DNA of 64,000 nt from Alphaproteobacteria bacterium LSUCC0396 (lineage in GTDB: Bacteria; Pseudomonadota; Alphaproteobacteria; Puniceispirillales; Puniceispirillaceae), in NCBI GenBank assembly GCA_041228345.1, contig CP166131.1:1116001-1180000 (forward strand), given 5' to 3'. This document shows positions 1-64,000 of this stretch, piece by piece; the stretch's first letter is position 1; each line of letters starts with the position of its first letter. The notes under the pieces are model-generated. The model did not search any database and was not told where the DNA came from. It saw only the letters and a program-made list of their open reading frames with translations. The translations under genes were made by a program, and so were the position numbers.

Positions 1-494
1 TCACCGGTTAGCGCCAATCCCATGGCACGCGCCATGCCAAGACGGCGTGGCAAGATCCAGCTACCACCGGCATCAGGCACCAGACCAATTTTCGAAAAGG
101 CCTGAATAAAGCGGGCATTATCTGCCGCCAGAACAACATCACAAGCCAGCGCCAGATTAGCACCTGCCCCTGCCGCAACCCCGTTCACCGCACAGACCAC
201 CGGCACCGGCGATCCGGTAATCAGCCGCACCAGCGGATTGAAATAATCATTTAATGTCTGCCCCAGATCAGGCGGCCAATCGCCAGTATCAGGATTGCGA
301 TCGCCAAGATCCTGACCCGCACAAAAACCACGCCCCGCACCGGTAATCAATATTGCGCGCGCCGTGCCGACATTTTCCAACGCCGCCCGAAACGCACGAT
401 GCATTTCGATATTAAGCGCATTTAACCGGTCGGGTCGGTTTAGGGTAATTTTGACCCAATGATCGCGCTTTTCAACAATGATTGTATCGCTCAT
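1..494 (-). CDS. paaG: PaaG-like enoyl-CoA hydratase/isomerase (partial)
   Basis: N-terminal 164 residues of a crotonase-fold protein; the C-terminus lies outside the window. The translation starts MSDTIIVEK and contains NGVAAGAGANLALACD followed by FSKIGLVPDAGGSWILPRRL. This is the form seen in PaaG, the isomerase that converts ring-1,2-epoxyphenylacetyl-CoA to the oxepin in aerobic phenylacetate degradation. PaaG-type enzymes carry Asp (VPD) where hydratases have Glu and lack the first hydratase Glu; both traits are visible. The ATG is chosen because the conserved N-terminus begins there. It is divergent from the FadB-like gene, which fits an acyl-CoA degradation locus. Other paa genes are not visible, so a general enoyl-CoA isomerase role remains possible. 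Confidence 0.82.
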   Translation of the reverse strand, partial: MSDTIIVEKRDHWVKITLNRPDRLNALNIEMHRAFRAALENVGTARAILITGAGRGFCAGQDLGDRNPDTGDWPPDLGQTLNDYFNPLVRLITGSPVPVVCAVNGVAAGAGANLALACDVVLAADNARFIQAFSKIGLVPDAGGSWILPRRLGMARAMGLALTG

Positions 495-754
495 ATCATC
501 CCTGCCATTTGCTGTTATTTGGTTTCTCTTAAGGGCGCGCGCCATGACCTATTTTTTTTAGATATATTTTGCCAAAATGACGCGAAACAGGTCTTTGTTG
601 CGGCGTGATAATCTTGCATGATCACAAGCGACCTTCGCAAGCATTCTGGCACTAGTTTCGTCAGTTTAGGTGAAGATAATCATTTGCATAGATCGGCATC
701 CACAAACGGCCCTCATGAAAATGCGGCGCCATTGCAAACCCAAAAGGAACAGCC

Positions 755-2806
755 ATGACGGTAAAATTCTGGCGCGATGATAATGTGTTTTTTGTCGAGC
801 TTGCCAACCCGCCGGTCAATGCTATCAATCTGGCTGTACGCAGTGGGCTGCATAACGCGCTGATGGCGCAAAAGGCCGAAGCCGGTATTGACCGTGTTGT
901 GCTGATGGGAAGCGATAGAATCTTTGCAGCCGGAGGTGATGCACGCGAATTTGATACCCCGCCGGTGGCACCACATTTGCCCGATATTCTGGCGATGATT
1001 GAGGCATCTGAGGTTCCATGGATTGCACTGATAACCGGGGCCGCGCTTGGTGGCGGGTTGGAACTGGCGCTGGCCTGCCGCTATCGGATCGCTGTAACAA
1101 AGGCCCAGCTTGGCCTTCCCGAAGTGCTGCTTGGCGTTGTTCCGGGTGCTGGCGGTACCCAGCGCCTGCCACGTCTGATCGGGTTTTCTGCCGCGCTGGA
1201 AATGATCACCAGCGGCAAGCCCATGACCGCACAAATCGGGCTTGCGGCGGGGCTTATAGACCTTATTGATGATGCGCCAAAGGCCGCCGCAATCGCGATT
1301 ACCGCCGATGATCTGCGCGCCATAACGCCGGTTGGCAATTTGCCAAACAGCACAAGGGATGACGCCGTATTGGTAAAAATCCATGCTGCCCTTAGCCGCC
1401 GCGCCGCTGGCCAGATTGCACCGGTAAAGGCGGCCGAGCTTGTTACCCTCACCAGCCATACATCCTTTCTTGCCGGCATGGCCGCCGAACGTGATTGCTT
1501 TCTTGCACTTCGTCAATCCGCACAGGCACGGGCACTTCGGCATCTGTTTTTTGCCGAGCGCGGCGCAAGGGCACCAGCTGACCTTGCCGCGCATCGTTCC
1601 ACCATTGGCGAGGCCGTTGTCGTTGGCGGCGGCACGATGGGGGCGGGTATTGCCCATGCCCTGATCAGTGCCGGCATCAAAACGGTAACAATTGAGAATA
1701 ATGACGTCGCTGCCACTGCGGCCATTGCACGCGCTGAAGGCCTTATCGAAACTGGGATGAAACGGGGCCTAATCACGCCGGCGCGCGCGGCTGAAATGCG
1801 TGCCCGCCACAGCGTCTCAACCGATTATGCCAGTGCTGGCAACGCCGATATCGCCATCGAAGCGGTGTTTGAAGATATGGCGGTCAAGCAAGCCGTTTTT
1901 CAGCAATTGCAGATGGTCATGCCAGCCACTGCCGTTTTGGCAAGCAATACATCCTATCTTGATATCAATGCGATTGCCGGTGTGCTTGATGATCCATCAC
2001 GGCTGATCGGACTACATTTTTTCGTCCCCGCCCATATCATGAAACTGCTCGAGATCGTAAAGGGTGAGGCCAGTGCGCCGAGCGCTCTTGCTGCTGGATT
2101 CGCGCTGGCCAAACAGCTTGGCAAAATTCCGGTTGTGGCGGGGGTTTGTGATGGCTTTATCGGCAACCGGATATTGGCACGATACCGTGAGGCGTCTGAT
2201 CTTTTGCTGTTGACCGGCGCAACCCCGGCGCAAATTGACCACGCCATGACTGGCTTTGGCTATGCAATGGGCCCTTATGCGGTACAGGATTTATCCGGAC
2301 TTGATATCGCCTATGCGAACCGCCGCCGCCAAGATGCCAGCCGTGATCCAAACAGGCTTTATGTCAGGATCGCCGATCTGATGGTTGATGCTGGCCGCCT
2401 TGGCCGCAAAGCCGGTCTTGGCTGGTACAGATATGATAATGCAGGGCAGGCAAGCCATGATCCGGCGGTAGATAATCTGATCATCGATGAGGCGGCGACG
2501 GCAGGCGTAACCCGGCGCAATTATAGCGATGATGACATCACCCACCGGCTGTTGCTGGCAATGATTAACGAGGCGGCGTCTATCCTTGACGAGGCAATCG
2601 CAGAAACCGCCACCGATATTGATCTGGTGAGCGTTCTTGGCTATGGCTTTCCGCGATGGCGCGGCGGGCTGATGCATTATGCTAACCAGATTGGCATGGA
2701 AAACATTCTCGCCGGATTAGAGGCGCTATCCGGGGAAAACAGCACGATCTGGCAACCGAATAGATTTATCAAAGACGCCGCGGCGGCGGGACGTGATTTC
2801 GCGTGA
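755..2806 (+). CDS. Bifunctional enoyl-CoA hydratase / 3-hydroxyacyl-CoA dehydrogenase (FadB/FadJ-like)
   Basis: 683 residues. The N-terminal crotonase domain (about 1-180) has both hydratase glutamates, E103 in GGGLELALA and E123 in GLPEVLLG. A linker leads to an NAD-binding Rossmann motif GGGTMGAGIAHA near residue 291, and the dehydrogenase catalytic His is H421 in GLHFFVPAHIMKLLE. A C-terminal 3HCDH pair completes the architecture of peroxisomal-type multifunctional enzymes and FadB/FadJ. It catalyses hydration of enoyl-CoA and NAD-dependent oxidation of 3-hydroxyacyl-CoA in beta-oxidation. An AAAGGAA ribosome site precedes the ATG. No thiolase subunit is adjacent. Given the PaaG-like neighbour, a role in an aromatic or dicarboxyl-CoA pathway is also possible. 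Confidence 0.9.
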   Translation: MTVKFWRDDNVFFVELANPPVNAINLAVRSGLHNALMAQKAEAGIDRVVLMGSDRIFAAGGDAREFDTPPVAPHLPDILAMIEASEVPWIALITGAALGGGLELALACRYRIAVTKAQLGLPEVLLGVVPGAGGTQRLPRLIGFSAALEMITSGKPMTAQIGLAAGLIDLIDDAPKAAAIAITADDLRAITPVGNLPNSTRDDAVLVKIHAALSRRAAGQIAPVKAAELVTLTSHTSFLAGMAAERDCFLALRQSAQARALRHLFFAERGARAPADLAAHRSTIGEAVVVGGGTMGAGIAHALISAGIKTVTIENNDVAATAAIARAEGLIETGMKRGLITPARAAEMRARHSVSTDYASAGNADIAIEAVFEDMAVKQAVFQQLQMVMPATAVLASNTSYLDINAIAGVLDDPSRLIGLHFFVPAHIMKLLEIVKGEASAPSALAAGFALAKQLGKIPVVAGVCDGFIGNRILARYREASDLLLLTGATPAQIDHAMTGFGYAMGPYAVQDLSGLDIAYANRRRQDASRDPNRLYVRIADLMVDAGRLGRKAGLGWYRYDNAGQASHDPAVDNLIIDEAATAGVTRRNYSDDDITHRLLLAMINEAASILDEAIAETATDIDLVSVLGYGFPRWRGGLMHYANQIGMENILAGLEALSGENSTIWQPNRFIKDAAAAGRDFA

Positions 2807-2896
2807 TGGAAATTCGTTTGGCACAGAATATAACTAGCACCACAATCATCGGGATTTGTCTCAGCCAGACAGGTTCGCATTGATCTTCTGGCCGTG

Positions 2897-2952
2897 ATAA
2901 TCTAGCTGAAATAATCTAGCTGAAATAATCTGGCGAAAACAATTTGGCGGCA
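2897..2952. repeat. Degenerate 14-bp tandem array upstream of the DMSP lyase gene
   Basis: Four consecutive 14-mers: ATAATCTAGCTGAA twice perfectly, then ATAATCTGGCGAAA and ACAATTTGGCGGCA. The array ends 25 bp before the start codon of the cupin gene, so it occupies the presumed promoter region. It could be a replication-slippage array or a set of regulator half-sites; the sequence alone does not decide. Confidence 0.7.
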
Positions 2953-2977
2953 ATAACCTTGTTACATTAGGGCAGAT

Positions 2978-3583
2978 ATGGACGGGCTCGATCATCTGTG
3001 CAACACCGAGATTGATCTTTGGCATAGGGCAGCCGCAGGATCAAATGATCACAAAAACAGCCTTTGGCAATTTGCGCCGCCACCAGATGATCTGATCCGC
3101 CAGACCGTTCTTCGACATCCGGCCGCCGCCGCGACGCATCTTGCCGCAAGGGATTATGGGCTGGATCCCCGCACTGCCACACTGCACCACGCAATCATCG
3201 CCGCACTTGATCTTGTCCAGTGGCAATTTGCCTATCGCGAAGACGAGCTTGACGAGGGGGTTTTTGATCATTACGGCTTTTTCGAACTGACCGGCCCAAC
3301 TGGGCATTTCACCTCAAAGCAACTGAATGCCTATATCGGTTATTGGGGACCAGAGCTTTTCTATCCGGCGCATTATCACGAGGCAGAAGAGCTGTATTTT
3401 GTGATCAGTGGCGAGGCAACATTTACCGCCGATGGGCGGCCGCCAGTTCGGCTCGGCCCAACCCAGCAGACATATCACGCAAGCTGGCAACCACACGCAA
3501 TGACCACCGGCTCAAGCCCAATTTTAACGCTGATCCTTTGGCGCGGATCCGGCCTTGATGGGGCGCCAATATTATGCCCTTAA
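2978..3583 (+). CDS. dddQ: Cupin dimethylsulfoniopropionate lyase, DddQ-like
   Basis: 201 residues, the usual length of DddQ. The signature Y129-P-A-H132-Y-H134-x3-E138-L-Y140 followed by H173 reproduces, with a one-residue insertion, the spacing of the DddQ metal and catalytic residues (Tyr120, His123, His125, Glu129, Tyr131, His163 in the Ruegeria enzyme). DddQ cleaves DMSP to dimethyl sulfide and acrylate in the cytoplasm. The N-terminal 120 residues are the helical part typical of the DddL/DddQ group. It stands alone between a FadB-like gene, which could help process acrylate-derived CoA esters, and a convergent GltB-like gene. Another small cupin function cannot be excluded, but the motif match is strong. 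Confidence 0.78.
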   Translation: MDGLDHLCNTEIDLWHRAAAGSNDHKNSLWQFAPPPDDLIRQTVLRHPAAAATHLAARDYGLDPRTATLHHAIIAALDLVQWQFAYREDELDEGVFDHYGFFELTGPTGHFTSKQLNAYIGYWGPELFYPAHYHEAEELYFVISGEATFTADGRPPVRLGPTQQTYHASWQPHAMTTGSSPILTLILWRGSGLDGAPILCP

Positions 3584-3614
3584 AACCGGCCATCACCCCA
3601 CCGGCCACTAACCA

Positions 3615-5225
3615 TTACGTCGTTAGTTCTTGCGGATGAAAGCTGTCGCCGCTAACCCGGTGCCAATAAGACGACAGGCGCGGATCATCAACCGGCTTGC
3701 CGTCAATCAGCGCATTCACCTCGACGCGTGGATAAATCTGGTCGGCAAGCAGAATTTTACTCGCTGACAAGCGGCGCACTATATGCCGCCGGTTAAGCTG
3801 GTTGGTGTGGGTAAGCCCTGCCGCCTCGAGCATTTCCACAACCGCATTCATACTGTTTTTATGGAAATTAAACACCCGCCTTGCACGCGTTTCAACATCA
3901 AGCACGCGGTATCGTTTCGGGTCCATCGTGGCAACCCCGCTAGGGCATCTGCCAGACGCACAATCACGCGCCTGAATACAGCCAAGTGCGAACATGAAAG
4001 GCCGCGCCATATTGCACCAATCCGCGCCAAGGGCACAATGCCGGACAATATCGTAAGCGCTGATAATCTTTGCCGAAGCGGCGATCTTGACGCGGTCACG
4101 GATCCCTGCCCCTCGAAGACAATTATCAACAAAGACCAGCGCATCGCGAAGTGGCGATCCAATATGATCGGTAAATTCAACCGGCGCCGCGCCAGTGCCG
4201 CCTTCGGCCCCGTCAACCGTGATAAAATCGAGCATGGTACCGCTTTCCACCATCGCTTTGACAATCGCAATGACTTCCCAAGGATGCCCAACGCATAATT
4301 TTATGCCAACAGGCTTGCCGCCCGAAAGATCACGCAGCTTTGCGGCAAAAGCCAGCAATTCATTTGGTGTTGAAAAAGCACTATGACGCGCCGGCGACAC
4401 GACATCCTGATAGGCAGGAATTCCGCGTGTCTCGGCAATTTCAGGTGTGACCTTTGGTGCCATTAACATACCGCCATGCCCCGGCTTGGCACCTTGGCTT
4501 AGTTTTATTTCAATCATTTTAACCTGATCCAGCACGGCGCGCTCGCGGAACGCCTCGGGATCAAACTGCCCATCAGCGGTCCGGCAGCCAAAATAGCCAG
4601 TGCCAATTTGCCAGATCGTATCACCGCCCCCCGCAAGATGATATTTCGACAAAGACCCCTCGCCGGTATTATGTGCAAAGCCGCCTAGCTTAGCCCCAGC
4701 CGATAATGACTGAATTGCTGGCGGCGACAATGCACCAAAGCTGGTTCCCGAAATATTTAGCACCGAAGCATCATAGGCCTTATCGCCTTTACCGACCCGG
4801 ATACGGAAATCTGACGAGTCAATTTCTGCGGGCTGAAGCGAATGATTAAGCCAGTTGAAATCTTCAGCGTACATATCTTTGTCAGAACCAAAGGGGCGGG
4901 CGGCGGTAATGCTTTTTGCGCGCTGATAAGCCATCGCCCGCTGATTGCGCGAATAAGGCAGCTCGTCTGTATCAGATTCCCAGAAATATTGGCGCAATTC
5001 TGGCCGGATTGACTCGAACAAAAACCGGAACCGGCCAATCAGCGGATAATTACCAAGAACCGCACGTTTCTTTTGCGTGTAATCATAAAACCCGACCCCC
5101 GCCAGCCCGGCCAGCACCGCGGCAAATCCCCAAAAAGCGGGATAGGCGAGGCTTGCCAGCCCAGCCGCCAATGCGCCTAGCAGCGCATAAAACATCAGCG
5201 AATAGCGTCCAAACAAAAATTCCAT
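3615..5225 (-). CDS. FMN-binding glutamate synthase family protein (GltB-like, membrane-anchored)
   Basis: 536 residues from an ATG preceded by a GGGGGG ribosome site; a longer reading with 14 more residues lacks one. Two hydrophobic segments near residues 8-45 anchor the protein. The body is the central FMN-binding TIM barrel of glutamate synthase, with GGTGAAP-type phosphate-binding sequence and an iron-sulfur motif CIQARDCASGRCPSGVAT (C-x5-C-x4-C). It lacks the glutaminase domain of true GltB. The family is widespread and its reaction is not settled; candidates are amine or N-methyl-glutamate type oxidoreductions, since this domain is related to N-methylglutamate synthase. No partner subunits are visible here. 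Confidence 0.85.
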   Translation of the reverse strand: MEFLFGRYSLMFYALLGALAAGLASLAYPAFWGFAAVLAGLAGVGFYDYTQKKRAVLGNYPLIGRFRFLFESIRPELRQYFWESDTDELPYSRNQRAMAYQRAKSITAARPFGSDKDMYAEDFNWLNHSLQPAEIDSSDFRIRVGKGDKAYDASVLNISGTSFGALSPPAIQSLSAGAKLGGFAHNTGEGSLSKYHLAGGGDTIWQIGTGYFGCRTADGQFDPEAFRERAVLDQVKMIEIKLSQGAKPGHGGMLMAPKVTPEIAETRGIPAYQDVVSPARHSAFSTPNELLAFAAKLRDLSGGKPVGIKLCVGHPWEVIAIVKAMVESGTMLDFITVDGAEGGTGAAPVEFTDHIGSPLRDALVFVDNCLRGAGIRDRVKIAASAKIISAYDIVRHCALGADWCNMARPFMFALGCIQARDCASGRCPSGVATMDPKRYRVLDVETRARRVFNFHKNSMNAVVEMLEAAGLTHTNQLNRRHIVRRLSASKILLADQIYPRVEVNALIDGKPVDDPRLSSYWHRVSGDSFHPQELTT

Positions 5226-5329
5226 GACCACCCCCCAAACGACACTTGATGCTAAATTACGACCCAATCAGCAACCGGATGCAAGCCTTTTGATCACAGG
5301 CGCGTGTCAATTCAATCAGCAGTTTATGG

Positions 5330-6067
5330 CTATTTCTCCAAGAAGCCCGATCGGCGCAAGAACGCCAGCATATGCGGGCGCGATTCCTTGCTCAGCATCG
5401 CCGACATTTGTTCACTCCAGCTTTGGGATTTCTTATTGTCTGTGCGGGTTTGGTAATAATGGCGGATCGCATCATCATAATCGGCCAGCTGGCCAAGATC
5501 GCTGTCGGTGCCATAGCTGTTTTCACGAAATACGATATCAAGCGGCAGACGAGGTTTGATTTCCGGATTTTGATCGGGCCAGCCGAGGCATAGCCCAAAA
5601 ACCGCATAGCTATGTTGCGGCAACCCCAAAACTGCTGATACCGCAGCCGGATCATTGCGCAAGGCGCCAATATAGCAAATGCCAAGACCGGCCGATTCTG
5701 CCGCCACTACAATATTTTGCGCCACCAGTGCGACATCTACCGTTGCGATGATGAACTGTTCGGTAAAGCCGGTATTCGCCTCGGCGCCATGCCAATCACA
5801 ACAGCGCGAAGCTCGACTAATATCGGCGCAGAACACCAAAAATTCAGCCGCCGATTCGATAAAAGCCTGATTGCCAGCCAATTCTGCTAGGCGCGCCCGC
5901 TTGACCCGATCGGTAATACGGATGATCGTCGCCGCCTGCAGAAAATTGGATGATGCGGCAGCCTGACCGGCAAGAATAATCTCGTTCAACAAATCAGGTG
6001 CAATCTGCCTGTCTTTGAACTGGCGGATCGACCTATGAGATTTTAACAGCTCGATTGTTGGGTTCAT
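5330..6067 (-). CDS. NADPH-dependent nitroreductase, NfsA/FRP-like
   Basis: 245 residues of the FMN-dependent nitroreductase fold. The N-terminus has the family signature HRSIRQFKDR, with Arg/Ser residues that contact FMN phosphate. The middle has AESAGLGICYIGALRND and the C-terminal half has GLCLGWPD, both typical of the NfsA/FRP branch. Such enzymes reduce nitroaromatics, quinones or flavins with NAD(P)H. A good AGAGGT ribosome site precedes the ATG. The physiological substrate is unknown. It lies downstream of the tartrate dehydrogenase-like gene on the same strand, with about 90 bp of repeat-rich spacer between them. Confidence 0.88.
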   Translation of the reverse strand: MNPTIELLKSHRSIRQFKDRQIAPDLLNEIILAGQAAASSNFLQAATIIRITDRVKRARLAELAGNQAFIESAAEFLVFCADISRASRCCDWHGAEANTGFTEQFIIATVDVALVAQNIVVAAESAGLGICYIGALRNDPAAVSAVLGLPQHSYAVFGLCLGWPDQNPEIKPRLPLDIVFRENSYGTDSDLGQLADYDDAIRHYYQTRTDNKKSQSWSEQMSAMLSKESRPHMLAFLRRSGFLEK

Positions 6068-6095
6068 AAGGGCTACCTCTCATTAAATCGGTCAG

Positions 6096-6119
6096 AGTAT
6101 CAATCTATCAGTCTATCAA
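6096..6119. repeat. 8-bp degenerate tandem repeat
   Basis: Three consecutive octamers, GTATCAAT, CTATCAGT and CTATCAAC, sit between the nitroreductase start and the end of the dehydrogenase gene. This is short and degenerate but of the same kind as the other intergenic arrays in the window. Confidence 0.5.
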
Positions 6120-6143
6120 CAAATATGCACCTCTGCTGGACAG

Positions 6144-6173
6144 CTATTCGTTGCGGGCCTATTCGTTGCGGGC
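6144..6173. repeat. Perfect 15-bp tandem duplication including a stop codon
   Basis: CTATTCGTTGCGGGC occurs twice in direct tandem. Read on the minus strand, each copy is Ala-Arg-Asn-Glu-stop. The first copy met by the ribosome ends the dehydrogenase, and the second is an untranslated echo of the last four codons and stop just downstream. It is best explained as a recent slippage duplication. Confidence 0.85.
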
Positions 6174-7235
6174 CCTAATCACATCAATGATTGCATTGGT
6201 CACCTGCTCAGATGTTGCCGTGCCGCCAAGATCGGGCGTATGAAAATCAGGATTGGCAGTAATCACCTCGATCGCTTCCATTAACCGTGTAGCGGCATCG
6301 CTCTCGCCAATATGCTCAAGCATCATCGACGCGCTCCAGAACGTTCCCACCGGATTGGCGATGCCCTTGCCGGTAATATCAAAGGCCGAACCATGGATCG
6401 GCTCGAACATTGAAGGGCTGGTCCGCTCAGGGTTCAGATTGGCCGTTGGCGCAACGCCAATTGATCCAGATAAAGCCGCCGCCAGATCCGACAGCACATC
6501 GGCGTGAAGGTTGGTCGCAACAATCGTATCGAGGCTTTCCGGCTTCATCGTCATTCTGACTGTCATCGCATCAACCAGAATTTTATCCCATGTCACGTCA
6601 GGGAAATCTGCGGCAACTTCGGCGGCGATTTCATCCCACATAACCATACCGTATCGCTGGGCATTTGATTTCGTCACGACGGTCAATAATTTACGCGGCC
6701 GTGACCGCGCCAGCTCGAACGCAAAACGCATGACACGTTCGACACCAACCCGTGTAAAGACGGCCAGATCAGTGGCCATTTCATGCGGCTGGCCACGATG
6801 ACTACGGCCGCCCTGACCAGCATATTCCCCTTCGGAATTTTCCCGCACGATAACCCAGTCAAGATCCTTTGCCGTTACACCAGCCAGCGGACTTTTGATC
6901 CCCGGAAGAATGCGCGTTGGGCGGACATTGGCATATTGATCAAGCGGCTGGCAGATATTCAACCGCAAACCCCAAAGTGTCAGATGATCAGGAATATCTG
7001 GCGCCCCAACCGCACCAAAGAAAATCGCATCAAAATCACGCAGCTCATTTGCCCCATCAGCAGGCATCAGCGCGCCTTCACGCTTGTAACGGTCACTGCC
7101 CCAATCAAAGCTGGTCACATCCAGTTTGAACCCGCCATCACGCGCGGCAAGAGCATCAAGAACCTTTAACCCAGCATCAATAACCTCAACGCCAATGCCA
7201 TCGCCCGGAATAGACGCGATTTTATATGTTTTCAT
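6159..7235 (-). CDS. Tartrate/D-malate dehydrogenase-type beta-decarboxylating dehydrogenase
   Basis: 358 residues of the isocitrate/isopropylmalate dehydrogenase family. It opens with IASIPGDGIGVEV and contains the substrate and Mg2+ regions RENSEGEYAGQGGR, VVTKSNAQRYG and ATNLHADVLSDLAAALSGSIG. LWGLRLNICQPLDQYANVRP and MFEPIHGSAFDITGKG match the tartrate dehydrogenase / D-malate dehydrogenase (TtuC/DmlA) branch better than LeuB. It should oxidise and decarboxylate D-malate, tartrate or a related 2-hydroxyacid using NAD+. A GGGGACATAA ribosome site precedes the ATG. No other tartrate genes are adjacent, so the precise substrate is open. Its last codons were duplicated in tandem. Confidence 0.85.
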   Translation of the reverse strand: MKTYKIASIPGDGIGVEVIDAGLKVLDALAARDGGFKLDVTSFDWGSDRYKREGALMPADGANELRDFDAIFFGAVGAPDIPDHLTLWGLRLNICQPLDQYANVRPTRILPGIKSPLAGVTAKDLDWVIVRENSEGEYAGQGGRSHRGQPHEMATDLAVFTRVGVERVMRFAFELARSRPRKLLTVVTKSNAQRYGMVMWDEIAAEVAADFPDVTWDKILVDAMTVRMTMKPESLDTIVATNLHADVLSDLAAALSGSIGVAPTANLNPERTSPSMFEPIHGSAFDITGKGIANPVGTFWSASMMLEHIGESDAATRLMEAIEVITANPDFHTPDLGGTATSEQVTNAIIDVIRARNE

Positions 7236-7647
7236 TTATGTCCCCGTAAAATCTGCAAATTAAAATTCTGACAAGCTGCCATGGTTAGACCTATATGGCA
7301 GAGACTGGTGAACCGCGGCGATCGCTTCCAACGGTAAATATTAGGCGGATATTGTTAGCATGACACCGCACCATGATCAGCAAAAAAGCGATGCGCAATC
7401 AACAATCACATGACCGGCACCCTCTGAAAATCACGCGGCCTTGTCGAGGCGTTCACGTTGGCCAGTCACGCGGTCGATAGGATGACGCTATAAATTACTC
7501 AATCCGGATCCAAAAATAGAAGGTTTTGCATTATATACCGTAGTTTGGAAATTTTTTTTAACTGCCTTCATTTTTTTCGCTGGCCAAAGCAAATTTTTCT
7601 ATATCTTTGCAATCTTCAATTCATGCATTCAAGACGAGGCAGAAACT
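7236..7647. other. Intergenic region, 412 bp, between divergent genes
   Basis: An AT-rich spacer that must hold the promoters of the dehydrogenase (left) and the sulfhydrylase (right). A search by eye for a SAM-II or SAM/SAH riboswitch, as might be expected upstream of a methionine gene in this class, found none. No repeat or small gene is convincing. Confidence 0.5.
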
Positions 7648-8955
7648 ATGTCAGCAACTTTTCAAAATCCCGAAACATTGGTGCTTCACGCCGGTAACTA
7701 TCGCCGTGACAGCGCGACGAACGCAGTTGCAGTACCGATCTATCAAACTACCAGCTATCAGTTTGACAGCACCGAACATGCTGGCAATTTATTTGGCCTT
7801 CGCGAGCTTGGAAATATCTATACGCGGATCATGAACCCGACCAATGCAGTGCTGGAAGAACGGGTTGCCGCGCTTGAGGGGGGTATGGTTGCGCTGGCGG
7901 TTGCATCCGGATCATCAGCCGTCGCGCTTAGCATTCAAAACCTATGTAGTGCAGGCGATAACATTGTTTCGTCGCCGCATCTTTATGGCGGCACTTGGAA
8001 CCTTTTTGCCAACACGTTCAAACAGCTTGGCATTGAGGTACGCTTTGCCGATGCGGATAATCCGGAAAGTTTTCGTGAACTAACCGACGAGAAAACCCGC
8101 GCTTATTTCGCCGAGACCCTGCCCAATCCAAAGCTGAATGTTTTTCCGATTGCCGAAGTTGCCGAAATTGGCAAGAGCCTTGATATCCCGCTTATTGTGG
8201 ATAATACCACCGCGCCAATTACCTGCCGCCCAATCGACCATGGTGCCAGCGTCGTTGTGCACTCGCTGACCAAATATATTGGCGGCCATGGTACCTCAAT
8301 TGGCGGCATCATTATTGATAGCGGCAATTTCGACTGGACCCGGAATCCGGACCGGCATCCGCTATTCAATACACCAGACCCAAGCTATCACGGCGCGGTT
8401 TGGGGCAGCCTTGTTCCCGAAGCATTAGGCGCACCAATCGCCTTTGCTATTCGTGCCCGCGTTGTGATGCTGCGCGACCTTGGAGCAGCGATTTCACCAA
8501 CCAATTCGTTCCAGTTAATTCAAGGTCTGGAAACACTGCCATTGCGGTTCCGCGTTCATCAGGACAATGCGCAACGCGTTGCCGAACATCTGGTTAAGCA
8601 TGAGGCGATCCTGTCGGTAATTTACCCAAGCCTGTTTGAAGGCGCACAAAAGGCCAAGGCCGACAAATATCTAAACCGTGGTTACGGGCCGATCGTTGGG
8701 ATCGAGCTTAAGGGCGGCGAGGCAGCTGGCCGCAAGTTCATTGATAATCTGAAGATGATCTATCATGTTGCCAATATCGGTGATGCGCGCACCCTTGCCA
8801 TTCATCCGGCATCGACAACGCATTCACAGCTTTCCGCCGACGATCAGTTAAAGACCGGGGTAACACCGGGCTATGTCAGGCTTGCGGTCGGGATTGAGCA
8901 TTTTGACGACATCATCGCTGATATCGAACAGGCACTTGTCGCCGCTAACAGCTAG
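7648..8955 (+). CDS. metY: O-acetylhomoserine sulfhydrylase (O-acetylhomoserine aminocarboxypropyltransferase)
   Basis: 435 residues of the Cys/Met-metabolism PLP family. The N-terminus has LHAGNYRRD and IYQTTSYQF, the cofactor region has YTRIMNPT and ALEGG, and the Schiff-base lysine is K209 in VVHSLTKYIGGHG. The length and GVTPGYVRLAVGIEH near the C-terminus fit the long MetY type (about 430 residues) rather than cystathionine gamma-synthase (about 390). It makes homocysteine from O-acetylhomoserine and sulfide, linking sulfide assimilation to methionine. It is a single gene followed by a hairpin terminator shared with the convergent gene. Confidence 0.93.
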   Translation: MSATFQNPETLVLHAGNYRRDSATNAVAVPIYQTTSYQFDSTEHAGNLFGLRELGNIYTRIMNPTNAVLEERVAALEGGMVALAVASGSSAVALSIQNLCSAGDNIVSSPHLYGGTWNLFANTFKQLGIEVRFADADNPESFRELTDEKTRAYFAETLPNPKLNVFPIAEVAEIGKSLDIPLIVDNTTAPITCRPIDHGASVVVHSLTKYIGGHGTSIGGIIIDSGNFDWTRNPDRHPLFNTPDPSYHGAVWGSLVPEALGAPIAFAIRARVVMLRDLGAAISPTNSFQLIQGLETLPLRFRVHQDNAQRVAEHLVKHEAILSVIYPSLFEGAQKAKADKYLNRGYGPIVGIELKGGEAAGRKFIDNLKMIYHVANIGDARTLAIHPASTTHSQLSADDQLKTGVTPGYVRLAVGIEHFDDIIADIEQALVAANS

Positions 8956-8976
8956 CCGGTTTTACCCAGAAAAACA

Positions 8977-9009
8977 AAATGGGCCGCGGCGATGCTGTGG
9001 CCCATTTTT
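8977..9009. terminator. Bidirectional rho-independent terminator
   Basis: AAAATGGGCC and GGCCCATTTTT form a stem around a short loop, with A-run and T-run on either side. It can therefore stop transcription of metY from the left and of the aminotransferase gene from the right. Confidence 0.85.
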
Positions 9010-9026
9010 ACCGGACAACGCCCCGA

Positions 9027-10229
9027 TTAATTTGTTAAAAACGGCCTGATTTCTTCGGCGATAATCTCGGCGATCACGTCGCAATCATCAATTGTGAAAG
9101 TCAGCGGTACACGCATATCAAGGGTTTTTTCCAGCACCCGCAACGTCGTTGGCAAAACCGGGATATCATCAATATAACGCCAGCTATCATAGCGGCTGGT
9201 AAAGGCCTTTGGCTCAGCATCACCAAACCATTTCAGCTCAACCCCACGTTTGGCACAGGCCGCAACAAAATCGGGAACCGCGGACGCTGCCACCGCATCA
9301 GCACGGAATTGGATTGACGAGCCAACATAAAACTCTTCTTGTTTGCGCGGCGGAATAATCACCCCGTCCATTGCCGATAGATGCCCATGAAGCCGATCAT
9401 AAAGCTGGTTCCAGCGCGCCAAATTATCTTCAAGCATCGGCAGTTGCGCGCGTAACATCGCCGCACGCAAATGATCCATCCGTCCCGAATAATTAGGAGC
9501 ATGAAGCCGCACTTTTTGAAATATTTCTTCGGCCGGGATCGCGCCATGACGACCATAGAGCATATAAGAGCCGGACGACACCACCGCAACCGCCGCCAGT
9601 TCGGCATCATTAGTGGTCAAAAAACCACCCTCGCCCGAATTCATATGTTTATAGGTCTGGGTTGAAAATGCCGCCACCTTACCGAAATTGCCCGAGCGGA
9701 TACCGCGCCATTTTGCCCCCATTGTGTGGGCACAATCTTCAATGAGGCTGATATCATGCTTGGCACATACCGCCAGCACCCTGTCCATATCGGGAATATG
9801 ACCCCGCATGTATGATAAGAGCAGATGTTTGGCACCGCTGGCCGCGGCCTTTGCATCCAGATCATCACAATCAATATGATAATTCTCATCAATATCGACT
9901 AGAACTGGCACAGCGCCAACATTATGAATAGCACCTGGAACTGGGGCCAGAGTATAGGCATTCGCCAGCACTTTATCGCCAGGTTTAACCCCGCAAATTC
10001 GCAAGCCAAGCTGAATAGCATAGCCCCCCGAAGTGCAGGCAACGCAATACGCCGCCCCCTGCCATTTCGCATATTCCATTTCCAAGGCAGCGACGTCGCC
10101 AACTTCATCGGGCAGTAGATTATACCGGTGCAATCGGCCGGTTTGCATAATTTCGACTGCACGTTTGATGCCGGCTTCGGGGATTCCCTCTTGCTGGGTA
10201 AATGGTTTGCGAAACACCGTTTGCGTCAT
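9027..10229 (-). CDS. DegT/DnrJ/EryC1-family PLP aminotransferase
   Basis: 400 residues. The fold type I signature is clear: SLIEDCAHTMGA with the PLP-ring Asp165, then FSTQTYKHMNSGEGGF with the Schiff-base lysine K194. This family transaminates sugars and some cyclitols; members next to amidinotransferases make amino-cyclitols. It lies 36 bp downstream of the amidinotransferase gene in the same direction, with a GAGGTAA ribosome site, and so is probably co-transcribed with it. No sugar-nucleotide genes are nearby, so a non-sugar keto substrate is possible. The specific substrate cannot be read from the sequence. Confidence 0.85.
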   Translation of the reverse strand: MTQTVFRKPFTQQEGIPEAGIKRAVEIMQTGRLHRYNLLPDEVGDVAALEMEYAKWQGAAYCVACTSGGYAIQLGLRICGVKPGDKVLANAYTLAPVPGAIHNVGAVPVLVDIDENYHIDCDDLDAKAAASGAKHLLLSYMRGHIPDMDRVLAVCAKHDISLIEDCAHTMGAKWRGIRSGNFGKVAAFSTQTYKHMNSGEGGFLTTNDAELAAVAVVSSGSYMLYGRHGAIPAEEIFQKVRLHAPNYSGRMDHLRAAMLRAQLPMLEDNLARWNQLYDRLHGHLSAMDGVIIPPRKQEEFYVGSSIQFRADAVAASAVPDFVAACAKRGVELKWFGDAEPKAFTSRYDSWRYIDDIPVLPTTLRVLEKTLDMRVPLTFTIDDCDVIAEIIAEEIRPFLTN

Positions 10230-10265
10230 TGGCCTTTACCTCTTTTATAAATGGCGGCGGTTGCT

Positions 10266-11381
10266 TTAACCCACCAGCTTTGGGAAATAATCCTCCAGCA
10301 CACTTTCACGGTTAACATCTGCGGTACAACAATGCAAACCGCCACCAAAGGCATAGGCATCCCGCAAATCAACCTCGATAACATTCATCCCGAGCTTGTC
10401 CATCTGCTCAGCCTGATAGACCTCGGATTTTTCGACACAAACTGTTTTCGGATCAAGCACCAGCACATTCATGCTAAGCCAAACCGACGAATAGCATAGC
10501 GCCGGCGGGGCATTATGCGCGGGCTGTGCCGCATCAACAATTTCCCACCCATTATCATGAAACATCCGGCGCTGTTCTTCTGGCAGGCGGCGTTGCGGAT
10601 TGTTCAAAATCAGGCCGGGACGAAGCGGGGTAAATGTCGCGTCAATATGAATTGGATATGGGTCTCCGGGAAAATTAACCGCATGAACCCGGTGATCAGG
10701 AAAATGCCGGCGCAGCCATTCAATGCCTTTTAAGTTTGTCGTAAAGCCATGCTGGACAACAAGGTCCTTGCCAAAACGCAAAACATCAGCAGCATCAAAT
10801 AACGGCTCTTCTTCCGTCGTTACAAAGAATTTCTCGGCGGCCCATTGCAGCCGTTTTGCAACACCAATTTTCTCTGACAGATAATCTGGATGGTAATCAG
10901 CATCAGTCAGGCGCGGCTTTGGTGCGGCCTCATGGCGGAAATTCGGATCTTCATTCCAATATTTCTGCATCAGCGGGCGGTAACAAAGATATTCAAACCA
11001 GCGACAGCGGTATGACATCGTCGCTTCGAGAATTTCGTTCCCAACTGTCAGCAGCACATCGCGTGGCGGCATACAGCCGAATTGGCTTTCAGTATGAAAA
11101 TCAGGAGTGGTCGCTGGCTGGGAAAAATCAATCGGTGTCGGGCGATCAACCTTGATCCCGCGCGCCGCCAGCATTGCCGCAAAATTATCCAGCAACTCAT
11201 TGGCGCGGTCGATCGTTTCCTGCGGACGCCGACCCCACTGGCCACGCATGTCGCTATCTTCTGGCACCTTGGCATCGAGGGCTGGCTCTTCTGGCGGGAT
11301 ATGACAATCATCAGCACGTCCGACGATGACATGTTTCAACGGGTCCCATTCATTCCAGCTATTCACGATTGTTGACATCAT
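10266..11381 (-). CDS. Arginine:glycine amidinotransferase-like enzyme
   Basis: 371 residues of the amidinotransferase family. The N-terminal NEWDPLKHVIVGRADD and the catalytic triad are intact: D196 in LFDAAD, H245 in PIHIDATF and C351 in GGGLHCCTADV, matching Asp254, His303 and Cys407 of human GATM. The flanking HIDATF, GIEWLRRHF and WLSMNVL resemble GATM more than the streptomycin-type StrB1. The enzyme moves an amidino group from arginine to an amine (glycine in GATM, giving guanidinoacetate and ornithine). Two adjacent ATGs follow GAGGAG. It is divergent from creatinase, which acts on the methylated product of this pathway. The acceptor amine is not proven. Confidence 0.87.
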   Translation of the reverse strand: MMSTIVNSWNEWDPLKHVIVGRADDCHIPPEEPALDAKVPEDSDMRGQWGRRPQETIDRANELLDNFAAMLAARGIKVDRPTPIDFSQPATTPDFHTESQFGCMPPRDVLLTVGNEILEATMSYRCRWFEYLCYRPLMQKYWNEDPNFRHEAAPKPRLTDADYHPDYLSEKIGVAKRLQWAAEKFFVTTEEEPLFDAADVLRFGKDLVVQHGFTTNLKGIEWLRRHFPDHRVHAVNFPGDPYPIHIDATFTPLRPGLILNNPQRRLPEEQRRMFHDNGWEIVDAAQPAHNAPPALCYSSVWLSMNVLVLDPKTVCVEKSEVYQAEQMDKLGMNVIEVDLRDAYAFGGGLHCCTADVNRESVLEDYFPKLVG

Positions 11382-11673
11382 TTTCTCCTCGATGGCGCAA
11401 CGGCGATCACATAGATTTAAAAAAAAATTACCCGCAAAAAATCACCAGCGTTCATACAACAATTTCCCGCAGTCCAAAACAATATATTACACGGCTTTGG
11501 CACTGGCCTATCCGGCAAAAAAGACTTGCCTCTTTTATCGCAACTGTTGATATAGAGCGAAGGCACGAACGATGGCGTCGTTCCAGCTGCATCGAAAAGG
11601 GTGCGGTTGCGCCTTGCATATTAAAGTCCTGAACGCCGGGGCCTTCTTTTGAACACGTCAATGGAGGGTCTAA
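11382..11673. promoter_or_regulatory. Divergent promoter region of amidinotransferase and creatinase
   Basis: 292 bp between two divergent genes of guanidino metabolism. It contains an A-rich block near the amidinotransferase start, a GATATAGAG element near 11550 that could be a -10 for the creatinase, and a GGAGGG ribosome site before the creatinase ATG. No guanidine riboswitch was recognised by eye. Confidence 0.4.
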
Positions 11674-12882
11674 ATGACTTTACGACCAGAAACCTACCGT
11701 TTTCATAACGGTGAAAAAGCAACAGCGCAATTTTCCAACAGCGAATATGAATTCCGAATAACCGGTTTGCGCCGGATTATGGCCGCCGCCAATGTGGATG
11801 CTGCCGTTTTTACCTCAATGCACTCGATCGCCTATTATTCCGGCTTTCTTTATTGCGCCTTTGGCCGGCCTTACGGGCTGGTCGTCACAGCCAATGATCA
11901 TGCCACAATTTCTGCAGGCATTGATGGCGGCCAGCCATGGCGGCGATGCTTTGGCGATAACATCACCTACACCGACTGGAAACGCGATAATTTTTGGCGT
12001 GCAGTTGTATCAATGACCGGCCAGAACTGTGCTATCGGCTATGAGGCAGATCATCTCACCCTTGATCAGCATGACAAGCTAAAGACATTTCTATCGCCTT
12101 CCAGCATGATCAATCTGTCACATGACGTGATGCAGCAGCGAATGCATAAATCAGCGGCAGAACTGGCACTGATCAAAGCCGCTGCCAAGATTGCCGATAT
12201 TGGCGGCTATGCTATCCATGATGCGGTAAAAGAAGGCGCACGTGAAATTGACATTGCTATGGCTGGCCGTGATGCCATGGAAATTGCGATTGCCGCAGCC
12301 TTTCCCGATGCCGAATATCGCGATACGTGGGTCTGGTTTCAATCCGGTCTCAATACCGATGGGGCCCATAATCCGGTCACAAGCCGAGCCTTGCAATCCG
12401 GCGATATTCTATCGCTCAACAGCTTTCCGATGATTTCCGGCTACTATACCGCACTTGAACGAACGATGTTTTTAAAAGAGGTAGATGCGGCCAGCCTTCA
12501 GATCTGGAACGCCAATGTTGCCGCACATGAATATGGCATGAGCCTGCTGCAACCCGGCATGAGCTGCAGCACGGTTACCCAAAAGATCAACGCCTTTCTG
12601 CAAGAGCGCGATCTGCTGCAATATCGCAGCTTTGGCTATGGTCATTCATTCGGCATCCTGTCGCATTATTACGGCCGCGAAGCCGGGCTGGAACTGCGCG
12701 AAGATGTTGATACTGTGCTGAGACCGGGCATGGTGGTGTCGATGGAACCGATGCTGACCATTCCGCATGGCACGCCGGGTGCTGGCGGATACCGTGAGCA
12801 TGATATTCTGATCATCACCGATGGTGGCCATGAAAATATCACCCATTACCCCTATGGGCCGGACTTTAACATCGTTGGCTAA
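11674..12882 (+). CDS. Creatinase (creatine amidinohydrolase)
   Basis: 402 residues, almost identical in length to Pseudomonas creatinase (403). Similarity is evident throughout: FGRPYGLVV, DGGQPWRR, WFQSGLNTDGAHNPVT, YYTALERT, GYGHSFGILSHYYGREAG and VVSMEPM. The catalytic and substrate residues of the family are present: H232, E262, R335 and E358 at the same numbers as in Pseudomonas, with R65 for Arg64. As in other M24-fold creatinases the metal ligands of the peptidases are lost. It hydrolyses creatine to sarcosine and urea. No urease or sarcosine oxidase lies in the window. GGAGGGTCTAA precedes the ATG. A close homolog on another guanidino acid is the main alternative. Confidence 0.93.
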   Translation: MTLRPETYRFHNGEKATAQFSNSEYEFRITGLRRIMAAANVDAAVFTSMHSIAYYSGFLYCAFGRPYGLVVTANDHATISAGIDGGQPWRRCFGDNITYTDWKRDNFWRAVVSMTGQNCAIGYEADHLTLDQHDKLKTFLSPSSMINLSHDVMQQRMHKSAAELALIKAAAKIADIGGYAIHDAVKEGAREIDIAMAGRDAMEIAIAAAFPDAEYRDTWVWFQSGLNTDGAHNPVTSRALQSGDILSLNSFPMISGYYTALERTMFLKEVDAASLQIWNANVAAHEYGMSLLQPGMSCSTVTQKINAFLQERDLLQYRSFGYGHSFGILSHYYGREAGLELREDVDTVLRPGMVVSMEPMLTIPHGTPGAGGYREHDILIITDGGHENITHYPYGPDFNIVG

Positions 12883-12890
12883 GCCAGACG

Positions 12891-12935
12891 GGCCCCAACA
12901 GAATTGACCCCAACAGCATTGGCCCCAATAGAATT
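12891..12935. repeat. 15-bp tandem array after creatinase
   Basis: Three tandem copies, GGCCCCAACAGAATT, GACCCCAACAGCATT and GGCCCCAATAGAATT, plus a partial GGCCAAATT, begin nine bases after the creatinase stop codon. It lies between that gene and the CoxG-like gene. Confidence 0.85.
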
Positions 12936-13075
12936 GGCCAAATTGACAGATGCCAAGCCTGCATTCCGTGGCTTGGCATAACCTTTGCCGTTGCAAGTCG
13001 GCCGCCAGTCGTCCTATAAATTTTTTGAGAGATTACCACCGCAAAAAGATTGCTGCTAGCCGCGAGGAATTTGCC

Positions 13076-13543
13076 ATGATGGAAATTGCCGACGAAATCA
13101 CGATCCCTGCCACCCGTGCCGCGGTCTATGAAGCGTTGAATGATATTGAGATCCTAAAGGCCTGCATTCCGGGTTGCGAATCGCTTGAACGCGAGTCCGA
13201 AACCAAACTGGTTGCCAAAGTTGTGCTGAAAATCGGGCCCGTTAAGGCAAAATTCAATGGCTTTGTTACACTTGACCAATCAAAGGCACCGGACGGGTTT
13301 AGCCTGTCTGGCGAAGGCGAAGGCGGTCTTGCCGGATTTGCTAAGGGCGGCGCTGATGTGACATTAACCGAAGATGGTGATACGACAATTCTGCATTATA
13401 CCGCAACCGCCGAAACCGGCGGCAAGATTGCCCAGCTTGGCAGCCGGCTGATCACCAGCACGGCAAAAAAACTGTCCAAGATGTTTTTCGAGAAATTCGA
13501 AAAAGTCATGATTGGTGAGGTGGAAATTGACAGCGCAAGCTAG
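13076..13543 (+). CDS. CoxG-like SRPBCC family protein
   Basis: 155 residues from the ATG that follows the ribosome site GAGGAA; an upstream in-frame ATG would add 42 residues without family character. The sequence MEIADEITIPATRAAVYEALND, then GPVKAKFNGFVTL and GEGEGGLAGFAKGGADVTL, is typical of the carbon monoxide dehydrogenase subunit G family (CoxG), a START-like hydrophobic-pocket fold. CoxG helps attach CO dehydrogenase to the membrane, but single CoxG-like genes are common without cox structural genes. No coxLMS is visible here. The role in this context is unknown. Confidence 0.8.
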   Translation: MMEIADEITIPATRAAVYEALNDIEILKACIPGCESLERESETKLVAKVVLKIGPVKAKFNGFVTLDQSKAPDGFSLSGEGEGGLAGFAKGGADVTLTEDGDTTILHYTATAETGGKIAQLGSRLITSTAKKLSKMFFEKFEKVMIGEVEIDSAS

Positions 13544-13583
13544 CACCAGATTATCCCGGCCTGCCGCCTAGCTGCGCATATGG

Positions 13584-13608
13584 GCGCCAGCAGCTGGCGT
13601 GACTTTAT
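13584..13608 (+). terminator. Hairpin between convergent genes
   Basis: CGCCAG, a three-base loop CAG, and CTGGCG are followed by TGACTTTATTT. It lies between the convergent CoxG-like and aldehyde dehydrogenase genes. The T-run is interrupted, so termination is likely but not certain. Confidence 0.5.
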
Positions 13609-15045
13609 TTAATTATAAATCTCGCTCGAATAACGGGTTGCCAGAAATGCGTCGAGCCCCTCACTGCCGCCTTCATGGCCATAGCCGCTGAATTTCAGCC
13701 CGCCAAACGGCGTTTCCACCGAATGAACATGAAGCGAGTTTACTGCAAGCATACCAGTTTCAATCTCGGTTTTTAAAATGCCAACGGTTTTGGCGCTATT
13801 GGTAAAAGCATAGGCCGCAAGACCGAATGGCAGGCTGTTTGCCCGCGCAATCACCTCGTCGATATTTGCAAAAACTGCGGTCGGCGCAATTGGGCCAAAC
13901 GGCTCTTCGGTCATGATGCGCGCGGTGTCGGGAACATCGCTTAACAGGGTTGGCTGATAAAATGACCCCGGGCTTTGAATCCGGCCACCCCCAACCAACA
14001 GCTCGGCGCCCTTTTGAAGAGCATCCGCAACAAAACCATCCATGATGTCAATCCGGCGTTCGGCAACAAGCGGCCCCATTGTAACACCCGCATCAAGGCC
14101 ATTGCCGGTAGTGACCGCCTCAACATGTTTTCTAAAAGCTGCCAGAAACTGATTACGAACTGGCTCTTCGATGAAAAAGCGGGTTGGTGAAATACAAACC
14201 TGACCCGCATTGCGGAATTTGCCCATCGCGCAAAGCTGCGCCGCGGCATCAATATCAGCGTCTTTGAACACCATCACCGGCGAATGGCCGCCAAGCTCCA
14301 TCGTGCAGCGGATCATATTTTTGGCAGCAAGCTGTTGCAGATGAATGCCGACAGGCACGCTGCCGGTAAAGCTGAGTTTACGGGGAATCGTCGAGCCAAG
14401 CAGATGTTCTGATACTTGTGCTGGCACCCCAAAAACAATATTCAGCACACCCGCAGGCAAGCCCGCATCCACCAGTGCCGCACCAATTGCAATGGCGGTA
14501 GCCGGCGTTTCCTCGCTTGGTTTAATCGTTATCGAACATCCGGCAGCCAGCGCACCAGCAACCTTGCGCATCACATTTGTTGCCGGAAAATTCCATGCCA
14601 CAAAGGCAAGCGCTGGCCCAACTGGCAATTTGCGCGCCTCATGCTGCATGCCCGGAAATCGTGACGGAATGATCCGCCCATAGACACGCTTGGCCTCTTC
14701 TGCGTACCAACGAAGCAGATCAATTGCGACCTGCATTTCAATTTTCGCCTCGGCAAGCGGCTTGCCCATTTCGCGCGTTAGATTGGCAGAATTAACCTCA
14801 AACCTGTCCTCAAGCAGACGTGCCGCCTTTTCGAGAATGGCCTGCCGACTATGCGGGGTCATCTTGCGCCACAGGTTGAACCCTTCAAGGCTGCTTTCCA
14901 GCGCCCGATCAAGGTCTGCCGGACTGGCATGAGGCACCTGGCCGATCTCGGTACCATCAGCCGGGCAAATAACCGGCTCACTTGCGCCGTCACTGCCCAA
15001 CACCCACTCACCAGCAATTAGCATTTTTAACTCTGGATAGGACAT
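13609..15045 (-). CDS. NAD(P)-dependent succinate-semialdehyde-type dehydrogenase
   Basis: 478 residues from an ATG preceded by GGAGATC; an upstream start would add 16 residues. It belongs to the aldehyde dehydrogenase superfamily, with N152 in AWNFPA, the general base E250 in MELGGHSPV and the nucleophile C284 in NAGQVCISPT. Length and the GALVDAGLPAGVLNIV region fit the GabD/succinate-semialdehyde class. It oxidises a semialdehyde to the acid. Placed back to back with a TRAP transporter and near a TauD-type dioxygenase, it could oxidise the aldehyde released by sulfonate cleavage; alternatively it serves 4-aminobutyrate breakdown. The substrate is inferred only. Confidence 0.85.
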   Translation of the reverse strand: MSYPELKMLIAGEWVLGSDGASEPVICPADGTEIGQVPHASPADLDRALESSLEGFNLWRKMTPHSRQAILEKAARLLEDRFEVNSANLTREMGKPLAEAKIEMQVAIDLLRWYAEEAKRVYGRIIPSRFPGMQHEARKLPVGPALAFVAWNFPATNVMRKVAGALAAGCSITIKPSEETPATAIAIGAALVDAGLPAGVLNIVFGVPAQVSEHLLGSTIPRKLSFTGSVPVGIHLQQLAAKNMIRCTMELGGHSPVMVFKDADIDAAAQLCAMGKFRNAGQVCISPTRFFIEEPVRNQFLAAFRKHVEAVTTGNGLDAGVTMGPLVAERRIDIMDGFVADALQKGAELLVGGGRIQSPGSFYQPTLLSDVPDTARIMTEEPFGPIAPTAVFANIDEVIARANSLPFGLAAYAFTNSAKTVGILKTEIETGMLAVNSLHVHSVETPFGGLKFSGYGHEGGSEGLDAFLATRYSSEIYN

Positions 15046-15339
15046 AGGATGATCTCCATTTCTATAGCGCGTGGGCCTGTCGCCGGATTGCAAATTACAG
15101 TCATAAGTCTAAACGGTGCTCTTACTCTCATCCAAGCACAATATCGTTTGAACAACCTAACCGACATATTTCGGTTTTCAAATGAATATCATCTGGGCAT
15201 GGGAGTAACCCGGCTTGGGGATAGGCTGGGGGCTGGCGATAGATCGAGGTTTTGCAGCAAAATCATACTTTTCTTACGTTTTAATTTTACATTTGCGCAG
15301 TTTTGCGAAAATCTAAACCTAATCCATAAGAGAACCCTA

Positions 15340-17268
15340 ATGACTCCCCCAGTAGCAGATCATCAAAACAACCCATCGTTTCTATCATCATTGCAATATG
15401 GGCTGATTGCGGCTGCCGCCAGTTTGATGACGATATTGTGCATCTTATGGAATCTTGATGCGCCAACCCGGTTGGGCATTGCGTTTCTGACCGAACAATA
15501 TATGGGCTTTCAGCTTGGACTGGCGCTAACAATCCTATTTTTGACCCCGTCAAACAGCTTGGTTCGCGACCTGATTGGCGTTCTAGCCGCCGTTGTCTGT
15601 TTTGCCGGCCTGACCTATATGGCGTACAATTACGACAATTTGCTGGCCGAACAGGCCTATCGCCCGCCGATCCTGACATTGCTGGGCGGCATCGTTGTTT
15701 TGGGCGTTGTTGAAGGCGTGCGCCGGCGCGCCGGCATGGCGCTTTTTGCGATCATTCTGGTTTTTCTGATTTACGCTCTTTTGGCAGATCGAGTGCCCGG
15801 CACGCTGGTTGGCCAAGAAATGTCGCCGGTCAAGCTGGTGCAATATCTAGGCTTTGATCCCGGTGCCGTCTTTGCCACTCCTTTGGCGGTTGGCACTGTC
15901 ATTGTCGTGCTGTTTGTATTCTTTGGACAGTTGCTATTCAGTGCCGGTGGCGGCGAATTCTTTACCGACCTTGCAATGGCTGCAACTGGCCGGACACGCG
16001 GTGGCAGCGCAAAAATCTCAATCATCGCTTCAGCCCTATTCGGCTCCATCTCCGGCAGTGCAGTCTCGAATGTTGTGACCACCGGCGTTGTCACAATTCC
16101 GCTGATGCGGCGTGGCGGCTACTCAAAGAACGATGCTGGCGCAATCGAGGCAATTGCCTCAACCGGTGGCCAGCTGACACCGCCAATCATGGGAGCGGCA
16201 GCATTTTTAATGGCCGAATTCCTTGAAATTTCATATCTGACAGTTGCCGCCGGCGCATTGCTGCCCGCGGTCATTTATTATTTCAGTGTCTTTATTCAGG
16301 TCGATCTAATCGCCGCGCGTGACAATATCAAACCGGTGGAAGATGACACGCCAAATATTGGCGCGGTTTTACGTGAGGGTTGGCATTTTATCCTGCCTAT
16401 GCTGGTGCTGGTGCTGGCATTATTCTGGCTGCGATATGATCCGGAAATGGCCGCAATACTGGCCTCGGCTGCGGTCATCGTAACTGGGATGCTGCGCGGT
16501 TATAAGGGCAAAAAACTGACCATTTCCCAGATTCGTCAGACACTGATCAGCACTGGCACATCGATGGTTGATCTCATTCTTATCGTTGCCGCCGCAGGCT
16601 TTGTTATCGGCGTGTTGAACGCGACAGGCCTCGGCTTTGCTTTGACCTTGTTATTGCTGGAGGTGATTGGGCAGAACCTGTTTGTGATTCTTTTTGCAGC
16701 TGCATTTATCTGTATTCTACTTGGCATGGGTATGCCGACTTCGGGCGTTTATGTGCTTTTGGCAGCACTGGTTGCGCCATCGATTGTCGAGGCTGGTGTG
16801 AACCCATTAGCTGCCCATCTCTTCATTCTTTATTTTGGCATGATGTCGATGATTACGCCGCCTGTTGCGCTTGCAGCATTCGCCGCTGCTGCCATTACCA
16901 ATGCCAACCCGTTTTCTACCGGCATTGCGGCCATGCGGATCGGCTGGGCGGCCTATGTCGTGCCATTTGTTTTTGTTGTGACGCCAAGCCTTCTGCTGGA
17001 TGGTGACAGCCTCGAAATTACCATGGCTTTGGGCTTTTCATTGGCCGGCATTTTCATGGTTTCGGTTGGCATCGTCGGTCATTTTACGCGGCGATTGCCA
17101 ATTCTTTTACGCTTGCTTGCGATCATTTTGGGGCTGTTATGCCTGCCATTTCCGATTATTGGCATGCTGATGAATATGGTGGCATGTGCCATTGTCGCAG
17201 GGCTTGCCTTATTTGCCGCGCTACGGCCAAAAAGTTTCCAGCCTAAAACAGGAATAACGAGCAATTAA
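15340..17268 (+). CDS. Fused TRAP transporter permease (DctQM-type, TAXI-TRAP)
   Basis: 642 residues from the ATG after AAGAGAACCCTA; a longer reading upstream is not hydrophobic and lacks family character. The protein has many membrane segments. The N-terminal part is the small DctQ-like subunit and the rest is the large DctM subunit, with the conserved FGSISGSAVSNVVTTG, TPPIMGAAAFLMAEF and GMGMPTSGVYVLLAAL stretches. It uses a sodium or proton gradient to import an organic acid delivered by the periplasmic TAXI receptor encoded 12 bp downstream. The ligand is not readable from sequence; neighbours hint at a sulfonate or amino acid derivative. Confidence 0.9.
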   Translation: MTPPVADHQNNPSFLSSLQYGLIAAAASLMTILCILWNLDAPTRLGIAFLTEQYMGFQLGLALTILFLTPSNSLVRDLIGVLAAVVCFAGLTYMAYNYDNLLAEQAYRPPILTLLGGIVVLGVVEGVRRRAGMALFAIILVFLIYALLADRVPGTLVGQEMSPVKLVQYLGFDPGAVFATPLAVGTVIVVLFVFFGQLLFSAGGGEFFTDLAMAATGRTRGGSAKISIIASALFGSISGSAVSNVVTTGVVTIPLMRRGGYSKNDAGAIEAIASTGGQLTPPIMGAAAFLMAEFLEISYLTVAAGALLPAVIYYFSVFIQVDLIAARDNIKPVEDDTPNIGAVLREGWHFILPMLVLVLALFWLRYDPEMAAILASAAVIVTGMLRGYKGKKLTISQIRQTLISTGTSMVDLILIVAAAGFVIGVLNATGLGFALTLLLLEVIGQNLFVILFAAAFICILLGMGMPTSGVYVLLAALVAPSIVEAGVNPLAAHLFILYFGMMSMITPPVALAAFAAAAITNANPFSTGIAAMRIGWAAYVVPFVFVVTPSLLLDGDSLEITMALGFSLAGIFMVSVGIVGHFTRRLPILLRLLAIILGLLCLPFPIIGMLMNMVACAIVAGLALFAALRPKSFQPKTGITSN

Positions 17269-17280
17269 TGGGAGGATACA

Positions 17281-18258
17281 ATGCTCAAAACTTTTAAAAC
17301 AATGCTTGGTGCCACATTTGGCCTGGCCCTTTTTACTGCGCCTGCGATGTCGGAGGTGATTACGATCGGATCAGGATCACAAGGGTCACTCGGCTTTAAC
17401 ACCGGCCAATCAATTGCAAAAATTGTGAACCAAGAACTTGGCATCACCGCCCGAACACAGCCACTAACTGGTTATCTGCCGCTGATCAATAATGGCGAGC
17501 TTGATTTTGGTTTTGCCAATGCTGTCGAGGTTGGCTTTGCCAGCACCGGCACTGGCACTTATGCTGGCAAACAAAATTCAAAACTTCGCCTTGTTGGCAC
17601 AATGTTCCCACTGAAGACTGGCCTGATGGTAGTTGCTGATACTGGCATTGAAACCATTGCCGACCTGAAAGCAAAGGCATCCGGGCTACGCATCGCATCT
17701 GAATATAAGGGATCGACGATCATTCCCTATTACATTGAAGGCGGGCTGGCAAACGGCGGCATGGTCTATGATGATTTTGTAAAGGTGCCAGTATCCAATT
17801 TCGTGAAAGGTATTTTTGCCCTTGGTGATGGTCTGGTGGATGTTTCACTTGTCAGCCTGAATTCAGGTGCGGGCAAAAAATCCAATGCCCAGCTTCGTGA
17901 TCGTGGCGGCCTTAAATATGTCTCGCTCGATAATTCGCCCGAGGGTCAAGCAAAGTTAAAGCAATTCATGCCAGCGGCAAAAATCATTTCGATGAAAGCC
18001 AACCCGAATATTCCGGGCCTGCAAAAAGACGTCAATATCATGGAAATTCCATGGATGATGATGACGAATACAGATGTCTCCGATGAATTGGTCTATAAAA
18101 TAACCAAAGCCATTGTTGAACATAATGACAAGCTTGGCGCCAGTTTTGGTGCTTTCAAAAATGCCAAATCCGCCACAATGGCACCAGCAAATGCGATGCC
18201 ATATCATCCAGGCGCCCTACGGTATTACAAGGAAGCAGGGATCAAGGTTGGCGATTAA
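17281..18258 (+). CDS. TAXI-family TRAP transporter solute receptor
   Basis: 325 residues with a signal peptide (MLKTFKTMLGATFGLALFT, cleavage near AMS-EV). The mature part starts VITIGSGSQGSLGFNTGQ, the family pattern near the N-terminus of TAXI receptors, and contains LRIASEYKGSTIIPYY and LGDGLVDVSL. It binds the ligand in the periplasm and presents it to the fused permease. GGGAGGATACA before the ATG gives strong translation. A terminator follows at 18306, so permease and receptor form a two-gene operon. Confidence 0.88.
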   Translation: MLKTFKTMLGATFGLALFTAPAMSEVITIGSGSQGSLGFNTGQSIAKIVNQELGITARTQPLTGYLPLINNGELDFGFANAVEVGFASTGTGTYAGKQNSKLRLVGTMFPLKTGLMVVADTGIETIADLKAKASGLRIASEYKGSTIIPYYIEGGLANGGMVYDDFVKVPVSNFVKGIFALGDGLVDVSLVSLNSGAGKKSNAQLRDRGGLKYVSLDNSPEGQAKLKQFMPAAKIISMKANPNIPGLQKDVNIMEIPWMMMTNTDVSDELVYKITKAIVEHNDKLGASFGAFKNAKSATMAPANAMPYHPGALRYYKEAGIKVGD

Positions 18259-18305
18259 CGCTGGCTAATAAAAGAGGGCTCTGACGGCCTTAACCGATAT
18301 GGTGA

Positions 18306-18336
18306 AAGGACCGGCAGTTGCCGGTCTTTTTATTTA
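18306..18336 (+). terminator. Rho-independent terminator after the TAXI receptor gene
   Basis: GACCGGCA and TGCCGGTC form a stem with a short loop and are followed by TTTTTATTT. It closes the TRAP operon. Confidence 0.85.
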
Positions 18337-18398
18337 GCGCGCAATAGCCGGCAGAAATCTGTTGGTGAGGGAGTAATTCTACTTATTGACGATATGCG

Positions 18399-19289
18399 TC
18401 AGACCCGCAACCCGTCTGCAGTTGCCTCGACAAATAATGACGCTAGCGTCGTCCGGGGGCGGTTAGCCGGAAACAGAAAGGCAAAATCATAATGGATCGT
18501 CGGTTTTAGCGGACGGATCACGACATTTTCGCTGCTGTTTGATCTTGCCGTAAACGGGTCGGTAATCGCAATGCCAATGCCATGCTCGACAAATTCATTC
18601 ACCGCCACCGCAGTTGTTTCAAACTGCGGTTTATACTCGATGCGTGCCTCAGCAAATAATTGGTCGATCCGCATCCTGCCAATCGTTCCCTGCGGCAGCC
18701 CAACCATTGTTTCACCAGCAAGATCAGCAATATCTATCCGTTGCATCTTGGCGAGCTTGTGACGTTTATGCAGGACGCAAACACCCGGAAAACTGCCGAT
18801 ATGGACAAGGTGTGCGCTTGGATATGTGAATGGCAAAGCCACCGCACATAGGTCAAACTGCTGGCCCTCAATGCGCCGCTCTAGCTCAACCCTGCTGACC
18901 ACATCAACATTAACCGAGACACCGCTAGCCGTGGCCTTGAAAATACTTAACGCCTTGGGCATAAGCCCGCGGGCAAGAGTCGCAGAGGTAAGCAATTGCA
19001 GATGCCCCTCTGAAACCTGGCGAAGTTCATTAGCCTTGCGGACAAGCCTGTTCAATGCCTCAGCAGCCGAATCCGCCTCGGCCAATAGCAATTTACCCTC
19101 GGCCGTAAGCCGTAACCGCCGTTTGCTTCGGTCAAATAAGGTGATGCCGAGCTGGCTCTCCAGCGCGGCGATATGCCGGCTCATCGCCGACTGATCGGCG
19201 TTCAATATGCGCGCAGCATCCGTCATACTGCCCGCCCTAGAAACCGCCCGAAATGTCTCGATCCAGCGAAATGGCAGATTTTTCATCAC
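18399..19289 (-). CDS. LysR-family transcriptional regulator
   Basis: 296 residues. The N-terminal winged helix-turn-helix contains FRAVSRAGSMTDAARILN, SAMSRHIAALESQLGITLF and RLTAEGKLLL. The C-terminal two-thirds is the periplasmic-binding-protein-like effector domain. It lies convergent to the TRAP operon and divergent from the TauD-family gene 105 bp away, the classic position for control of the dioxygenase gene and possibly the transporter. The inducer is unknown. Confidence 0.9.
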   Translation of the reverse strand: MMKNLPFRWIETFRAVSRAGSMTDAARILNADQSAMSRHIAALESQLGITLFDRSKRRLRLTAEGKLLLAEADSAAEALNRLVRKANELRQVSEGHLQLLTSATLARGLMPKALSIFKATASGVSVNVDVVSRVELERRIEGQQFDLCAVALPFTYPSAHLVHIGSFPGVCVLHKRHKLAKMQRIDIADLAGETMVGLPQGTIGRMRIDQLFAEARIEYKPQFETTAVAVNEFVEHGIGIAITDPFTARSNSSENVVIRPLKPTIHYDFAFLFPANRPRTTLASLFVEATADGLRV

Positions 19290-19394
19290 TTACCTATGTA
19301 AAAAACGCATAAATAATTTGCTATTTTTCATTTTTTTTCATCATTTGTATAGCCTAAGCTTTGAGCAGGCTTTTGACAGAAACAGGGGGTTGAA

Positions 19395-20267
19395 ATGAGC
19401 GCAAATAATCAATTTGAGGTTATACCAACAGGCGCCGCGCTTGGCGCCGACATAGTTGGGTTGGATTTGACGCAAGAAATTGATGGCGACGTTTTTAAAA
19501 AAGTGACTGCTGCATGGGATCAGCATCTAGTTCTCCGATTTCGCAATCAAAATTTAACTGAAGACCAATTTGTCCGCTTTTCCCAATATTTTGGCGCTCT
19601 TGATAAAGCACCAACGCGTCCAGTTAATGGTGCATACCATCCAACGCGGGAAGAAATTGCCGTAATCTCAAATATAGTCAAGGAGGGTGTTGCAATTGGT
19701 GGGCTAGGCAATTCTGAACTGGTTTGGCATCAGGATATGACCTATAAGGACCTGCCGCCAAAAGCGAGTATTCTCTATGGCCTGACCACACCTGCAACCG
19801 GCGGTGATACTCATTTTTACAATCTGAACCGCGCCTATGAAACCTTGCCAGACGCGCTGCGAGAACGGATTAAGGGATTGTCATGCAAGCATGATGCAAC
19901 ACGCAATTCAGCCGGCCAGCTACGCGCCGGTTTTGACGAAAACTATAGTAACGAGAACAGGCCCGGTGCGGTGCATCCATTGGTTATCAAGCATCACTCA
20001 ACGGGGAAAGAGTCGCTCTATGTTGGACGGCGGCCAAATGCCTGGATTGTCGGGTTGAATGACCAGGACAGTGATCAGCTATTGGACGAGATTTGGCACC
20101 ATATCGAAACCGGCTCACACCTCTGGGCGCAGCAATGGCAACCAAACGATCTTGTCATATGGGATAACCGTTACACGCTGCATATGCGCGGCGACCTCGA
20201 CCCGAACCAAGACCGGCTTATGCACCGCACGCAAATCCGAGATGAGCGGGCGCCTACTGCTGCGTAA
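19395..20267 (+). CDS. TauD/TfdA-family Fe(II)/2-oxoglutarate dioxygenase
   Basis: 290 residues. The iron facial triad is visible: H112-x-D114 in WHQDMTY and the distal H263 in DNRYTLHMRGD, where the following arginine binds 2-oxoglutarate. Family members hydroxylate taurine (releasing sulfite), alkyl sulfates, 2,4-D or related acids. The TauE-family exporter gene immediately downstream favours a sulfonate substrate releasing sulfite, as for TauD. The GGGGGTTGAA ribosome site supports the ATG. A hairpin follows the stop. Confidence 0.87.
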   Translation: MSANNQFEVIPTGAALGADIVGLDLTQEIDGDVFKKVTAAWDQHLVLRFRNQNLTEDQFVRFSQYFGALDKAPTRPVNGAYHPTREEIAVISNIVKEGVAIGGLGNSELVWHQDMTYKDLPPKASILYGLTTPATGGDTHFYNLNRAYETLPDALRERIKGLSCKHDATRNSAGQLRAGFDENYSNENRPGAVHPLVIKHHSTGKESLYVGRRPNAWIVGLNDQDSDQLLDEIWHHIETGSHLWAQQWQPNDLVIWDNRYTLHMRGDLDPNQDRLMHRTQIRDERAPTAA

Positions 20268-20285
20268 CGCCAATCATCTAACCGG

Positions 20286-20324
20286 CAAATGCCGCCATAT
20301 GGGACCGCTAAGAGGCGGCATTTG
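20286..20324 (+). terminator. Long-stem hairpin between dioxygenase and TauE-family genes
   Basis: CAAATGCCGCC and GGCGGCATTTG form an 11-bp perfect inverted repeat around a 17-base loop. The T-run is poor, so it may act as a partial terminator or RNA-stability element rather than a full stop. Confidence 0.5.
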
Positions 20325-20420
20325 TCTGACCATGATTTACCATCACAAAGCCAGAAGGCGGGTTATCTTCCGGACCCTTTTCTCAGCTAACCGGCTTTTG
20401 ACACATGGGCGTACCCAAAT

Positions 20421-21152
20421 TTGGAATTAACAGATCTTCTTCTTGTTTGTGCCGTTGCTTTTGTAACAGCCGCGATAACCGGTATAACAGGTGTTGCAGG
20501 TGGCTTGCTGCCCGCAGTTTTCCTAACACCAATCATTGGCATCACGTCGGTATTGCCAGTGCTGGCAATCATGCTGCTGTTTGGCAGTATATCGCGCGCA
20601 TGGATCAACCGCGCTGATTTTCACCGCGAGGCATTTTTGCGTGTTGCCATTCCGGCGATCCCAATGGTCGTGCTAGGGGGCATCTTCTATGCGCAGTTAG
20701 AGGCAAAAATGATTGCGCTAATGCTCGGCAGCGTTGTGTTAATTTCAATCCCGATCCGGCGAATTGCGAAATCATACAAAATCAAGACCTCTCCATCTTT
20801 ACTGAGTTTTGTTGGTGGCATTTTTGGATTCCTGGCCGGCTCATCAACCGGCCCCGGCTTGTTGCTGGTGCCGTTCATGCTGGGTTATGGGCTATCAAAG
20901 GCAAGCTTTGTTGCGACCCTAGCGGTGATTTCTGCGATGACGCATATCGCACGTGCCCTGACATTTGGCAGCATAGGTCTAATCGGACATGACATCCTGA
21001 CCCTTGGCATTATTGCGGGCATTGCCACCATCCCGGGCGCAATGCTTGGCCGGCTAATTCTAGAGCGCATCACAAACCGCAACCACGAGATGCTGGTAGA
21101 TCTGATGGCGCTTGGTGGCGGCGGTAACTTTCTATGGATTGCTTTTCAATAA
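20421..21152 (+). CDS. TauE/SafE (TSUP) family anion exporter
   Basis: 243 residues with seven or eight hydrophobic segments and the family features ITGITGVAGGLLPAVFLTP and GFLAGSSTGPGLLLVP. TSUP proteins carry sulfite, sulfoacetate or related organosulfur anions across the inner membrane. The reading begins at a TTG (MELTDLLLV), since no ATG in this frame covers the first membrane helix; the true start is therefore uncertain. Gene order with the TauD-family dioxygenase suggests export of sulfite formed by desulfonation. Confidence 0.82.
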   Translation: MELTDLLLVCAVAFVTAAITGITGVAGGLLPAVFLTPIIGITSVLPVLAIMLLFGSISRAWINRADFHREAFLRVAIPAIPMVVLGGIFYAQLEAKMIALMLGSVVLISIPIRRIAKSYKIKTSPSLLSFVGGIFGFLAGSSTGPGLLLVPFMLGYGLSKASFVATLAVISAMTHIARALTFGSIGLIGHDILTLGIIAGIATIPGAMLGRLILERITNRNHEMLVDLMALGGGGNFLWIAFQ

Positions 21153-21239
21153 GGCCATCTTCGCCAATTTGGCGCCATATAAATCTACTACAAAAATTAA
21201 ATGGCGAAGCGATAATGCCCAAGCAAGCACTACAATTGC

Positions 21240-22433
21240 CTAATCATGGGTTGGTTGCAAGTTATTGCGCGCCGAATATAACAACAACAACCCGATTAAA
21301 AGCGCCGGCGACGCACATACCAAAAAGCCCAGCTTATAACTTCCCGACAAGCTCAACACCAATGAATAGAGAAGCGGCAAAACCAGCCCGCCACATTGAC
21401 CAAATGATAACACGCCACCAGTGACAGCGCCCCGCATTGATACAGGGGCCAGCCTTGCAGCCTCAGCAAGCGTCACCCCATGCCATGAAAAAACCGACGC
21501 GCTCACTGCAATAGCCACAAGCGTTACATGCCAATGGGTCCAAACCGGACTAAATAAGCTAACCGCTGAAACCGAAAAAAACATCATAACCGCCAAAAGG
21601 CCAAGCATAACTCTCGGGGACACATACTGACTGCTCAACCAACCCCAGAAAATACGCCCAGGTATGGCTACCACAGTTGCAATTGAAAAAACAGTTCCTG
21701 CTTCAACCAACGTGAAGCCAACTTCGGTCAGGTAAACCACAAAATAAGCAATAAAAGTGGTTTGTAGTCCAACGAAGGCAAAGGCACCGAATGCGAGGCC
21801 TCTAAGTTCAGATTTTTTAATGACGAAGCCTATCGTTTCAGGAAAATCGGACAAGTGAAATTTCCGCGTCAGGTCTTTATCACTATCAAACTCACTGCGC
21901 GCTAATTCCAGAAATACAGAAAAAAGCAAACAACCGACTCCAATTACGATAAGTGCAAACCGCCAACCATAAGTTTCAGTTAACATTGGACCAAGCAATC
22001 CGGCTATTAACAGAGCAAACGGAACTGCTGTTTGTTTTGCAGAGAAAACCAGTGGGGCATATTTACTAGGCGCATATCGGCTTAACAGGTGAGAGCTTGC
22101 CGGGGTTGAAGACGCTGATGCACCAATAGCTATTGCCGATACAATCATCAATGCGATGGAACCTGGAGCCGCTAGAATCAATCCAATTCCGGTCAGCAAA
22201 AGTGACACCTGACTGACACGGAGCGCTCCAAAGCGCACAATAACACTCCCACAACCTGCCTGTACAAAAAGTGAAACCGCGGCGATCATGCTAACATACA
22301 CACCAACCCATGACGCCTCTACTTGAAGCTCAAGAATAATCGCGGGCGCAAGCACCGACGGTAAAACCTTGCCAAGCGTAACAAAGGTCTGCTGAACAAA
22401 CATCGAGCCAAGAGCCAGATATAGCCATGTCAT
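21240..22433 (-). CDS. Major facilitator superfamily transporter
   Basis: 397 residues with about 12 hydrophobic segments in two halves and a soluble loop around residues 175-195 (FDSDKDLTRKF). The fold and length match the MFS, of the oxalate/nitrate-like or YbfB/CynX-like general class. Nothing in the sequence identifies the substrate. It is convergent with the TauE-family gene, so it may or may not belong to that module. Confidence 0.83.
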   Translation of the reverse strand: MTWLYLALGSMFVQQTFVTLGKVLPSVLAPAIILELQVEASWVGVYVSMIAAVSLFVQAGCGSVIVRFGALRVSQVSLLLTGIGLILAAPGSIALMIVSAIAIGASASSTPASSHLLSRYAPSKYAPLVFSAKQTAVPFALLIAGLLGPMLTETYGWRFALIVIGVGCLLFSVFLELARSEFDSDKDLTRKFHLSDFPETIGFVIKKSELRGLAFGAFAFVGLQTTFIAYFVVYLTEVGFTLVEAGTVFSIATVVAIPGRIFWGWLSSQYVSPRVMLGLLAVMMFFSVSAVSLFSPVWTHWHVTLVAIAVSASVFSWHGVTLAEAARLAPVSMRGAVTGGVLSFGQCGGLVLPLLYSLVLSLSGSYKLGFLVCASPALLIGLLLLYSARNNLQPTHD

Positions 22434-22624
22434 TGTGATTGGACCTTTGTTGTCATTGAAGCAGTGACCATTTATTTCCAGTCACCAGACTATTGCGGAT
22501 TTCTATAGTGGGTCTGTTGAGTTTCATGCCAGCAGAGCTGCCAAGCTAAATATCTAAATTATTATTAGATCATTCCACTTCAATATGGAATAGCTTACGC
22601 ACCGCAATGGTTTGTTGACTGTAA
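22434..22624. other. Intergenic region upstream of the MFS gene
   Basis: It contains no convincing gene. One TTGTCAT element near 22452 resembles a half Pho box, but the second half is not in register. The stretch is AT-rich and probably holds the MFS promoter on the minus strand. Confidence 0.4.
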
Positions 22625-22792
22625 CTATAGAAAGGAATCAATTGCGGAGGCGTGCATAATAAAGACTGTTTGATTTCCTGCCTTTATCTCAAAAAGCCAG
22701 AGCCCATCTGTGGGGCACAACCTGACCGCAAGGTCATAGGCCTTGCCGATACTATCCTGTACCGCCGCACGCAAACTTAGGTTTTGGTACAT
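22625..22792 (-). CDS. Possible small protein (55 residues), unknown
   Basis: A short reading frame, MYQNLSLRAAVQD to MHASAIDSFL, with coding-like codon use and a mixed amphipathic composition (AVRLCPTDGLWLFEIKAG in the middle). It lies 88 bp downstream of the XRE gene in the same direction. The frame stays open upstream of the ATG for 22 more codons, so it could be the end of a decayed longer gene. There is no strong ribosome site. I do not recognise a family. Confidence 0.3.
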   Translation of the reverse strand: MYQNLSLRAAVQDSIGKAYDLAVRLCPTDGLWLFEIKAGNQTVFIMHASAIDSFL

Positions 22793-22879
22793 TTTTGTTT
22801 GATTTCCAGTGATCTTCGCACCGAGACTTGGGTGGTTCTCTTTAGATCGCCAGCATTAAGAATAAATTTCCACTCGTGC

Positions 22880-23152
22880 CTAAGAATTTGTGTCGATTGA
22901 ATTAATCTCGAAGAAGCCTTTGTCTTTCAAAACGGGTTGCCCTTTTGGTTGTGTAAAATCGACACATTCAATGCCACACGATATTGCAAAACAGGCCAGT
23001 GACACCGCCTTTGGAATTTCTATTGGCTTTCCCTTCCGTTCGCCTTTTTCATAATATTGTACGGTGCGTAACTTTAGCCCAAGTTTGCGAGCTGCTTTCG
23101 TCTGACTGAAACCATGCGCTTTGCGCCACCTCTTGAACTCTTTAGATTTCAT
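22880..23152 (-). CDS. Small XRE-family helix-turn-helix protein
   Basis: 90 residues. The first 45 form an HTH_XRE domain: FKRWRKAHGFSQTKAARKLG then RTVQYYEKGERKG. The C-terminus is a short tail without known domain. It is divergent from the Nudix gene 82 bp away and probably regulates locally. Such small XRE proteins are common in mobile or recently acquired patches; no toxin partner was recognised. Confidence 0.75.
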   Translation of the reverse strand: MKSKEFKRWRKAHGFSQTKAARKLGLKLRTVQYYEKGERKGKPIEIPKAVSLACFAISCGIECVDFTQPKGQPVLKDKGFFEINSIDTNS

Positions 23153-23233
23153 TACAAAACCAACCTAATAGAAATTATGCAATAGTTGCGTATTTAATAT
23201 GTACATTTTGCATATTTGTGGTAACCTTTCAAT

Positions 23234-23710
23234 ATGAAAGTTGGAGCAATTGCCTATATAAATAACGCCAATGGCGTCGAATTGTGCTTTGTGAGTAGCC
23301 GTCGACACAAAGGCATAATTACTTTGCCTAAAGGGATAGTAAAACCAAATGAACAGCTGACCAAAGCTGCAACTCGTGAGCTCTTTGAGGAAGCTGGGAT
23401 AACAGGCAAAGTGAAGAGGAAATCGTACCCGTTGTTGTTCACGTCGAACAAAATAGGGATCGAAGATATTTTGTATTTCTTTGTAAAAATCACCGCTGTT
23501 GAGGAAAATTGGCCCGAAGCCAACCATAGAAACCGGGTTTTTCTTACCGTAAATGAGGCATCAAGCAGGGCGACCAGCCAAGGCACAAAAAAAATCATTA
23601 ATCTTTTGATGAATGATCAAACACTGCTTTCAGAAGCTAAACAAAGCAACGCGCTCACTATCCCGTTATTCAAAAAAATTAATTGTCTCAAAAAAATCTC
23701 ATTCGTCTGA
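23234..23710 (+). CDS. Nudix hydrolase
   Basis: 158 residues. A complete Nudix box runs from G34 to I56 (G-x5-E-x7-RELFEEAGI). The N-terminal part (VGAIAYINNANGVELCFVSSRR) and LPKGIVKPNE are like diadenosine polyphosphate or inositol-pyrophosphate hydrolases of the DIPP/MutT type. The C-terminal 30 residues are lysine-rich and unlike a standard Nudix end. The substrate is unknown. Base composition is more AT-rich than in neighbouring metabolic genes. Confidence 0.85.
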   Translation: MKVGAIAYINNANGVELCFVSSRRHKGIITLPKGIVKPNEQLTKAATRELFEEAGITGKVKRKSYPLLFTSNKIGIEDILYFFVKITAVEENWPEANHRNRVFLTVNEASSRATSQGTKKIINLLMNDQTLLSEAKQSNALTIPLFKKINCLKKISFV

Positions 23711-23761
23711 AAATTAGAAACAATGTCGCCGAGGGCGTCGCGCCAATTGGAGAAACAAAAA

Positions 23762-24256
23762 ATGTCCAAACCCGTTAATAAAAGCCACATACTTTTAACG
23801 TTGCTGCTTTCGTTTTTTTTCAGCAGTCTAGCTTACGCAGACCAGCGTATCACAGTGCATGATCTAATAGGCGTATGGACAACATCAGATGAGGGCACAA
23901 ATCACGCGATGACAGCAGAGCAGGTGAGCAGCAACTGCCAGTCATTCAAAATGATCATTCATGCCGACCTCAGAGTTGAAGCCCTTACCCTTGGCGACGA
24001 CGGCGGTTATATGTTTTGGGCGGTTGCGGAAACGCCCTGCTTGCTGGCGGACAACGTACTTGCCTGTAGAATGAATGTTTATACCGAAAAGCGCACGCTA
24101 TCTGAAAACAAACCAGTCGCGTGGTCACTAAAGGCAACTGGCAACGGCTTGTTTGACTCTAAAACACTTATCGGTAGTGATGCAGAAGACACCATGTATC
24201 GTTGTGCTGATACCGTTCATGAAACCAGCTTGATCACGTCAAAAAAGCAAATCTGA
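23762..24256 (+). CDS. Secreted hypothetical protein
   Basis: 164 residues from the ATG after GGAGAAACAAAA; an upstream ATG would add 13 residues before the signal peptide. The N-terminus (MSKPVNKSHILLTLLLSFFF, cleavage near AYA-DQ) is a clear signal peptide. The mature part has four or five cysteines and begins RITVHDLIGVWTTSDEGT, a pattern of small periplasmic proteins with a lipocalin-like start, but I recognise no family. It ends 15 bp from the convergent phnM gene. Confidence 0.65.
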   Translation: MSKPVNKSHILLTLLLSFFFSSLAYADQRITVHDLIGVWTTSDEGTNHAMTAEQVSSNCQSFKMIIHADLRVEALTLGDDGGYMFWAVAETPCLLADNVLACRMNVYTEKRTLSENKPVAWSLKATGNGLFDSKTLIGSDAEDTMYRCADTVHETSLITSKKQI

Positions 24257-24271
24257 ATTTACATCTGGCGA

Positions 24272-25417
24272 CTAGGCTACCTGCACACCGCCACAGAAAA
24301 CAGACCCGACTATAGGCATTTGGTCATGCAAGCGGAATCTGACAATGTCTGCTCGTTTGCCTACGCTTAGGCGCCCTCGATCACTTAATCCCGTTGCATC
24401 TGCCGGTGCCGATGTCACACTCTGCAAACCCTTGGAAAGGCTGTTAAGGGTCCGACCTAGCTTTACAGCGCCAATCAGCAAAGAGGCGGGAATATAGTCT
24501 GAACTCAAAATATCCAGCAAATTTACCTGCGCAAGGTCATGCGCAGCAACGTTTCCAGAATGTGACCGACCGCGCACGATGTTTGGCGCGCCCATAATGA
24601 TAAATTGTCCATTTTGCCGACACTCTTCTGCTGCCTCAATTGTCGTCGGAAATTCTGCAACTTTAACACCAGATGCGGCTGACGCGATCACATCGTCACG
24701 TGTGGTGTCGTCATGGCTTGCTAAAACCGCTTTAACCGACCTTGCAAATTCAATGGCAACATCGCGATGCTTTTCACCAAACTGTGCCTGTAACTCCAAA
24801 CGTTCTGCAAAATGCTGGTCAATCTTCTCTTCTGAAAATCCATGCTTACCACGAAGATATTCACGGAGTTTTTCTGCATCCCTGAATTGCCTTTGCCCCG
24901 GAGTATGGTCCATCAATGAGACAAGCCCAACCCCATCACTAGGTCCGAACTCAGCCATTTCTTCAGGTAGTGTTTCGGTACATAACTCAGCTCGAAGGTG
25001 AAGGTAGTGGTTGATCTTCATGTCACCAGATCTTACCAAAGACAGAATATTACCCGCCGTTTCACGCGCATATTTTCTATAGCCAGTCGATTTTTCGTCT
25101 GACGGCACTGATCCAACCCGTAACGCATCAAATACAGTTGTGATGCCGGAACCTGCGAGTTCCCGGTCATGTGAAGCAACTGCAGCCTTTGAGTTCCAAA
25201 AGACTCCTGGTCTTGGCTGCAAATGCCGCTCAAGATTGTCTGTATGTAATTCAATCAATCCCGCACACACATAATCGCCATTACAATCTATCGCACCAGA
25301 CGGCACTGATTTCCCTTCACCTATGCGCCGTATACCCGACTGATTAAATTCAATACTTCCAATAAAATCAGAGTTCTCACCGATAATCCGAGCATTTGCT
25401 AAAACTGTAGTTGTCAT
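24272..25417 (-). CDS. phnM: Alpha-D-ribose 1-methylphosphonate 5-triphosphate diphosphatase
   Basis: 381 residues of the amidohydrolase superfamily. Metal-binding and family motifs are visible: GLIELHTDNLERHLQPRPG near the N-terminus, SLMDHTPGQRQF in the middle and VLASHDDTTRDDV later. PhnM removes pyrophosphate from the ribose-5-triphosphate methylphosphonate made by PhnGHIL, giving the substrate of the C-P lyase PhnJ. In many genomes phnM closes the phnG-N operon; here it is separated from phnN by an opposing DUF1045 gene and must have its own promoter. Confidence 0.93.
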   Translation of the reverse strand: MTTTVLANARIIGENSDFIGSIEFNQSGIRRIGEGKSVPSGAIDCNGDYVCAGLIELHTDNLERHLQPRPGVFWNSKAAVASHDRELAGSGITTVFDALRVGSVPSDEKSTGYRKYARETAGNILSLVRSGDMKINHYLHLRAELCTETLPEEMAEFGPSDGVGLVSLMDHTPGQRQFRDAEKLREYLRGKHGFSEEKIDQHFAERLELQAQFGEKHRDVAIEFARSVKAVLASHDDTTRDDVIASAASGVKVAEFPTTIEAAEECRQNGQFIIMGAPNIVRGRSHSGNVAAHDLAQVNLLDILSSDYIPASLLIGAVKLGRTLNSLSKGLQSVTSAPADATGLSDRGRLSVGKRADIVRFRLHDQMPIVGSVFCGGVQVA

Positions 25418-25438
25418 TTGACTGTCACAATCCTGGTG
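25411..25438 (+). promoter_or_regulatory. Pho box and promoter for the DUF1045 gene
   Basis: TTGTCAT-TTGA-CTGTCAC matches the PhoB consensus YTGTCAY-N4-YTGTCAY perfectly. Ten bases later lies TAAAGC, a possible -10, which is the spacing seen in phoA-type promoters. The orientation serves the rightward gene. The site overlaps the start codon of phnM, so PhoB binding here could also affect phnM. Confidence 0.75.
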
Positions 25439-25495
25439 TAAAGCTTTTTAATATCCAAAAAACATTGCAATATTATGACATGTGAGGGAACTACC

Positions 25496-26200
25496 GTGCG
25501 TTTTATTTACCCGACTTTTAGACGATTTGCTGTATATTATATCCCTGAAGCGATCAGTCAGCTTGGTACTTTGGGAAATCACTGGCTGGGATGGAGTGTT
25601 TCTGACGGTGAATTTGTTGATCGCCTGACTGGCCCGCTTGTTCCCAAAGATATCGCCAACCTAACAAAACGGGCACAAAAGTACGGATTTCACGGCACCT
25701 TAAAGCCACCAATGCGGCTAAAAGCTGAATTTGGCCAGACAGAATTTTTATCTGCCCTTAGACAACTCGCTGCAGACCAAAGGCCATTCAAAATTCCTGA
25801 GATGCGCGTAAAATTAATGGGTAATTTTCTGGCAATAACCCCATCAGCACCTTGTCCTTTGTTGGATCAGTTAGCCACAAATCTGGTTGTTGGTTTGGAT
25901 GGTTTGCGTCAGCCACCTGATGAGCTAGAAATTGCTAAACGAAGCAGTGTGGGTTTGACCAAACAGCAACTTCTGCTTCTCAAAAACTGGGGATACCCTT
26001 ATGTCCTTGAGGAGTTTCGGTTTCATCTGACCCTGAGTGATGCATTGGATCAAAACAGATCAAAGGCTATGCTGCATGCCGCCAGAACCATTTTTAGTGC
26101 GGCGACGCAATCGCCAGTTCGGGTGAGTGATGTTGCTGCCGTCGGAGAGTCAGAGACAGGTATGTTTCACCTTATTGAGAGAGTCCCACTTGGTTGTTGA
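25496..26200 (+). CDS. DUF1045 phosphonate-metabolism protein, 2H phosphoesterase fold
   Basis: 234 residues from a GTG with GAGGGA six bases upstream; an ATG seven codons earlier has no ribosome site. Two HxT motifs, H66-G-T68 in YGFHGTLKPP and H177-L-T179 in FRFHLTLSD, are the hallmark of 2H phosphoesterases (cyclic phosphodiesterases and 2',5'-RNA ligase-like proteins). The family is known from C-P lyase loci. Because no phnP gene is present here, it is a good candidate to open the 5-phosphoribosyl 1,2-cyclic phosphate left by PhnJ; that assignment is inference. It lies inside the phn cluster but on the opposite strand, under its own Pho box. Confidence 0.85.
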   Translation: MRFIYPTFRRFAVYYIPEAISQLGTLGNHWLGWSVSDGEFVDRLTGPLVPKDIANLTKRAQKYGFHGTLKPPMRLKAEFGQTEFLSALRQLAADQRPFKIPEMRVKLMGNFLAITPSAPCPLLDQLATNLVVGLDGLRQPPDELEIAKRSSVGLTKQQLLLLKNWGYPYVLEEFRFHLTLSDALDQNRSKAMLHAARTIFSAATQSPVRVSDVAAVGESETGMFHLIERVPLGC

Positions 26201-26206
26201 ACCAGA

Positions 26207-26764
26207 TCAATGACTTGTTACGCGAAATACATTTACAAGCTGATCTACGGCGCCTGAGAGCGCACCACTGTTATCGATTATGATAGCATTTTTTGGGGGA
26301 GAGGGAGCGTATCTCTCTAGCCTGTTCCTAATCGCCTTATCCGTTTCTCGCCCTCGGTTTGCTAGCCGTGACGCAAGTATGTCAATGGACACAGTCACCC
26401 AAATAACCGTTAGATCTGGAAATTCTATCTGCATGTCAGCTAATGCGTGACGAGAACCATTAAACAACACATCGTGACCAGATTTTAAATCATCTAAAAT
26501 GCTAGTGGGAACACCATAAGATAACCCATGCGCATGCCATTTGAATAAAAAGGAGCCATCCTGTGCCGCACGATCAAACAGGCGTTGACACAAATAAACG
26601 TGATCTTCGTCTCCACCATTTTTAGGGCGGGTGATAACGCGTTTCGCAATTTTGAGACTCGGCAGACGTGGTTTCAATGCATTAAGAATACTATCCTTGC
26701 CACTACCAGATGGGCCGACAACGGTAAAAAGCCGCCCAGACTTAGTTTTAATGCCATCATGCAT
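26207..26764 (-). CDS. phnN: Ribose 1,5-bisphosphokinase
   Basis: 185 residues from the ATG overlapping the phnL stop; other in-frame starts (ATG 6 bp and TTG 18 bp upstream) are possible. A Walker A motif VVGPSGSGKDSIL near residue 15 and the guanylate-kinase-like fold match PhnN (185 residues in E. coli). It phosphorylates ribose 1,5-bisphosphate to PRPP, the last step of C-P lyase catabolism. It is the last gene of the phnG-N operon and convergent with the DUF1045 gene. Confidence 0.9.
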   Translation of the reverse strand: MHDGIKTKSGRLFTVVGPSGSGKDSILNALKPRLPSLKIAKRVITRPKNGGDEDHVYLCQRLFDRAAQDGSFLFKWHAHGLSYGVPTSILDDLKSGHDVLFNGSRHALADMQIEFPDLTVIWVTVSIDILASRLANRGRETDKAIRNRLERYAPSPPKNAIIIDNSGALSGAVDQLVNVFRVTSH

Positions 26765-27443
26765 GAACATAACCCGTACCAAAATTACTCACATCAACCT
26801 CACGGTCACAAACCTGTTTCCTAGCGGCCTTGTCATGGAAGATGCCAATTATTGCCGCACCATCTTGTCGCGCGACATTAATTAATTCCAGAACCGTCTC
26901 ACGGTTAGCGGCATCGAGACTTGCGGTTGGTTCGTCCAACAAAAGTGCGGGGTAGGTGGGCCCAAGGCCGCGTGCAATATTAACCCGCTGCTGTTCACCA
27001 CCAGAAAATGTCAGTGGCGATAAATGCCAGAGCCTTTCGGGAATACGCAACTTGTGCAATAAATCTTTTGCGCGTATTTCAGCGGCTACTGCATCCATGC
27101 CTGCCTTCAACATCGGCTCACAAACAACTTTCAGCGTTGATACACGCGGCAAGACACGCAAAAACTGGCTCACATAACCAAGATGACTCTGACGCATCGA
27201 TAAGATGTCTCTTGGTGCGGCTTTAGCAAGGTCAGTATTGCCTATTCGAATAAAACCGTCTTGCAACAGATAATTACCATATAGCAGGCGTAGTATTGTC
27301 GATTTTCCAGCACCACTCGGTCCGGTCAAAGCAACGCATTCGCCAGAGGCAACTTGAAATGATGCATCTTTCAATACTGTGATCTCGGTGCCTCCTTGGT
27401 GATGTAGGCAAAATGTCTTGGTCACGTTTCTAACATCGAACAT
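26757..27443 (-). CDS. phnL: C-P lyase complex ATP-binding subunit PhnL
   Basis: 228 residues of the ABC ATPase family: Walker A GPSGAGKST, signature SGGEQQRVNIARGL and Walker B ALLLDEPTASLD. The length and position after phnK identify PhnL, which together with PhnGHI forms the ribosyl-methylphosphonate triphosphate from ATP and phosphonate. It is not part of a membrane transporter despite the fold. Spaced 4 bp from phnK and overlapping phnN. Confidence 0.92.
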   Translation of the reverse strand: MFDVRNVTKTFCLHHQGGTEITVLKDASFQVASGECVALTGPSGAGKSTILRLLYGNYLLQDGFIRIGNTDLAKAAPRDILSMRQSHLGYVSQFLRVLPRVSTLKVVCEPMLKAGMDAVAAEIRAKDLLHKLRIPERLWHLSPLTFSGGEQQRVNIARGLGPTYPALLLDEPTASLDAANRETVLELINVARQDGAAIIGIFHDKAARKQVCDREVDVSNFGTGYVHA

Positions 27444-27447
27444 TTTG

Positions 27448-28218
27448 CTACACCTGTAATACTGAGCTTACAAGAAGTTGCGAGTAAGCGTGCTGGGGGT
27501 CATCTAAAACCTGATCGGCCAAACCTTCCTCAACCACTCGTCCCTGTTGCATAACCATCATTCGGTCTGCAAGCATGCGCACCACGGCCAAATCATGTGT
27601 GACAATAATCACAGCTAGCCCCAGCTCTTGAACAAGACCACGAAGTAAATCAAGCAGCCTTGCTTGAACAGACACATCAAGCCCACCGGTCGGTTCATCC
27701 ATAAAAATCAGCCTAGGTGCTGTTACCAGATTACGCGCTATTTGAAGCCGCTGTTGCATGCCACCGGAAAACGCAGATGGCCGATCGTCGATACGGTTTG
27801 TTGATAACTCGACTCGCGACATCCATTCACTGGCCGTGGCCCGGATATCACCATAATGGCGCGCACCGATATTCATCAGTCGTTCACCGATATTGCCACC
27901 GGCACTAACAGCCATGCGCAGGCCATCTCGTGGGTTTTGGTGAACAAATGCCATATCAGTGCGGGCCAGAAGCCGTCTTTCGGGCTCAGACAAGGTGGCT
28001 ATGTCACAGAATCCACGATCGCGCATATCAAAATGTACCGAGCCGCTATCAAAACCAATTTGACCGGAAATACAATTCAATAAAGTCGATTTTCCAGAAC
28101 CGGACTCGCCAACGATTCCCAGAACTTCACCAGCATAAACATCAAAACTGACATCCTCACAACCAATTTGGCTACCATATTGCTTGGTGATGGATTTAGC
28201 TGAAAATAACGCTGTCAT
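27448..28218 (-). CDS. phnK: C-P lyase complex ATP-binding subunit PhnK
   Basis: 256 residues with Walker A GESGSGKST, signature FSGGMQQRLQIARNL and Walker B LIFMDEPTGGLD. It resembles the oligopeptide-type ABC ATPases, as PhnK does. PhnK docks on the PhnGHIJ core and couples ATP turnover to C-P lyase action. Its ATG overlaps the end of phnJ by 4 bp, so translation is coupled. Confidence 0.92.
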   Translation of the reverse strand: MTALFSAKSITKQYGSQIGCEDVSFDVYAGEVLGIVGESGSGKSTLLNCISGQIGFDSGSVHFDMRDRGFCDIATLSEPERRLLARTDMAFVHQNPRDGLRMAVSAGGNIGERLMNIGARHYGDIRATASEWMSRVELSTNRIDDRPSAFSGGMQQRLQIARNLVTAPRLIFMDEPTGGLDVSVQARLLDLLRGLVQELGLAVIIVTHDLAVVRMLADRMMVMQQGRVVEEGLADQVLDDPQHAYSQLLVSSVLQV

Positions 28219-29108
28219 TGACCCACCTCCGGCTCAGCGTCTTGCCCAGCCTGACGCCGACTGCAATAATCCGTATCTGAACACACAAACATTCGGCCAC
28301 CGGCGTCATCGACAATCATTTCGTCCAGATAACTGCTCTCAGAACCACAAACTTCACAGCTCTGTGGCGCGCGCAGGCGATTAAACGGATAGTCGTCAAA
28401 ATCAAGGCTCTGGACTTGGCAGTATGGCGGAATCGCATAGATTCGCTGTTCGCGCCCCGCACCAAACAATTGTAGAGCAGGTGAGTTATTCATTTTAGGA
28501 TTATCAAACTTTGGAATGGGCGACGGATCCATTATATACCGGTTTTCGACTTCAACTGGATAGGCATAAGCGGTTGCAATATGGCCATGTTGCGAAATAT
28601 CTTCATAAAGTTTGACATGCATTAACCCATATTCAGCCAGCGCATGCATTTTACGGGTCTCGGTTTCGCGCGGCTCAAGAAAGCGCAAGGGTTCCGGAAT
28701 TGGCACCTGATAAACAAGAATCTGGTTCTCGTTGAGCGGTGTTTCAGGTATCCGGTGCCGCGTTTGAATGATCGATGCTTCGGCGGTATTTTCTGTTGTC
28801 TTGACAGCGGCAGTCTTCTCAAAAAAACTTCGAATCGAGACGGCATTTGTCGTGTCGTCGGCACCTTGGTCAATTACTTTTAAACAGTCATCTGGTGTAA
28901 GGCATGCAGCGGTAACTTGAACACCACCTGTGCCCCATCCATAAGGCATTGGCATCTCCCGCGCAGCAAATGGCACCTGATAGCCGGGAATTGCAACCGC
29001 CTTTAACAACGCGCGGCGGATCATGCGCTTAGTTTGCTCATCAAGATAAGCAAAATTATAACTTGCATCTTTATCAGCGCTGCTGTTCGGATCTGCATTT
29101 AGGGTCAT
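28215..29108 (-). CDS. phnJ: Alpha-D-ribose 1-methylphosphonate 5-phosphate C-P lyase
   Basis: 297 residues. The radical-SAM-type cluster cysteines C251, C254, C276 and C282 keep exactly the spacing of E. coli PhnJ (241, 244, 266, 272), and G42 in IPGYQVPF aligns with the glycyl radical Gly32. PhnJ breaks the carbon-phosphorus bond, releasing methane when methylphosphonate is the substrate and leaving ribosyl cyclic phosphate. It overlaps phnI and phnK by 4 bp at each end. Confidence 0.95.
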   Translation of the reverse strand: MTLNADPNSSADKDASYNFAYLDEQTKRMIRRALLKAVAIPGYQVPFAAREMPMPYGWGTGGVQVTAACLTPDDCLKVIDQGADDTTNAVSIRSFFEKTAAVKTTENTAEASIIQTRHRIPETPLNENQILVYQVPIPEPLRFLEPRETETRKMHALAEYGLMHVKLYEDISQHGHIATAYAYPVEVENRYIMDPSPIPKFDNPKMNNSPALQLFGAGREQRIYAIPPYCQVQSLDFDDYPFNRLRAPQSCEVCGSESSYLDEMIVDDAGGRMFVCSDTDYCSRRQAGQDAEPEVGQ

Positions 29109-30184
29109 TGATTAGCCTCCGCGACAAACGCGTCCCGTCGGATCTGCCGTATCAATTCTAATTCAGACTGAAAGTCTACATAATGTGGCAATTTGATATG
29201 CTCAACAAACCCGGTCGCTTGGATATTATCGCAATGGGACATTACAAATTCTTCGTCTTGCGCCGGCGCACCAACATTATCCTCGCCCATTTCCCGCCAT
29301 CTTAATGCACGATCAACAAGCGCAATTGAAATGGCCTTACGTTCCTGCTGGCCAAAAACCAAACCATAGCCACGGGTGAATTGTGGGGGTTCAGTTTTGG
29401 ACCCCTGAAACTGGTTTACAGTCTCACATTCGGTAATTTCAATTTCACCAATATCGATCGCAAACCCCAACTCAGGCACAAAGAACTCAATGGCGACGAT
29501 GCCAACGCGAAGTTCGCCAACAAAGGCATGGTTGCGCGCATAGCCGCGTTGCGTGGAATAACCAAGCCCTAGCAAGAAGCCTTCATCACCGCGTGCTAAA
29601 GCTTGCAGTCGTACCGCACGAGTGGCCGGGAATGCCAATGGTTCACGTGTTAAATCAGCAGGCTCAGCGTTATGTCTTGGCTCATCTTGAATGAGGCCGT
29701 CTTTGTTTAATAGTTGCAGAATATGTGGCGACTTATTGATATCAGATTGGGTCTTTTGAGCCGGTTCGACATCCCCTTTTGCCATCAAATTAAAGTCTAA
29801 TAATCGATGGGTGTAATCAAAGGTTGGGCCAAGAATTTGCCCTCCCGGAATGTCTTTGAAAGTTGCCGAAATACGACGTTTACACAGCATCAAGGCGCTA
29901 TCTATGGGTTCGCTATATCCAAACCGTGGCAGTGTCGTGCGATAAGCACGAATAAGAAAAATAGCTTCAACCATATCGCCGCGTGACTGCTTCATAGCAA
30001 GGGCCGCCAAGTCCGGATCATAAAGCGAACCCTCTGCCATTATTCTTGTCACGCCAATAGAGAGCTGCTCGCGAATTTGATCAACCTGCATCTCTGGTAA
30101 GCCTGGCTGGCCGCGCCGTTCTTCAGCCAGCCAGCTATGCGCATTACGGATTGCCTTTTCACCACCTTTAACAGCCACATACAT
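29105..30184 (-). CDS. phnI: C-P lyase core subunit PhnI
   Basis: 359 residues from an ATG that overlaps the phnH stop (TGATG); a TTG three bases earlier is unlikely. MYVAVKGGEKAIRNAH at the N-terminus and GYSTQRGYARNHAFVGELR later are PhnI features. PhnI is the nucleosidase subunit that, with PhnG, H and L, swaps adenine of ATP for the phosphonate. Its stop overlaps the phnJ ATG. Confidence 0.93.
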   Translation of the reverse strand: MYVAVKGGEKAIRNAHSWLAEERRGQPGLPEMQVDQIREQLSIGVTRIMAEGSLYDPDLAALAMKQSRGDMVEAIFLIRAYRTTLPRFGYSEPIDSALMLCKRRISATFKDIPGGQILGPTFDYTHRLLDFNLMAKGDVEPAQKTQSDINKSPHILQLLNKDGLIQDEPRHNAEPADLTREPLAFPATRAVRLQALARGDEGFLLGLGYSTQRGYARNHAFVGELRVGIVAIEFFVPELGFAIDIGEIEITECETVNQFQGSKTEPPQFTRGYGLVFGQQERKAISIALVDRALRWREMGEDNVGAPAQDEEFVMSHCDNIQATGFVEHIKLPHYVDFQSELELIRQIRRDAFVAEANQ

Positions 30185-30753
30185 CAACGCATCTCCAATT
30201 TTGCTGAACGCGGTATTGCCGAAATTTGATCGCCTGCAGTAAGAAACATATCGACGCCGCGCGGAAATAATTCTGGGCGACGCAGTGACGATGCATCATC
30301 TTTCAGATTCAACCAGTTTTCAGTCGCAATGCCAGGACCAGTAATGCGTAGATTACCGCTTTCCAGAGCTGGCAACTCACAAATGAGTGTCGTTGAAAGT
30401 TCCGGATATTGATCATCGCCATAGGCAAAAACATCAACAGCCGTCAATTCATCCCAAGATCCAATGGCAAAATTGGCACGTTGCGGGTCTGCAAACGAAA
30501 CGGCCGTGTGAAAAGTTAACCATTGCTCAACCGTTTCATTTTGATAAGTTGGCGCGATGTAAACAGAACTGTCCTGATCGCACAATGTTAGTAAAATTAC
30601 AGCCATCGCAACCGACATCGGCTGGGGCGGCAAGACTCCGGTGACCCTGTAGATCTTGCCGGGCCGTGCCATTGCCTGCAACATCAGACGAAATGCGGTG
30701 GCCGACTGTTTTGAATGATCAGTAAATCCGCCAGAAAGCGACGCAATTTGCAT
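30184..30753 (-). CDS. phnH: C-P lyase core subunit PhnH
   Basis: 189 residues from the ATG seven bases after GGGGAG; a GTG two codons earlier overlaps the phnG stop but lies too close to the ribosome site. SKQSATAFRLMLQAMARPGK near the N-terminus is the typical PhnH opening, and the protein has the PLP-transferase-like fold without cofactor lysine. PhnH is required for ribosyl-phosphonate formation in the PhnGHIJ core. Confidence 0.92.
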   Translation of the reverse strand: MQIASLSGGFTDHSKQSATAFRLMLQAMARPGKIYRVTGVLPPQPMSVAMAVILLTLCDQDSSVYIAPTYQNETVEQWLTFHTAVSFADPQRANFAIGSWDELTAVDVFAYGDDQYPELSTTLICELPALESGNLRITGPGIATENWLNLKDDASSLRRPELFPRGVDMFLTAGDQISAIPRSAKLEMR

Positions 30754-30755
30754 AA

Positions 30756-31187
30756 TCACTCTCCCCGCACAAGTGTAAAAAAATCAACTTTTGTTGCAGC
30801 TGCTTTATCCGCAATCTCCTGATCACTAGTCGACTTAGCGTCGATGAGCGGCTGCAATATTTTTGCATCAACCTTGTTGGCATCAGCCGTTTGCAGAAGA
30901 GCATCACAAAGCGCAATCCTGAGCGCCATAGTCTTCGCGCGACCCTTGGCATAGCCATGACCAACGGTGCCGCAAGATAACTTGACCGATGCACGGCTCA
31001 CGGTCATCTCGCCCAAATTAAATGGGTCACCAGTGCCACCCATACGCCCACGCACCATAATGCCGCCGATCTCGGCTGGGCGGATAATGTCATAGGGTGG
31101 GTCGAGATCTGAGGAACGCCACAGATCTTCAAGTAACTGTTGAGGTGCTTTCGCAAGTACGCTTAGCCATTCCGACCTTTCCAGCAT
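30756..31187 (-). CDS. phnG: C-P lyase core subunit PhnG
   Basis: 143 residues from an ATG preceded by GGGGGG; a longer in-frame reading reaches into the promoter and lacks a ribosome site. It begins MLERSEWLSVLAKAP and contains RPAEIGGIMVRGRMGGTGDPFNLGE in two pieces typical of PhnG, then VGHGYAKGR. PhnG pairs with PhnI at the base of the C-P lyase core complex. It is the first gene of the seven-gene phnGHIJKLN operon. Confidence 0.9.
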   Translation of the reverse strand: MLERSEWLSVLAKAPQQLLEDLWRSSDLDPPYDIIRPAEIGGIMVRGRMGGTGDPFNLGEMTVSRASVKLSCGTVGHGYAKGRAKTMALRIALCDALLQTADANKVDAKILQPLIDAKSTSDQEIADKAAATKVDFFTLVRGE

Positions 31188-31205
31188 GCTGCATCCCCCC
31201 ATCCT

Positions 31206-31249
31206 ATTATAAACAACTAGACAACTAGACAACTAGACAACTAGACAAC
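31206..31249 (-). promoter_or_regulatory. phnG operon promoter with octamer operator array
   Basis: On the minus strand a perfect -10 TATAAT (31211-31206) stands directly beside 4.6 tandem copies of TTGTCTAG (ACAACTAG on the plus strand, from 31213). TTGTCT copies fall in the -35 region (spacings 15 or 23). TTGTCTAG is one half of the TTGTCTAGACAA-type palindromes used by GntR/HutC regulators. The array is therefore a candidate PhnF operator. Predicted transcription start is about 12 bases before the phnG ATG. Confidence 0.6.
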
Positions 31250-31285
31250 CACTAAAGCCCGTGATAGGTCTTTTCAAGAAAAATT

Positions 31286-32020
31286 TTGTTAAATATTTGT
31301 GACGATATCAATTTGGCACTCTGGCATTCTATATATGAGCAGCTATCCGCTGAAATCGGGCGAGGTCATTATCGTCCGGGCGAGAAATTGCCGACCGAAA
31401 AAGAACTTGCAAAAAGATTTAACGTCAACCGCAACACGCTTCGCCATGCGTTAAAGGCATTACAAGATGCCGGATTTGTCATATCAAAGCGCGGACTGGG
31501 AAGTTTTGTTAGTACTAAACCAGTAAAATATCGAATTAACAAAAATACACGTTTTTCACGCAATCTTGCTGATGCTCATCAGCAATCATCAATCAAAACT
31601 ATGCGACTGGAAACACGCCATGCTGATTTGCACGAAAAAGCGACACTGCAATTGCCACGCAATGCGCAAGTTCATGTGGTGGAAGGAATTGGTTATTCGA
31701 ACAATGTCCCTATTCTACATTTCACCAGCATTTTTCCGACTGAACGGCTACCTGATTTTTTGACCCATTTGCAGCGCACCAATTCTATTACAACCGCGCT
31801 AGGAGCGTGCGGTGTTACAGAATATGAACGCGCTCAGACAGAAATAACCGCAATCTTGGCAAGTGCAAATTTATCAAAATATTTAAATTGTCAAATAGGC
31901 GCACCATTGATTCGGACCAAAAGCCTCAATACATCGAATGGGAGTCCCATCGAGTATGGCACAAGCCTTTTTGTTGCCTCTTTGATTACGCTAACAGTCG
32001 GCGAAGTTAACGCGCTTTAG
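31286..32020 (+). CDS. phnF: Phosphonate regulator PhnF (GntR family, HutC subfamily)
   Basis: 244 residues from a TTG, the only canonical start before the conserved region; an ATT is the alternative. The winged HTH covers about residues 15-80 ([43 protein letters not shown]), followed by a UTRA effector domain. PhnF represses phosphonate genes and responds to a phosphonate or its metabolite. It is divergent from the phnG operon and shares the 98-bp spacer that carries the octamer array, so autoregulation is likely. Confidence 0.9.
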
Positions 32021-32631
32021 GCGTATTTTTCCAAAAAAGCTTCAATTGGCAAATTCCGAAAATCAGGTACCGCCTGCCCCAGTTTTTCATGTGACCAATC
32101 CCACCAAGCCAAATCTATGAGGCGCTCTGCAATTGTGTCATCAAATCGTTGTCTAAGCGGCTTTGCTGGCACGCCTGCAACGATCATATAGTCCGGTACA
32201 TCATGTGTCACAACCGCCCCAGAAGCAACAACTGCTCCGTGCCCAATTTTTATCTCCGGGCGAATTACCGATGCATGTCCAAGCCAAACATCGTGACCTA
32301 TATCAACAATGCGTGACGCACGGTGCGCGAAAAATGTGGCGTCGTTTTCTGCATCAGGCCAGTAGTCTTTGGTGCGGTAAAGAAAATGATGGAGGCTGGC
32401 ACAATGCATTGGGTGATCTGTTGGGCCAATGCGTGTATATGATGCAATGTTGGCAAATTTACCAATCTGTGCATTGGCGATATCGGCAAAGCGGTCACAA
32501 TAAGAATAATCACCAAACGTCGTATTGAGCACTCGAGACCCTTTACCAACTTCGGTGTAAACACCAAAATGACTATTAGTAATCTCACAAGCCTCATGGA
32601 GCAAAGGCTCTAAACCCAAATTTTTTGCCAC
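32017..32631 (-). CDS. Phosphonate-cluster hexapeptide-repeat acyltransferase
   Basis: 204 residues from a GTG nine bases after GGGAG; the upstream reading (34 codons) has no family character. The middle and C-terminal parts show left-handed beta-helix repeats ([45 protein letters not shown]) of the chloramphenicol/xenobiotic acetyltransferase type that recurs in phn operons. It may acetylate aminoalkylphosphonates, replacing PhnO, which is not seen here. It ends 4 bp inside the phnF end, convergent. Confidence 0.85.
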
Positions 32632-32654
32632 CAAACGAGTCTCCCTTTTGAAAT

Positions 32655-32672
32655 TTGTCACGCCATTGTAAC
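32655..32672 (+). promoter_or_regulatory. Pho box upstream of the phosphatase gene
   Basis: TTGTCAC-GCCA-TTGTAAC is a near-perfect PhoB direct repeat (one mismatch) with the correct 11-bp period. An AATAAT element at about 32687 could be the -10. Orientation serves the phosphatase gene, and the site also lies just upstream of the acyltransferase start on the other strand. Confidence 0.65.
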
Positions 32673-32694
32673 AACAGTTTGCGATCAATAATGT

Positions 32695-33264
32695 ATGTTT
32701 AACCGAAATTCCACCACACCGATAAAAAACCATTTACCGACGATAATCCGACTGCGTCAATTTTCGGCGGATTGGCGTGGCACAATGATCTTATCGCCTT
32801 GCCCCACCTTAAACCCTTTGGCACATGACAATATGGACATTTTCGACCAATGGTCCGGCGCAGATGTTCGCGTAGTTGTAACACTTCTTGAAAAAGCCGA
32901 AATCAAAGCGCTCGGTTTTGAATTACTGGCGGCGCATCTGTCTCAATCAGACATACTGTGGCATCATCTACCAATCCGTAATATGGAGGCACCGCTAACC
33001 TCTCAGGAGCCATACCTCACGGAAGTTATTGCCACCATGGCCCATTGTTTGGAAGCCAGTACGGCCGTGTTTATCCATTGTCATGCTGGCCTAGGGCGCA
33101 CCGGTTTGATCGCTGCAACTGCACTGAAATCATTTGGCATGACCACAGATGAGGCTATTCAAACCATTCGCACAAAACGCCCAGGCAGCATTGAGAGCGC
33201 CATCCAAGAGAATTTTGTTGAGGCCTGGCGTTTTAAACTACCATACTTTCCACCAAGGCTTTGA
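32695..33264 (+). CDS. Dual-specificity / tyrosine-phosphatase-like protein in the phn cluster
   Basis: 189 residues with the Cys-based phosphatase loop [10 protein letters not shown] (C129, R135) and an upstream KYRGTMI-like start ([11 protein letters not shown]). Asn96 stands where many relatives carry the general acid Asp (LPIRNMEAP). Because the Pho box lies so close, the transcript may start near the first ATG, and translation could begin further in, for example at Met31. A role in dephosphorylating a phosphonate-pathway intermediate, rather than proteins, is conceivable. The gene overlaps the convergent secreted-protein gene by 27 bp. Confidence 0.8.
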
Positions 33265-33669
33265 CGCATTGTCACCATTTGTCTTTACTTCGTCAGAGGC
33301 TTTAGGCGTAACAACTACTTTAGTAGTTGCATCTTGGCCATAGGCCTCAGTAACCCCCATACGAGCAATTTCATATGCTTCCTGCAGGGCTGTTTTTCCT
33401 GCCTCGACCTGACCTGCTGCGCATTTTTCAAATCCATCAGTGAGCATTGCACTCGCGCGCGTCGCAGCATCTTCAGTCGCACGACTGATCTCCAGACGTA
33501 AGCGTGCGCGGAGCATCAACATCTCCATATTATCGCATTTATCGATAAGCTTTTGAAATGTTGCATCAGCATTTGCACTCGCTTCATTGCCAGCTTGCTG
33601 CACTTGCGCAGAGGCGGGCAATATCAGAAATATAGCTGTCGCTGAGATGATAAGTGTACGTAGAAACAT
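33238..33669 (-). CDS. Secreted hypothetical protein at the end of the phnCDE operon
   Basis: 143 residues. The N-terminal 21 residues are a signal peptide (cleavage ASA-QV). The mature protein is helical and rich in Ala, Glu and Arg, with two cysteines and a C-terminal tail KPWWKVW. No family is recognised. It starts nine bases after phnE2 with a strong AAGGAGG site, so it is the last cistron of the transporter operon and probably works in the periplasm with it. Confidence 0.7.
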   Translation of the reverse strand: MFLRTLIISATAIFLILPASAQVQQAGNEASANADATFQKLIDKCDNMEMLMLRARLRLEISRATEDAATRASAMLTDGFEKCAAGQVEAGKTALQEAYEIARMGVTEAYGQDATTKVVVTPKASDEVKTNGDNASKPWWKVW

Positions 33670-33678
33670 GGGGCCTCC

Positions 33679-35052
33679 TTATTTTGATTTTTCTGAAATT
33701 CCAATTAAAGATCGACGCAAACGTGCTGACATGTTGTCCATAATTATCACAGTCAAAAGAACCAGAATTGCCATGTATGCAACATTCTCAAAGTCATTGC
33801 CGGTTTGAAGTGCACCCAAGAATTGTAGCCCAATGCCACCCGCACCCATTGCCCCGATAATCACAGCGCTACGGGTGTTTGACTCAAGGTAGTAAAGCGA
33901 CTGTGAGATAAACACGGGCAAGATTTGTGGGATAATACCAAATCTATGCTGCTGCAACCTGGACGCTCCAGTCGATGCCACTCCCTCTTTTTGCTTGGAT
34001 TCGCTGTTTTCAATTGCCTCGGACATTAGTTTGCCAAGTGTGCCGATATCAGTTAACGCAATGGCAAAAATGCCCGTGAAAAGCCCAGGGCCAAATGCGC
34101 GCAGCAGAACCAGGCTCCAAATCAAAGTATCAATGCCGCGTAAGCAGTCGAACAATCGACGTAGGCCAAACCGCACCATTGCAAATGGTGTAATGTTGGC
34201 GGCTGCAAAAAACGCCAGTGGTAGACCGATCATTGATGCAATCATTGTTCCCAACAGAGCCATCAACACGGTTTCGACAAGCGAGAAAAGAACAACGCCA
34301 TGGAACCAGATTTCGTTATTAAGAAACTCATCGAGAACAAAGTTTAAATTACTTTGTTCAGGATCAACGCGATCTTTCACAAAGATAAGATTTAAGGTTT
34401 CACCAAAGCTGTAGTCTCTTAACAGGCTATCAAAATCAAACCAAAAATATTTCCACCCCACTGCATAACGATGGACTTCGACCTTGCTTTTGTAAACTTG
34501 GATACGCTCAAACAACGATGGACGCACCTCAATTTTGTTCTCAGAGACCCGCATCCACGGAGGCAAATTGAAAGATGCTTCGCCAAGTCCTTCCACATAT
34601 GGCCGCCCATTGATGTCGATTTTGAAAATATATGGTCGCTCTTCACCCGGCCAATCCTGCATCTCTACCCGGTCTTTGAAAAAAACAACCTTACCACCAT
34701 TTTCAAAAGTTACCGCGGTACCGCCTTTGCCATAATTCCGATTTAGCCACGGCGCCGTATCATAAATATAACGGTAACCACCTTCGAAGGATGCAACTAC
34801 TTTTTCTGGCTCCTGCCATTTCATTGTTACATGATCTTTGTGCGCATACGTATCAAGGAGAAACATGCCTCCACGATCCGCATTCCATTTACGGGTGACA
34901 TTTGCGATGTCAAATTGGATCACCGAAAACACTAGATACAATAAAATACCGCCAGCTAAGCATATCGTTGAGATAACGTGTCGCTTTGCAGCCCGATTTA
35001 CATTTTCGACCTGCAAAGCGGGGACTTGTGGATTTATCGCCATTATAGCCAT
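33679..35052 (-). CDS. phnE: Phosphonate ABC transporter permease PhnE2 with large N-terminal insert
   Basis: 457 residues from the ATG after GGGAGG, overlapping the phnE1 stop. A membrane segment near residues 25-45 is followed by about 170 residues of soluble, probably periplasmic sequence (RGGMFLLDTYAHKDH to YAVGWKYFWFDFDSLL). The usual permease core then carries GLRRLFDCLRGIDTLIW and GAMGAGGIGLQFLG. Usual PhnE proteins are about 260-290 residues, so the insert is the notable part. With PhnE1 it forms the heterodimeric channel. Confidence 0.88.
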   Translation of the reverse strand: MAIMAINPQVPALQVENVNRAAKRHVISTICLAGGILLYLVFSVIQFDIANVTRKWNADRGGMFLLDTYAHKDHVTMKWQEPEKVVASFEGGYRYIYDTAPWLNRNYGKGGTAVTFENGGKVVFFKDRVEMQDWPGEERPYIFKIDINGRPYVEGLGEASFNLPPWMRVSENKIEVRPSLFERIQVYKSKVEVHRYAVGWKYFWFDFDSLLRDYSFGETLNLIFVKDRVDPEQSNLNFVLDEFLNNEIWFHGVVLFSLVETVLMALLGTMIASMIGLPLAFFAAANITPFAMVRFGLRRLFDCLRGIDTLIWSLVLLRAFGPGLFTGIFAIALTDIGTLGKLMSEAIENSESKQKEGVASTGASRLQQHRFGIIPQILPVFISQSLYYLESNTRSAVIIGAMGAGGIGLQFLGALQTGNDFENVAYMAILVLLTVIIMDNMSARLRRSLIGISEKSK

Positions 35053-35906
35053 CACACACCTCCCTTTATGAGCTTTGTGCGGAAAAAGCTCGAGAGGTAA
35101 TCAAGGGCAACAATCGTCGACACAAGTAGCGCCATTATTGCCAATATCTCGTCGCCATAGCGCCACTGTATTACTGTAGATAATGCCTCACCGATGCCAC
35201 CAGCACCAACAAACCCCAGAATAGTCGACGCTCGGACATTGATTTCCAAGCGCAAGAGTGCATAGGAAAAAAACAAGGGCAGTACTTGAGGCAAAACGCC
35301 AAACCTAACTCGAACCCACCAGGAAGCCCCGAGCGATTCCAACCCTTCAAGCGGCTTGCGGTCTATGTTTTCAATGGCTTCAGAAAATAGTTTTCCCAGG
35401 GCACCAGCGGTATGAATTGCAATCGCAATAACAGCCGGCAGGAGAGACTTTCCCATAAGGTATAATAAAATCATTGCAATGACTAATTCAGGGAAGGAGC
35501 GGCAAAGATCCATGAAACGTCTAGTGCTATTCACAATAAGCTGATTTTTGATAAGGTTCTTGCTACTGAACAGGCTTAACAAGACAGCCAACAATGTGCC
35601 AACACCGGTTGAGAAGAGCGCCATATTAACCGTTGAAACAAGATCAGGAAAATGCACGAAGAGTAAGCCAAACCAGGACCAACCGGCAGCGTAGGCTTCG
35701 CGAAATAAGTCAAATGGATAGTCAAAGAAATTTGAAATCCCGCGGCTAAAGCTCCCCGCGTTGTAATTATTCGCAACTGTTACCCCGGAAAACACAACTA
35801 GGACGGTCGCAGCAATTCCAATTAATGAATAAACAGCTCTGGTCCTATTCAACTGCTGTAAATTTTTTTCTATGAGCTGGATATGTTCGGGTAGCGCTGT
35901 GGACAT
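35052..35906 (-). CDS. phnE: Phosphonate ABC transporter permease PhnE1
   Basis: 284 residues with six hydrophobic segments. The permease signature includes STRRFMDLCRSFPELVIAM, GALGKLFSEAIENIDRKP and ILGFVGAGGIGEAL, diagnostic of PhnE. It forms the inner-membrane channel for phosphonates together with the adjacent longer permease. It is separated from phnD by a hairpin, typical of higher expression of the binding protein. Confidence 0.92.
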   Translation of the reverse strand: MSTALPEHIQLIEKNLQQLNRTRAVYSLIGIAATVLVVFSGVTVANNYNAGSFSRGISNFFDYPFDLFREAYAAGWSWFGLLFVHFPDLVSTVNMALFSTGVGTLLAVLLSLFSSKNLIKNQLIVNSTRRFMDLCRSFPELVIAMILLYLMGKSLLPAVIAIAIHTAGALGKLFSEAIENIDRKPLEGLESLGASWWVRVRFGVLPQVLPLFFSYALLRLEINVRASTILGFVGAGGIGEALSTVIQWRYGDEILAIMALLVSTIVALDYLSSFFRTKLIKGGV

Positions 35907-35952
35907 TTTAAGTACCCTTAAAAAGGTCTATTCACATCTTTGAAAGAGCGAA

Positions 35953-35984
35953 GGGCCAGCATCAGATGCACGATATGCTGGCCC
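35953..35984 (-). terminator. Intra-operon hairpin between phnD and phnE1
   Basis: GGGCCAGCAT and ATGCTGGCCC form a 10-bp perfect stem. No strong T-run follows on the minus strand, so it likely stabilises the phnCD message or partly terminates it. Confidence 0.65.
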
Positions 35985-35999
35985 CGTTAAAGTTGTTTT

Positions 36000-36956
36000 T
36001 TAGGAGTTTTTCTTGGCTTCGATTTTAGCTTTACGCGCTTTCACGATGCTCTCATAGAATGAGTGATCCACCGGCACCCATGCCTTCACGATGCCATTGG
36101 CAATGTTCTCATTGCACTTAGCGTCATTTTTGAGGATCCACTGCTTCATACCTACCATCACATCCCGGGCCTCTTGCGGCATCGCCTTTGGCATTACAAT
36201 TGGACCATTTGGGATAAGCTTTGATGACCAGATCTGCGTAATGTCATCCATGTTCAGAATGCCTTTATCAACCATCTTTCTCAGGTTGCCAGATGAGTAA
36301 CCTTCATTCCATTCCCCGACACCAGAAACCCAAGTCACTGCTGCGTCAACATCACCATTCAGAACTGCCAAAACACCATTTTCGTGGCCGCCCTGAAAAC
36401 CAGTCTTTGAGAAATAATTGTCAAGGTTGCCAATTTTTTCAACCAACTCGATTGATGGAATCAAATACCCAGATGTGGAGTTTGGGTCAGCAAAACCTAG
36501 GCTTTTACCCTTCATACCTTCGAGATTTTTGATGCCCGAATTTTTCAAGGTCACCATGACCGAATAATAGCCGGTATCACCTGATGGCTGCATTCTGGTC
36601 AACACTGGGACAACTGCGTCTGGATTTTCAAGATACATGCCAGCATAACCCGACGAACCAAACCACGCGTAATCAAGGTTACCACCAAGCATTGACTCCA
36701 TGGTGCCCGCATAATCCTTGAAAGTGAACATTTTGGCCGGCACGTTGTATGCCGCTTCGATGTAATCTTTCAAACATGTGTTACGTGTCAGGATGTCTTG
36801 AGCAGCTTCATCCCCAAGAAATCCAACGCGGAATTCTGGTTGGTATTTACTCAAATCCATTTTTGGACCGTTGTACTTTACATCTGCTGCCACCGTACCA
36901 GCAGCGCCAAATAAAACAGCGGCCATTGCACCTAACGTTATCAATCTTTTAATCAT
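36000..36956 (-). CDS. phnD: Phosphonate ABC transporter substrate-binding protein
   Basis: 318 residues with a signal peptide (MIKRLITLGAMAAVLFGAAG, cleavage near VAA-DV). The mature protein matches PhnD: FRVGFLGDEAAQDILTRN, GNLDYAWFGSSGYAGM and SLGFADPNSTSGYLIPSIE, the last two lining the phosphonate site in the family. AGGAGACTTAA precedes the ATG. It binds phosphonates in the periplasm for import by PhnC/E1/E2. Second gene of the operon. Confidence 0.93.
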   Translation of the reverse strand: MIKRLITLGAMAAVLFGAAGTVAADVKYNGPKMDLSKYQPEFRVGFLGDEAAQDILTRNTCLKDYIEAAYNVPAKMFTFKDYAGTMESMLGGNLDYAWFGSSGYAGMYLENPDAVVPVLTRMQPSGDTGYYSVMVTLKNSGIKNLEGMKGKSLGFADPNSTSGYLIPSIELVEKIGNLDNYFSKTGFQGGHENGVLAVLNGDVDAAVTWVSGVGEWNEGYSSGNLRKMVDKGILNMDDITQIWSSKLIPNGPIVMPKAMPQEARDVMVGMKQWILKNDAKCNENIANGIVKAWVPVDHSFYESIVKARKAKIEAKKNS

Positions 36957-36998
36957 TTAAGTCTCCTGTGGGTGATTATTTTTTCAGAGATTTTGGCC

Positions 36999-37799
36999 TT
37001 AAACAGCCTGCCGAATTGGGTTTTCACCCAATGAGGTAGAGGTAACAGATGCCTCAAAGGCTTCATCAGCCTCTGCGCCATAGATCTCACGAGCGACCGC
37101 ATCAGTTAATCTTTCGGGTATATCGTCAAAAACAATTTGGCCATCACGCATACCAATCACTCGGTCACAATAGTGGCGCGCGGTGTCCAGTGTATGAAGA
37201 TTACAAACAACACTGATTGACTCTCTCTTGCTAATATTTGCAAGAGCTTCCATAACAAGCCGTGCGTTCAACGGATCCAGAGAAGCAATCGGCTCGTCAG
37301 CGAGGAGCATCTGCGGGCGCTGCATCATGGCGCGGCAAATTGCTACTCTTTGCTGCTGCCCCCCAGATAGCGTTTCGGCTCGCTGTAGCGCGATTTCTGC
37401 AAGTCCAAAGCGATTCAAATAATCGAGCGCTTCGTATCGCTCTTCAGGAGTAAATAATTTCAAAAGAGACCGCATAAGCGGAAGCTGATTCGACCGACCC
37501 AGAATGACATTGGTAAGAACATCAAGGCGTGGCACAAGGTTGAATTGTTGAAAAATCATCGCACAATTGCGCTGCCAGTCGCGCTTTTGACGCCCCTTAA
37601 GCGTTAATACATTTTTTTCGTCGACCACAATACTGCCAGAGCTTGCTGTCTCAAGACGGTTAATGATCCGCAGCAACGTTGATTTGCCAGCACCCGAACG
37701 ACCAATAATGCCTATCATTTGGGGCTGATTTATTTGAAATGATACGTTGTCGACGGCAGTAACATCTCCAAAAGTTTTGATAAGGTTTTGGATATGCAT
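36999..37799 (-). CDS. phnC: Phosphonate ABC transporter ATP-binding protein
   Basis: 266 residues with Walker A GRSGAGKST, signature LSGGQQQRVAICRAM and Walker B LLADEPIASLDP. The length and the linked phnD/phnE genes identify PhnC. It energises phosphonate import. The start is the ATG after GAGGCTCACTCG. It is the first gene of the phnC-D-E1-E2-orf operon. Confidence 0.93.
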   Translation of the reverse strand: MHIQNLIKTFGDVTAVDNVSFQINQPQMIGIIGRSGAGKSTLLRIINRLETASSGSIVVDEKNVLTLKGRQKRDWQRNCAMIFQQFNLVPRLDVLTNVILGRSNQLPLMRSLLKLFTPEERYEALDYLNRFGLAEIALQRAETLSGGQQQRVAICRAMMQRPQMLLADEPIASLDPLNARLVMEALANISKRESISVVCNLHTLDTARHYCDRVIGMRDGQIVFDDIPERLTDAVAREIYGAEADEAFEASVTSTSLGENPIRQAV

Positions 37800-37854
37800 C
37801 GAGTGAGCCTCTCAAAAAAAAATTGAGGCTTACCGCTACATCGCTAACGTTAAG

Positions 37855-37888
37855 AAAATATTTCAGTATCTATACAAATTTCTTACAG
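37855..37888 (-). promoter_or_regulatory. Pho box and promoter for phnC
   Basis: On the minus strand CTGTAAG-AAAT-TTGTATA resembles the PhoB direct repeat (two mismatches in each half). It is followed exactly ten bases later by TATTTT, a good -10. The spacing matches the perfect Pho box near the DUF1045 gene, which strengthens the weak repeat. Confidence 0.5.
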
Positions 37889-38095
37889 CTCTTTAGCTCT
37901 AATCTTAATTACTCTTCGCAAACTACTAATATGAAGAAAAATACAAATAACCATTTAAAAATTTTGTAACATAAAGGTCTCCAAAAATATTACACCTTTG
38001 GTTTGCCTTAATTGAACTAGCCACAAACTCTCATGGAGAGAACGCATGTCTCGTTTTTTCAAGTTGCATCTCACAGTTGCGTAAAGAAGGAACTC

Positions 38096-39028
38096 CTAAG
38101 CTTGTTCTTCTAATCGATCTGTTGCTGGTGCAGGCTTGGCTGAAACTGCATTAATTTCAGCCAGCAGGTCCTCTGACATATCAAAATCAAGTGCGTCTAT
38201 CACTGGGGATAGTTGTTCACTTGTTCTACCCGAGACAATTGGAGTAGTGCGATATGGTGACTGTAAGACCCAAGCGACAGCAAGAGTGGCGGATGAAACA
38301 TTATATCGTTTGCTAATTTCATGTAACGCTTTTGCGCTGGCATGCATCTCAGAAGCGCCATATCTTTTGGCATAACGGGCATCGTCGGCAAGTCGCCCTT
38401 TGATGCCTTTTGATGCATATTTACCAGTCAAGAGGCCGGCACCGAGTGGTGAATAGGAGAAACATTCGATATCAAAATCATCACAGGCAGGGAATATCTC
38501 TACCTCGGCTTGCCGTTTGACAAGACTATACATTGGTTGCACGGCTGATATGTGAGCACCGAGTTGTTGACCGATGAATTGCGCTTTGGTGATTTGCCAC
38601 GCGGCAAAATTAGAGACGCCAACGTGACGAATACGCTGTTGTTTGATTTGCTCCGCAAACCAGTTTAGTGTTTTTTCAAGCGGTGTGTCTGGGTCAAACC
38701 TGTGAAGATACAACATATCGACCATATCTTGGCCTAAACGACTGAGACTTTCTTCAAGTTGTTTTGACAAATTTTCTGGTTCGCTACCGCCTGTGTATCC
38801 AACTTTACTGGATATAAACACATTATCCCTCTCATTTTTTAAAAATTCTCCAAGCCATGTCTCAGACAGCCCCTTGGTATAGGCATGCGCCGTGTCAAAA
38901 TGGTTTATCCCAACATGCCTGCATTGTGCATAGAGCTCTTGTGATTGTTTACGATCACTTCCCTGTCCAAATTGCATGGTACCAAAGCAAAATTTGCTGA
39001 GCCTTTGACCCGATATTGTTGTCAACAT
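38096..39028 (-). CDS. Aldo/keto reductase
   Basis: 310 residues. The catalytic tetrad of the family is visible: Asp and Tyr in FDTAHAYTKG, Lys in ISSKVGY and His in LYLHRFDPD. VGVSNFAAWQI and the C-terminal PIVSGRT-type cofactor region fit the NADPH-dependent AKR fold. It reduces a carbonyl compound; the substrate is unknown. It lies upstream of nothing on its strand except the phn transporter, separated by about 300 bp. Confidence 0.9.
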   Translation of the reverse strand: MLTTISGQRLSKFCFGTMQFGQGSDRKQSQELYAQCRHVGINHFDTAHAYTKGLSETWLGEFLKNERDNVFISSKVGYTGGSEPENLSKQLEESLSRLGQDMVDMLYLHRFDPDTPLEKTLNWFAEQIKQQRIRHVGVSNFAAWQITKAQFIGQQLGAHISAVQPMYSLVKRQAEVEIFPACDDFDIECFSYSPLGAGLLTGKYASKGIKGRLADDARYAKRYGASEMHASAKALHEISKRYNVSSATLAVAWVLQSPYRTTPIVSGRTSEQLSPVIDALDFDMSEDLLAEINAVSAKPAPATDRLEEQA

Positions 39029-39218
39029 AGAAGATCATCCTTTAATCCAGCGTTCGCCCGGGCACCCCAGCGATGCTTGACCCGACAAATGCTAATCCAC
39101 AATAAACCACAAAAACCCGCCATTTGACCGTTCTAATATCGTACAGGCCAACATCTAAAACGCTGGGGCGGGGTAATACACCACAGAGCTTTGGTAGTAT
39201 TCTCGGCGCACCATATCC

Positions 39219-40841
39219 CTAATCAATTGTTTTAAAACGGCTATTCTGAACAACAATAACCATGCCAATAGGCACCACAAGGGTGATAAGCAAAACCGTG
39301 ATGAGCAGCATGCCTAATTCGGAATAGTCGGCCGTGGTGACAATCGCATCACTTAGTTTGTCTTTAACCTCTCGTGTGATAACAAAGGCCTCGTTCAGAT
39401 ATTTGGTGGCAAGCGCACTCGCCGAAAGCGCCAGATTGGTAAATGACGCAAAAACAGCAAAAAATGTTGCCTTCATATGGACCGGAGCATTCCGCGCAAT
39501 CCAGGCTAGAAGGGGTATCATCGAGACCTGCCCGAGCGGGGATTCAACAGCGGTATTGATAATCGCAATAAATTTCGCATCAACAATGCCGCCGCTAAAA
39601 GTGGCGGTCCATTCATGCAGGCCATAATACATACCAATACTGGGCAGAAAAAGCGCGGCACCGGCAATGGATAGGATAACAACAATGCGGGCAATCGAAT
39701 TATTCGCCATAAACGGGCGCAACAGGATAATGCCAGCAAGGGTCAGAATTGATGCAATAAGAGAAAGAATGGACAGGAATTGTTCATTGAAAAAAAGCTG
39801 GTCAATTTCAAACCATGTCAGTCCCGGCCCCGGGCTTGGCATTGCCCGGAAGGTAAAAATAATGATCGCTGTTCCAACAATCATTAGCCGTTTTTCAGGC
39901 GTTAGAAAGCGCACCAGCCGGTTCATTAAAAACAAGATAATACCCACTGATCCGGCAAAGACAATTTCCTGTGCATGCCTGATACCCGATGTACCAACAC
40001 TTACTGAAAACACCACAAAGACCAGACTGCCAAGCAGAATTGACCAGTTGATCTCGGGCCGTTGATGCGGGCTTGCTGTGGTGTAATATGGTTGTCGTGC
40101 TCGGGCATTTCGATAGGCATGTTGCAAGCGTGCTAAACCGACCCCGGCAATCGAAATCACCGGAATGATCAACGCATAAAGATAGATATTAGCATAAAGA
40201 TCAATCCGGGCAGCGGCATCAAGGCTATCGACATCAGCAAACATAATTACATTGGCAAGTGAAACCAAAACTGTGCCACCAATAATAGCAAACCGACCAA
40301 GTGTCTGCATCGTGGTATGCATGATTTTTAACTGGTCCGGGGCGATACCATTACCATTTTTGTCCTGTTCAGGAACCGCCTCAACCGTCATCGCATCGGC
40401 CACAACATCCTGAATAACATAGCCAACCGGCCCCAAAATAACACTGGTTATAAACCATGTTTCAACCGGCATGATGCTGTCCATAAAGCCGGTATGGCCA
40501 ATCAGCCCGTACATGATCAAAAGGCTAGCCGCAATTACCGCCGCGCCAAGCCCGACCAAATAGGCTTTATAGTTCCAAATCAAATCGACCAGATGTCCAA
40601 GCGGCATTTTTAACGCCCACGGCAAGCCCGCCCAAAAGCCAAGGCTGGCCAGAAATGCAGCAGACAGATTCAAATAATCCTTGATAAAAAAAGTGCCCAC
40701 AATCGCAGTCAGGCCAGAAACCCCAGCGGCGAGATAAACCATAAGAGGTGGAAGATAGCTCCAGCGCAGCTGCTGTGGAAGTTCGCAAAGACCCTGAATA
40801 GCCGAATGAAGAGCATTGTTCATAAAACTAGTATTCTGCAT
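39219..40841 (-). CDS. BT1-like (folate-biopterin family) MFS transporter
   Basis: 540 residues with about 12 membrane segments. PWALKMPLGHLVDLIWNYK after the second helix and VIQDVVADAMTVEAVPE in the middle recall BT1/folate-biopterin carriers (PWxxKPLxGxxSD and VVADALVVE). An internal hydrophilic loop near residues 235-260 is longer than usual. The assignment to BT1 is moderately sure; a general MFS carrier is certain. No pterin or folate gene is adjacent. Confidence 0.7.
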   Translation of the reverse strand: MQNTSFMNNALHSAIQGLCELPQQLRWSYLPPLMVYLAAGVSGLTAIVGTFFIKDYLNLSAAFLASLGFWAGLPWALKMPLGHLVDLIWNYKAYLVGLGAAVIAASLLIMYGLIGHTGFMDSIMPVETWFITSVILGPVGYVIQDVVADAMTVEAVPEQDKNGNGIAPDQLKIMHTTMQTLGRFAIIGGTVLVSLANVIMFADVDSLDAAARIDLYANIYLYALIIPVISIAGVGLARLQHAYRNARARQPYYTTASPHQRPEINWSILLGSLVFVVFSVSVGTSGIRHAQEIVFAGSVGIILFLMNRLVRFLTPEKRLMIVGTAIIIFTFRAMPSPGPGLTWFEIDQLFFNEQFLSILSLIASILTLAGIILLRPFMANNSIARIVVILSIAGAALFLPSIGMYYGLHEWTATFSGGIVDAKFIAIINTAVESPLGQVSMIPLLAWIARNAPVHMKATFFAVFASFTNLALSASALATKYLNEAFVITREVKDKLSDAIVTTADYSELGMLLITVLLITLVVPIGMVIVVQNSRFKTID

Positions 40842-40872
40842 TCCGAAAATTTTTCAAGTTGCAATGGTGCGA

Positions 40873-41859
40873 TTAACCTGCGTCCATCACACAGGCCGGG
40901 AACAACTCTTCAGGCGCAACAAGGCGGGCAGCCAAATATTGTTCCATTGAGTATCTGCAGGCAGTCTCGAGTTCTTTTTGGTTTTGCGCATAGCCATAGG
41001 GCCAATAATCTGGGCCCATTGCAGACATAGTTTTCTCCATCGCTTCGTTCAGCCAAGGCAGGGATAGCCTATTGGCAGATCCCAGCCAGACCTCACGCAG
41101 GTCTTGCATCGCAATGTTGCGCGCCTCGGTGAATGCGCCCAATAACGCAACCGGAAGATCAGGGTTCTTATCAACCAGTGACTTGCGTACAGCAATGAGG
41201 TGCATGATTGGGAAAAAACCTGTTTTTTTATGATATGCCCGTTCAGCTGAACCAAAATCTTTGACGATACGCACAATTTCAGGATTGCCATCGAGGAACG
41301 CGCTCGGAGGGTTGGGGGCAAACAACGCATCTATATCGCCACGCAGCAAGAGGTCCTGCAGGGTTTCACCATCCCTAATCGCCTCGACGACCATACCTTC
41401 GGGCAGATCAAGTGATAATCGCTCATGTCGCACACCGGTATCTAGCGCACCTGTGCGCCATTGGATGCCAGCCGGACTAACCCCATATTCATCAGACAGC
41501 AGACCACGCATCCATAACGCAGCAGTCATTTGATACTCTGGCACACCGATGCGTTTCCCGGCCAAATCTGCAAGTGTTTCAACACTACTTCCAGCACGCG
41601 CATAAAATCCGTTATGACGGAACGATCGGCTAACAAAGGCCGGTATTGCGGTGTAAGCACTCTCGCCGCGTGATACTTGCAAAATATAGCTTGAGATAGA
41701 AAGCTCCGTAATGTCGAAACGCGCCTCTTGGACAGCGATCGGAAAGAGCTTGCCGGTCGGCAGAATGTGACTTTCAAATTCGACGCCGGGAATAGAAACC
41801 CGCCCCTTGTGCAGCGGCATACATCTGTCATGATCCCAGGTTGCAAGTGTCAGCCGCAT
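40873..41859 (-). CDS. NMT1-like periplasmic-binding-fold protein (dihydroxyphthalate decarboxylase type)
   Basis: 328 residues from the ATG seven bases after GGGGAAT; a start five codons earlier is weaker. The opening MRLTLATWDHDRC, the middle DLAGKRIGVPEYQMTAALWMRG and DALFAPNPPSAF match a group often labelled 4,5-dihydroxyphthalate decarboxylase, which has the NMT1/SBP fold. No signal peptide is present, and no permease is adjacent. It may be a cytoplasmic enzyme on an aromatic acid or an orphan binding protein. Confidence 0.7.
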   Translation of the reverse strand: MRLTLATWDHDRCMPLHKGRVSIPGVEFESHILPTGKLFPIAVQEARFDITELSISSYILQVSRGESAYTAIPAFVSRSFRHNGFYARAGSSVETLADLAGKRIGVPEYQMTAALWMRGLLSDEYGVSPAGIQWRTGALDTGVRHERLSLDLPEGMVVEAIRDGETLQDLLLRGDIDALFAPNPPSAFLDGNPEIVRIVKDFGSAERAYHKKTGFFPIMHLIAVRKSLVDKNPDLPVALLGAFTEARNIAMQDLREVWLGSANRLSLPWLNEAMEKTMSAMGPDYWPYGYAQNQKELETACRYSMEQYLAARLVAPEELFPACVMDAG

Positions 41860-42052
41860 ATGTTTATTCCCCATCTTGTTACAGCAGATTTAATGATCTT
41901 GTGTTCGTTAGCAATACCTAATGGTACGCTAACCGGATTCGTGCGACTGCACAGTTCCCAAAATTGGACTTATACCAATTCTTTTAGCATTATTGGCAGA
42001 CCTTTTAAGTAAATTGTAAATATAGACACCAGCCAAATGAAGGATAGTAGAG

Positions 42053-42892
42053 GTGGCAGAAAAGGAACCGAGAAAAATATCCGATCTCATTCGTGAACGA
42101 TTTGCGGAGCCGAGTGACATCGGCAAAGACCGTTTGTCAAGTGGAACCCATGCAACGCAGCTTGCGCATCGTTCTCACCGTCGTTTCAAAAATACCCCGG
42201 TTGCCGAGGAAACTTTACAGCTTTTATATGCTTGTGCCCTATCAGCGCCTAGCAAATCTGACCTGCAGCAAACGGCGATCATCCACCTAGATGAACCCGT
42301 CGCAAGGGACTTTATCCAACGTAGCATTCCAGCAATGCCGTGGATTTCCTCAGCGCCAGTATTTCTCTTGTTTTGTGGGGACAGTCGGCGCATTCGGGAT
42401 GTTTGTGAATTTCACAATACCGACTTTGCACATGATCCACTGGATGCGCTTGTTAATGCGGTAGCGGATAGTGCGATTGTCTTGCAGAACTTTATCATTG
42501 CGGCTGAAGCGGAAGGGCTGGGCTGCTGTCCGATAAGTGCAGTTCGCGAGATCACTGAAAGCCTTGCAGACTTCTGCGCCCTTCCCGATGGCGTCTTTCC
42601 TCTTGCCGGACTATGCCTCGGCTACGCTGAAGATGATCCCGCCATCAGCGTCCGCTTGCCGGCGAGGGTCATTGTGCATAAAAATAGATATGACGCATCG
42701 TCTTTGGCTGATGAGATCGCTAAATATGACTGGCGACGCCAGCAAAAAAACCCATATAGAAATCAGCGACAGGCAGACAAATACGGGCTTTCAGAAGACT
42801 ATGGCTGGTCACGCGACAAGGCGCGCCAAACTTCGACTACGGACCGCATATCCTTTAGCAATCATGTGCGAAAACATGGCTTCAAACTCTAG
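42053..42892 (+). CDS. Nitroreductase-family protein (NfsA-like)
   Basis: 279 residues starting at a GTG after AGGATAGTA. The FMN-binding fold shows AHRSHRRFKNTPV near residue 38, IIAAEAEGLGCCPISAVRE and GLCLGYAEDD later. It is similar in architecture to the nitroreductase near 5.7 kb but has an N-terminal extension of about 30 residues and a longer polar C-terminus. It reduces an unknown nitro, quinone or flavin substrate. Confidence 0.85.
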   Translation: MAEKEPRKISDLIRERFAEPSDIGKDRLSSGTHATQLAHRSHRRFKNTPVAEETLQLLYACALSAPSKSDLQQTAIIHLDEPVARDFIQRSIPAMPWISSAPVFLLFCGDSRRIRDVCEFHNTDFAHDPLDALVNAVADSAIVLQNFIIAAEAEGLGCCPISAVREITESLADFCALPDGVFPLAGLCLGYAEDDPAISVRLPARVIVHKNRYDASSLADEIAKYDWRRQQKNPYRNQRQADKYGLSEDYGWSRDKARQTSTTDRISFSNHVRKHGFKL

Positions 42893-43136
42893 CTGTTACG
42901 AATCTGAAAAACACCGCTTTCAGTCGTTCCAGGCATATTGGCGACGCACGCTAACAAATGTTTTCAAGCCCAGAACGAACGGACAAATAAGACGGCGACC
43001 TTGGCGCAATTGCCGTTCATCAGAAACAGGTTGCATAGTCCGGATCAAACGCTTTTATTAATTAGGATCGAATAATCAGATAATCGGAAATTCGCCAACG
43101 ATTATTCATCAAACAACAGGAATATTAAAAAAAACC

Positions 43137-44756
43137 TTGCACCACTATCTTAGAACAAACCGCCCCCTAATAATGGGACAAAACGGCGCTGTTGCGACCA
43201 ACCATCCACAAGCAACAGCCATCGGCATTGACATATTGCGTTCAGGTGGCAACGCATTTGATGCTGCAGTTGCAGTTGCATTGGCACTCGGGGTTGTTGA
43301 GCCAGCAATGTCTGGCCTCGGTGGCGATGGCTTTTATCATGTCTGGCTGGCCAATACCGGACAAACCATAGTTTACAACGGTACTGGCCCCGCTCCAGAA
43401 GCCGCCAACAAAGACTGTTTTGCCAAAACTGGCATTCCAATATCGGGCCCACTCAGCACCTCAACTCCCGGTCTTGTCGGCGGGTTATCGGCGCTTCATC
43501 AGAACCATGGAACACAAAGCTGGTCACTGTTATGTAACGCTGCGGCTGAGCTTGCAGATAACGGATTTTTCGTCACCCGCGCCTACCAGACATTTGCCGA
43601 AGGCAACCTCGGAAAGCTTAATGCCAACCCAGTCAGCAGAAAAATATTTACCGATGATGGCAGTGTCCCGGCCGTTGGTGCAAAAATTATTCAGCCGCAA
43701 CTCGCAAGCAGTTTGCGGCAATTAGGTGATGACGGTGGAGATGGATTTTACCGAGGCGCATTTGCAAGAGTATTAAGTGAGGATGCTCAATCTAGCGGAC
43801 TGATGCTCACTGACTCAGATTTTGCAAATTTCCAGCCCGAAACCCAGCGCTCAATCAGCACAACATATCGGGGGTTTGAGATTTTCCAAACGCCGCCGAA
43901 TTCCACAGGCTTTGTATTTCTGCAAGAATTAAAAATCCTCGAACAATTCGACATCACAAAATTTGATTATGGCTCAGCAGACCTCATTCATCTGATGGTA
44001 GAGATAAAAAAGCGCGCCTTTCTTGATCGTGAGCACTATGGAACCGATCCAAGGTTTACAGATACAAACGTTGGAGAACTTCTTTGCAAAGACCATGCGT
44101 CAAGCAAGGCAGCAACGATCGACATGTCAATATCATCAAAAATTCCATTGGTGCACGGCCAACAAAAATCCGCGAATACCACGTATTTCTGCATCATTGA
44201 CAAAGACGGGAATGCTGTTTCTGCAATACAAAGCATAAACAGTGCGTTTGGTTCAGGTGTCACCGGTTCAAAAACCGGTATATTGTTCAATAATAGGATG
44301 GCATATTGGCACCTTGACGATGAACACCCCAATTTGCTGCGTCCCGGCAAGCGTGTCAGGCACACGATGAACGCCCCTATCATCACTCAAAACGGCAAGT
44401 TGTGGGGGGTGTTTGGCACACCAGGCGCAGATAATCAGGTTCAGATCAATTTTCAGGTTGCGGTCGCCTTGATGGATTATGGCTTTGATCCACAACAGGC
44501 CGTGGAAGTTGCTCGATGGACGAGTTCCCAGCCAAATCAAGCAGCCAATTGGCCGCATGACGGAAACTCATGCCTGACTCTAGAGCGCGGTATTGACAGC
44601 GACGTGTTGAGAGATCTTAAGCAGCGCGGCCATGACATAAAAATCGTGGCTCCGCTTGCTGGCCCCTGTAGCGTGGCCTGCATTCGACTATTAGAAAATG
44701 GCACAATGATGGCTGGCAGCGACCCGCGCCGTGATGGGTGGGCGGCGGCATATTGA
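43137..44756 (+). CDS. Gamma-glutamyltransferase family protein
   Basis: 539 residues. The autoproteolytic site and nucleophile lie near residue 348 in SANTTYFCIIDKDGNAVS, with the oxyanion region further on (GKRVRHTMNAPI). The N-terminal GQNGAVATNHPQAT and ILRSGGNAFDAAVA are standard for the family. No signal peptide is seen, so it may be cytoplasmic, unlike classical periplasmic GGT. The start is uncertain: TTG is used here, and an ATG lies twelve codons later. It cleaves gamma-glutamyl compounds or related amides. It precedes the Dpp-type importer, which may supply peptides. Confidence 0.87.
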   Translation: MHHYLRTNRPLIMGQNGAVATNHPQATAIGIDILRSGGNAFDAAVAVALALGVVEPAMSGLGGDGFYHVWLANTGQTIVYNGTGPAPEAANKDCFAKTGIPISGPLSTSTPGLVGGLSALHQNHGTQSWSLLCNAAAELADNGFFVTRAYQTFAEGNLGKLNANPVSRKIFTDDGSVPAVGAKIIQPQLASSLRQLGDDGGDGFYRGAFARVLSEDAQSSGLMLTDSDFANFQPETQRSISTTYRGFEIFQTPPNSTGFVFLQELKILEQFDITKFDYGSADLIHLMVEIKKRAFLDREHYGTDPRFTDTNVGELLCKDHASSKAATIDMSISSKIPLVHGQQKSANTTYFCIIDKDGNAVSAIQSINSAFGSGVTGSKTGILFNNRMAYWHLDDEHPNLLRPGKRVRHTMNAPIITQNGKLWGVFGTPGADNQVQINFQVAVALMDYGFDPQQAVEVARWTSSQPNQAANWPHDGNSCLTLERGIDSDVLRDLKQRGHDIKIVAPLAGPCSVACIRLLENGTMMAGSDPRRDGWAAAY

Positions 44757-45124
44757 ATGGTTCAGCTTTATTAACATGATTGGCTCCGCTCTTGTACTCC
44801 TGGCGCGACAAGTTGCTATATTTTAGTATCGTGGCGTTAAATGCTTGGCAAAGATCAGAGAAGCTGGCGGTGGGATAATCGGGTTTGTGCTGCAAAAACT
44901 GCATGCCAATCATGCAAAAACAACCCTTCTTTGCAAAATCTATTGTCGCTAAGCCCTACAAATAGGGAGAGGGTTCGGTATGCGATAATTAAAACCCGAG
45001 GTGAATTTTTCTAGTCCAGTCGCAAATCATTGACTCTTAGCCCTTTCTAACTCACCTTGGAAAGGTATAGGACCGAAGGGTGCTCTACCCTAAACAAGAA
45101 GCGTCCAGACAGGGAGACATTAAA
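44757..45124. other. Intergenic region before the Dpp-type operon
   Basis: 368 bp with no supported gene. A small stem (AGGGT and ACCCT near 45077-45091) sits shortly before the binding-protein ribosome site GGGAGA. No other structure is clear. Confidence 0.4.
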
Positions 45125-46711
45125 ATGAAAAAGATACTAACATCTATATTTATGGCAGGATCCCTCCTGCTTGGGAGTGGTGCAGTCTATGCTGACAAAT
45201 CGGGTGGCACCCTATCATTCCTCGTTCAGCCCGAACCGCCAACTTTAGCATCTTATGTATCAACCTCGGGGCCGATTGGCCTAGTAATGCCGAAAGTCTA
45301 TGAAGGGCTTTTTGACTATAATAACGACGGCTCAATGGTGCCGATTCTCGCTGAAAGCTACAAGGCCAGCGCTGACGGTAAAACCGTCACTTTTAACCTT
45401 CGCAAAGGCGTAAAATGGCATGATGGCAAGCCTTTTACCTCGGCTGATGTGCAATTCTCGGTCATGGAAGTGCTGAAAAAAGTGCATCCTCGAGGACCAA
45501 ACTCATTCCGCGAAGTAACCAGTATTGATACGCCTGATGAGCATACAGCTATTTTTAACCTAAAAAAGCCTGCCCCATACATGATGCGCTCATTCTCTGC
45601 TTATGAGTCTCCAATGGTACCCAAGCATCTTCTAGAGGGCCAGGACATCAAAGCTGCGCCATTAGCAAACAAACCTGTCGGCACCGGTCCGTTTAAATTT
45701 GTCGAATGGAAAAAAGGTCAGTATATCCGCCTAGACAAGAACAAGGACTATTGGCAAAAGGGGTTACCGCATCTTGACCGGATTGTTGGTCGCTTCATTC
45801 CTGATGCATCAACCCGCACAGCTGCAATGGAAAATGGCGAGGTTCTCTATGCTGCCTATAACGCCATCCCAAATATTGATGCCGTCCGCCTGAAGGAACG
45901 TGATGACATTGACGTAACCACTGAGGGTTATTCAATGATCAATCCGATGGCGTTGATTGAATTCAACACCAAGGAAGGCCCGTTTGTGGACCCGGCAATT
46001 CGCCGCGCAATTTCAGTTGCAATTGACCGCCGGTTTATGATTGACACAATTTTCTTTGGGTATGGAAAGCCAGCCACAAGTGCATTGAGTAGTAACTTCA
46101 AGGCAACAAACCTACATGCTGAAATGCCAAATTACCCTGAAAAGGGCGATAAGGCTGCAGCAAATGCAATTCTTGATAAAGCCGGGTACAAGCGTGACGG
46201 CAACGGCGTTCGCTTGAAAGCTGTTCTGGACATTATTCCATACGGTGAGGACTGGCGCCGTGCTGGCGAGTATCTGAAGCAGGCACTCGGCGATATCGGT
46301 ATCCAGTTGGATCTGCGGTATGAGGATGTTCCAACATGGCTGAAGCGTGTCTACCACCGCTATGACTTCCAGATGAATGTGAACTATTTCTACCAGCTGC
46401 CAGATCCGGTTCTGGGTGTTCACCGCCATTATGGCACGGATCAGATTCGCAAAGGCACACATTTTGTTAACTCATCACGCTACAGCAACCCAAAGCTGGA
46501 TGCTTTGCTTGATGCCGGTGCCGGTGAGCCAGATGCTGCGAAGCGGACAGCCACATATAAAGAAATCCAGCAGATTTTAGCGGATGACATGCCTGTCGTG
46601 AATTTGTTCGAGCTTGAATTCTTGGTTGTTTACAACACCAAGCTGAAAGGTGCTTACGACTCTGCAATGGGTGCCTATGGCTCATTCAGAGAAGCCTATA
46701 TTGACGACTAA
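45125..46711 (+). CDS. Peptide/opine-type ABC transporter substrate-binding protein (family 5)
   Basis: 528 residues from the ATG after GGGAGACATT; an upstream GTG-like reading adds 15 residues without signal character. The N-terminus (MKKILTSIFMAGSLLLGSGA, cleavage YA-DK) is a signal peptide. LAESYKASADGKTVTFNLRKG, WHDGKPFTSADV and PVGTGPFKFVEW are family 5 features. It binds peptides, amides or glycosides in the periplasm. It is followed by a terminator-like hairpin and permease genes. Confidence 0.9.
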   Translation: MKKILTSIFMAGSLLLGSGAVYADKSGGTLSFLVQPEPPTLASYVSTSGPIGLVMPKVYEGLFDYNNDGSMVPILAESYKASADGKTVTFNLRKGVKWHDGKPFTSADVQFSVMEVLKKVHPRGPNSFREVTSIDTPDEHTAIFNLKKPAPYMMRSFSAYESPMVPKHLLEGQDIKAAPLANKPVGTGPFKFVEWKKGQYIRLDKNKDYWQKGLPHLDRIVGRFIPDASTRTAAMENGEVLYAAYNAIPNIDAVRLKERDDIDVTTEGYSMINPMALIEFNTKEGPFVDPAIRRAISVAIDRRFMIDTIFFGYGKPATSALSSNFKATNLHAEMPNYPEKGDKAAANAILDKAGYKRDGNGVRLKAVLDIIPYGEDWRRAGEYLKQALGDIGIQLDLRYEDVPTWLKRVYHRYDFQMNVNYFYQLPDPVLGVHRHYGTDQIRKGTHFVNSSRYSNPKLDALLDAGAGEPDAAKRTATYKEIQQILADDMPVVNLFELEFLVVYNTKLKGAYDSAMGAYGSFREAYIDD

Positions 46712-46724
46712 GACATAATTTTTG

Positions 46725-46765
46725 CTGGGCCAGAATTTAATGTCTGGCCCAGTATTATTTATTTA
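46725..46765 (+). terminator. Intra-operon hairpin after the binding-protein gene
   Basis: CTGGGCCAGA and TCTGGCCCAG form a 10-bp stem around an eight-base loop, followed by TATTATTTATTTATT. It probably terminates most transcripts after the binding protein and lets a fraction read into the permeases. Confidence 0.75.
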
Positions 46766-46808
46766 TTCGTCTACCTTTTTATCCAGAGTTGCCGGATAGG
46801 TATGCCAA

Positions 46809-47795
46809 ATGACAAAATCGACCAAAATTTTTAAATATGTTGGCAAACGATTATTGCAAGGAATACCAATCATCCTTGCCATCGTTGTCATCAACTTCTT
46901 TCTTCTGAATTTGGCTGAAGGCGATGCGGTTGACGTATTGGCTGGCGAGGCTGGCTCGGCAACCCCCGAATATATGGCGCAGTTGCGTAAGAAATTTGGT
47001 TTGGATCAGCCGTTACCTGTGCAGCTGATGGTATATCTGAAAAATGTTCTAAGCCTTGATCTTGGGTATTCTTTTAGACATGACATGCCCGTCAATGAAT
47101 TGATCTTTGACCGCTTTGCTGCCACCGGTTTACTTATGACCAGCACGATTATTCTGGCCGTAGGCTTTGGCATTCTGCTGGGTCTTCTGGCTGCAATGCG
47201 CCTGAACACATGGAAAGATGCCGTTATTACCGTGTTTGCTCTGATCACCTACGCGACGCCACTATTCTGGGTGGGGTTAATGATGATCGTTGTCTTTTCG
47301 CTAAATCTTGGATGGTTCCCCACAAGTGGTATGACCAATATTGCAGCCTTCTATGAGGGCTGGGACTATGTTGTGGATGTGGCTCGCCATCTTGTTCTAC
47401 CGACGATTACTTTGTCACTTTTCTATCTGGCGTTATACACGCGAATGATGCGGGCCTCGATGCTAGAGCAATATGGACAAGATTACGTCGTGACTGCGCG
47501 GGCAAAGGGCCTGACCGAACGACGCATCACCTATGTCCATGTTTTGCGTAATGCGCTTTTACCTGTTGTGACCATGGCTGGCGTTCAGGTTGGTGCATTA
47601 ATTGGCGGTTCAGTCATTGTTGAGTCTGTGTTTGCCTGGCCCGGATTAGGAATGCTCGCGTTTGAGTCGCTATTTGCGCGAGATCTAAACCTGCTGCTTG
47701 GCATCTTCCTGCTATCCTCAATGCTTGTCGTGGTGGTGAATCTAATTGTCGACATCATTTACTGCTTCCTCGATCCCAGAATTGAGGTGAATTAA
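46809..47795 (+). CDS. Dipeptide/oligopeptide ABC transporter permease (DppB-type)
   Basis: 328 residues, six membrane segments, with the N-terminal YVGKRLLQGIPIILAIVVI and the cytoplasmic coupling loop VVTARAKGLTERRI (EAA-like) and the C-terminal GSVIVESVFAWPGLG typical of DppB/OppB. Forms the inner-membrane channel with the DppC-like partner encoded two bases downstream. Confidence 0.92.
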   Translation: MTKSTKIFKYVGKRLLQGIPIILAIVVINFFLLNLAEGDAVDVLAGEAGSATPEYMAQLRKKFGLDQPLPVQLMVYLKNVLSLDLGYSFRHDMPVNELIFDRFAATGLLMTSTIILAVGFGILLGLLAAMRLNTWKDAVITVFALITYATPLFWVGLMMIVVFSLNLGWFPTSGMTNIAAFYEGWDYVVDVARHLVLPTITLSLFYLALYTRMMRASMLEQYGQDYVVTARAKGLTERRITYVHVLRNALLPVVTMAGVQVGALIGGSVIVESVFAWPGLGMLAFESLFARDLNLLLGIFLLSSMLVVVVNLIVDIIYCFLDPRIEVN

Positions 47796-47796
47796 G

Positions 47797-48630
47797 ATGG
47801 GAAATTTCTGGACGCGATATAAGCGAAACCATGCTGCTGTTTTTGGGTTATTTGTTATCGTTCTGATTATCGTGATGGCAATAACAGCAAGCTTTCTGTA
47901 CCCAGAAGACCCGTTCCGTTTGGTTGGCAAGCCACTGTCCGAACCACTAACCAACGGTTTTCTTCTTGGCAGTGATTCGCTTGGACGTGACGTCGCATCA
48001 GGTATTGTCCATGGTGCCAAGACATCATTGCTGATCGGATTTGTTGCCACGCTTGTCTCGGTGTTTATTGGAATTTTCTTTGGTGCCTTTGCCGGTTATT
48101 TCGGCGGCCTTATTGACGATATTCTGATGCGTGTAACCGAAATTTTTCAGACAATCCCATCCTTTATTTTTGCCATTTTGCTGGTGGCGATTCTGAAACC
48201 GTCAATGAGCAGTATTGTTATTGCGATTGCAGTTGTTTCATGGCCGGGGGTTGCAAGGCTCGTTCGAGGCGAATTCTTGGCCGTCAAGAATCGTGAATTT
48301 GTACAAGCATGCCACACGTTGGGAATGAGTGACCTTCGTATTATGCTATGGGAAATCCTGCCAAATTGCCTTAGCCCAATTATTGTTGTTGGGTCTTTGA
48401 TGGTGGCAACCGCCATTCTGATCGAGAGCGGGCTGGCCTTTCTTGGCCTTGGTGATCCAAATGTCATGAGCTGGGGCTTTCTGATTGGTGCAGGTCGTAC
48501 CATGTTGCGGTCTGCCTGGTGGGTTTGCACCTTTCCTGGTGTTGCTATTTTGATAACAGTGCTGGCGATTAACCTGATTGGTGAGGGGTTGAATGACGCA
48601 CTCAACCCCCGTCTGAAAGAACGGCAATGA
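47797..48630 (+). CDS. Dipeptide/oligopeptide ABC transporter permease (DppC-type)
   Basis: 277 residues with LLGSDSLGRDVASGIVHGAKT and the EAA loop FVQACHTLGMSDLRIMLWEILPN (DppC/OppC). GAGGTGAATTAAG gives the ribosome site; the stop overlaps the ATPase ATG. It partners the DppB-like permease. Confidence 0.92.
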   Translation: MGNFWTRYKRNHAAVFGLFVIVLIIVMAITASFLYPEDPFRLVGKPLSEPLTNGFLLGSDSLGRDVASGIVHGAKTSLLIGFVATLVSVFIGIFFGAFAGYFGGLIDDILMRVTEIFQTIPSFIFAILLVAILKPSMSSIVIAIAVVSWPGVARLVRGEFLAVKNREFVQACHTLGMSDLRIMLWEILPNCLSPIIVVGSLMVATAILIESGLAFLGLGDPNVMSWGFLIGAGRTMLRSAWWVCTFPGVAILITVLAINLIGEGLNDALNPRLKERQ

Positions 48631-50243
48631 CAAAAAGACTTCTCTCGATAAATGATCTTTCAATTCTGCTGCCAACTGGTGCTGACCGGGAGTATGCGGT
48701 TCAGGATATTAACCTTGAACTGAACGCGGGTGAGACCGTTTGTGTTGTTGGTGAAAGTGGGTCGGGAAAATCACTAACAGCGCGTGCCGTTATGGGTCTG
48801 CTGCCGGCACCGCATGTGCGTGTTGGCAAGGGTGAGATTATCTTTGGTGACGAAGATTTAACCAAAGTCACTTATGAGCGCCTTCGTGAATTGCGTGGCA
48901 GTGAAATCTCAATGATTTTCCAAGAACCCATGACAGCGTTGAATCCAGTTATGACGATTGGCGCTCAAATTGATGAAGTTTTTCGGTATCATGTATCAAT
49001 GTCGGCCAAGGACCGCGTCGAAAAGGCTTTAAGCCTACTGGTTGATGTTAATTTGCCCGACCCTGCGAAGATCATTGACGCCTACCCGCACGAGCTTTCG
49101 GGCGGTCAAAGGCAGCGCTCAATGATCGCTATGGCACTGGCACTTGGCCCCAAAATTTTGATTGCTGATGAGCCAACAACGGCCCTTGATGTTACAACAC
49201 AAGCGCAGATACTCGAGTTGATTAGCGATATGCAGAAACGGCTTGATACCGGCGTTTTATTCATTACTCATGATTTCGGTGTTGTTGCTGATATAGCTGA
49301 TCGGGTTATTGTCATGCAACATGGCAAGATTGTTGAAACCGGAACCACCAAGCAAGTTCTGCAAAAACCAAAACACCCCTATACCAAATCGTTAATTGCT
49401 GCCATCCCACGGTTAAAGCCACGCAAAGCAAGATCAAGAGCAGCCGAAGTCGTCCTGAAAACCGAAGACATTTGCAAATCATTCGGTGGTGGTAGAAGTT
49501 TTTTTGGCTTTGGCAAACCGAGCCGCGATGTTAAGGCCGTTCAAAATGTGCAAATCGAATTGCGCCGCGGCGAAACCCTTGGCGTGGTCGGCGAGAGTGG
49601 CTCAGGGAAATCCACTCTGGCACGTTGTGTAATCCGGCTCATTGATAGCGATGCAGGCCAGATCAAACTTGGCGATGTTGACATCACCAAATTAAGTCGC
49701 AACGAACTACGCCCATTCAGAAAGCGCATACAGATGGTGTTTCAGGACCCGTTTGCGTCATTGAACCCACGTATCAGGGTTGGTGATATCATTTCCCAAG
49801 GCCCTATTCTGCAGGGCGAAGATAAGGATGAAGCTTCCAAACGCGCCTATGAACTTCTGGACATTGTTGGCCTTGATCGCAGATCATTTGATCGCTTTCC
49901 ACATGAGTTTTCTGGTGGACAGCGCCAGCGTATCGGTATTGCAAGAGCATTATCCCTAAGGCCAGATATTCTGGTTGCCGATGAGCCAGTTTCAGCGTTG
50001 GATGTTTCAATTCAGGCGCAAATTCTTGAACTTCTGGATGAGATTCGGGAACAGATGGATTTATCCATGCTGTTCATCACGCATGATTTGCGTGTCGCGG
50101 CACAGGTTTGTGATTACGTTGCCGTCATGCAATATGGCAAGATTGTTGAGACAGGGCCAACGGCTGAATTATTCGAAAATCCAAAAGACGCTTATACAAA
50201 ATCATTGCTTGCTGCGGTTCCGGGAAAAGACTGGCATTTTTGA
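48627..50243 (+). CDS. Fused dipeptide ABC transporter ATP-binding protein (DppD-DppF)
   Basis: 538 residues containing two complete ATPase domains: Walker A GESGSGKSLT near residue 45 and GESGSGKSTL near 325; signature motifs LSGGQRQRSMIAMAL and FSGGQRQRIGIARAL; Walker B LIADEPTTALD and LVADEPVSALD. It energises the importer made of the two upstream permeases. The ATG overlaps the permease stop (ATGA). Fused DppDF proteins are frequent in this class. Confidence 0.92.
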   Translation: MTKRLLSINDLSILLPTGADREYAVQDINLELNAGETVCVVGESGSGKSLTARAVMGLLPAPHVRVGKGEIIFGDEDLTKVTYERLRELRGSEISMIFQEPMTALNPVMTIGAQIDEVFRYHVSMSAKDRVEKALSLLVDVNLPDPAKIIDAYPHELSGGQRQRSMIAMALALGPKILIADEPTTALDVTTQAQILELISDMQKRLDTGVLFITHDFGVVADIADRVIVMQHGKIVETGTTKQVLQKPKHPYTKSLIAAIPRLKPRKARSRAAEVVLKTEDICKSFGGGRSFFGFGKPSRDVKAVQNVQIELRRGETLGVVGESGSGKSTLARCVIRLIDSDAGQIKLGDVDITKLSRNELRPFRKRIQMVFQDPFASLNPRIRVGDIISQGPILQGEDKDEASKRAYELLDIVGLDRRSFDRFPHEFSGGQRQRIGIARALSLRPDILVADEPVSALDVSIQAQILELLDEIREQMDLSMLFITHDLRVAAQVCDYVAVMQYGKIVETGPTAELFENPKDAYTKSLLAAVPGKDWHF

Positions 50244-50248
50244 ATATT

Positions 50249-50275
50249 GAAACTACGGAAACTGCGAAAGCTACG
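50249..50275. repeat. 9-bp degenerate tandem repeat
   Basis: Three nonamers, GAAACTACG, GAAACTGCG and AAAGCTACG, follow the ATPase stop codon directly. It is short, but again a distinct unit in a gene spacer. Confidence 0.5.
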
Positions 50276-50343
50276 AAAACAATGCGCCAATAACCTATTT
50301 CCCGTGGTCTGATCCTTATTATTGTGAATATGAGATATTTGTG

Positions 50344-51744
50344 ATGTCGAACCCCAAAACCCTTAATCCGGTGAACACGATTCACGGGCTTTATCGAAGC
50401 TATCAGAACAAAAGCACCAAGCCCAGCATAGTAGTCCAGGCCTATCTGGCTGAAATAGAACGACTAAATCCCCGTCTTGGGGCTTATCAAAACATATGGG
50501 CTGATACGGCACTAGAAATGGCGGCGGCGGCGGACAAATCATTGGCTGCGGGCTTTACTGCAGGACCATTCTACGGGGTGCCTTATGCCTTGAAAGACAT
50601 TTTTAATGTAAAAGACAGGGTGACAACCTGCGGGTCGGCGGCGATGCTTGGTAATATCGCCGTCACTACCGCAACAATGGTTCAACGGCTGGCAGCCGCT
50701 GGCGGGATTATTCTTGGCAAAACCAAAACGGTTGAATGTGCCTTTGGCGGCTGGGGGACCAATCAGAAAATGGGAACCCCGATGAACCCATGGGATAGGG
50801 AAACACACCGTATTCCGGGAGGGTCATCATCGGGAACGGCGGTAGCGGTTGCCTCGGGTATGGCGCCTTGCGGCATGGGCAGTGACACAGGCGGATCAAT
50901 TCGTTTGCCGGCTGCCTATTGTGGGCTTGTTGGCCTGAAGGTAACGGCGGGGCGTTTGCCGTTGGATGGTATCATGCCGCTATCGCAAACGCTTGACACG
51001 CCCGGGCCAATCGCCCAGACGGTGCTTGACTGCCTAATCATGTTTGATGTGTTAGACGGCCGCGAAGGTTGGAAAATCATCCAAGACATGGACAATAATG
51101 ATGGCTTATATGCAGTTATGAATAGGGGCGTCGCTGGATTGCGCCTTGGCAGCCTTATCGATAGCGAGCGTCAGCAATGTTCGGACGAGATGCTTGCATC
51201 CTATGATATGGCTTTGGATCGTTTACGCGCAATGGGGGCTGAAATTATACCGTTTCAAAACCCGGTATCCTACGGCGACCTGGCCGATGATAACGGGATG
51301 ATTACAGCGGTTGAGGCCTTTTATAATCATGGCCATTTCTACAAAAACCCGGATTTGCCAATGGATGAAGATGTGCGCACACGAATGCTATCAGGAGAGC
51401 AATATCACGCCCATGACTATTTCCGTGTTTTACAACGACGCAAAGAAACCATGGCCGCCTTTAATGGTGCAATGCGCGGTTTTGATGCGCTGGTGATGCC
51501 AAGCAGTACAAGCACTGCCCCAGCGTTGGCCGATGTCGATCAGGCGGTATCACCGGGCTATTTCACTCGGCCTTTTAATTTTCTGGAAATGTGCGGCCTA
51601 TCGCTGCCAATTAACCTCTCGAGTGACGGCATGCCAACCAGCATACAAATTGTCGGTAAAGCGCATGATGAAGCGATGTGCCTTCGTGTTGGCGCCGCCC
51701 TTGAGCAGGATTTACCACCAATTGGCCGGCCTGATTTATCCTAG
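50344..51744 (+). CDS. Amidase (amidase signature family)
   Basis: 466 residues. The Ser-cisSer-Lys triad is visible: Lys in PYALKDIFNV, the GGSSSG motif, and the nucleophile Ser in SDTGGSIRLPA. It hydrolyses an amide to acid and ammonia, or is a paralog of GatA (no gatB/C seen). ATG directly follows a GTG, with a weak ribosome site. Its stop shares the tetranucleotide CTAG with the stop of the convergent gene. Co-transcription with the peptide-type importer suggests an imported amide as substrate. Confidence 0.9.
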   Translation: MSNPKTLNPVNTIHGLYRSYQNKSTKPSIVVQAYLAEIERLNPRLGAYQNIWADTALEMAAAADKSLAAGFTAGPFYGVPYALKDIFNVKDRVTTCGSAAMLGNIAVTTATMVQRLAAAGGIILGKTKTVECAFGGWGTNQKMGTPMNPWDRETHRIPGGSSSGTAVAVASGMAPCGMGSDTGGSIRLPAAYCGLVGLKVTAGRLPLDGIMPLSQTLDTPGPIAQTVLDCLIMFDVLDGREGWKIIQDMDNNDGLYAVMNRGVAGLRLGSLIDSERQQCSDEMLASYDMALDRLRAMGAEIIPFQNPVSYGDLADDNGMITAVEAFYNHGHFYKNPDLPMDEDVRTRMLSGEQYHAHDYFRVLQRRKETMAAFNGAMRGFDALVMPSSTSTAPALADVDQAVSPGYFTRPFNFLEMCGLSLPINLSSDGMPTSIQIVGKAHDEAMCLRVGAALEQDLPPIGRPDLS

Positions 51745-53864
51745 GGCTCAACAAATTTACGCACAACATTTCCAAGCAATGTTGAAATATTGTTATCGTA
51801 ATTGTTCCACGGCAATGACCCGCAAAAGGTGATTGAACCAACTGCGAACACTTGTCCGCCTTTCGATGTTTTAAAATAGACCATATCAGCCCGTTTTGCA
51901 TCAGCTTCGGGGCCACCTGATAGATTTGTTAGATGCGTTAACATTTCTTCTGGAACAAGAATAAACCGGTTATGCTCGTCATAAGATTGCGCAAGAATGA
52001 TGATATCCTCGCCCTCATCAAGCTTTTCATCGCGCCGATCAAGTTCAAACCCGGCCGCGCCATGTCCGCTAAAGCCAAAATCTCCAAGCAACTCGTCATT
52101 TATGCCGTCAAAAACCCAGTCCATATTTTTGTCGTAGTTAACACGCTTATAAGGCATGCCAACAAAATTTCCCTGCGCGGTAAAGCCGATGCCAACTAGC
52201 TTTTGCGGCGGGCGGCCATTGCGCCGCCAAAGGCCACCGTAACTGCCGTCAAAGGCATTATAATATTCCCCTGGTTCAGACGCCCATGCGCGCAACCCGT
52301 CTTCAGACCGCCTGATTTCAAGCAAGGCCGGATCTTCAGAATGGCGCACAATCCGCCAGTAAAATCCATTGCCGCCAAGATAAATAAGCCCCCCACCGTC
52401 ATCCCGGTAATCTTTCAACGCATCAAGTGTTGCGCTGGTGTGATATTCAGGATGGCTTCCGGTTAAGACCGCTTTATAGCCTGAGATGGCGGCCACACCG
52501 TCACGATCAAGCTCATCATCGGTAATAATGTCATATGCAATGTCCTGATTATGCAACCATGCGATCAAATGGCTATCTGCCTGAAAATGGCGAAGGCCAG
52601 AACAGGTTGCTTCGCCAAAGGTTAGATAGCCGGGCCTAAGATTGAAAAGAACACGTTTATGTGAGGCATGGCAAATGCCCGAGCCGTCGGTATGGTTATT
52701 GTAGGTCGACAGCCCATAATGCCGGTATTCGGAGGGGTTATTCGGGTAGGCATTCCATGCGCTGATCTTTTCAAGCCATGATGGCGCAAAGTCAGGGCGG
52801 GCATGATTGCCATAGATCGTGTAGGTAAACGTCGAGACCAGAACACATAAATCTGCACGGCGCTCGCCAATTGGTGGACACACAAAAAACGGCATAGCAT
52901 CATAATGCCCTTCGGCCTCGATGCGCATAATATATATGCCGGAGGGCATATCATCGGGAACCACAAAGTCAAAATCTCTGTCCCATCCAAAATCATAAAT
53001 ATCGTCATCGTGGAACAAGATTGCAGCATAATGGTCTGGATTGTGTCGCCAGCAAAATTCAGTTGCGTCCCACTTATGACCCGTGACCCCCCTCGTAGGG
53101 GCGTTCTTCAATAAAAGATCAGGCCCGGTATGGGCCTTAACCGACATCGATGATATGGATTGGGCAAAATCCCATTTCGCAATTAACGTGCCGTCAACCA
53201 GAATTTCTGGCGCCTCAATTTTCCCATTAAAGCAACAAGGGGCGTCACCAAATCCTGCCGCGATGCGAACCGATGCCGTCACTGAAAGTGGCAGCATCTG
53301 GGCACTGCCCAATTCTGTGTGGGCACTTTTTGCACCATCAATATTTGCGTTTGCAGTCATCATAGATTTTACATCAAGCGCCATCATACCCGATGCTAAA
53401 ACCTTGAGCTCCAGGCTGTGCCATTGGTTGCACTTTACCAAGACGGATGAAGAAACCGACATGCCACCTGGTAATTTGGCAGTGATCATACCCTTTGAAT
53501 CAAGGATAATCGAAACATGACCCCAAGCGAATAACGTTTGGTCTGCAGCCACGAGAATTGTCGGCATAAACCATAATTTTATCGAAAGTTCAGTGTTGAT
53601 TTGCGCCCCTAGATCGGTCGCACTTTGGGCAAATGAGCCTGGGGTAAACCCCTGATAGCGCGATGTGAAAGACGATGATTTGAAATGAATGCTGGCATCT
53701 TCTTCGACAATGCCGGGCCCATCCGGGTTCGGATCTGCCGAAATCGAGCGATGCAATGTTGCCTTAAAATCTGAAACCGCACGGCTGGAAACAAAAAATG
53801 TGATAGTCTCGCCAGGCCTTGCCGACAATTTATCTGAATATCCGGCAATAAATACATCTTGCAT
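51741..53864 (-). CDS. N,N-dimethylformamidase large-subunit-like protein
   Basis: 707 residues. It starts IAGYSDKLSARPGETITFFV, the opening of the dimethylformamidase beta subunit. A LamG-like sugar/ligand domain follows (about 90-240), then the C-terminal catalytic domain with DFDFVVPDDMPSGIYIMRIE, YGLSTYNNHTDGSG and TGSHPEYHT. The bacterial enzyme has a mononuclear iron bound by tyrosines and a glutamate; candidate residues are in the last two motifs but exact ligands cannot be set without alignment. The small subunit is not seen nearby. It probably hydrolyses an amide, perhaps not DMF itself. Confidence 0.75.
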   Translation of the reverse strand: MQDVFIAGYSDKLSARPGETITFFVSSRAVSDFKATLHRSISADPNPDGPGIVEEDASIHFKSSSFTSRYQGFTPGSFAQSATDLGAQINTELSIKLWFMPTILVAADQTLFAWGHVSIILDSKGMITAKLPGGMSVSSSVLVKCNQWHSLELKVLASGMMALDVKSMMTANANIDGAKSAHTELGSAQMLPLSVTASVRIAAGFGDAPCCFNGKIEAPEILVDGTLIAKWDFAQSISSMSVKAHTGPDLLLKNAPTRGVTGHKWDATEFCWRHNPDHYAAILFHDDDIYDFGWDRDFDFVVPDDMPSGIYIMRIEAEGHYDAMPFFVCPPIGERRADLCVLVSTFTYTIYGNHARPDFAPSWLEKISAWNAYPNNPSEYRHYGLSTYNNHTDGSGICHASHKRVLFNLRPGYLTFGEATCSGLRHFQADSHLIAWLHNQDIAYDIITDDELDRDGVAAISGYKAVLTGSHPEYHTSATLDALKDYRDDGGGLIYLGGNGFYWRIVRHSEDPALLEIRRSEDGLRAWASEPGEYYNAFDGSYGGLWRRNGRPPQKLVGIGFTAQGNFVGMPYKRVNYDKNMDWVFDGINDELLGDFGFSGHGAAGFELDRRDEKLDEGEDIIILAQSYDEHNRFILVPEEMLTHLTNLSGGPEADAKRADMVYFKTSKGGQVFAVGSITFCGSLPWNNYDNNISTLLGNVVRKFVEP

Positions 53865-54075
53865 GATTGCTCAATCCTGTTCGATGGAAAAGAGGTTATT
53901 AAGGCTTCATGGCGATAGCCCTCGCTCATACTGAAACACGCGCTGTTAAAATGATCAAGGCCGACTGATATAAGATCACTGCGCTAGAAGCCCACTGCTG
54001 GGCAGGGTTAGTTGAAACTGTGATACCGGATTATTTCGCTAGCATTTACCCTGCAACAAAAGCAGCGACAAACAC
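53865..54075. other. Intergenic region
   Basis: It holds the promoter side of the formamidase-like gene and no supported gene. Together with the terminator and tRNA fragment to its right it forms a 409-bp spacer. Confidence 0.4.
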
Positions 54076-54103
54076 AAAAAAAACCGCCTCAAATGCGAGA
54101 CGG
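54076..54103 (-). terminator. Strong terminator downstream of the tRNA fragment
   Basis: On the minus strand CCGTCTC, a six-base loop and GAGGCGG form a seven-bp stem (one G-T pair) followed by eight T residues. It lies about 30 bases beyond the CCA end of the tRNA fragment, as a tRNA terminator would. Confidence 0.85.
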
Positions 54104-54133
54104 CTAGGTATCTAATATTAAATAAAATTATTT

Positions 54134-54154
54134 GGTTGCGGGGGCAGGATTTGT
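54134..54154 (-). other. 3' fragment of an initiator tRNA (fMet), putative attachment-site scar
   Basis: On the minus strand the 21 bases read CAAATCCTG then CCCCCGCAACCA. They match the T-loop end, T-stem 3' strand, acceptor 3' strand CCCCGCA, discriminator A and encoded CCA of alphaproteobacterial initiator tRNA; the A at position 72 is the mark of fMet. Directly upstream the sequence departs from any tRNA, so no complete gene is present. Such fragments arise when an integrative element enters a tRNA 3' end. The downstream terminator suggests this side keeps the native flank. Confidence 0.75.
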
Positions 54155-54273
54155 TCAAGACCCTACCATTAAAAAATGGGTTTGAGGTAATAAATGGGCG
54201 TGAAACCGCCGTTACTTGCACCTTAATTATGCAGTGATTTAATTAGCTATTTAACAGCCACCCAACCAATCAT

Positions 54274-54942
54274 TTAGTCAATGAAGGTAGCAAATTCATC
54301 AATCGACACCCGCGCCGAATGCACTCGATTGATTGGAGCCTCAGTATCTTCAAAGCCGATAGCAACGCCACATGCAAGCATCAAGTCGTCTGGCGCGCCG
54401 GTTGCTGCGCGTACATTTTTATGAAAAAACGTCCAGTAGCCCTGGGCACAGCTGGCAAGACCATGGTCTTCACATAACAGCATCAGGCTTTGTAAAAACA
54501 TGCCCAGATCCATCCACTGGCCATAGCTTAGGGAGCGGTCAATATATGCAAACACGCCAACCGGCGCATTAAACATCAGCGCATTTTTGGCAAATTGCGC
54601 TCGCCGGCCGGCCTTGTCTTCCCGTTCGATCCCAAGAACGCGGTAAATATCCTCGCCAATTGCAAAGCGCCGCGCATCAAATTCGGTTTTAAGTGGTTTT
54701 GGATAGACCGCATATTCAGGCGTCGACAGTGGCTTATTTTGAGCAATAGCCTCACGGGTATTGGCCTTCAGGCTAGCCAGCGCGTCCCCCGTCAATACAA
54801 ATAGCTGCCAAGGCTGCAAATTGCCATTCGACGGAGCGCGAGACGCCTGTTGAATAATTCTCCGCAACAATTGACTATCAACTGGTCGGTCCAGGAAAGA
54901 GCGGCAGGATTTGCGGTGCTGTAAGGCGTGTTCGACCGTCAT
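54274..54942 (-). CDS. Nitroreductase-family protein
   Basis: 222 residues from an ATG following a G-rich GTGGGG; an upstream start adds 15 residues. HRKSCRSFLDRPVDS near the N-terminus, QASRAPSNGNLQPWQLFVLTG and CEDHGLASCAQGYW are features of the general nitroreductase group (NfnB/YdjA-like). It uses FMN and reduces an unknown substrate. It lies upstream of the tRNA fragment and so on the putative island side. Confidence 0.87.
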   Translation of the reverse strand: MTVEHALQHRKSCRSFLDRPVDSQLLRRIIQQASRAPSNGNLQPWQLFVLTGDALASLKANTREAIAQNKPLSTPEYAVYPKPLKTEFDARRFAIGEDIYRVLGIEREDKAGRRAQFAKNALMFNAPVGVFAYIDRSLSYGQWMDLGMFLQSLMLLCEDHGLASCAQGYWTFFHKNVRAATGAPDDLMLACGVAIGFEDTEAPINRVHSARVSIDEFATFID

Positions 54943-55433
54943 TGTTAACCCCACTCTTCCTTTCTGTTTAGCCTTGTCATCAAACAACCGTGCTGCTTGT
55001 CAACATGCGATACCCTCTATCCAAACTGCTTCAATGCGGTTCCTGGTTTGGCGGCTTTTCCAAAATCAGGAAGCATCATCACGGATGCTCAATTGCTTGC
55101 AACAAGGCTGCAATTTCAAAGGAGTGAACCCGTGTCAGTAGCGCCTGTGCAAACAATGACCGAAAAACAGATAGCCGGCTAGAGGATAGAATTGAGATTT
55201 GAGCAGATGGTAAAGTTTTATGCTTGCCTTGTTTGATAGCTGACCCACCAAGAGCATCCTGACATTCTTAAAACCTATGAAAAATCAATGAAATACGCCT
55301 GAATTCACAAATAGTGCAATTTTTGCATCACATAAGAAATAATTTAGCTCTATATTGCACCAACTTTTTTAGATACCACTCTAGCGTATCCGATTTAACC
55401 CGCAAAACTCTTGTCTTATGGAAAGGTGAGGCC
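54943..55433. other. Intergenic region with palindrome and possible gene remnant
   Basis: About 490 bp. AAAGGAG followed by a GTG at 55133 opens a frame that stops after 16 codons, perhaps a decayed gene start. At 55315-55327 TGCAA-TTT-TTGCA forms a perfect palindrome, followed by a TATATT about 24 bp later, which could be the operator and promoter of the small gene to the right. Confidence 0.4.
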
Positions 55434-55613
55434 ATGTTGGAAACAAGCCAAGGAATTATCGCTGAGCTCGACAAGCATATGTTTCGCAAAAACCCGTCCG
55501 ACTTCCTGCGAGCGAAAGATGAAAAAGGTGAAATTGTCATGCGTAAACCTCAACCAGACTGCGGTTCCTTGAGACCGGGACTAATTGCAGTAAGAAAATA
55601 TATTTCACACTGA
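55434..55613 (+). CDS. Small hypothetical protein (59 residues)
   Basis: The ATG follows GGAAAGGTGAGGCC, a good ribosome site, and this start is preferred to one 40 codons upstream. The peptide, MLETSQGIIAELDKH to GLIAVRKYISH, is polar and charged, with no membrane segment or known motif. It lies behind a palindromic promoter-like region. It is probably expressed, but the function is unknown. Confidence 0.5.
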   Translation: MLETSQGIIAELDKHMFRKNPSDFLRAKDEKGEIVMRKPQPDCGSLRPGLIAVRKYISH

Positions 55614-55751
55614 CTCACTGGAATTCCTGCTTTTAGCAGACAGTGCGGTTTAGTTGGTTTACGCATTAACCTAAATCAACCCGAACTCATACTAAAGGCT
55701 GGCCCAGGTTGGTAAAAACCAGTCCTAAACTTTTCGAAATAGGAGAAAACA

Positions 55752-55937
55752 ATGAGCGTTGCTTCATTTTATAGAGAGACTTGCGTCCTTTGCGAGCAGG
55801 TTTCTATTGGATTGGGAAAATTCACTTGTAGAGCCGGAACATTCTTGGAAATCGTCAACACTTCCATCGAAGCCGCTCAACTAGCACGTGCGGAAAAACA
55901 CATCGAAGCTTTTGAATTGATGAAACGCGTCAATTAG
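55752..55937 (+). CDS. Small hypothetical protein (61 residues)
   Basis: The ATG follows AGGAGAAAACA, a strong ribosome site. The peptide begins MSVASFYRETCVLCEQVSIG and includes three cysteines (C11, C14 in CVLC and C26), then a helical end rich in Ala, Glu and Lys. The C-x2-C with a later Cys could bind a metal, but no family is recognised. A terminator at 56062 ends the transcript. Confidence 0.55.
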   Translation: MSVASFYRETCVLCEQVSIGLGKFTCRAGTFLEIVNTSIEAAQLARAEKHIEAFELMKRVN

Positions 55938-56463
55938 ACGGTTTGAGACACCAGCTTATAAAAAATGCCGAGTGTCTTTTTTGAACCAGAGCAAAGACTA
56001 AAAACAATCAGATTTGAAAGGCTCAACAGTCGCTATTCTGGGGTATTTAGGTGATCTCTCTAAGGCTTCTCTGGCCAACCAGTGAAGCCTTACCTTTTTG
56101 TTCCACCTTAACTGCGATCATACGGAATGCCAGTTTTTCAAATCAGATTAATCGACGCATCGAGAAGCAACTAAATTAACCACAGTTAGAGATTTGCAAG
56201 CGTATCAGGTATTATTGGCGTAGGTGACACGATCAAGCTGTTTACGGTGAATACATTAGTAGTTACCAAATAACCAAATAAAGACAAATCTCAAATATTT
56301 AGAGGCCCTCGCCTCAAAGACTCCGATAATGATCGCGGCTTTAACTGTAAAACGAAATTCAAGCTCTAAAGATTAGTATTTAAGGACAGCACAAAGGACC
56401 CAGCACTATTGGAGAGTGAGCGTGGCACCCAAACTGTAACGCCATCACTGGAAAAGTGTGCAG
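55938..56463. other. Intergenic region, 526 bp
   Basis: The left 125 bp would be the 3' untranslated part of the small-protein transcript, ending in the terminator below. The right 360 bp up to the phaZ stop codon show no gene, repeat or structure I can support. Confidence 0.45.
56062..56100 (+). terminator. Rho-independent terminator after the small cysteine protein gene
   Basis: AAGGCTTC, then CTGG-CCAA-CCAG, and GAAGCCTT form an extended stem with one mismatch, followed by ACCTTTTTG. Confidence 0.8.
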
Positions 56464-57687
56464 TCAGCCTTGCCTAATAAAATCAAGGAATTTTGGCCGG
56501 ATATTGTTGCGCCACGCTTTACCACTAAAGATACCATAATGGCCGGCTCCTTCCTCGAGGATGTGGTGTTTTTGTGTATCAGGCAAACCGGTGAATAGCC
56601 CCAAAGCAGCTTTGCATTGACCAGGCGCTGAGATATCGTCACGTCCCCCCTCGATCACCAAAAGGCGAGTGGTGCGCACTGCCCCGATATCAAGTTTTTG
56701 CCCATGATGCACAAAATTATTGGTTGCAATGTCACGGTCCTTGAAAATGCGTTGGACTGTATCAAGGAAAAATTCGGCAGGCATATCCATTACCGCCAAA
56801 TATTCATTGTAAAAACTGTTATGCCGGTCGCCATCATGCGCAGTGCCATCTGATTCAGCACAAACCTGCCTCACAAAAGATTCGATATGCGTGGCGGCGT
56901 TCATGCTCATAAAAGCAGTTAACTGTAAAATGCCTGGGTAAACCAGGCGGCCGGCGCCAGCATACTGGCTGTCAATCGGCATGATTACCGTTGACTGTAA
57001 TTGCGGAATGTCAGTCTTGCCTGCATAATTAGACACCGCCGATGGGTTGGCGGCAGGGTCTACCGGCCCCCCCATCAAAGTCACTGATTTGGGCATCGCA
57101 GCCGGGTTGTCAAGTGCCAGACGTGCAGTAGCCGCGACGGTAAGTGGCGCTGGCTGGCAAATGGCGAGCACATTTGTTATTGGCCCCAGGTAAGTGATGA
57201 AGTCGACAATGTAATCCACGAAATCATCGAGGTTAAATGAACCAGCATTATTTGGCACATCGCGTGCATTTTTCCAGTCAGTAACATATACGTCGCAGTC
57301 AGGAACAAGGCTGGCCACCGTATTACGTGTCAGCGTGGCATAATGGCCTGACATAGGCGCTATGATCATAACAGTTTCAGCTGATTGTTTTTGCGAAGTA
57401 GTGGCAAATTTCGTCAGGGCGCAAAAAGCTCTATCGAGAATGATTTCTGGTTTGATGGGCCGGGATTCGCCTGATGTGGTCAATGCCTCGACCGACCATT
57501 CTGGTTTTGCATCCATTCGCTCCAGAGATTTTTCGGCGACTTTGGACCAGCCATTCATCAATGATCCAAATGGATGTAGGCGCGTGAGCCCAGGAGCTTG
57601 GTCAAACAAATGACTGAACTGGCTCGCAAACGCCTTCTGCAATTTGATAGAACTGTCCAAAAGCTGGTAGGATGGTATAGTATACAT
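56464..57687 (-). CDS. phaZ: Intracellular PHA depolymerase
   Basis: 407 residues of the alpha/beta hydrolase family. APMSGHYATLTRNTV and DVYVTDWKNARDVP lead to the nucleophile region AICQPAPLTVAATARL, where C177 takes the place of the lipase Ser, as in the Ralstonia PhaZa1 group. IEGGRDDISAPGQ and the C-terminal GAGHYGIFSGKAWRN supply the Asp and His. It depolymerises native intracellular polyhydroxybutyrate. It is divergent from phaC. Confidence 0.93.
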   Translation of the reverse strand: MYTIPSYQLLDSSIKLQKAFASQFSHLFDQAPGLTRLHPFGSLMNGWSKVAEKSLERMDAKPEWSVEALTTSGESRPIKPEIILDRAFCALTKFATTSQKQSAETVMIIAPMSGHYATLTRNTVASLVPDCDVYVTDWKNARDVPNNAGSFNLDDFVDYIVDFITYLGPITNVLAICQPAPLTVAATARLALDNPAAMPKSVTLMGGPVDPAANPSAVSNYAGKTDIPQLQSTVIMPIDSQYAGAGRLVYPGILQLTAFMSMNAATHIESFVRQVCAESDGTAHDGDRHNSFYNEYLAVMDMPAEFFLDTVQRIFKDRDIATNNFVHHGQKLDIGAVRTTRLLVIEGGRDDISAPGQCKAALGLFTGLPDTQKHHILEEGAGHYGIFSGKAWRNNIRPKFLDFIRQG

Positions 57688-57750
57688 AAATAATAGGTTC
57701 CAAAATTACATTAGGGACAGGCTCCCACATATTTGACCGAAAGAAAAGCG

Positions 57751-59526
57751 ATGTCTGATTACGATATGGCCGAATCGTCCCAGCTTGACGAGCTCAAAGA
57801 CAATTTTGAGAAAATTGATGCATTAACAAAGCGGCTGATTGTGATCATGGCGCGGCAAAAAGCCGAACAGCCAGAACAGTCAAATGCAAGCACCGAACTG
57901 TTTTTCAAGGCAGCATCAAGCTATTTTGCGCAGATGATGAACAACCCTGCCAAATTGATCGAAAGTCAGGTCCGATATTATAAAGCCTCAATTGAGGCCT
58001 GGTCTGATTTTCAAGCCTCGATGATGGGGGCCTCACAGGACGCAAAACCCAAGGACCGGCGTTTCCGCGACGGAGCGTGGCAAACCAACCCCTATTTTAG
58101 CATGATCAAACAGCAATATCTGCTGTCCAGCGAAGTGATTAAGGACTCGGTCGCTGAGATCGAGGGGTTGTCAGAGGGTGAAGCCCGACAAATTCAGTTT
58201 TTCTCACAACAACTGATCAATTTTCTGTCACCACAAAATTTCTTGGGAACAAATCCCGAAGCATTGAAACACGCGATTGAAACCCAGGGCAAATCGCTGG
58301 TTGAAGGGCTAGAAAATCTGGTGAGTGATCTGGAAAAAGGTGACGGTCAGCTGTCTGTATCATTGACCGATACCAATGCTTTCAAGGTTGGAGAAAATCT
58401 GGCTACATCTTCTGGTAGGGTGGTATTCCGCAATCGGCTGTTTGAGTTGATCCACTATCAGCCTAAAACCGAAACCGTGTTTGAACGGCCGTTGTTGATT
58501 GTGCCGCCATGTATCAACAAATTCTACATTCTAGATCTGACACCACAAAACAGCTTCATACAGTTTGCGCTGGCTGCTGGCCAAACGGTGTTTTTGATGT
58601 CATGGGTCAACCCGGATGGGACAATGGCCGATGTTGGTTTTGACGACTACATAACCGAAGGTGTGCAAACCGCACTGGAACAGGTGACCAGCATGACCGG
58701 TCAACCGCAGGCGAATGTGATTGGCTATTGTATCGGTGGGACATTGGTAGCGGTGGCGGCAGATTATTTGCAAAAAACCGGTCATTATCTTATCAATTCT
58801 GCAACCTTTTTTACCACTTTGACCGATTTTCATGATCCTGGCGAATTGGCAGTTTATACCGGTCCCGACTATTCCAAGAAAATTCATGATCGCATTGCCG
58901 AAAGTGGCGTTTTGGATGGCGCATTTTTGGCTCAGACTTTCAGTTTTTTGCGCTCAGGAGATTTGGTGTACGGCCCGGCGGTTCGGTCCTATCTGATGGG
59001 ACAAAAACCGCCGGTTATGGACTTGCTATATTGGAACAGCGACTCAACCAACTTGCCAGGGCGCATGGCGCGCGAATATCTTGACAATTTCTATCAGAAC
59101 AACCGTTTCGCGAGTGGAGCGCTGCGGCTCCTTGATACCGATCTGGCACTGGCAGATGTTGATATACCAATCTGTGCGGTCGCCACTGAAACGGATCATA
59201 TTGCACCCTGGCGTTCGTCTTTTGCCGGGATCAGCCAGACCAAGGGGTCAAAAACCTATATTTTGGGCGGAAGCGGGCATGTGGCCGGGATTATAAATCC
59301 ACCCAAATCTGGGAAATATTATTTCCGCATAGCAGATAATTTAACCAAATATGCAGCTGACACTTTCCTTGACCTACCAGTTACAGCCGGATCTTGGTGG
59401 CCAGCATGGGAGGCATGGGCGGCTGGCATGTCAGGAAATAAAATTATTTCAAACAATGTTTTAAACAATTTTGAATGGCCAGACTTAGGTCCTGCGCCAG
59501 GAGAATATGTGCAGCGCCACAGTTAA
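57751..59526 (+). CDS. phaC: Class I polyhydroxyalkanoate synthase
   Basis: 591 residues from the ATG after GAAAGAAAAGC; a TTG six codons earlier is less likely. It carries the PhaC N-terminal domain, the lipase-like box GYCIGG with nucleophile C327, WNSDSTNLPGRM, and the His in GGSGHVAGIINPP. The size fits class I synthases that use short-chain hydroxyacyl-CoA. It polymerises (R)-3-hydroxybutyryl-CoA onto the granule. First gene of phaC-P1-A-B-P2-R. Confidence 0.95.
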   Translation: MSDYDMAESSQLDELKDNFEKIDALTKRLIVIMARQKAEQPEQSNASTELFFKAASSYFAQMMNNPAKLIESQVRYYKASIEAWSDFQASMMGASQDAKPKDRRFRDGAWQTNPYFSMIKQQYLLSSEVIKDSVAEIEGLSEGEARQIQFFSQQLINFLSPQNFLGTNPEALKHAIETQGKSLVEGLENLVSDLEKGDGQLSVSLTDTNAFKVGENLATSSGRVVFRNRLFELIHYQPKTETVFERPLLIVPPCINKFYILDLTPQNSFIQFALAAGQTVFLMSWVNPDGTMADVGFDDYITEGVQTALEQVTSMTGQPQANVIGYCIGGTLVAVAADYLQKTGHYLINSATFFTTLTDFHDPGELAVYTGPDYSKKIHDRIAESGVLDGAFLAQTFSFLRSGDLVYGPAVRSYLMGQKPPVMDLLYWNSDSTNLPGRMAREYLDNFYQNNRFASGALRLLDTDLALADVDIPICAVATETDHIAPWRSSFAGISQTKGSKTYILGGSGHVAGIINPPKSGKYYFRIADNLTKYAADTFLDLPVTAGSWWPAWEAWAAGMSGNKIISNNVLNNFEWPDLGPAPGEYVQRHS

Positions 59527-59530
59527 ATTT

Positions 59531-59590
59531 CCGCATTGCGTAATTTTCTCTTGATTTTCTGCATTGCGGTAACTATATTCCGCTTAGCAG
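59531..59590 (+). promoter_or_regulatory. phaP1 promoter with three PhaR-like operators
   Basis: A -35 TTGATT (59551-59556) and -10 TATATT (59574-59579) are separated by exactly 17 bp. Three sites of the form YYGC-N3-GCRG surround it: CCGCATTGCG before the -35, CTGCATTGCGG between the boxes and CCGCTTAGCAG at the predicted start of transcription. They resemble the CTGC-N3/4-GCAG site reported for PhaR in related bacteria, so PhaR repression of this promoter is likely. Confidence 0.65.
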
Positions 59591-59614
59591 AAAATTTTAT
59601 CAGGAGACGAACAC

Positions 59615-59995
59615 ATGTTTACTTTTACTGACTATACCAAAGCGATGGAAAAATTCGTATCAGCCTCACCATTCGAGATGGCTGATAATCTAAAGCCATT
59701 CATTGATTATCAGACCAAGCTGTCACATGTTGCCTTTGACGCGGCTAAAAAGAATATCGAGATTGGTCAGACCTGGATGAACGAAACCATCGTAGCCCTT
59801 GAAGCTTTTGCCAAGCCTGTCGAAAAACCTGCAGATTTAGCAGCTGCCTCGACCGAATTTGCCAAAGCACAGGTTGAAGCGGCACCAAAGCATCTTGCGA
59901 GCATCGCTGAAGTTGCCAAAAAGGCGCAGGTTGATACAGCAGAGATCATGCTGAAAGCCGGCAAGGATGTCCAAAACAAGATCGTCAACGCTTAA
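59615..59995 (+). CDS. phaP: Phasin (granule-associated protein) PhaP1
   Basis: 126 residues, helical and amphipathic, of the phasin_2 type: MFTFTDYTKAMEKFVSASPF then KNIEIGQTWMNETIVALEAF. It coats PHA granules and controls their number and size. CAGGAGACGAACAC precedes the ATG. It lies behind its own strong promoter and is followed by a terminator, so it can be expressed at high level independently of the phaA-phaB genes. Confidence 0.9.
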   Translation: MFTFTDYTKAMEKFVSASPFEMADNLKPFIDYQTKLSHVAFDAAKKNIEIGQTWMNETIVALEAFAKPVEKPADLAAASTEFAKAQVEAAPKHLASIAEVAKKAQVDTAEIMLKAGKDVQNKIVNA

Positions 59996-60009
59996 CAGCA
60001 CGCGCGAGT

Positions 60010-60038
60010 AAAAAGGGGGCGCTCTGGCGCTCCTTTTT
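60010..60038 (+). terminator. Rho-independent terminator after phaP1
   Basis: AAAAAGG and GCGC pair with GCGC and CCTTTTT around a small loop, ending in TTTTTG. It isolates phaP1 from phaA. Confidence 0.85.
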
Positions 60039-60089
60039 GTATTTATCCAGCACTAAATCGCACATGGCCACGGGCCAACGGAGGGTATG

Positions 60090-61265
60090 ATGACAAATGT
60101 GGTTATTGCATCAGCAGCACGGACGCCAGTTGGCAGCTTTGGGGGCACCTTGTCGGGATTGCCGGCGCATGAACTTGGCAAAGCGGCAATCGAAGCGGTT
60201 GTTTCGCGTGCCGGAATCGAAAAGGCAGAAGTTTCAGAAACTATCATGGGCCAGATTTTGACTGCTGGCCAGGGGCAAAACCCAGCTCGTCAGGCGCACA
60301 TCAACGCTGGTTTGCCGCAAGAAAGCGCCGCATGGGGGATCAACCAGCTCTGTGGTTCGGGTTTGCGTGCGGTGGCGATTGGGGCCCAGCATGTGCAACT
60401 TGGGGATGCCGATGTTGTCATCGCCGGTGGCCAGGAAAGCATGTCATTAGCGCCACATGTTTCCATGTTGCGGACCGGGGCGCGCATGGGCAATTTGGCC
60501 TTTATCGACTCTATGATCATGGATGGGCTGACCGATGCTTTTCATGACTATCATATGGGCACAACCGCAGAAAACATTGCCACCAAGTGGCAGATCAGCC
60601 GCGACGAACAAGATGAATTCGCAGTTGCCTCGCAAAACAAGGCCGAGGCGGCCCAAAAGGCCAGTAAATTTGCTGATGAAATTACTCCAGTTCTGGTCAA
60701 AACGCGGCGAGACGAGGTCACTATCGACTGTGATGAATATATCAAACATGGCGTCGACATAGCAGCCCTGCAAAAATTGCGTCCAGCCTTTTCGAAGGAT
60801 GGCACTGTGACAGCTGGTAATGCATCGGGCATCAATGATGGTGCGGCCGCGGTATTGTTAATGAGCGAAGCTACCGCCACTGCTAAAAATATTCAGCCAA
60901 TGGCCCGGATCGTGTCTTATGCCACCGCTGGTGTTGACCCGGCGATTATGGGGATCGGACCAGTTACCGCGTCGCGCAAAGCCTTAGCCAAAGCTGGCTG
61001 GACGGTTGATGACCTTGACCTTATCGAGGCGAATGAAGCTTTTGCCGCACAGGCGATTGCTGTCAATCGCGATATGGGATGGGACCCTGCTAGGGTGAAT
61101 GTGAATGGCGGTGCGATTGCGATTGGCCACCCAATTGGGGCGTCTGGGGCCCGTGTTTTGAATACGTTGTTATTTGAAATGCAGCGGCAGAAAGCCCAGA
61201 AAGGCCTTGCTACTCTTTGTATCGGTGGTGGTATGGGTGTCGCCATGTGCATTGAACAGCTATAG
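60090..61265 (+). CDS. phaA: Acetyl-CoA C-acetyltransferase (beta-ketothiolase)
   Basis: 391 residues; two adjacent ATGs follow GGAGGG, and the second is preferred for spacing. The active Cys lies near residue 90 in [12 protein letters not shown]; the general-base His is in [14 protein letters not shown] and the second Cys in [12 protein letters not shown]. It condenses two acetyl-CoA to acetoacetyl-CoA, the first step of PHB synthesis. It is followed by phaB. Confidence 0.94.
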
Positions 61266-61321
61266 CTGTCAGCGCCAGAACTAACCCTAGCTGAGATCTT
61301 GTTAAGAAAGGAACGAACGTT

Positions 61322-62044
61322 ATGTCAAAGACCGCGATTGTGACAGGTGGAACCCGCGGCATCGGTGCCGCCATTTCAAGAATGTTGAAATCTGCCGGCT
61401 ACCAGGTAGCCGCCAACTATGCTGGCAACGACGACGCTGCCGCAGCTTTTGCCAAAGAGACCGGTATTGACGTGTTCAAATGGTCGGTCGCGTCTTATGA
61501 GGATTGTGACGCCGGTGTTGCAGCGGTTGAAGCCAAATTGGGCCCAGTTGATGTGCTGGTAAACAATGCCGGCATCACCCGAGACAGCGCCTTCCATAAA
61601 ATGACTCCCCAGCAATGGCATGATGTTATCGACACCAATCTTAATGGCCTGTTTAACATGACACACCAGGTTTGGGGTGGTATGCGCGATCGTAATTTTG
61701 GCCGCATAGTGAATATTTCATCGATCAATGGGCAAAAGGGCCAGTTTGGTCAGGCCAATTATTCATCGGCCAAAGCGGGCGATCTTGGCTTTACCAAAGC
61801 CTTGGCCCAAGAAGGTGCGGCTAAGGGAATAACAGTCAATGCGGTTTGCCCCGGCTATATTGGTACCGAAATGGTTAATGCGATGGCGGATGAGGTCATT
61901 GCCAAAATCACCGCACAGATCCCGGTTGGCCGGCTAGGTTCACCAGATGAAATTGCCCGCTGTGTATTGTTTCTTGTGAGTGATGATGCGGCCTTTATCA
62001 CCGGGTCAACCTTGTCGGCGAATGGCGGACAGTTTTTTGTCTGA
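61322..62044 (+). CDS. phaB: Acetoacetyl-CoA reductase
   Basis: 240 residues of the short-chain dehydrogenase family. TGGTRGIGAAIS is the cofactor motif and the Ser-Tyr-Lys centre is in SSINGQKGQFGQANYSSAKAG. It reduces acetoacetyl-CoA to (R)-3-hydroxybutyryl-CoA with NADPH, the monomer of PhaC. AAAGGAACGAACGTT precedes the ATG. Confidence 0.94.
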   Translation: MSKTAIVTGGTRGIGAAISRMLKSAGYQVAANYAGNDDAAAAFAKETGIDVFKWSVASYEDCDAGVAAVEAKLGPVDVLVNNAGITRDSAFHKMTPQQWHDVIDTNLNGLFNMTHQVWGGMRDRNFGRIVNISSINGQKGQFGQANYSSAKAGDLGFTKALAQEGAAKGITVNAVCPGYIGTEMVNAMADEVIAKITAQIPVGRLGSPDEIARCVLFLVSDDAAFITGSTLSANGGQFFV

Positions 62045-62095
62045 TCAACGTCGTGGTTATCGCTAGTGATTGAATTACATAAAGGAGACTGAGCT

Positions 62096-62599
62096 ATGTT
62101 CCATCCTGATGATTACAAAAAAGCCCTTGATAAAATGGGTGCTACCACACCCGCAGATATAGCTGAAGCTATGAAGCCAGTTCTCGACTATCAGGCTAAA
62201 TTGTCCAAAATCACCCTTGATGCGACAAAAAAGCATTTAGCCGTCGGACAAGCGATGGTTAACGAAACGATGGAGGCACTTGACCGTCTTGCTAAAACGG
62301 CCCCCGCAGCAACCGACATGGCAGCTGCGTCAAGCGAATTTGCCGCTGAACAGACTAAAGCGATGCCGAAGCATATGTCAGCTTTTGTCGATATCGCCAA
62401 GTCTGCGCAGGCTGAGACCATAGATGCGATGGTATCTCTGGGGCAAGAAGCCGTGGCTACAGGTAACGTTTCGGACAGCTCCAAAAAAGAGACTAAGTCT
62501 AAAAGTATTATTACACCTGTTTCTACCCGAACCGATAATGATACTGCGGCGATGGCTAGTATCAAAAAGGATGTAATGGCCAAGGCTGCCAAGAAGTAG
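62096..62599 (+). CDS. phaP: Second phasin PhaP2
   Basis: 167 residues. The N-terminal 110 are homologous to PhaP1 (YKKALDKMGATTPADIAEA, LDYQAKLSKITLDATKKH), followed by a Ser/Lys-rich tail (SDSSKKETKSKSI to MAKAAKK) absent in PhaP1. The basic tail could bind nucleoid DNA or PHA-associated proteins, like PhaM-type phasins; that is inference. AAAGGAGACTGAGCT is the ribosome site. Confidence 0.88.
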   Translation: MFHPDDYKKALDKMGATTPADIAEAMKPVLDYQAKLSKITLDATKKHLAVGQAMVNETMEALDRLAKTAPAATDMAAASSEFAAEQTKAMPKHMSAFVDIAKSAQAETIDAMVSLGQEAVATGNVSDSSKKETKSKSIITPVSTRTDNDTAAMASIKKDVMAKAAKK

Positions 62600-62619
62600 T
62601 CTGGTCATTGCATGTAATT

Positions 62620-62654
62620 GTGTAAAAAAGAGGTGGGATTTACACTTCTTTTTT
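62620..62654 (+). terminator. Terminator between phaP2 and phaR
   Basis: GTGTAAA and TTTACAC form a stem, followed by TTCTTTTTT. An alternative pairing of the A-run/GAGGTG with CACTTCTTTTTT is also possible. It stops transcription after phaP2 and leaves phaR with its own short upstream region. Confidence 0.75.
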
Positions 62655-62690
62655 GCTTGAATACCTACCTGCAGGATTTAGGAGATTTTG

Positions 62691-63338
62691 ATGAACGAAA
62701 CTGACAAGCCAAGTCTGACGATTCATCGTTATTCGAGCCGTAAATTCTATACCAAAGATACCAAAGAATTTGTCACACTAGATGATATCAGTAGATTAAT
62801 AAGGGCTGGACATTCGGTCACTATACTAGACAAGAAAACTGGAGAAGACATCACCAATCAATATTTGCTGACGATTATTTCTGAATTTGAAGGGCAAGGT
62901 GAACAAGTCATTCCTAAGGATTTTCTGACTGAAATTATTAAATGCTATAGTGATACGGCGACTCAAGTATGGCCAAGAGCCATCGAGCAGATGATGCAGG
63001 CCTACCAGAAAAACCAGCAAGATATGACTAGAGCATTTGCAGCGGTATCGCTTGACCCAACAAATCCCGATAAAAATCTTGATGCGCTGAAAAACCTGCA
63101 ATTGATGCAATCAAAAATGGTGGCAGGAATGCTACAATCATGGCAGGACTTTGGCTCAGCGCCATCCAGTTCGCCGCCAGCCAACAAAAATTCAACACCG
63201 CATGATTCGAGTCCGAACGCACAAAGTGCCAGTCCAAGCACATCATCTTCAGCACCAGCAGACATTGATCTTGAGTCCATGAAGGAGCAGGTCACAGCAC
63301 TGCAAAAACAGTTGGCTGCGCTATCAAAGAAAATATGA
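62691..63338 (+). CDS. phaR: Polyhydroxyalkanoate synthesis repressor PhaR
   Basis: 215 residues from the ATG after GGAGATTTTG. The N-terminal DNA-binding domain (IHRYSSRKFYTKDTKEFVTL, DDISRLIRAGHSV, TNQYLLTIISEFE) is diagnostic, followed by a PHB-binding helical domain and a long Ser/Pro/Ala-rich linker (about 150-190) with a coiled-coil end. PhaR represses phasin genes until polymer titrates it. CCTGCAGG 12-20 bp upstream could be an autoregulatory site. Confidence 0.93.
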   Translation: MNETDKPSLTIHRYSSRKFYTKDTKEFVTLDDISRLIRAGHSVTILDKKTGEDITNQYLLTIISEFEGQGEQVIPKDFLTEIIKCYSDTATQVWPRAIEQMMQAYQKNQQDMTRAFAAVSLDPTNPDKNLDALKNLQLMQSKMVAGMLQSWQDFGSAPSSSPPANKNSTPHDSSPNAQSASPSTSSSAPADIDLESMKEQVTALQKQLAALSKKI

Positions 63339-63717
63339 TTTTCAGCTAACACATCAAAATGTGCGCACCTGTGCTGATACTTTTACGTCACAAAAACGAA
63401 CTTTCCCAAGCTGAACGCGAGGGATGCATACAGAGATTGTTGCGGGGCACGCCGCCACAGTTATTTACATTTTGATTTTACGGCATTTTAGGAATGAATT
63501 ACGTTTAACAACAATGTTTTCTGAAGGCTCCAAAATTCTAACTTAAGTACTCGCAACCTTTAAATATGTTATCCGAATAATCAATCTAACACAGTCTGTC
63601 TCTGAGAATAACTCACAACAACTGTCATCGGGCGGTAGTTATCAGGGATGTCTTAAAAGAGGCCCGTAACAACTTTAAAGCTTGAGCGTCAGTTTATTAG
63701 TTTGAGCATTCACAGTT
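63339..63717. other. Intergenic region, 379 bp
   Basis: Convergent 3' ends of phaR and the Ldh-family gene. No small gene or array was found. A weak inverted repeat near 63343-63380 (CAGC with GCTG) might aid phaR termination, but its T-run is poor. Confidence 0.4.
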
Positions 63718-64000
63718 TCAAATAACCAAGCTATTTCGCAGTGCTACGATCTCATTCCATGTGTTTTCAGGCAAATCAATTATACCGCCAGCCTCGTGCC
63801 TTAAACGTCGCTCTCGATGCCCAGGGATTTCGACTTTCTCAAATCCTGGTGCCGGTTTACAGCTGATGATGTCATCAAAAATTACACTCGCTCGTTTGCG
63901 AAGACCATCAAGTGGTGTCATTGCACTTGTATTGATCATCAACAAAAGCCAGTTACCTTCTGTCTGAACTGGGCCAATTAGAGCCTCGGAGATCAATTCT
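63718..64000 (-). CDS. Ldh-family (malate/lactate/ureidoglycolate) oxidoreductase, C-terminus only
   Basis: The last 90-odd residues of a protein that runs off the window; the Met near its visible start is internal. GNWLLLMINTSAM, PAPGFEKVEIPGHRERR and the ending DLPENTWNEIVALRN match the C-terminal end of the Ldh_2/MDH2 family of NAD(P)-dependent 2-hydroxyacid dehydrogenases. The substrate (malate, lactate, ureidoglycolate or sulfolactate) cannot be told from this part. Confidence 0.75.
   Translation of the reverse strand, partial: ELISEALIGPVQTEGNWLLLMINTSAMTPLDGLRKRASVIFDDIISCKPAPGFEKVEIPGHRERRLRHEAGGIIDLPENTWNEIVALRNSLVI

Follow-up and report, generated by a model that had tools for sequence, protein, structure and literature searches.

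The locus and its question

How does the 3′ end of an initiator tRNA gene come to lie by itself, followed by a terminator and with no tRNA body, beside a nitroreductase gene in a marine bacterium of the SAR116 group? The window, that is, the whole 64-kb stretch of DNA analysed here, spans C1:1116001-1180000 of LSUCC0396 (G000), a complete single-contig genome of 2.59 Mb; coordinates prefixed C1 are chromosomal and the others are counted within the window. A reading made from the sequence alone had taken the fragment for the scar of an integration into a tRNA gene, with the inserted DNA lying to its right. We regard the fragment as very probably a recombined attachment site, an attR-type scar that marks where an additive genomic island ends on its distal side. 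That island, an array of about 100 kb (a 104-kb region), was in all likelihood built by repeated site-specific insertion at the initiator-tRNA 3′ end.

The scar and its cassette

The core of the scar, CAAATCCTGCCCCCGCAACCA, is identical to the initiator tRNA from the T-loop, where the fMet homology begins, to the CCA, A72 included, and no match to this 21-nt sequence at three or fewer mismatches was found in 100 shuffles. Neither ARAGORN nor Rfam finds a tRNA body anywhere in the window, making this an exact copy of a tRNA 3′ end without its body, although its orientation relative to an intact gene is seen only in relatives that hold an intact fMet. The terminator starts 28 nt past the CCA with a stem that runs from 54105 to 54082 and ends in T8, and it is stable (−13.4 kcal/mol, z −3.6, with 0 of 200 shuffles equally stable). 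On all three points (the exact last 21 bases with CCA and A72, the strong terminator about 30 bases further on, and the missing body) the sequence-only reading is borne out. Two element-end motifs, one of each of two types, precede the core (Table 1), and both are found again at other places.

Scars flank the nitroreductase, the small ORF and the whole PHA locus on both sides, and these genes therefore form one segment, a cassette of 9.3 kb. The second scar is decayed, and its alignment to the 1259-kb junction scores 35, against a maximum of 17 in 60 shuffled windows. It closes the cassette in line with the earlier guess, in which the nitroreductase, the small genes and perhaps the PHA locus were placed in the island. 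The PHA synthase has a 99% identical counterpart in the relative G002 and was not found in most genus-mates. Its absence from the sister genome G008 was considered as evidence and set aside because of an assembly gap, the contigs ending inside the PHA locus (at the G000 equivalents of 1172638 and 1178681). A truncated copy of the nitroreductase gene lies in another cassette (C1:1234787-1235218, 94% identical over 395 bp), which suggests duplication or recombination inside the array.

Table 1. Features of the window (window coordinates) and junctions of the array (C1 coordinates).
Feature	Position	Strand	Basis or remark
Attachment-site core, scar 1: exact 3′-terminal 21 nt of initiator tRNA	54133..54153	−	Pattern search; fMet in relatives
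Intrinsic terminator, type A	54082..54105	−	Also after scars C1:1198110 and C1:1273652
Type-1 element-end arm GTAGGGTCTTGA (..CCCATTTTTTAATGGTAGGGTCTTGAA)	54154..54185	−	Recurs at fMet cores of G000 and of 9 further genomes
Type-2 element-end motif AAGGTGCAAGTAACGGCGG (GCATAATTAAGGTGCAAGTAACGGCGGTTTCACGCCC)	54196..54232	−	Recurs elsewhere
Nitroreductase (PF00881), cargo at distal edge	54274..54987	−	Pfam
Small ORF, 99 aa, no assigned function, same cassette	55314..55613	+	
PHB depolymerase (PF06850)	56464..57687	−	Pfam
PHA synthase, phaC	57733..59526	+	Pfam; G002 protein
Phasin, thiolase (phaA-like), SDR reductase (phaB-like), unmatched ORF (62096-62599), phaR	59615..63338	+	Pfam
Second scar, decayed: type-2 end, GCCCCGCAACAA, type-B terminator remnant	63392..63479	−	Just after phaR
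Junction (window scar)	C1:1170133	−	
Junction	C1:1179436-1179479	−	
Junction	C1:1198110	−	
Junction	C1:1214290	−	
Junction	C1:1242782	−	
Junction	C1:1259350 with 1259286	−	
Junction	C1:1262714	−	
Junction	C1:1267018	−	
Junction	C1:1273652	−	

An array of junctions on one strand

The core, searched genome-wide at up to two mismatches, matches at five places. Every match is on the minus strand, and together they fall between 1170 and 1274 kb; the reversed pattern, run through the same genome-wide search as a control, has none. Together with sites recovered through their arms, these matches give nine junctions (Table 1), so that several tRNA 3′-end repeats bound segments of different content. The single island of the sequence-only reading thus becomes a multi-layer array of about nine scars, and its placing of the inserted DNA agrees with the further sites, which lie rightward in the same orientation. 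All eight junctions tested are intergenic, though about 91% of the region is coding.

The junctions are of three types. In type 1 the arm GTAGGGTCTTGA precedes the 21-nt core. In type 2, AAGGTGCAAGTAACGGCGGTTGCG precedes CGCCCCCGCAACCA, and the core is thereby framed by an inverted repeat, GGTTGCG/CGCAACC. Type 3 is the fMet 3′ half, starting at the anticodon stem. Some cores have on their far side ACAAGACCCTACA, which is the type-1 arm in reverse complement, and the two may be the two arms of one recombination site. Similar sequences occur beyond the array. A type-1-like fMet core, GAGCTTGAGTAAATCCTGCCCCCGCAATCC, lies far outside it at C1:437172-437207 on the plus strand (L021), where its neighbours are a small ORF (..GIEWRFGPDWPGQRCGAKTRRGTACQRP..) and the 3′ end, now decayed, of a different tRNA; the family of this small ORF also has truncated members beside type-2 ends in G015 (L206) and G037 (L207). 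Type-1 fMet junctions are also present in NYYT01000105.1 (L149, labelled Pedosphaera) and NZSE01000060.1 (L150, labelled Rhodobacteraceae), which are probably mis-binned contigs of the same order as G000.

The junctions run towards a masked stretch of 7.5 kb, C1:1287501-1295000. A tRNA search of G000 returns 37 tRNA genes and one truncated fMet piece, and outside the masked stretch the genome has no intact fMet, tRNA-Ile(GAT) or 5S rRNA. The intact fMet of relatives stands directly behind the 23S and/or the 5S rRNA (G042, G038, G044, G059), and in G030 a mask starts within fMet itself. Considering these missing genes, the 23S–5S–fMet order of the relatives and the mask in G030, the most likely content of the masked stretch is the rRNA operon with the intact fMet, 14 kb past the last scar. 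True absence of the fMet gene from the organism was an idea dropped once the masked stretch had been noticed. In all four relatives whose contigs hold both (G042, G057, G038, G059), the scars lie downstream of the intact fMet and in the same orientation. The earlier expectation of an intact tRNA beyond the window to the right hence stands as to direction, by the gene order of the relatives, and the fMet of G000 itself would lie behind the mask.

Exchange of cassettes between species

Comparison of relatives at the junction, which the sequence-only reading had put forward as a check, returns three different states at the window scar. G000 carries an extra 64-bp type-1 piece; G008 keeps the nitroreductase and has a simple type-2 junction without that piece, its type-2 motif directly abutting CCCGCAACCA; and in G004, where the nitroreductase is missing from this place, the DNA is unrelated as far as the common terminator. 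G000 and G008 are 84-97% identical to the left of this scar and 97-99.5% identical over 1178.7-1187.7 kb. The relatives are mostly draft assemblies.

Segments are gained and lost as units. The 6.6-kb cassette C1:1267018-1273672, which encodes an FAD oxidase, a TctABC-type transporter and an aminotransferase-domain regulator-like protein, differs from its counterpart in G002 at 36 of 6657 alignment columns from core to core (99.46% identity), and divergence is immediate past the core. The syntenic chromosome around tRNA-Met is, by comparison, 74% identical between the two genomes. For the cassette that ends at C1:1198110, identity is 99.3% with G002 and 98.2% with G008, and the same end core is joined to three different neighbours: in G000 a sulfatase cassette, in G002 DNA that matches the G000 segment beyond 1259346 at 95.9% identity, and in G008 a double type-1 end. 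Such near-identical cassettes in chromosomes that are otherwise 74% identical show recent transfer between species; G002 is a draft metagenome assembly whose high-identity contigs are possibly mis-binned, but its informative junction breakpoints lie within single contigs.

Cargo, integrases and viral contigs

Pfam annotation of 30 ORFs of the array gives enzymes, several of them sulfatases, regulators, and transporters of the TRAP, tripartite tricarboxylate and ABC kinds, the other ORFs of the 30 being unmatched; none of the 30 matches a phage or conjugative gene, and with no integrase detected in the array either, the features of an intact prophage or ICE are lacking among the genes so annotated. 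One array cassette carries an MttB-family methyltransferase gene (PF06253; C1:1186274-1187827, L015:1274-2827), probably a non-pyrrolysine MttB, with a borderline Rfam PYLIS_3 match (39 vs 38 bits).

No tyrosine integrase (PF00589) was detected in C1:1165000-1305000, and no serine recombinase was found in G000, G002 or G008. An integrase, which the sequence-only reading had named as a thing to look for beside the right-hand fMet, is missing from the 100 kb to the right of the scar; the nearest one in G000 is XerC/D-like and 146 kb from it. In G059, two tyrosine integrases lie within the island between fMet and scar, with cargo resembling a TRAP transporter operon, and G019 has a tyrosine integrase near a scar. 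Elsewhere in G000, many integrase genes stand beside tRNA genes, namely those for Pro (346044), Gly (423436), Leu (560775 and 2526446), Arg (1599177), Thr (1636341) and Phe (1882292), so that tRNA-targeted islands are common in this genome.

Integration at fMet had been thought infrequent; this does not hold, as an exact copy of the fMet 3′ half is present in at least 120 viral contigs. Among the 80 listed, 61 have no tRNA body, and an integrase lies within 1.5 kb in 40 of these 61. In IMGVR_UViG_3300030380_005100, one of the fMet-targeting IMG/VR contigs, the attachment site consists of the fMet 3′ half, CCA and a terminator. A tyrosine integrase lies about 0.9 kb from this site, whose arms match junction C1:1267018. 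Viral contig L287 encodes an endolysin, Erf, SSB and an integrase, and its attachment site (TTTGCGATACATTTGCGAC..AGAAAACCTGACATTTCGTCAGGCTCATAACC..CCA and terminator) is closely like the C1:1267018 end; at C1:1262714, the repeats GGCGCTATGG and a terminator resemble viral contig L238. One 45-kb viral contig has the fMet 3′ half followed by the arm CAAGACCCTAC, without an integrase in the 5 kb examined. Type-1 or type-2 ends, the kinds present at the window scar, are carried by none of the viral contigs searched; this, and the lack of a detected integrase in the array, weigh against the model of serial insertion set out below.

A model of serial insertion and its alternatives

In the model that we favour, the target would be the initiator tRNA gene downstream of the rRNA operon, with insertion into its 3′ end. 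Each incoming element would bring its own fMet 3′ end and then a terminator, so that the tRNA gene would be restored at every insertion, and the displaced 3′ end would persist as a scar beyond the inserted DNA, on the side away from the tRNA. Repeated events would leave scars all in one orientation, the oldest farthest from the tRNA. The segments between the scars are catabolic operons with their transporters and regulators, among them, in the window, the nitroreductase and PHA-storage cassette. Some cassettes have been swapped between species, and the joints with their new neighbours fall exactly on the cores. As the attachment sites of viral contigs end in CCA and a terminator, the terminators that follow the CCA in the array would be the incoming element's own tail. 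We infer that the agents were tyrosine integrases of temperate phages or satellites, acting in cis before their loss or in trans. It is conceivable, though we hold it only tentatively, that the fMet array is an integrase-free cassette platform whose catabolic cassettes have functional attachment ends and are put in, cut out and rearranged by integrases supplied in trans by phages or satellites that target fMet.

Two readings that dispense with recombination can be set against this model. One is that the 21-mer with its terminator is a recurrent terminator or REP-like unit, repeated by chance or for some function; the recurrence of type-A terminators and of the AAGGTGCAAGTAACGGCGG motif speaks for it, but the common part stops at the CCA at every site whatever its depth into fMet (14, 21, 48 or 53 nt), all copies share one strand and a single 104-kb region, and it is at the core that homology between genomes is lost, which renders this reading extremely improbable. 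Hardly any more credible is duplication of the tRNA gene followed by decay, by which the fragments would be degraded extra fMet copies. It could account for the two sites that retain fMet from the anticodon stem to the CCA, but the fMet 5′ half is found at none of the sites, what lies upstream is the common element-end arm and not decayed tRNA, and both 3′ halves resemble viral attachment sites, at C1:1267018 in their arms too. The same-strand junctions, and the cassette exchange that ends at cores, instead favour the integration scar that the sequence-only reading had proposed.

A third reading accepts the scars as old and holds that site-specific recombination has ceased, the present exchange being ordinary homologous recombination (transformation, gene transfer agent or phage transduction) through common flanking cassettes of arrays in different species. 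It fits the lack of a detectable integrase in the array of G000 and in the examined stretches of G002 and G008, and also the G002 phaC block, which ends inside the nitroreductase gene (C1:1170919) and not at a core. Random endpoints would then be expected, but two exchanged blocks stop at a core, and the DNA directly beyond it is not homologous. We consider ongoing exchange by homology possible but unlikely, and retain serial site-specific insertion as the origin of the array.

Relation to known systems

Among published systems, two come closest: the ssrA islands of Dehalococcoides (PMC3146451) and the tRNA-Lys island of Methylophilaceae (PMC10872708). The former lie in tandem over up to 100 kb downstream of the RNA gene, bounded by 20-bp repeats of its 3′ end with a conserved motif just upstream of each repeat and insertion in the T-loop; 15 are without an integration module and 16 keep a serine-recombinase module (PMC3146451). 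The array shares the tandem islands, the 3′-end repeats, the upstream motif, the T-loop and the segments without an integration module. It differs in its target, which is the initiator tRNA and not tmRNA, and in that no serine recombinase was found, the fMet-site recombinases seen in relatives being tyrosine integrases. fGI-2 of Methylophilaceae is an additive flexible genomic island at tRNA-Lys with mostly genes of unknown function (PMC10872708), unlike the sampled cassettes here, which are catabolic operons, transporters and regulators. Tycheposons, as outlined in PMC10872708, are tRNA-bordered cargo elements of marine bacteria with metabolic genes and a tyrosine recombinase; the tRNA border and the metabolic cargo recur here, and the element-encoded tyrosine recombinase does not, none having been found in C1:1165000-1305000. 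The fMet-targeting IMG/VR contigs carry phage genes (endolysin, Erf, SSB) and not the catabolic cargo of the array. The supply of integrases in trans would liken the array to integrase-less integron cassette arrays, which depend on a helper integrase.

Since it has the tested features of that class and lacks the recombinase of tycheposons, the array is an additive flexible genomic island formed by serial tRNA-gene integration, and so belongs to a known kind, met here at a new place. No published description of an fMet array in SAR116 was found in the literature searched, which is not proof of absence.

What the array means for this bacterium is that the gain of whole catabolic pathways by a member of the SAR116 group has left a readable record, in which each scar bounds one acquisition to the base. 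It also makes testable whether phages that share this tRNA target can, through their integrases, mobilise cargo that has no integrase of its own.
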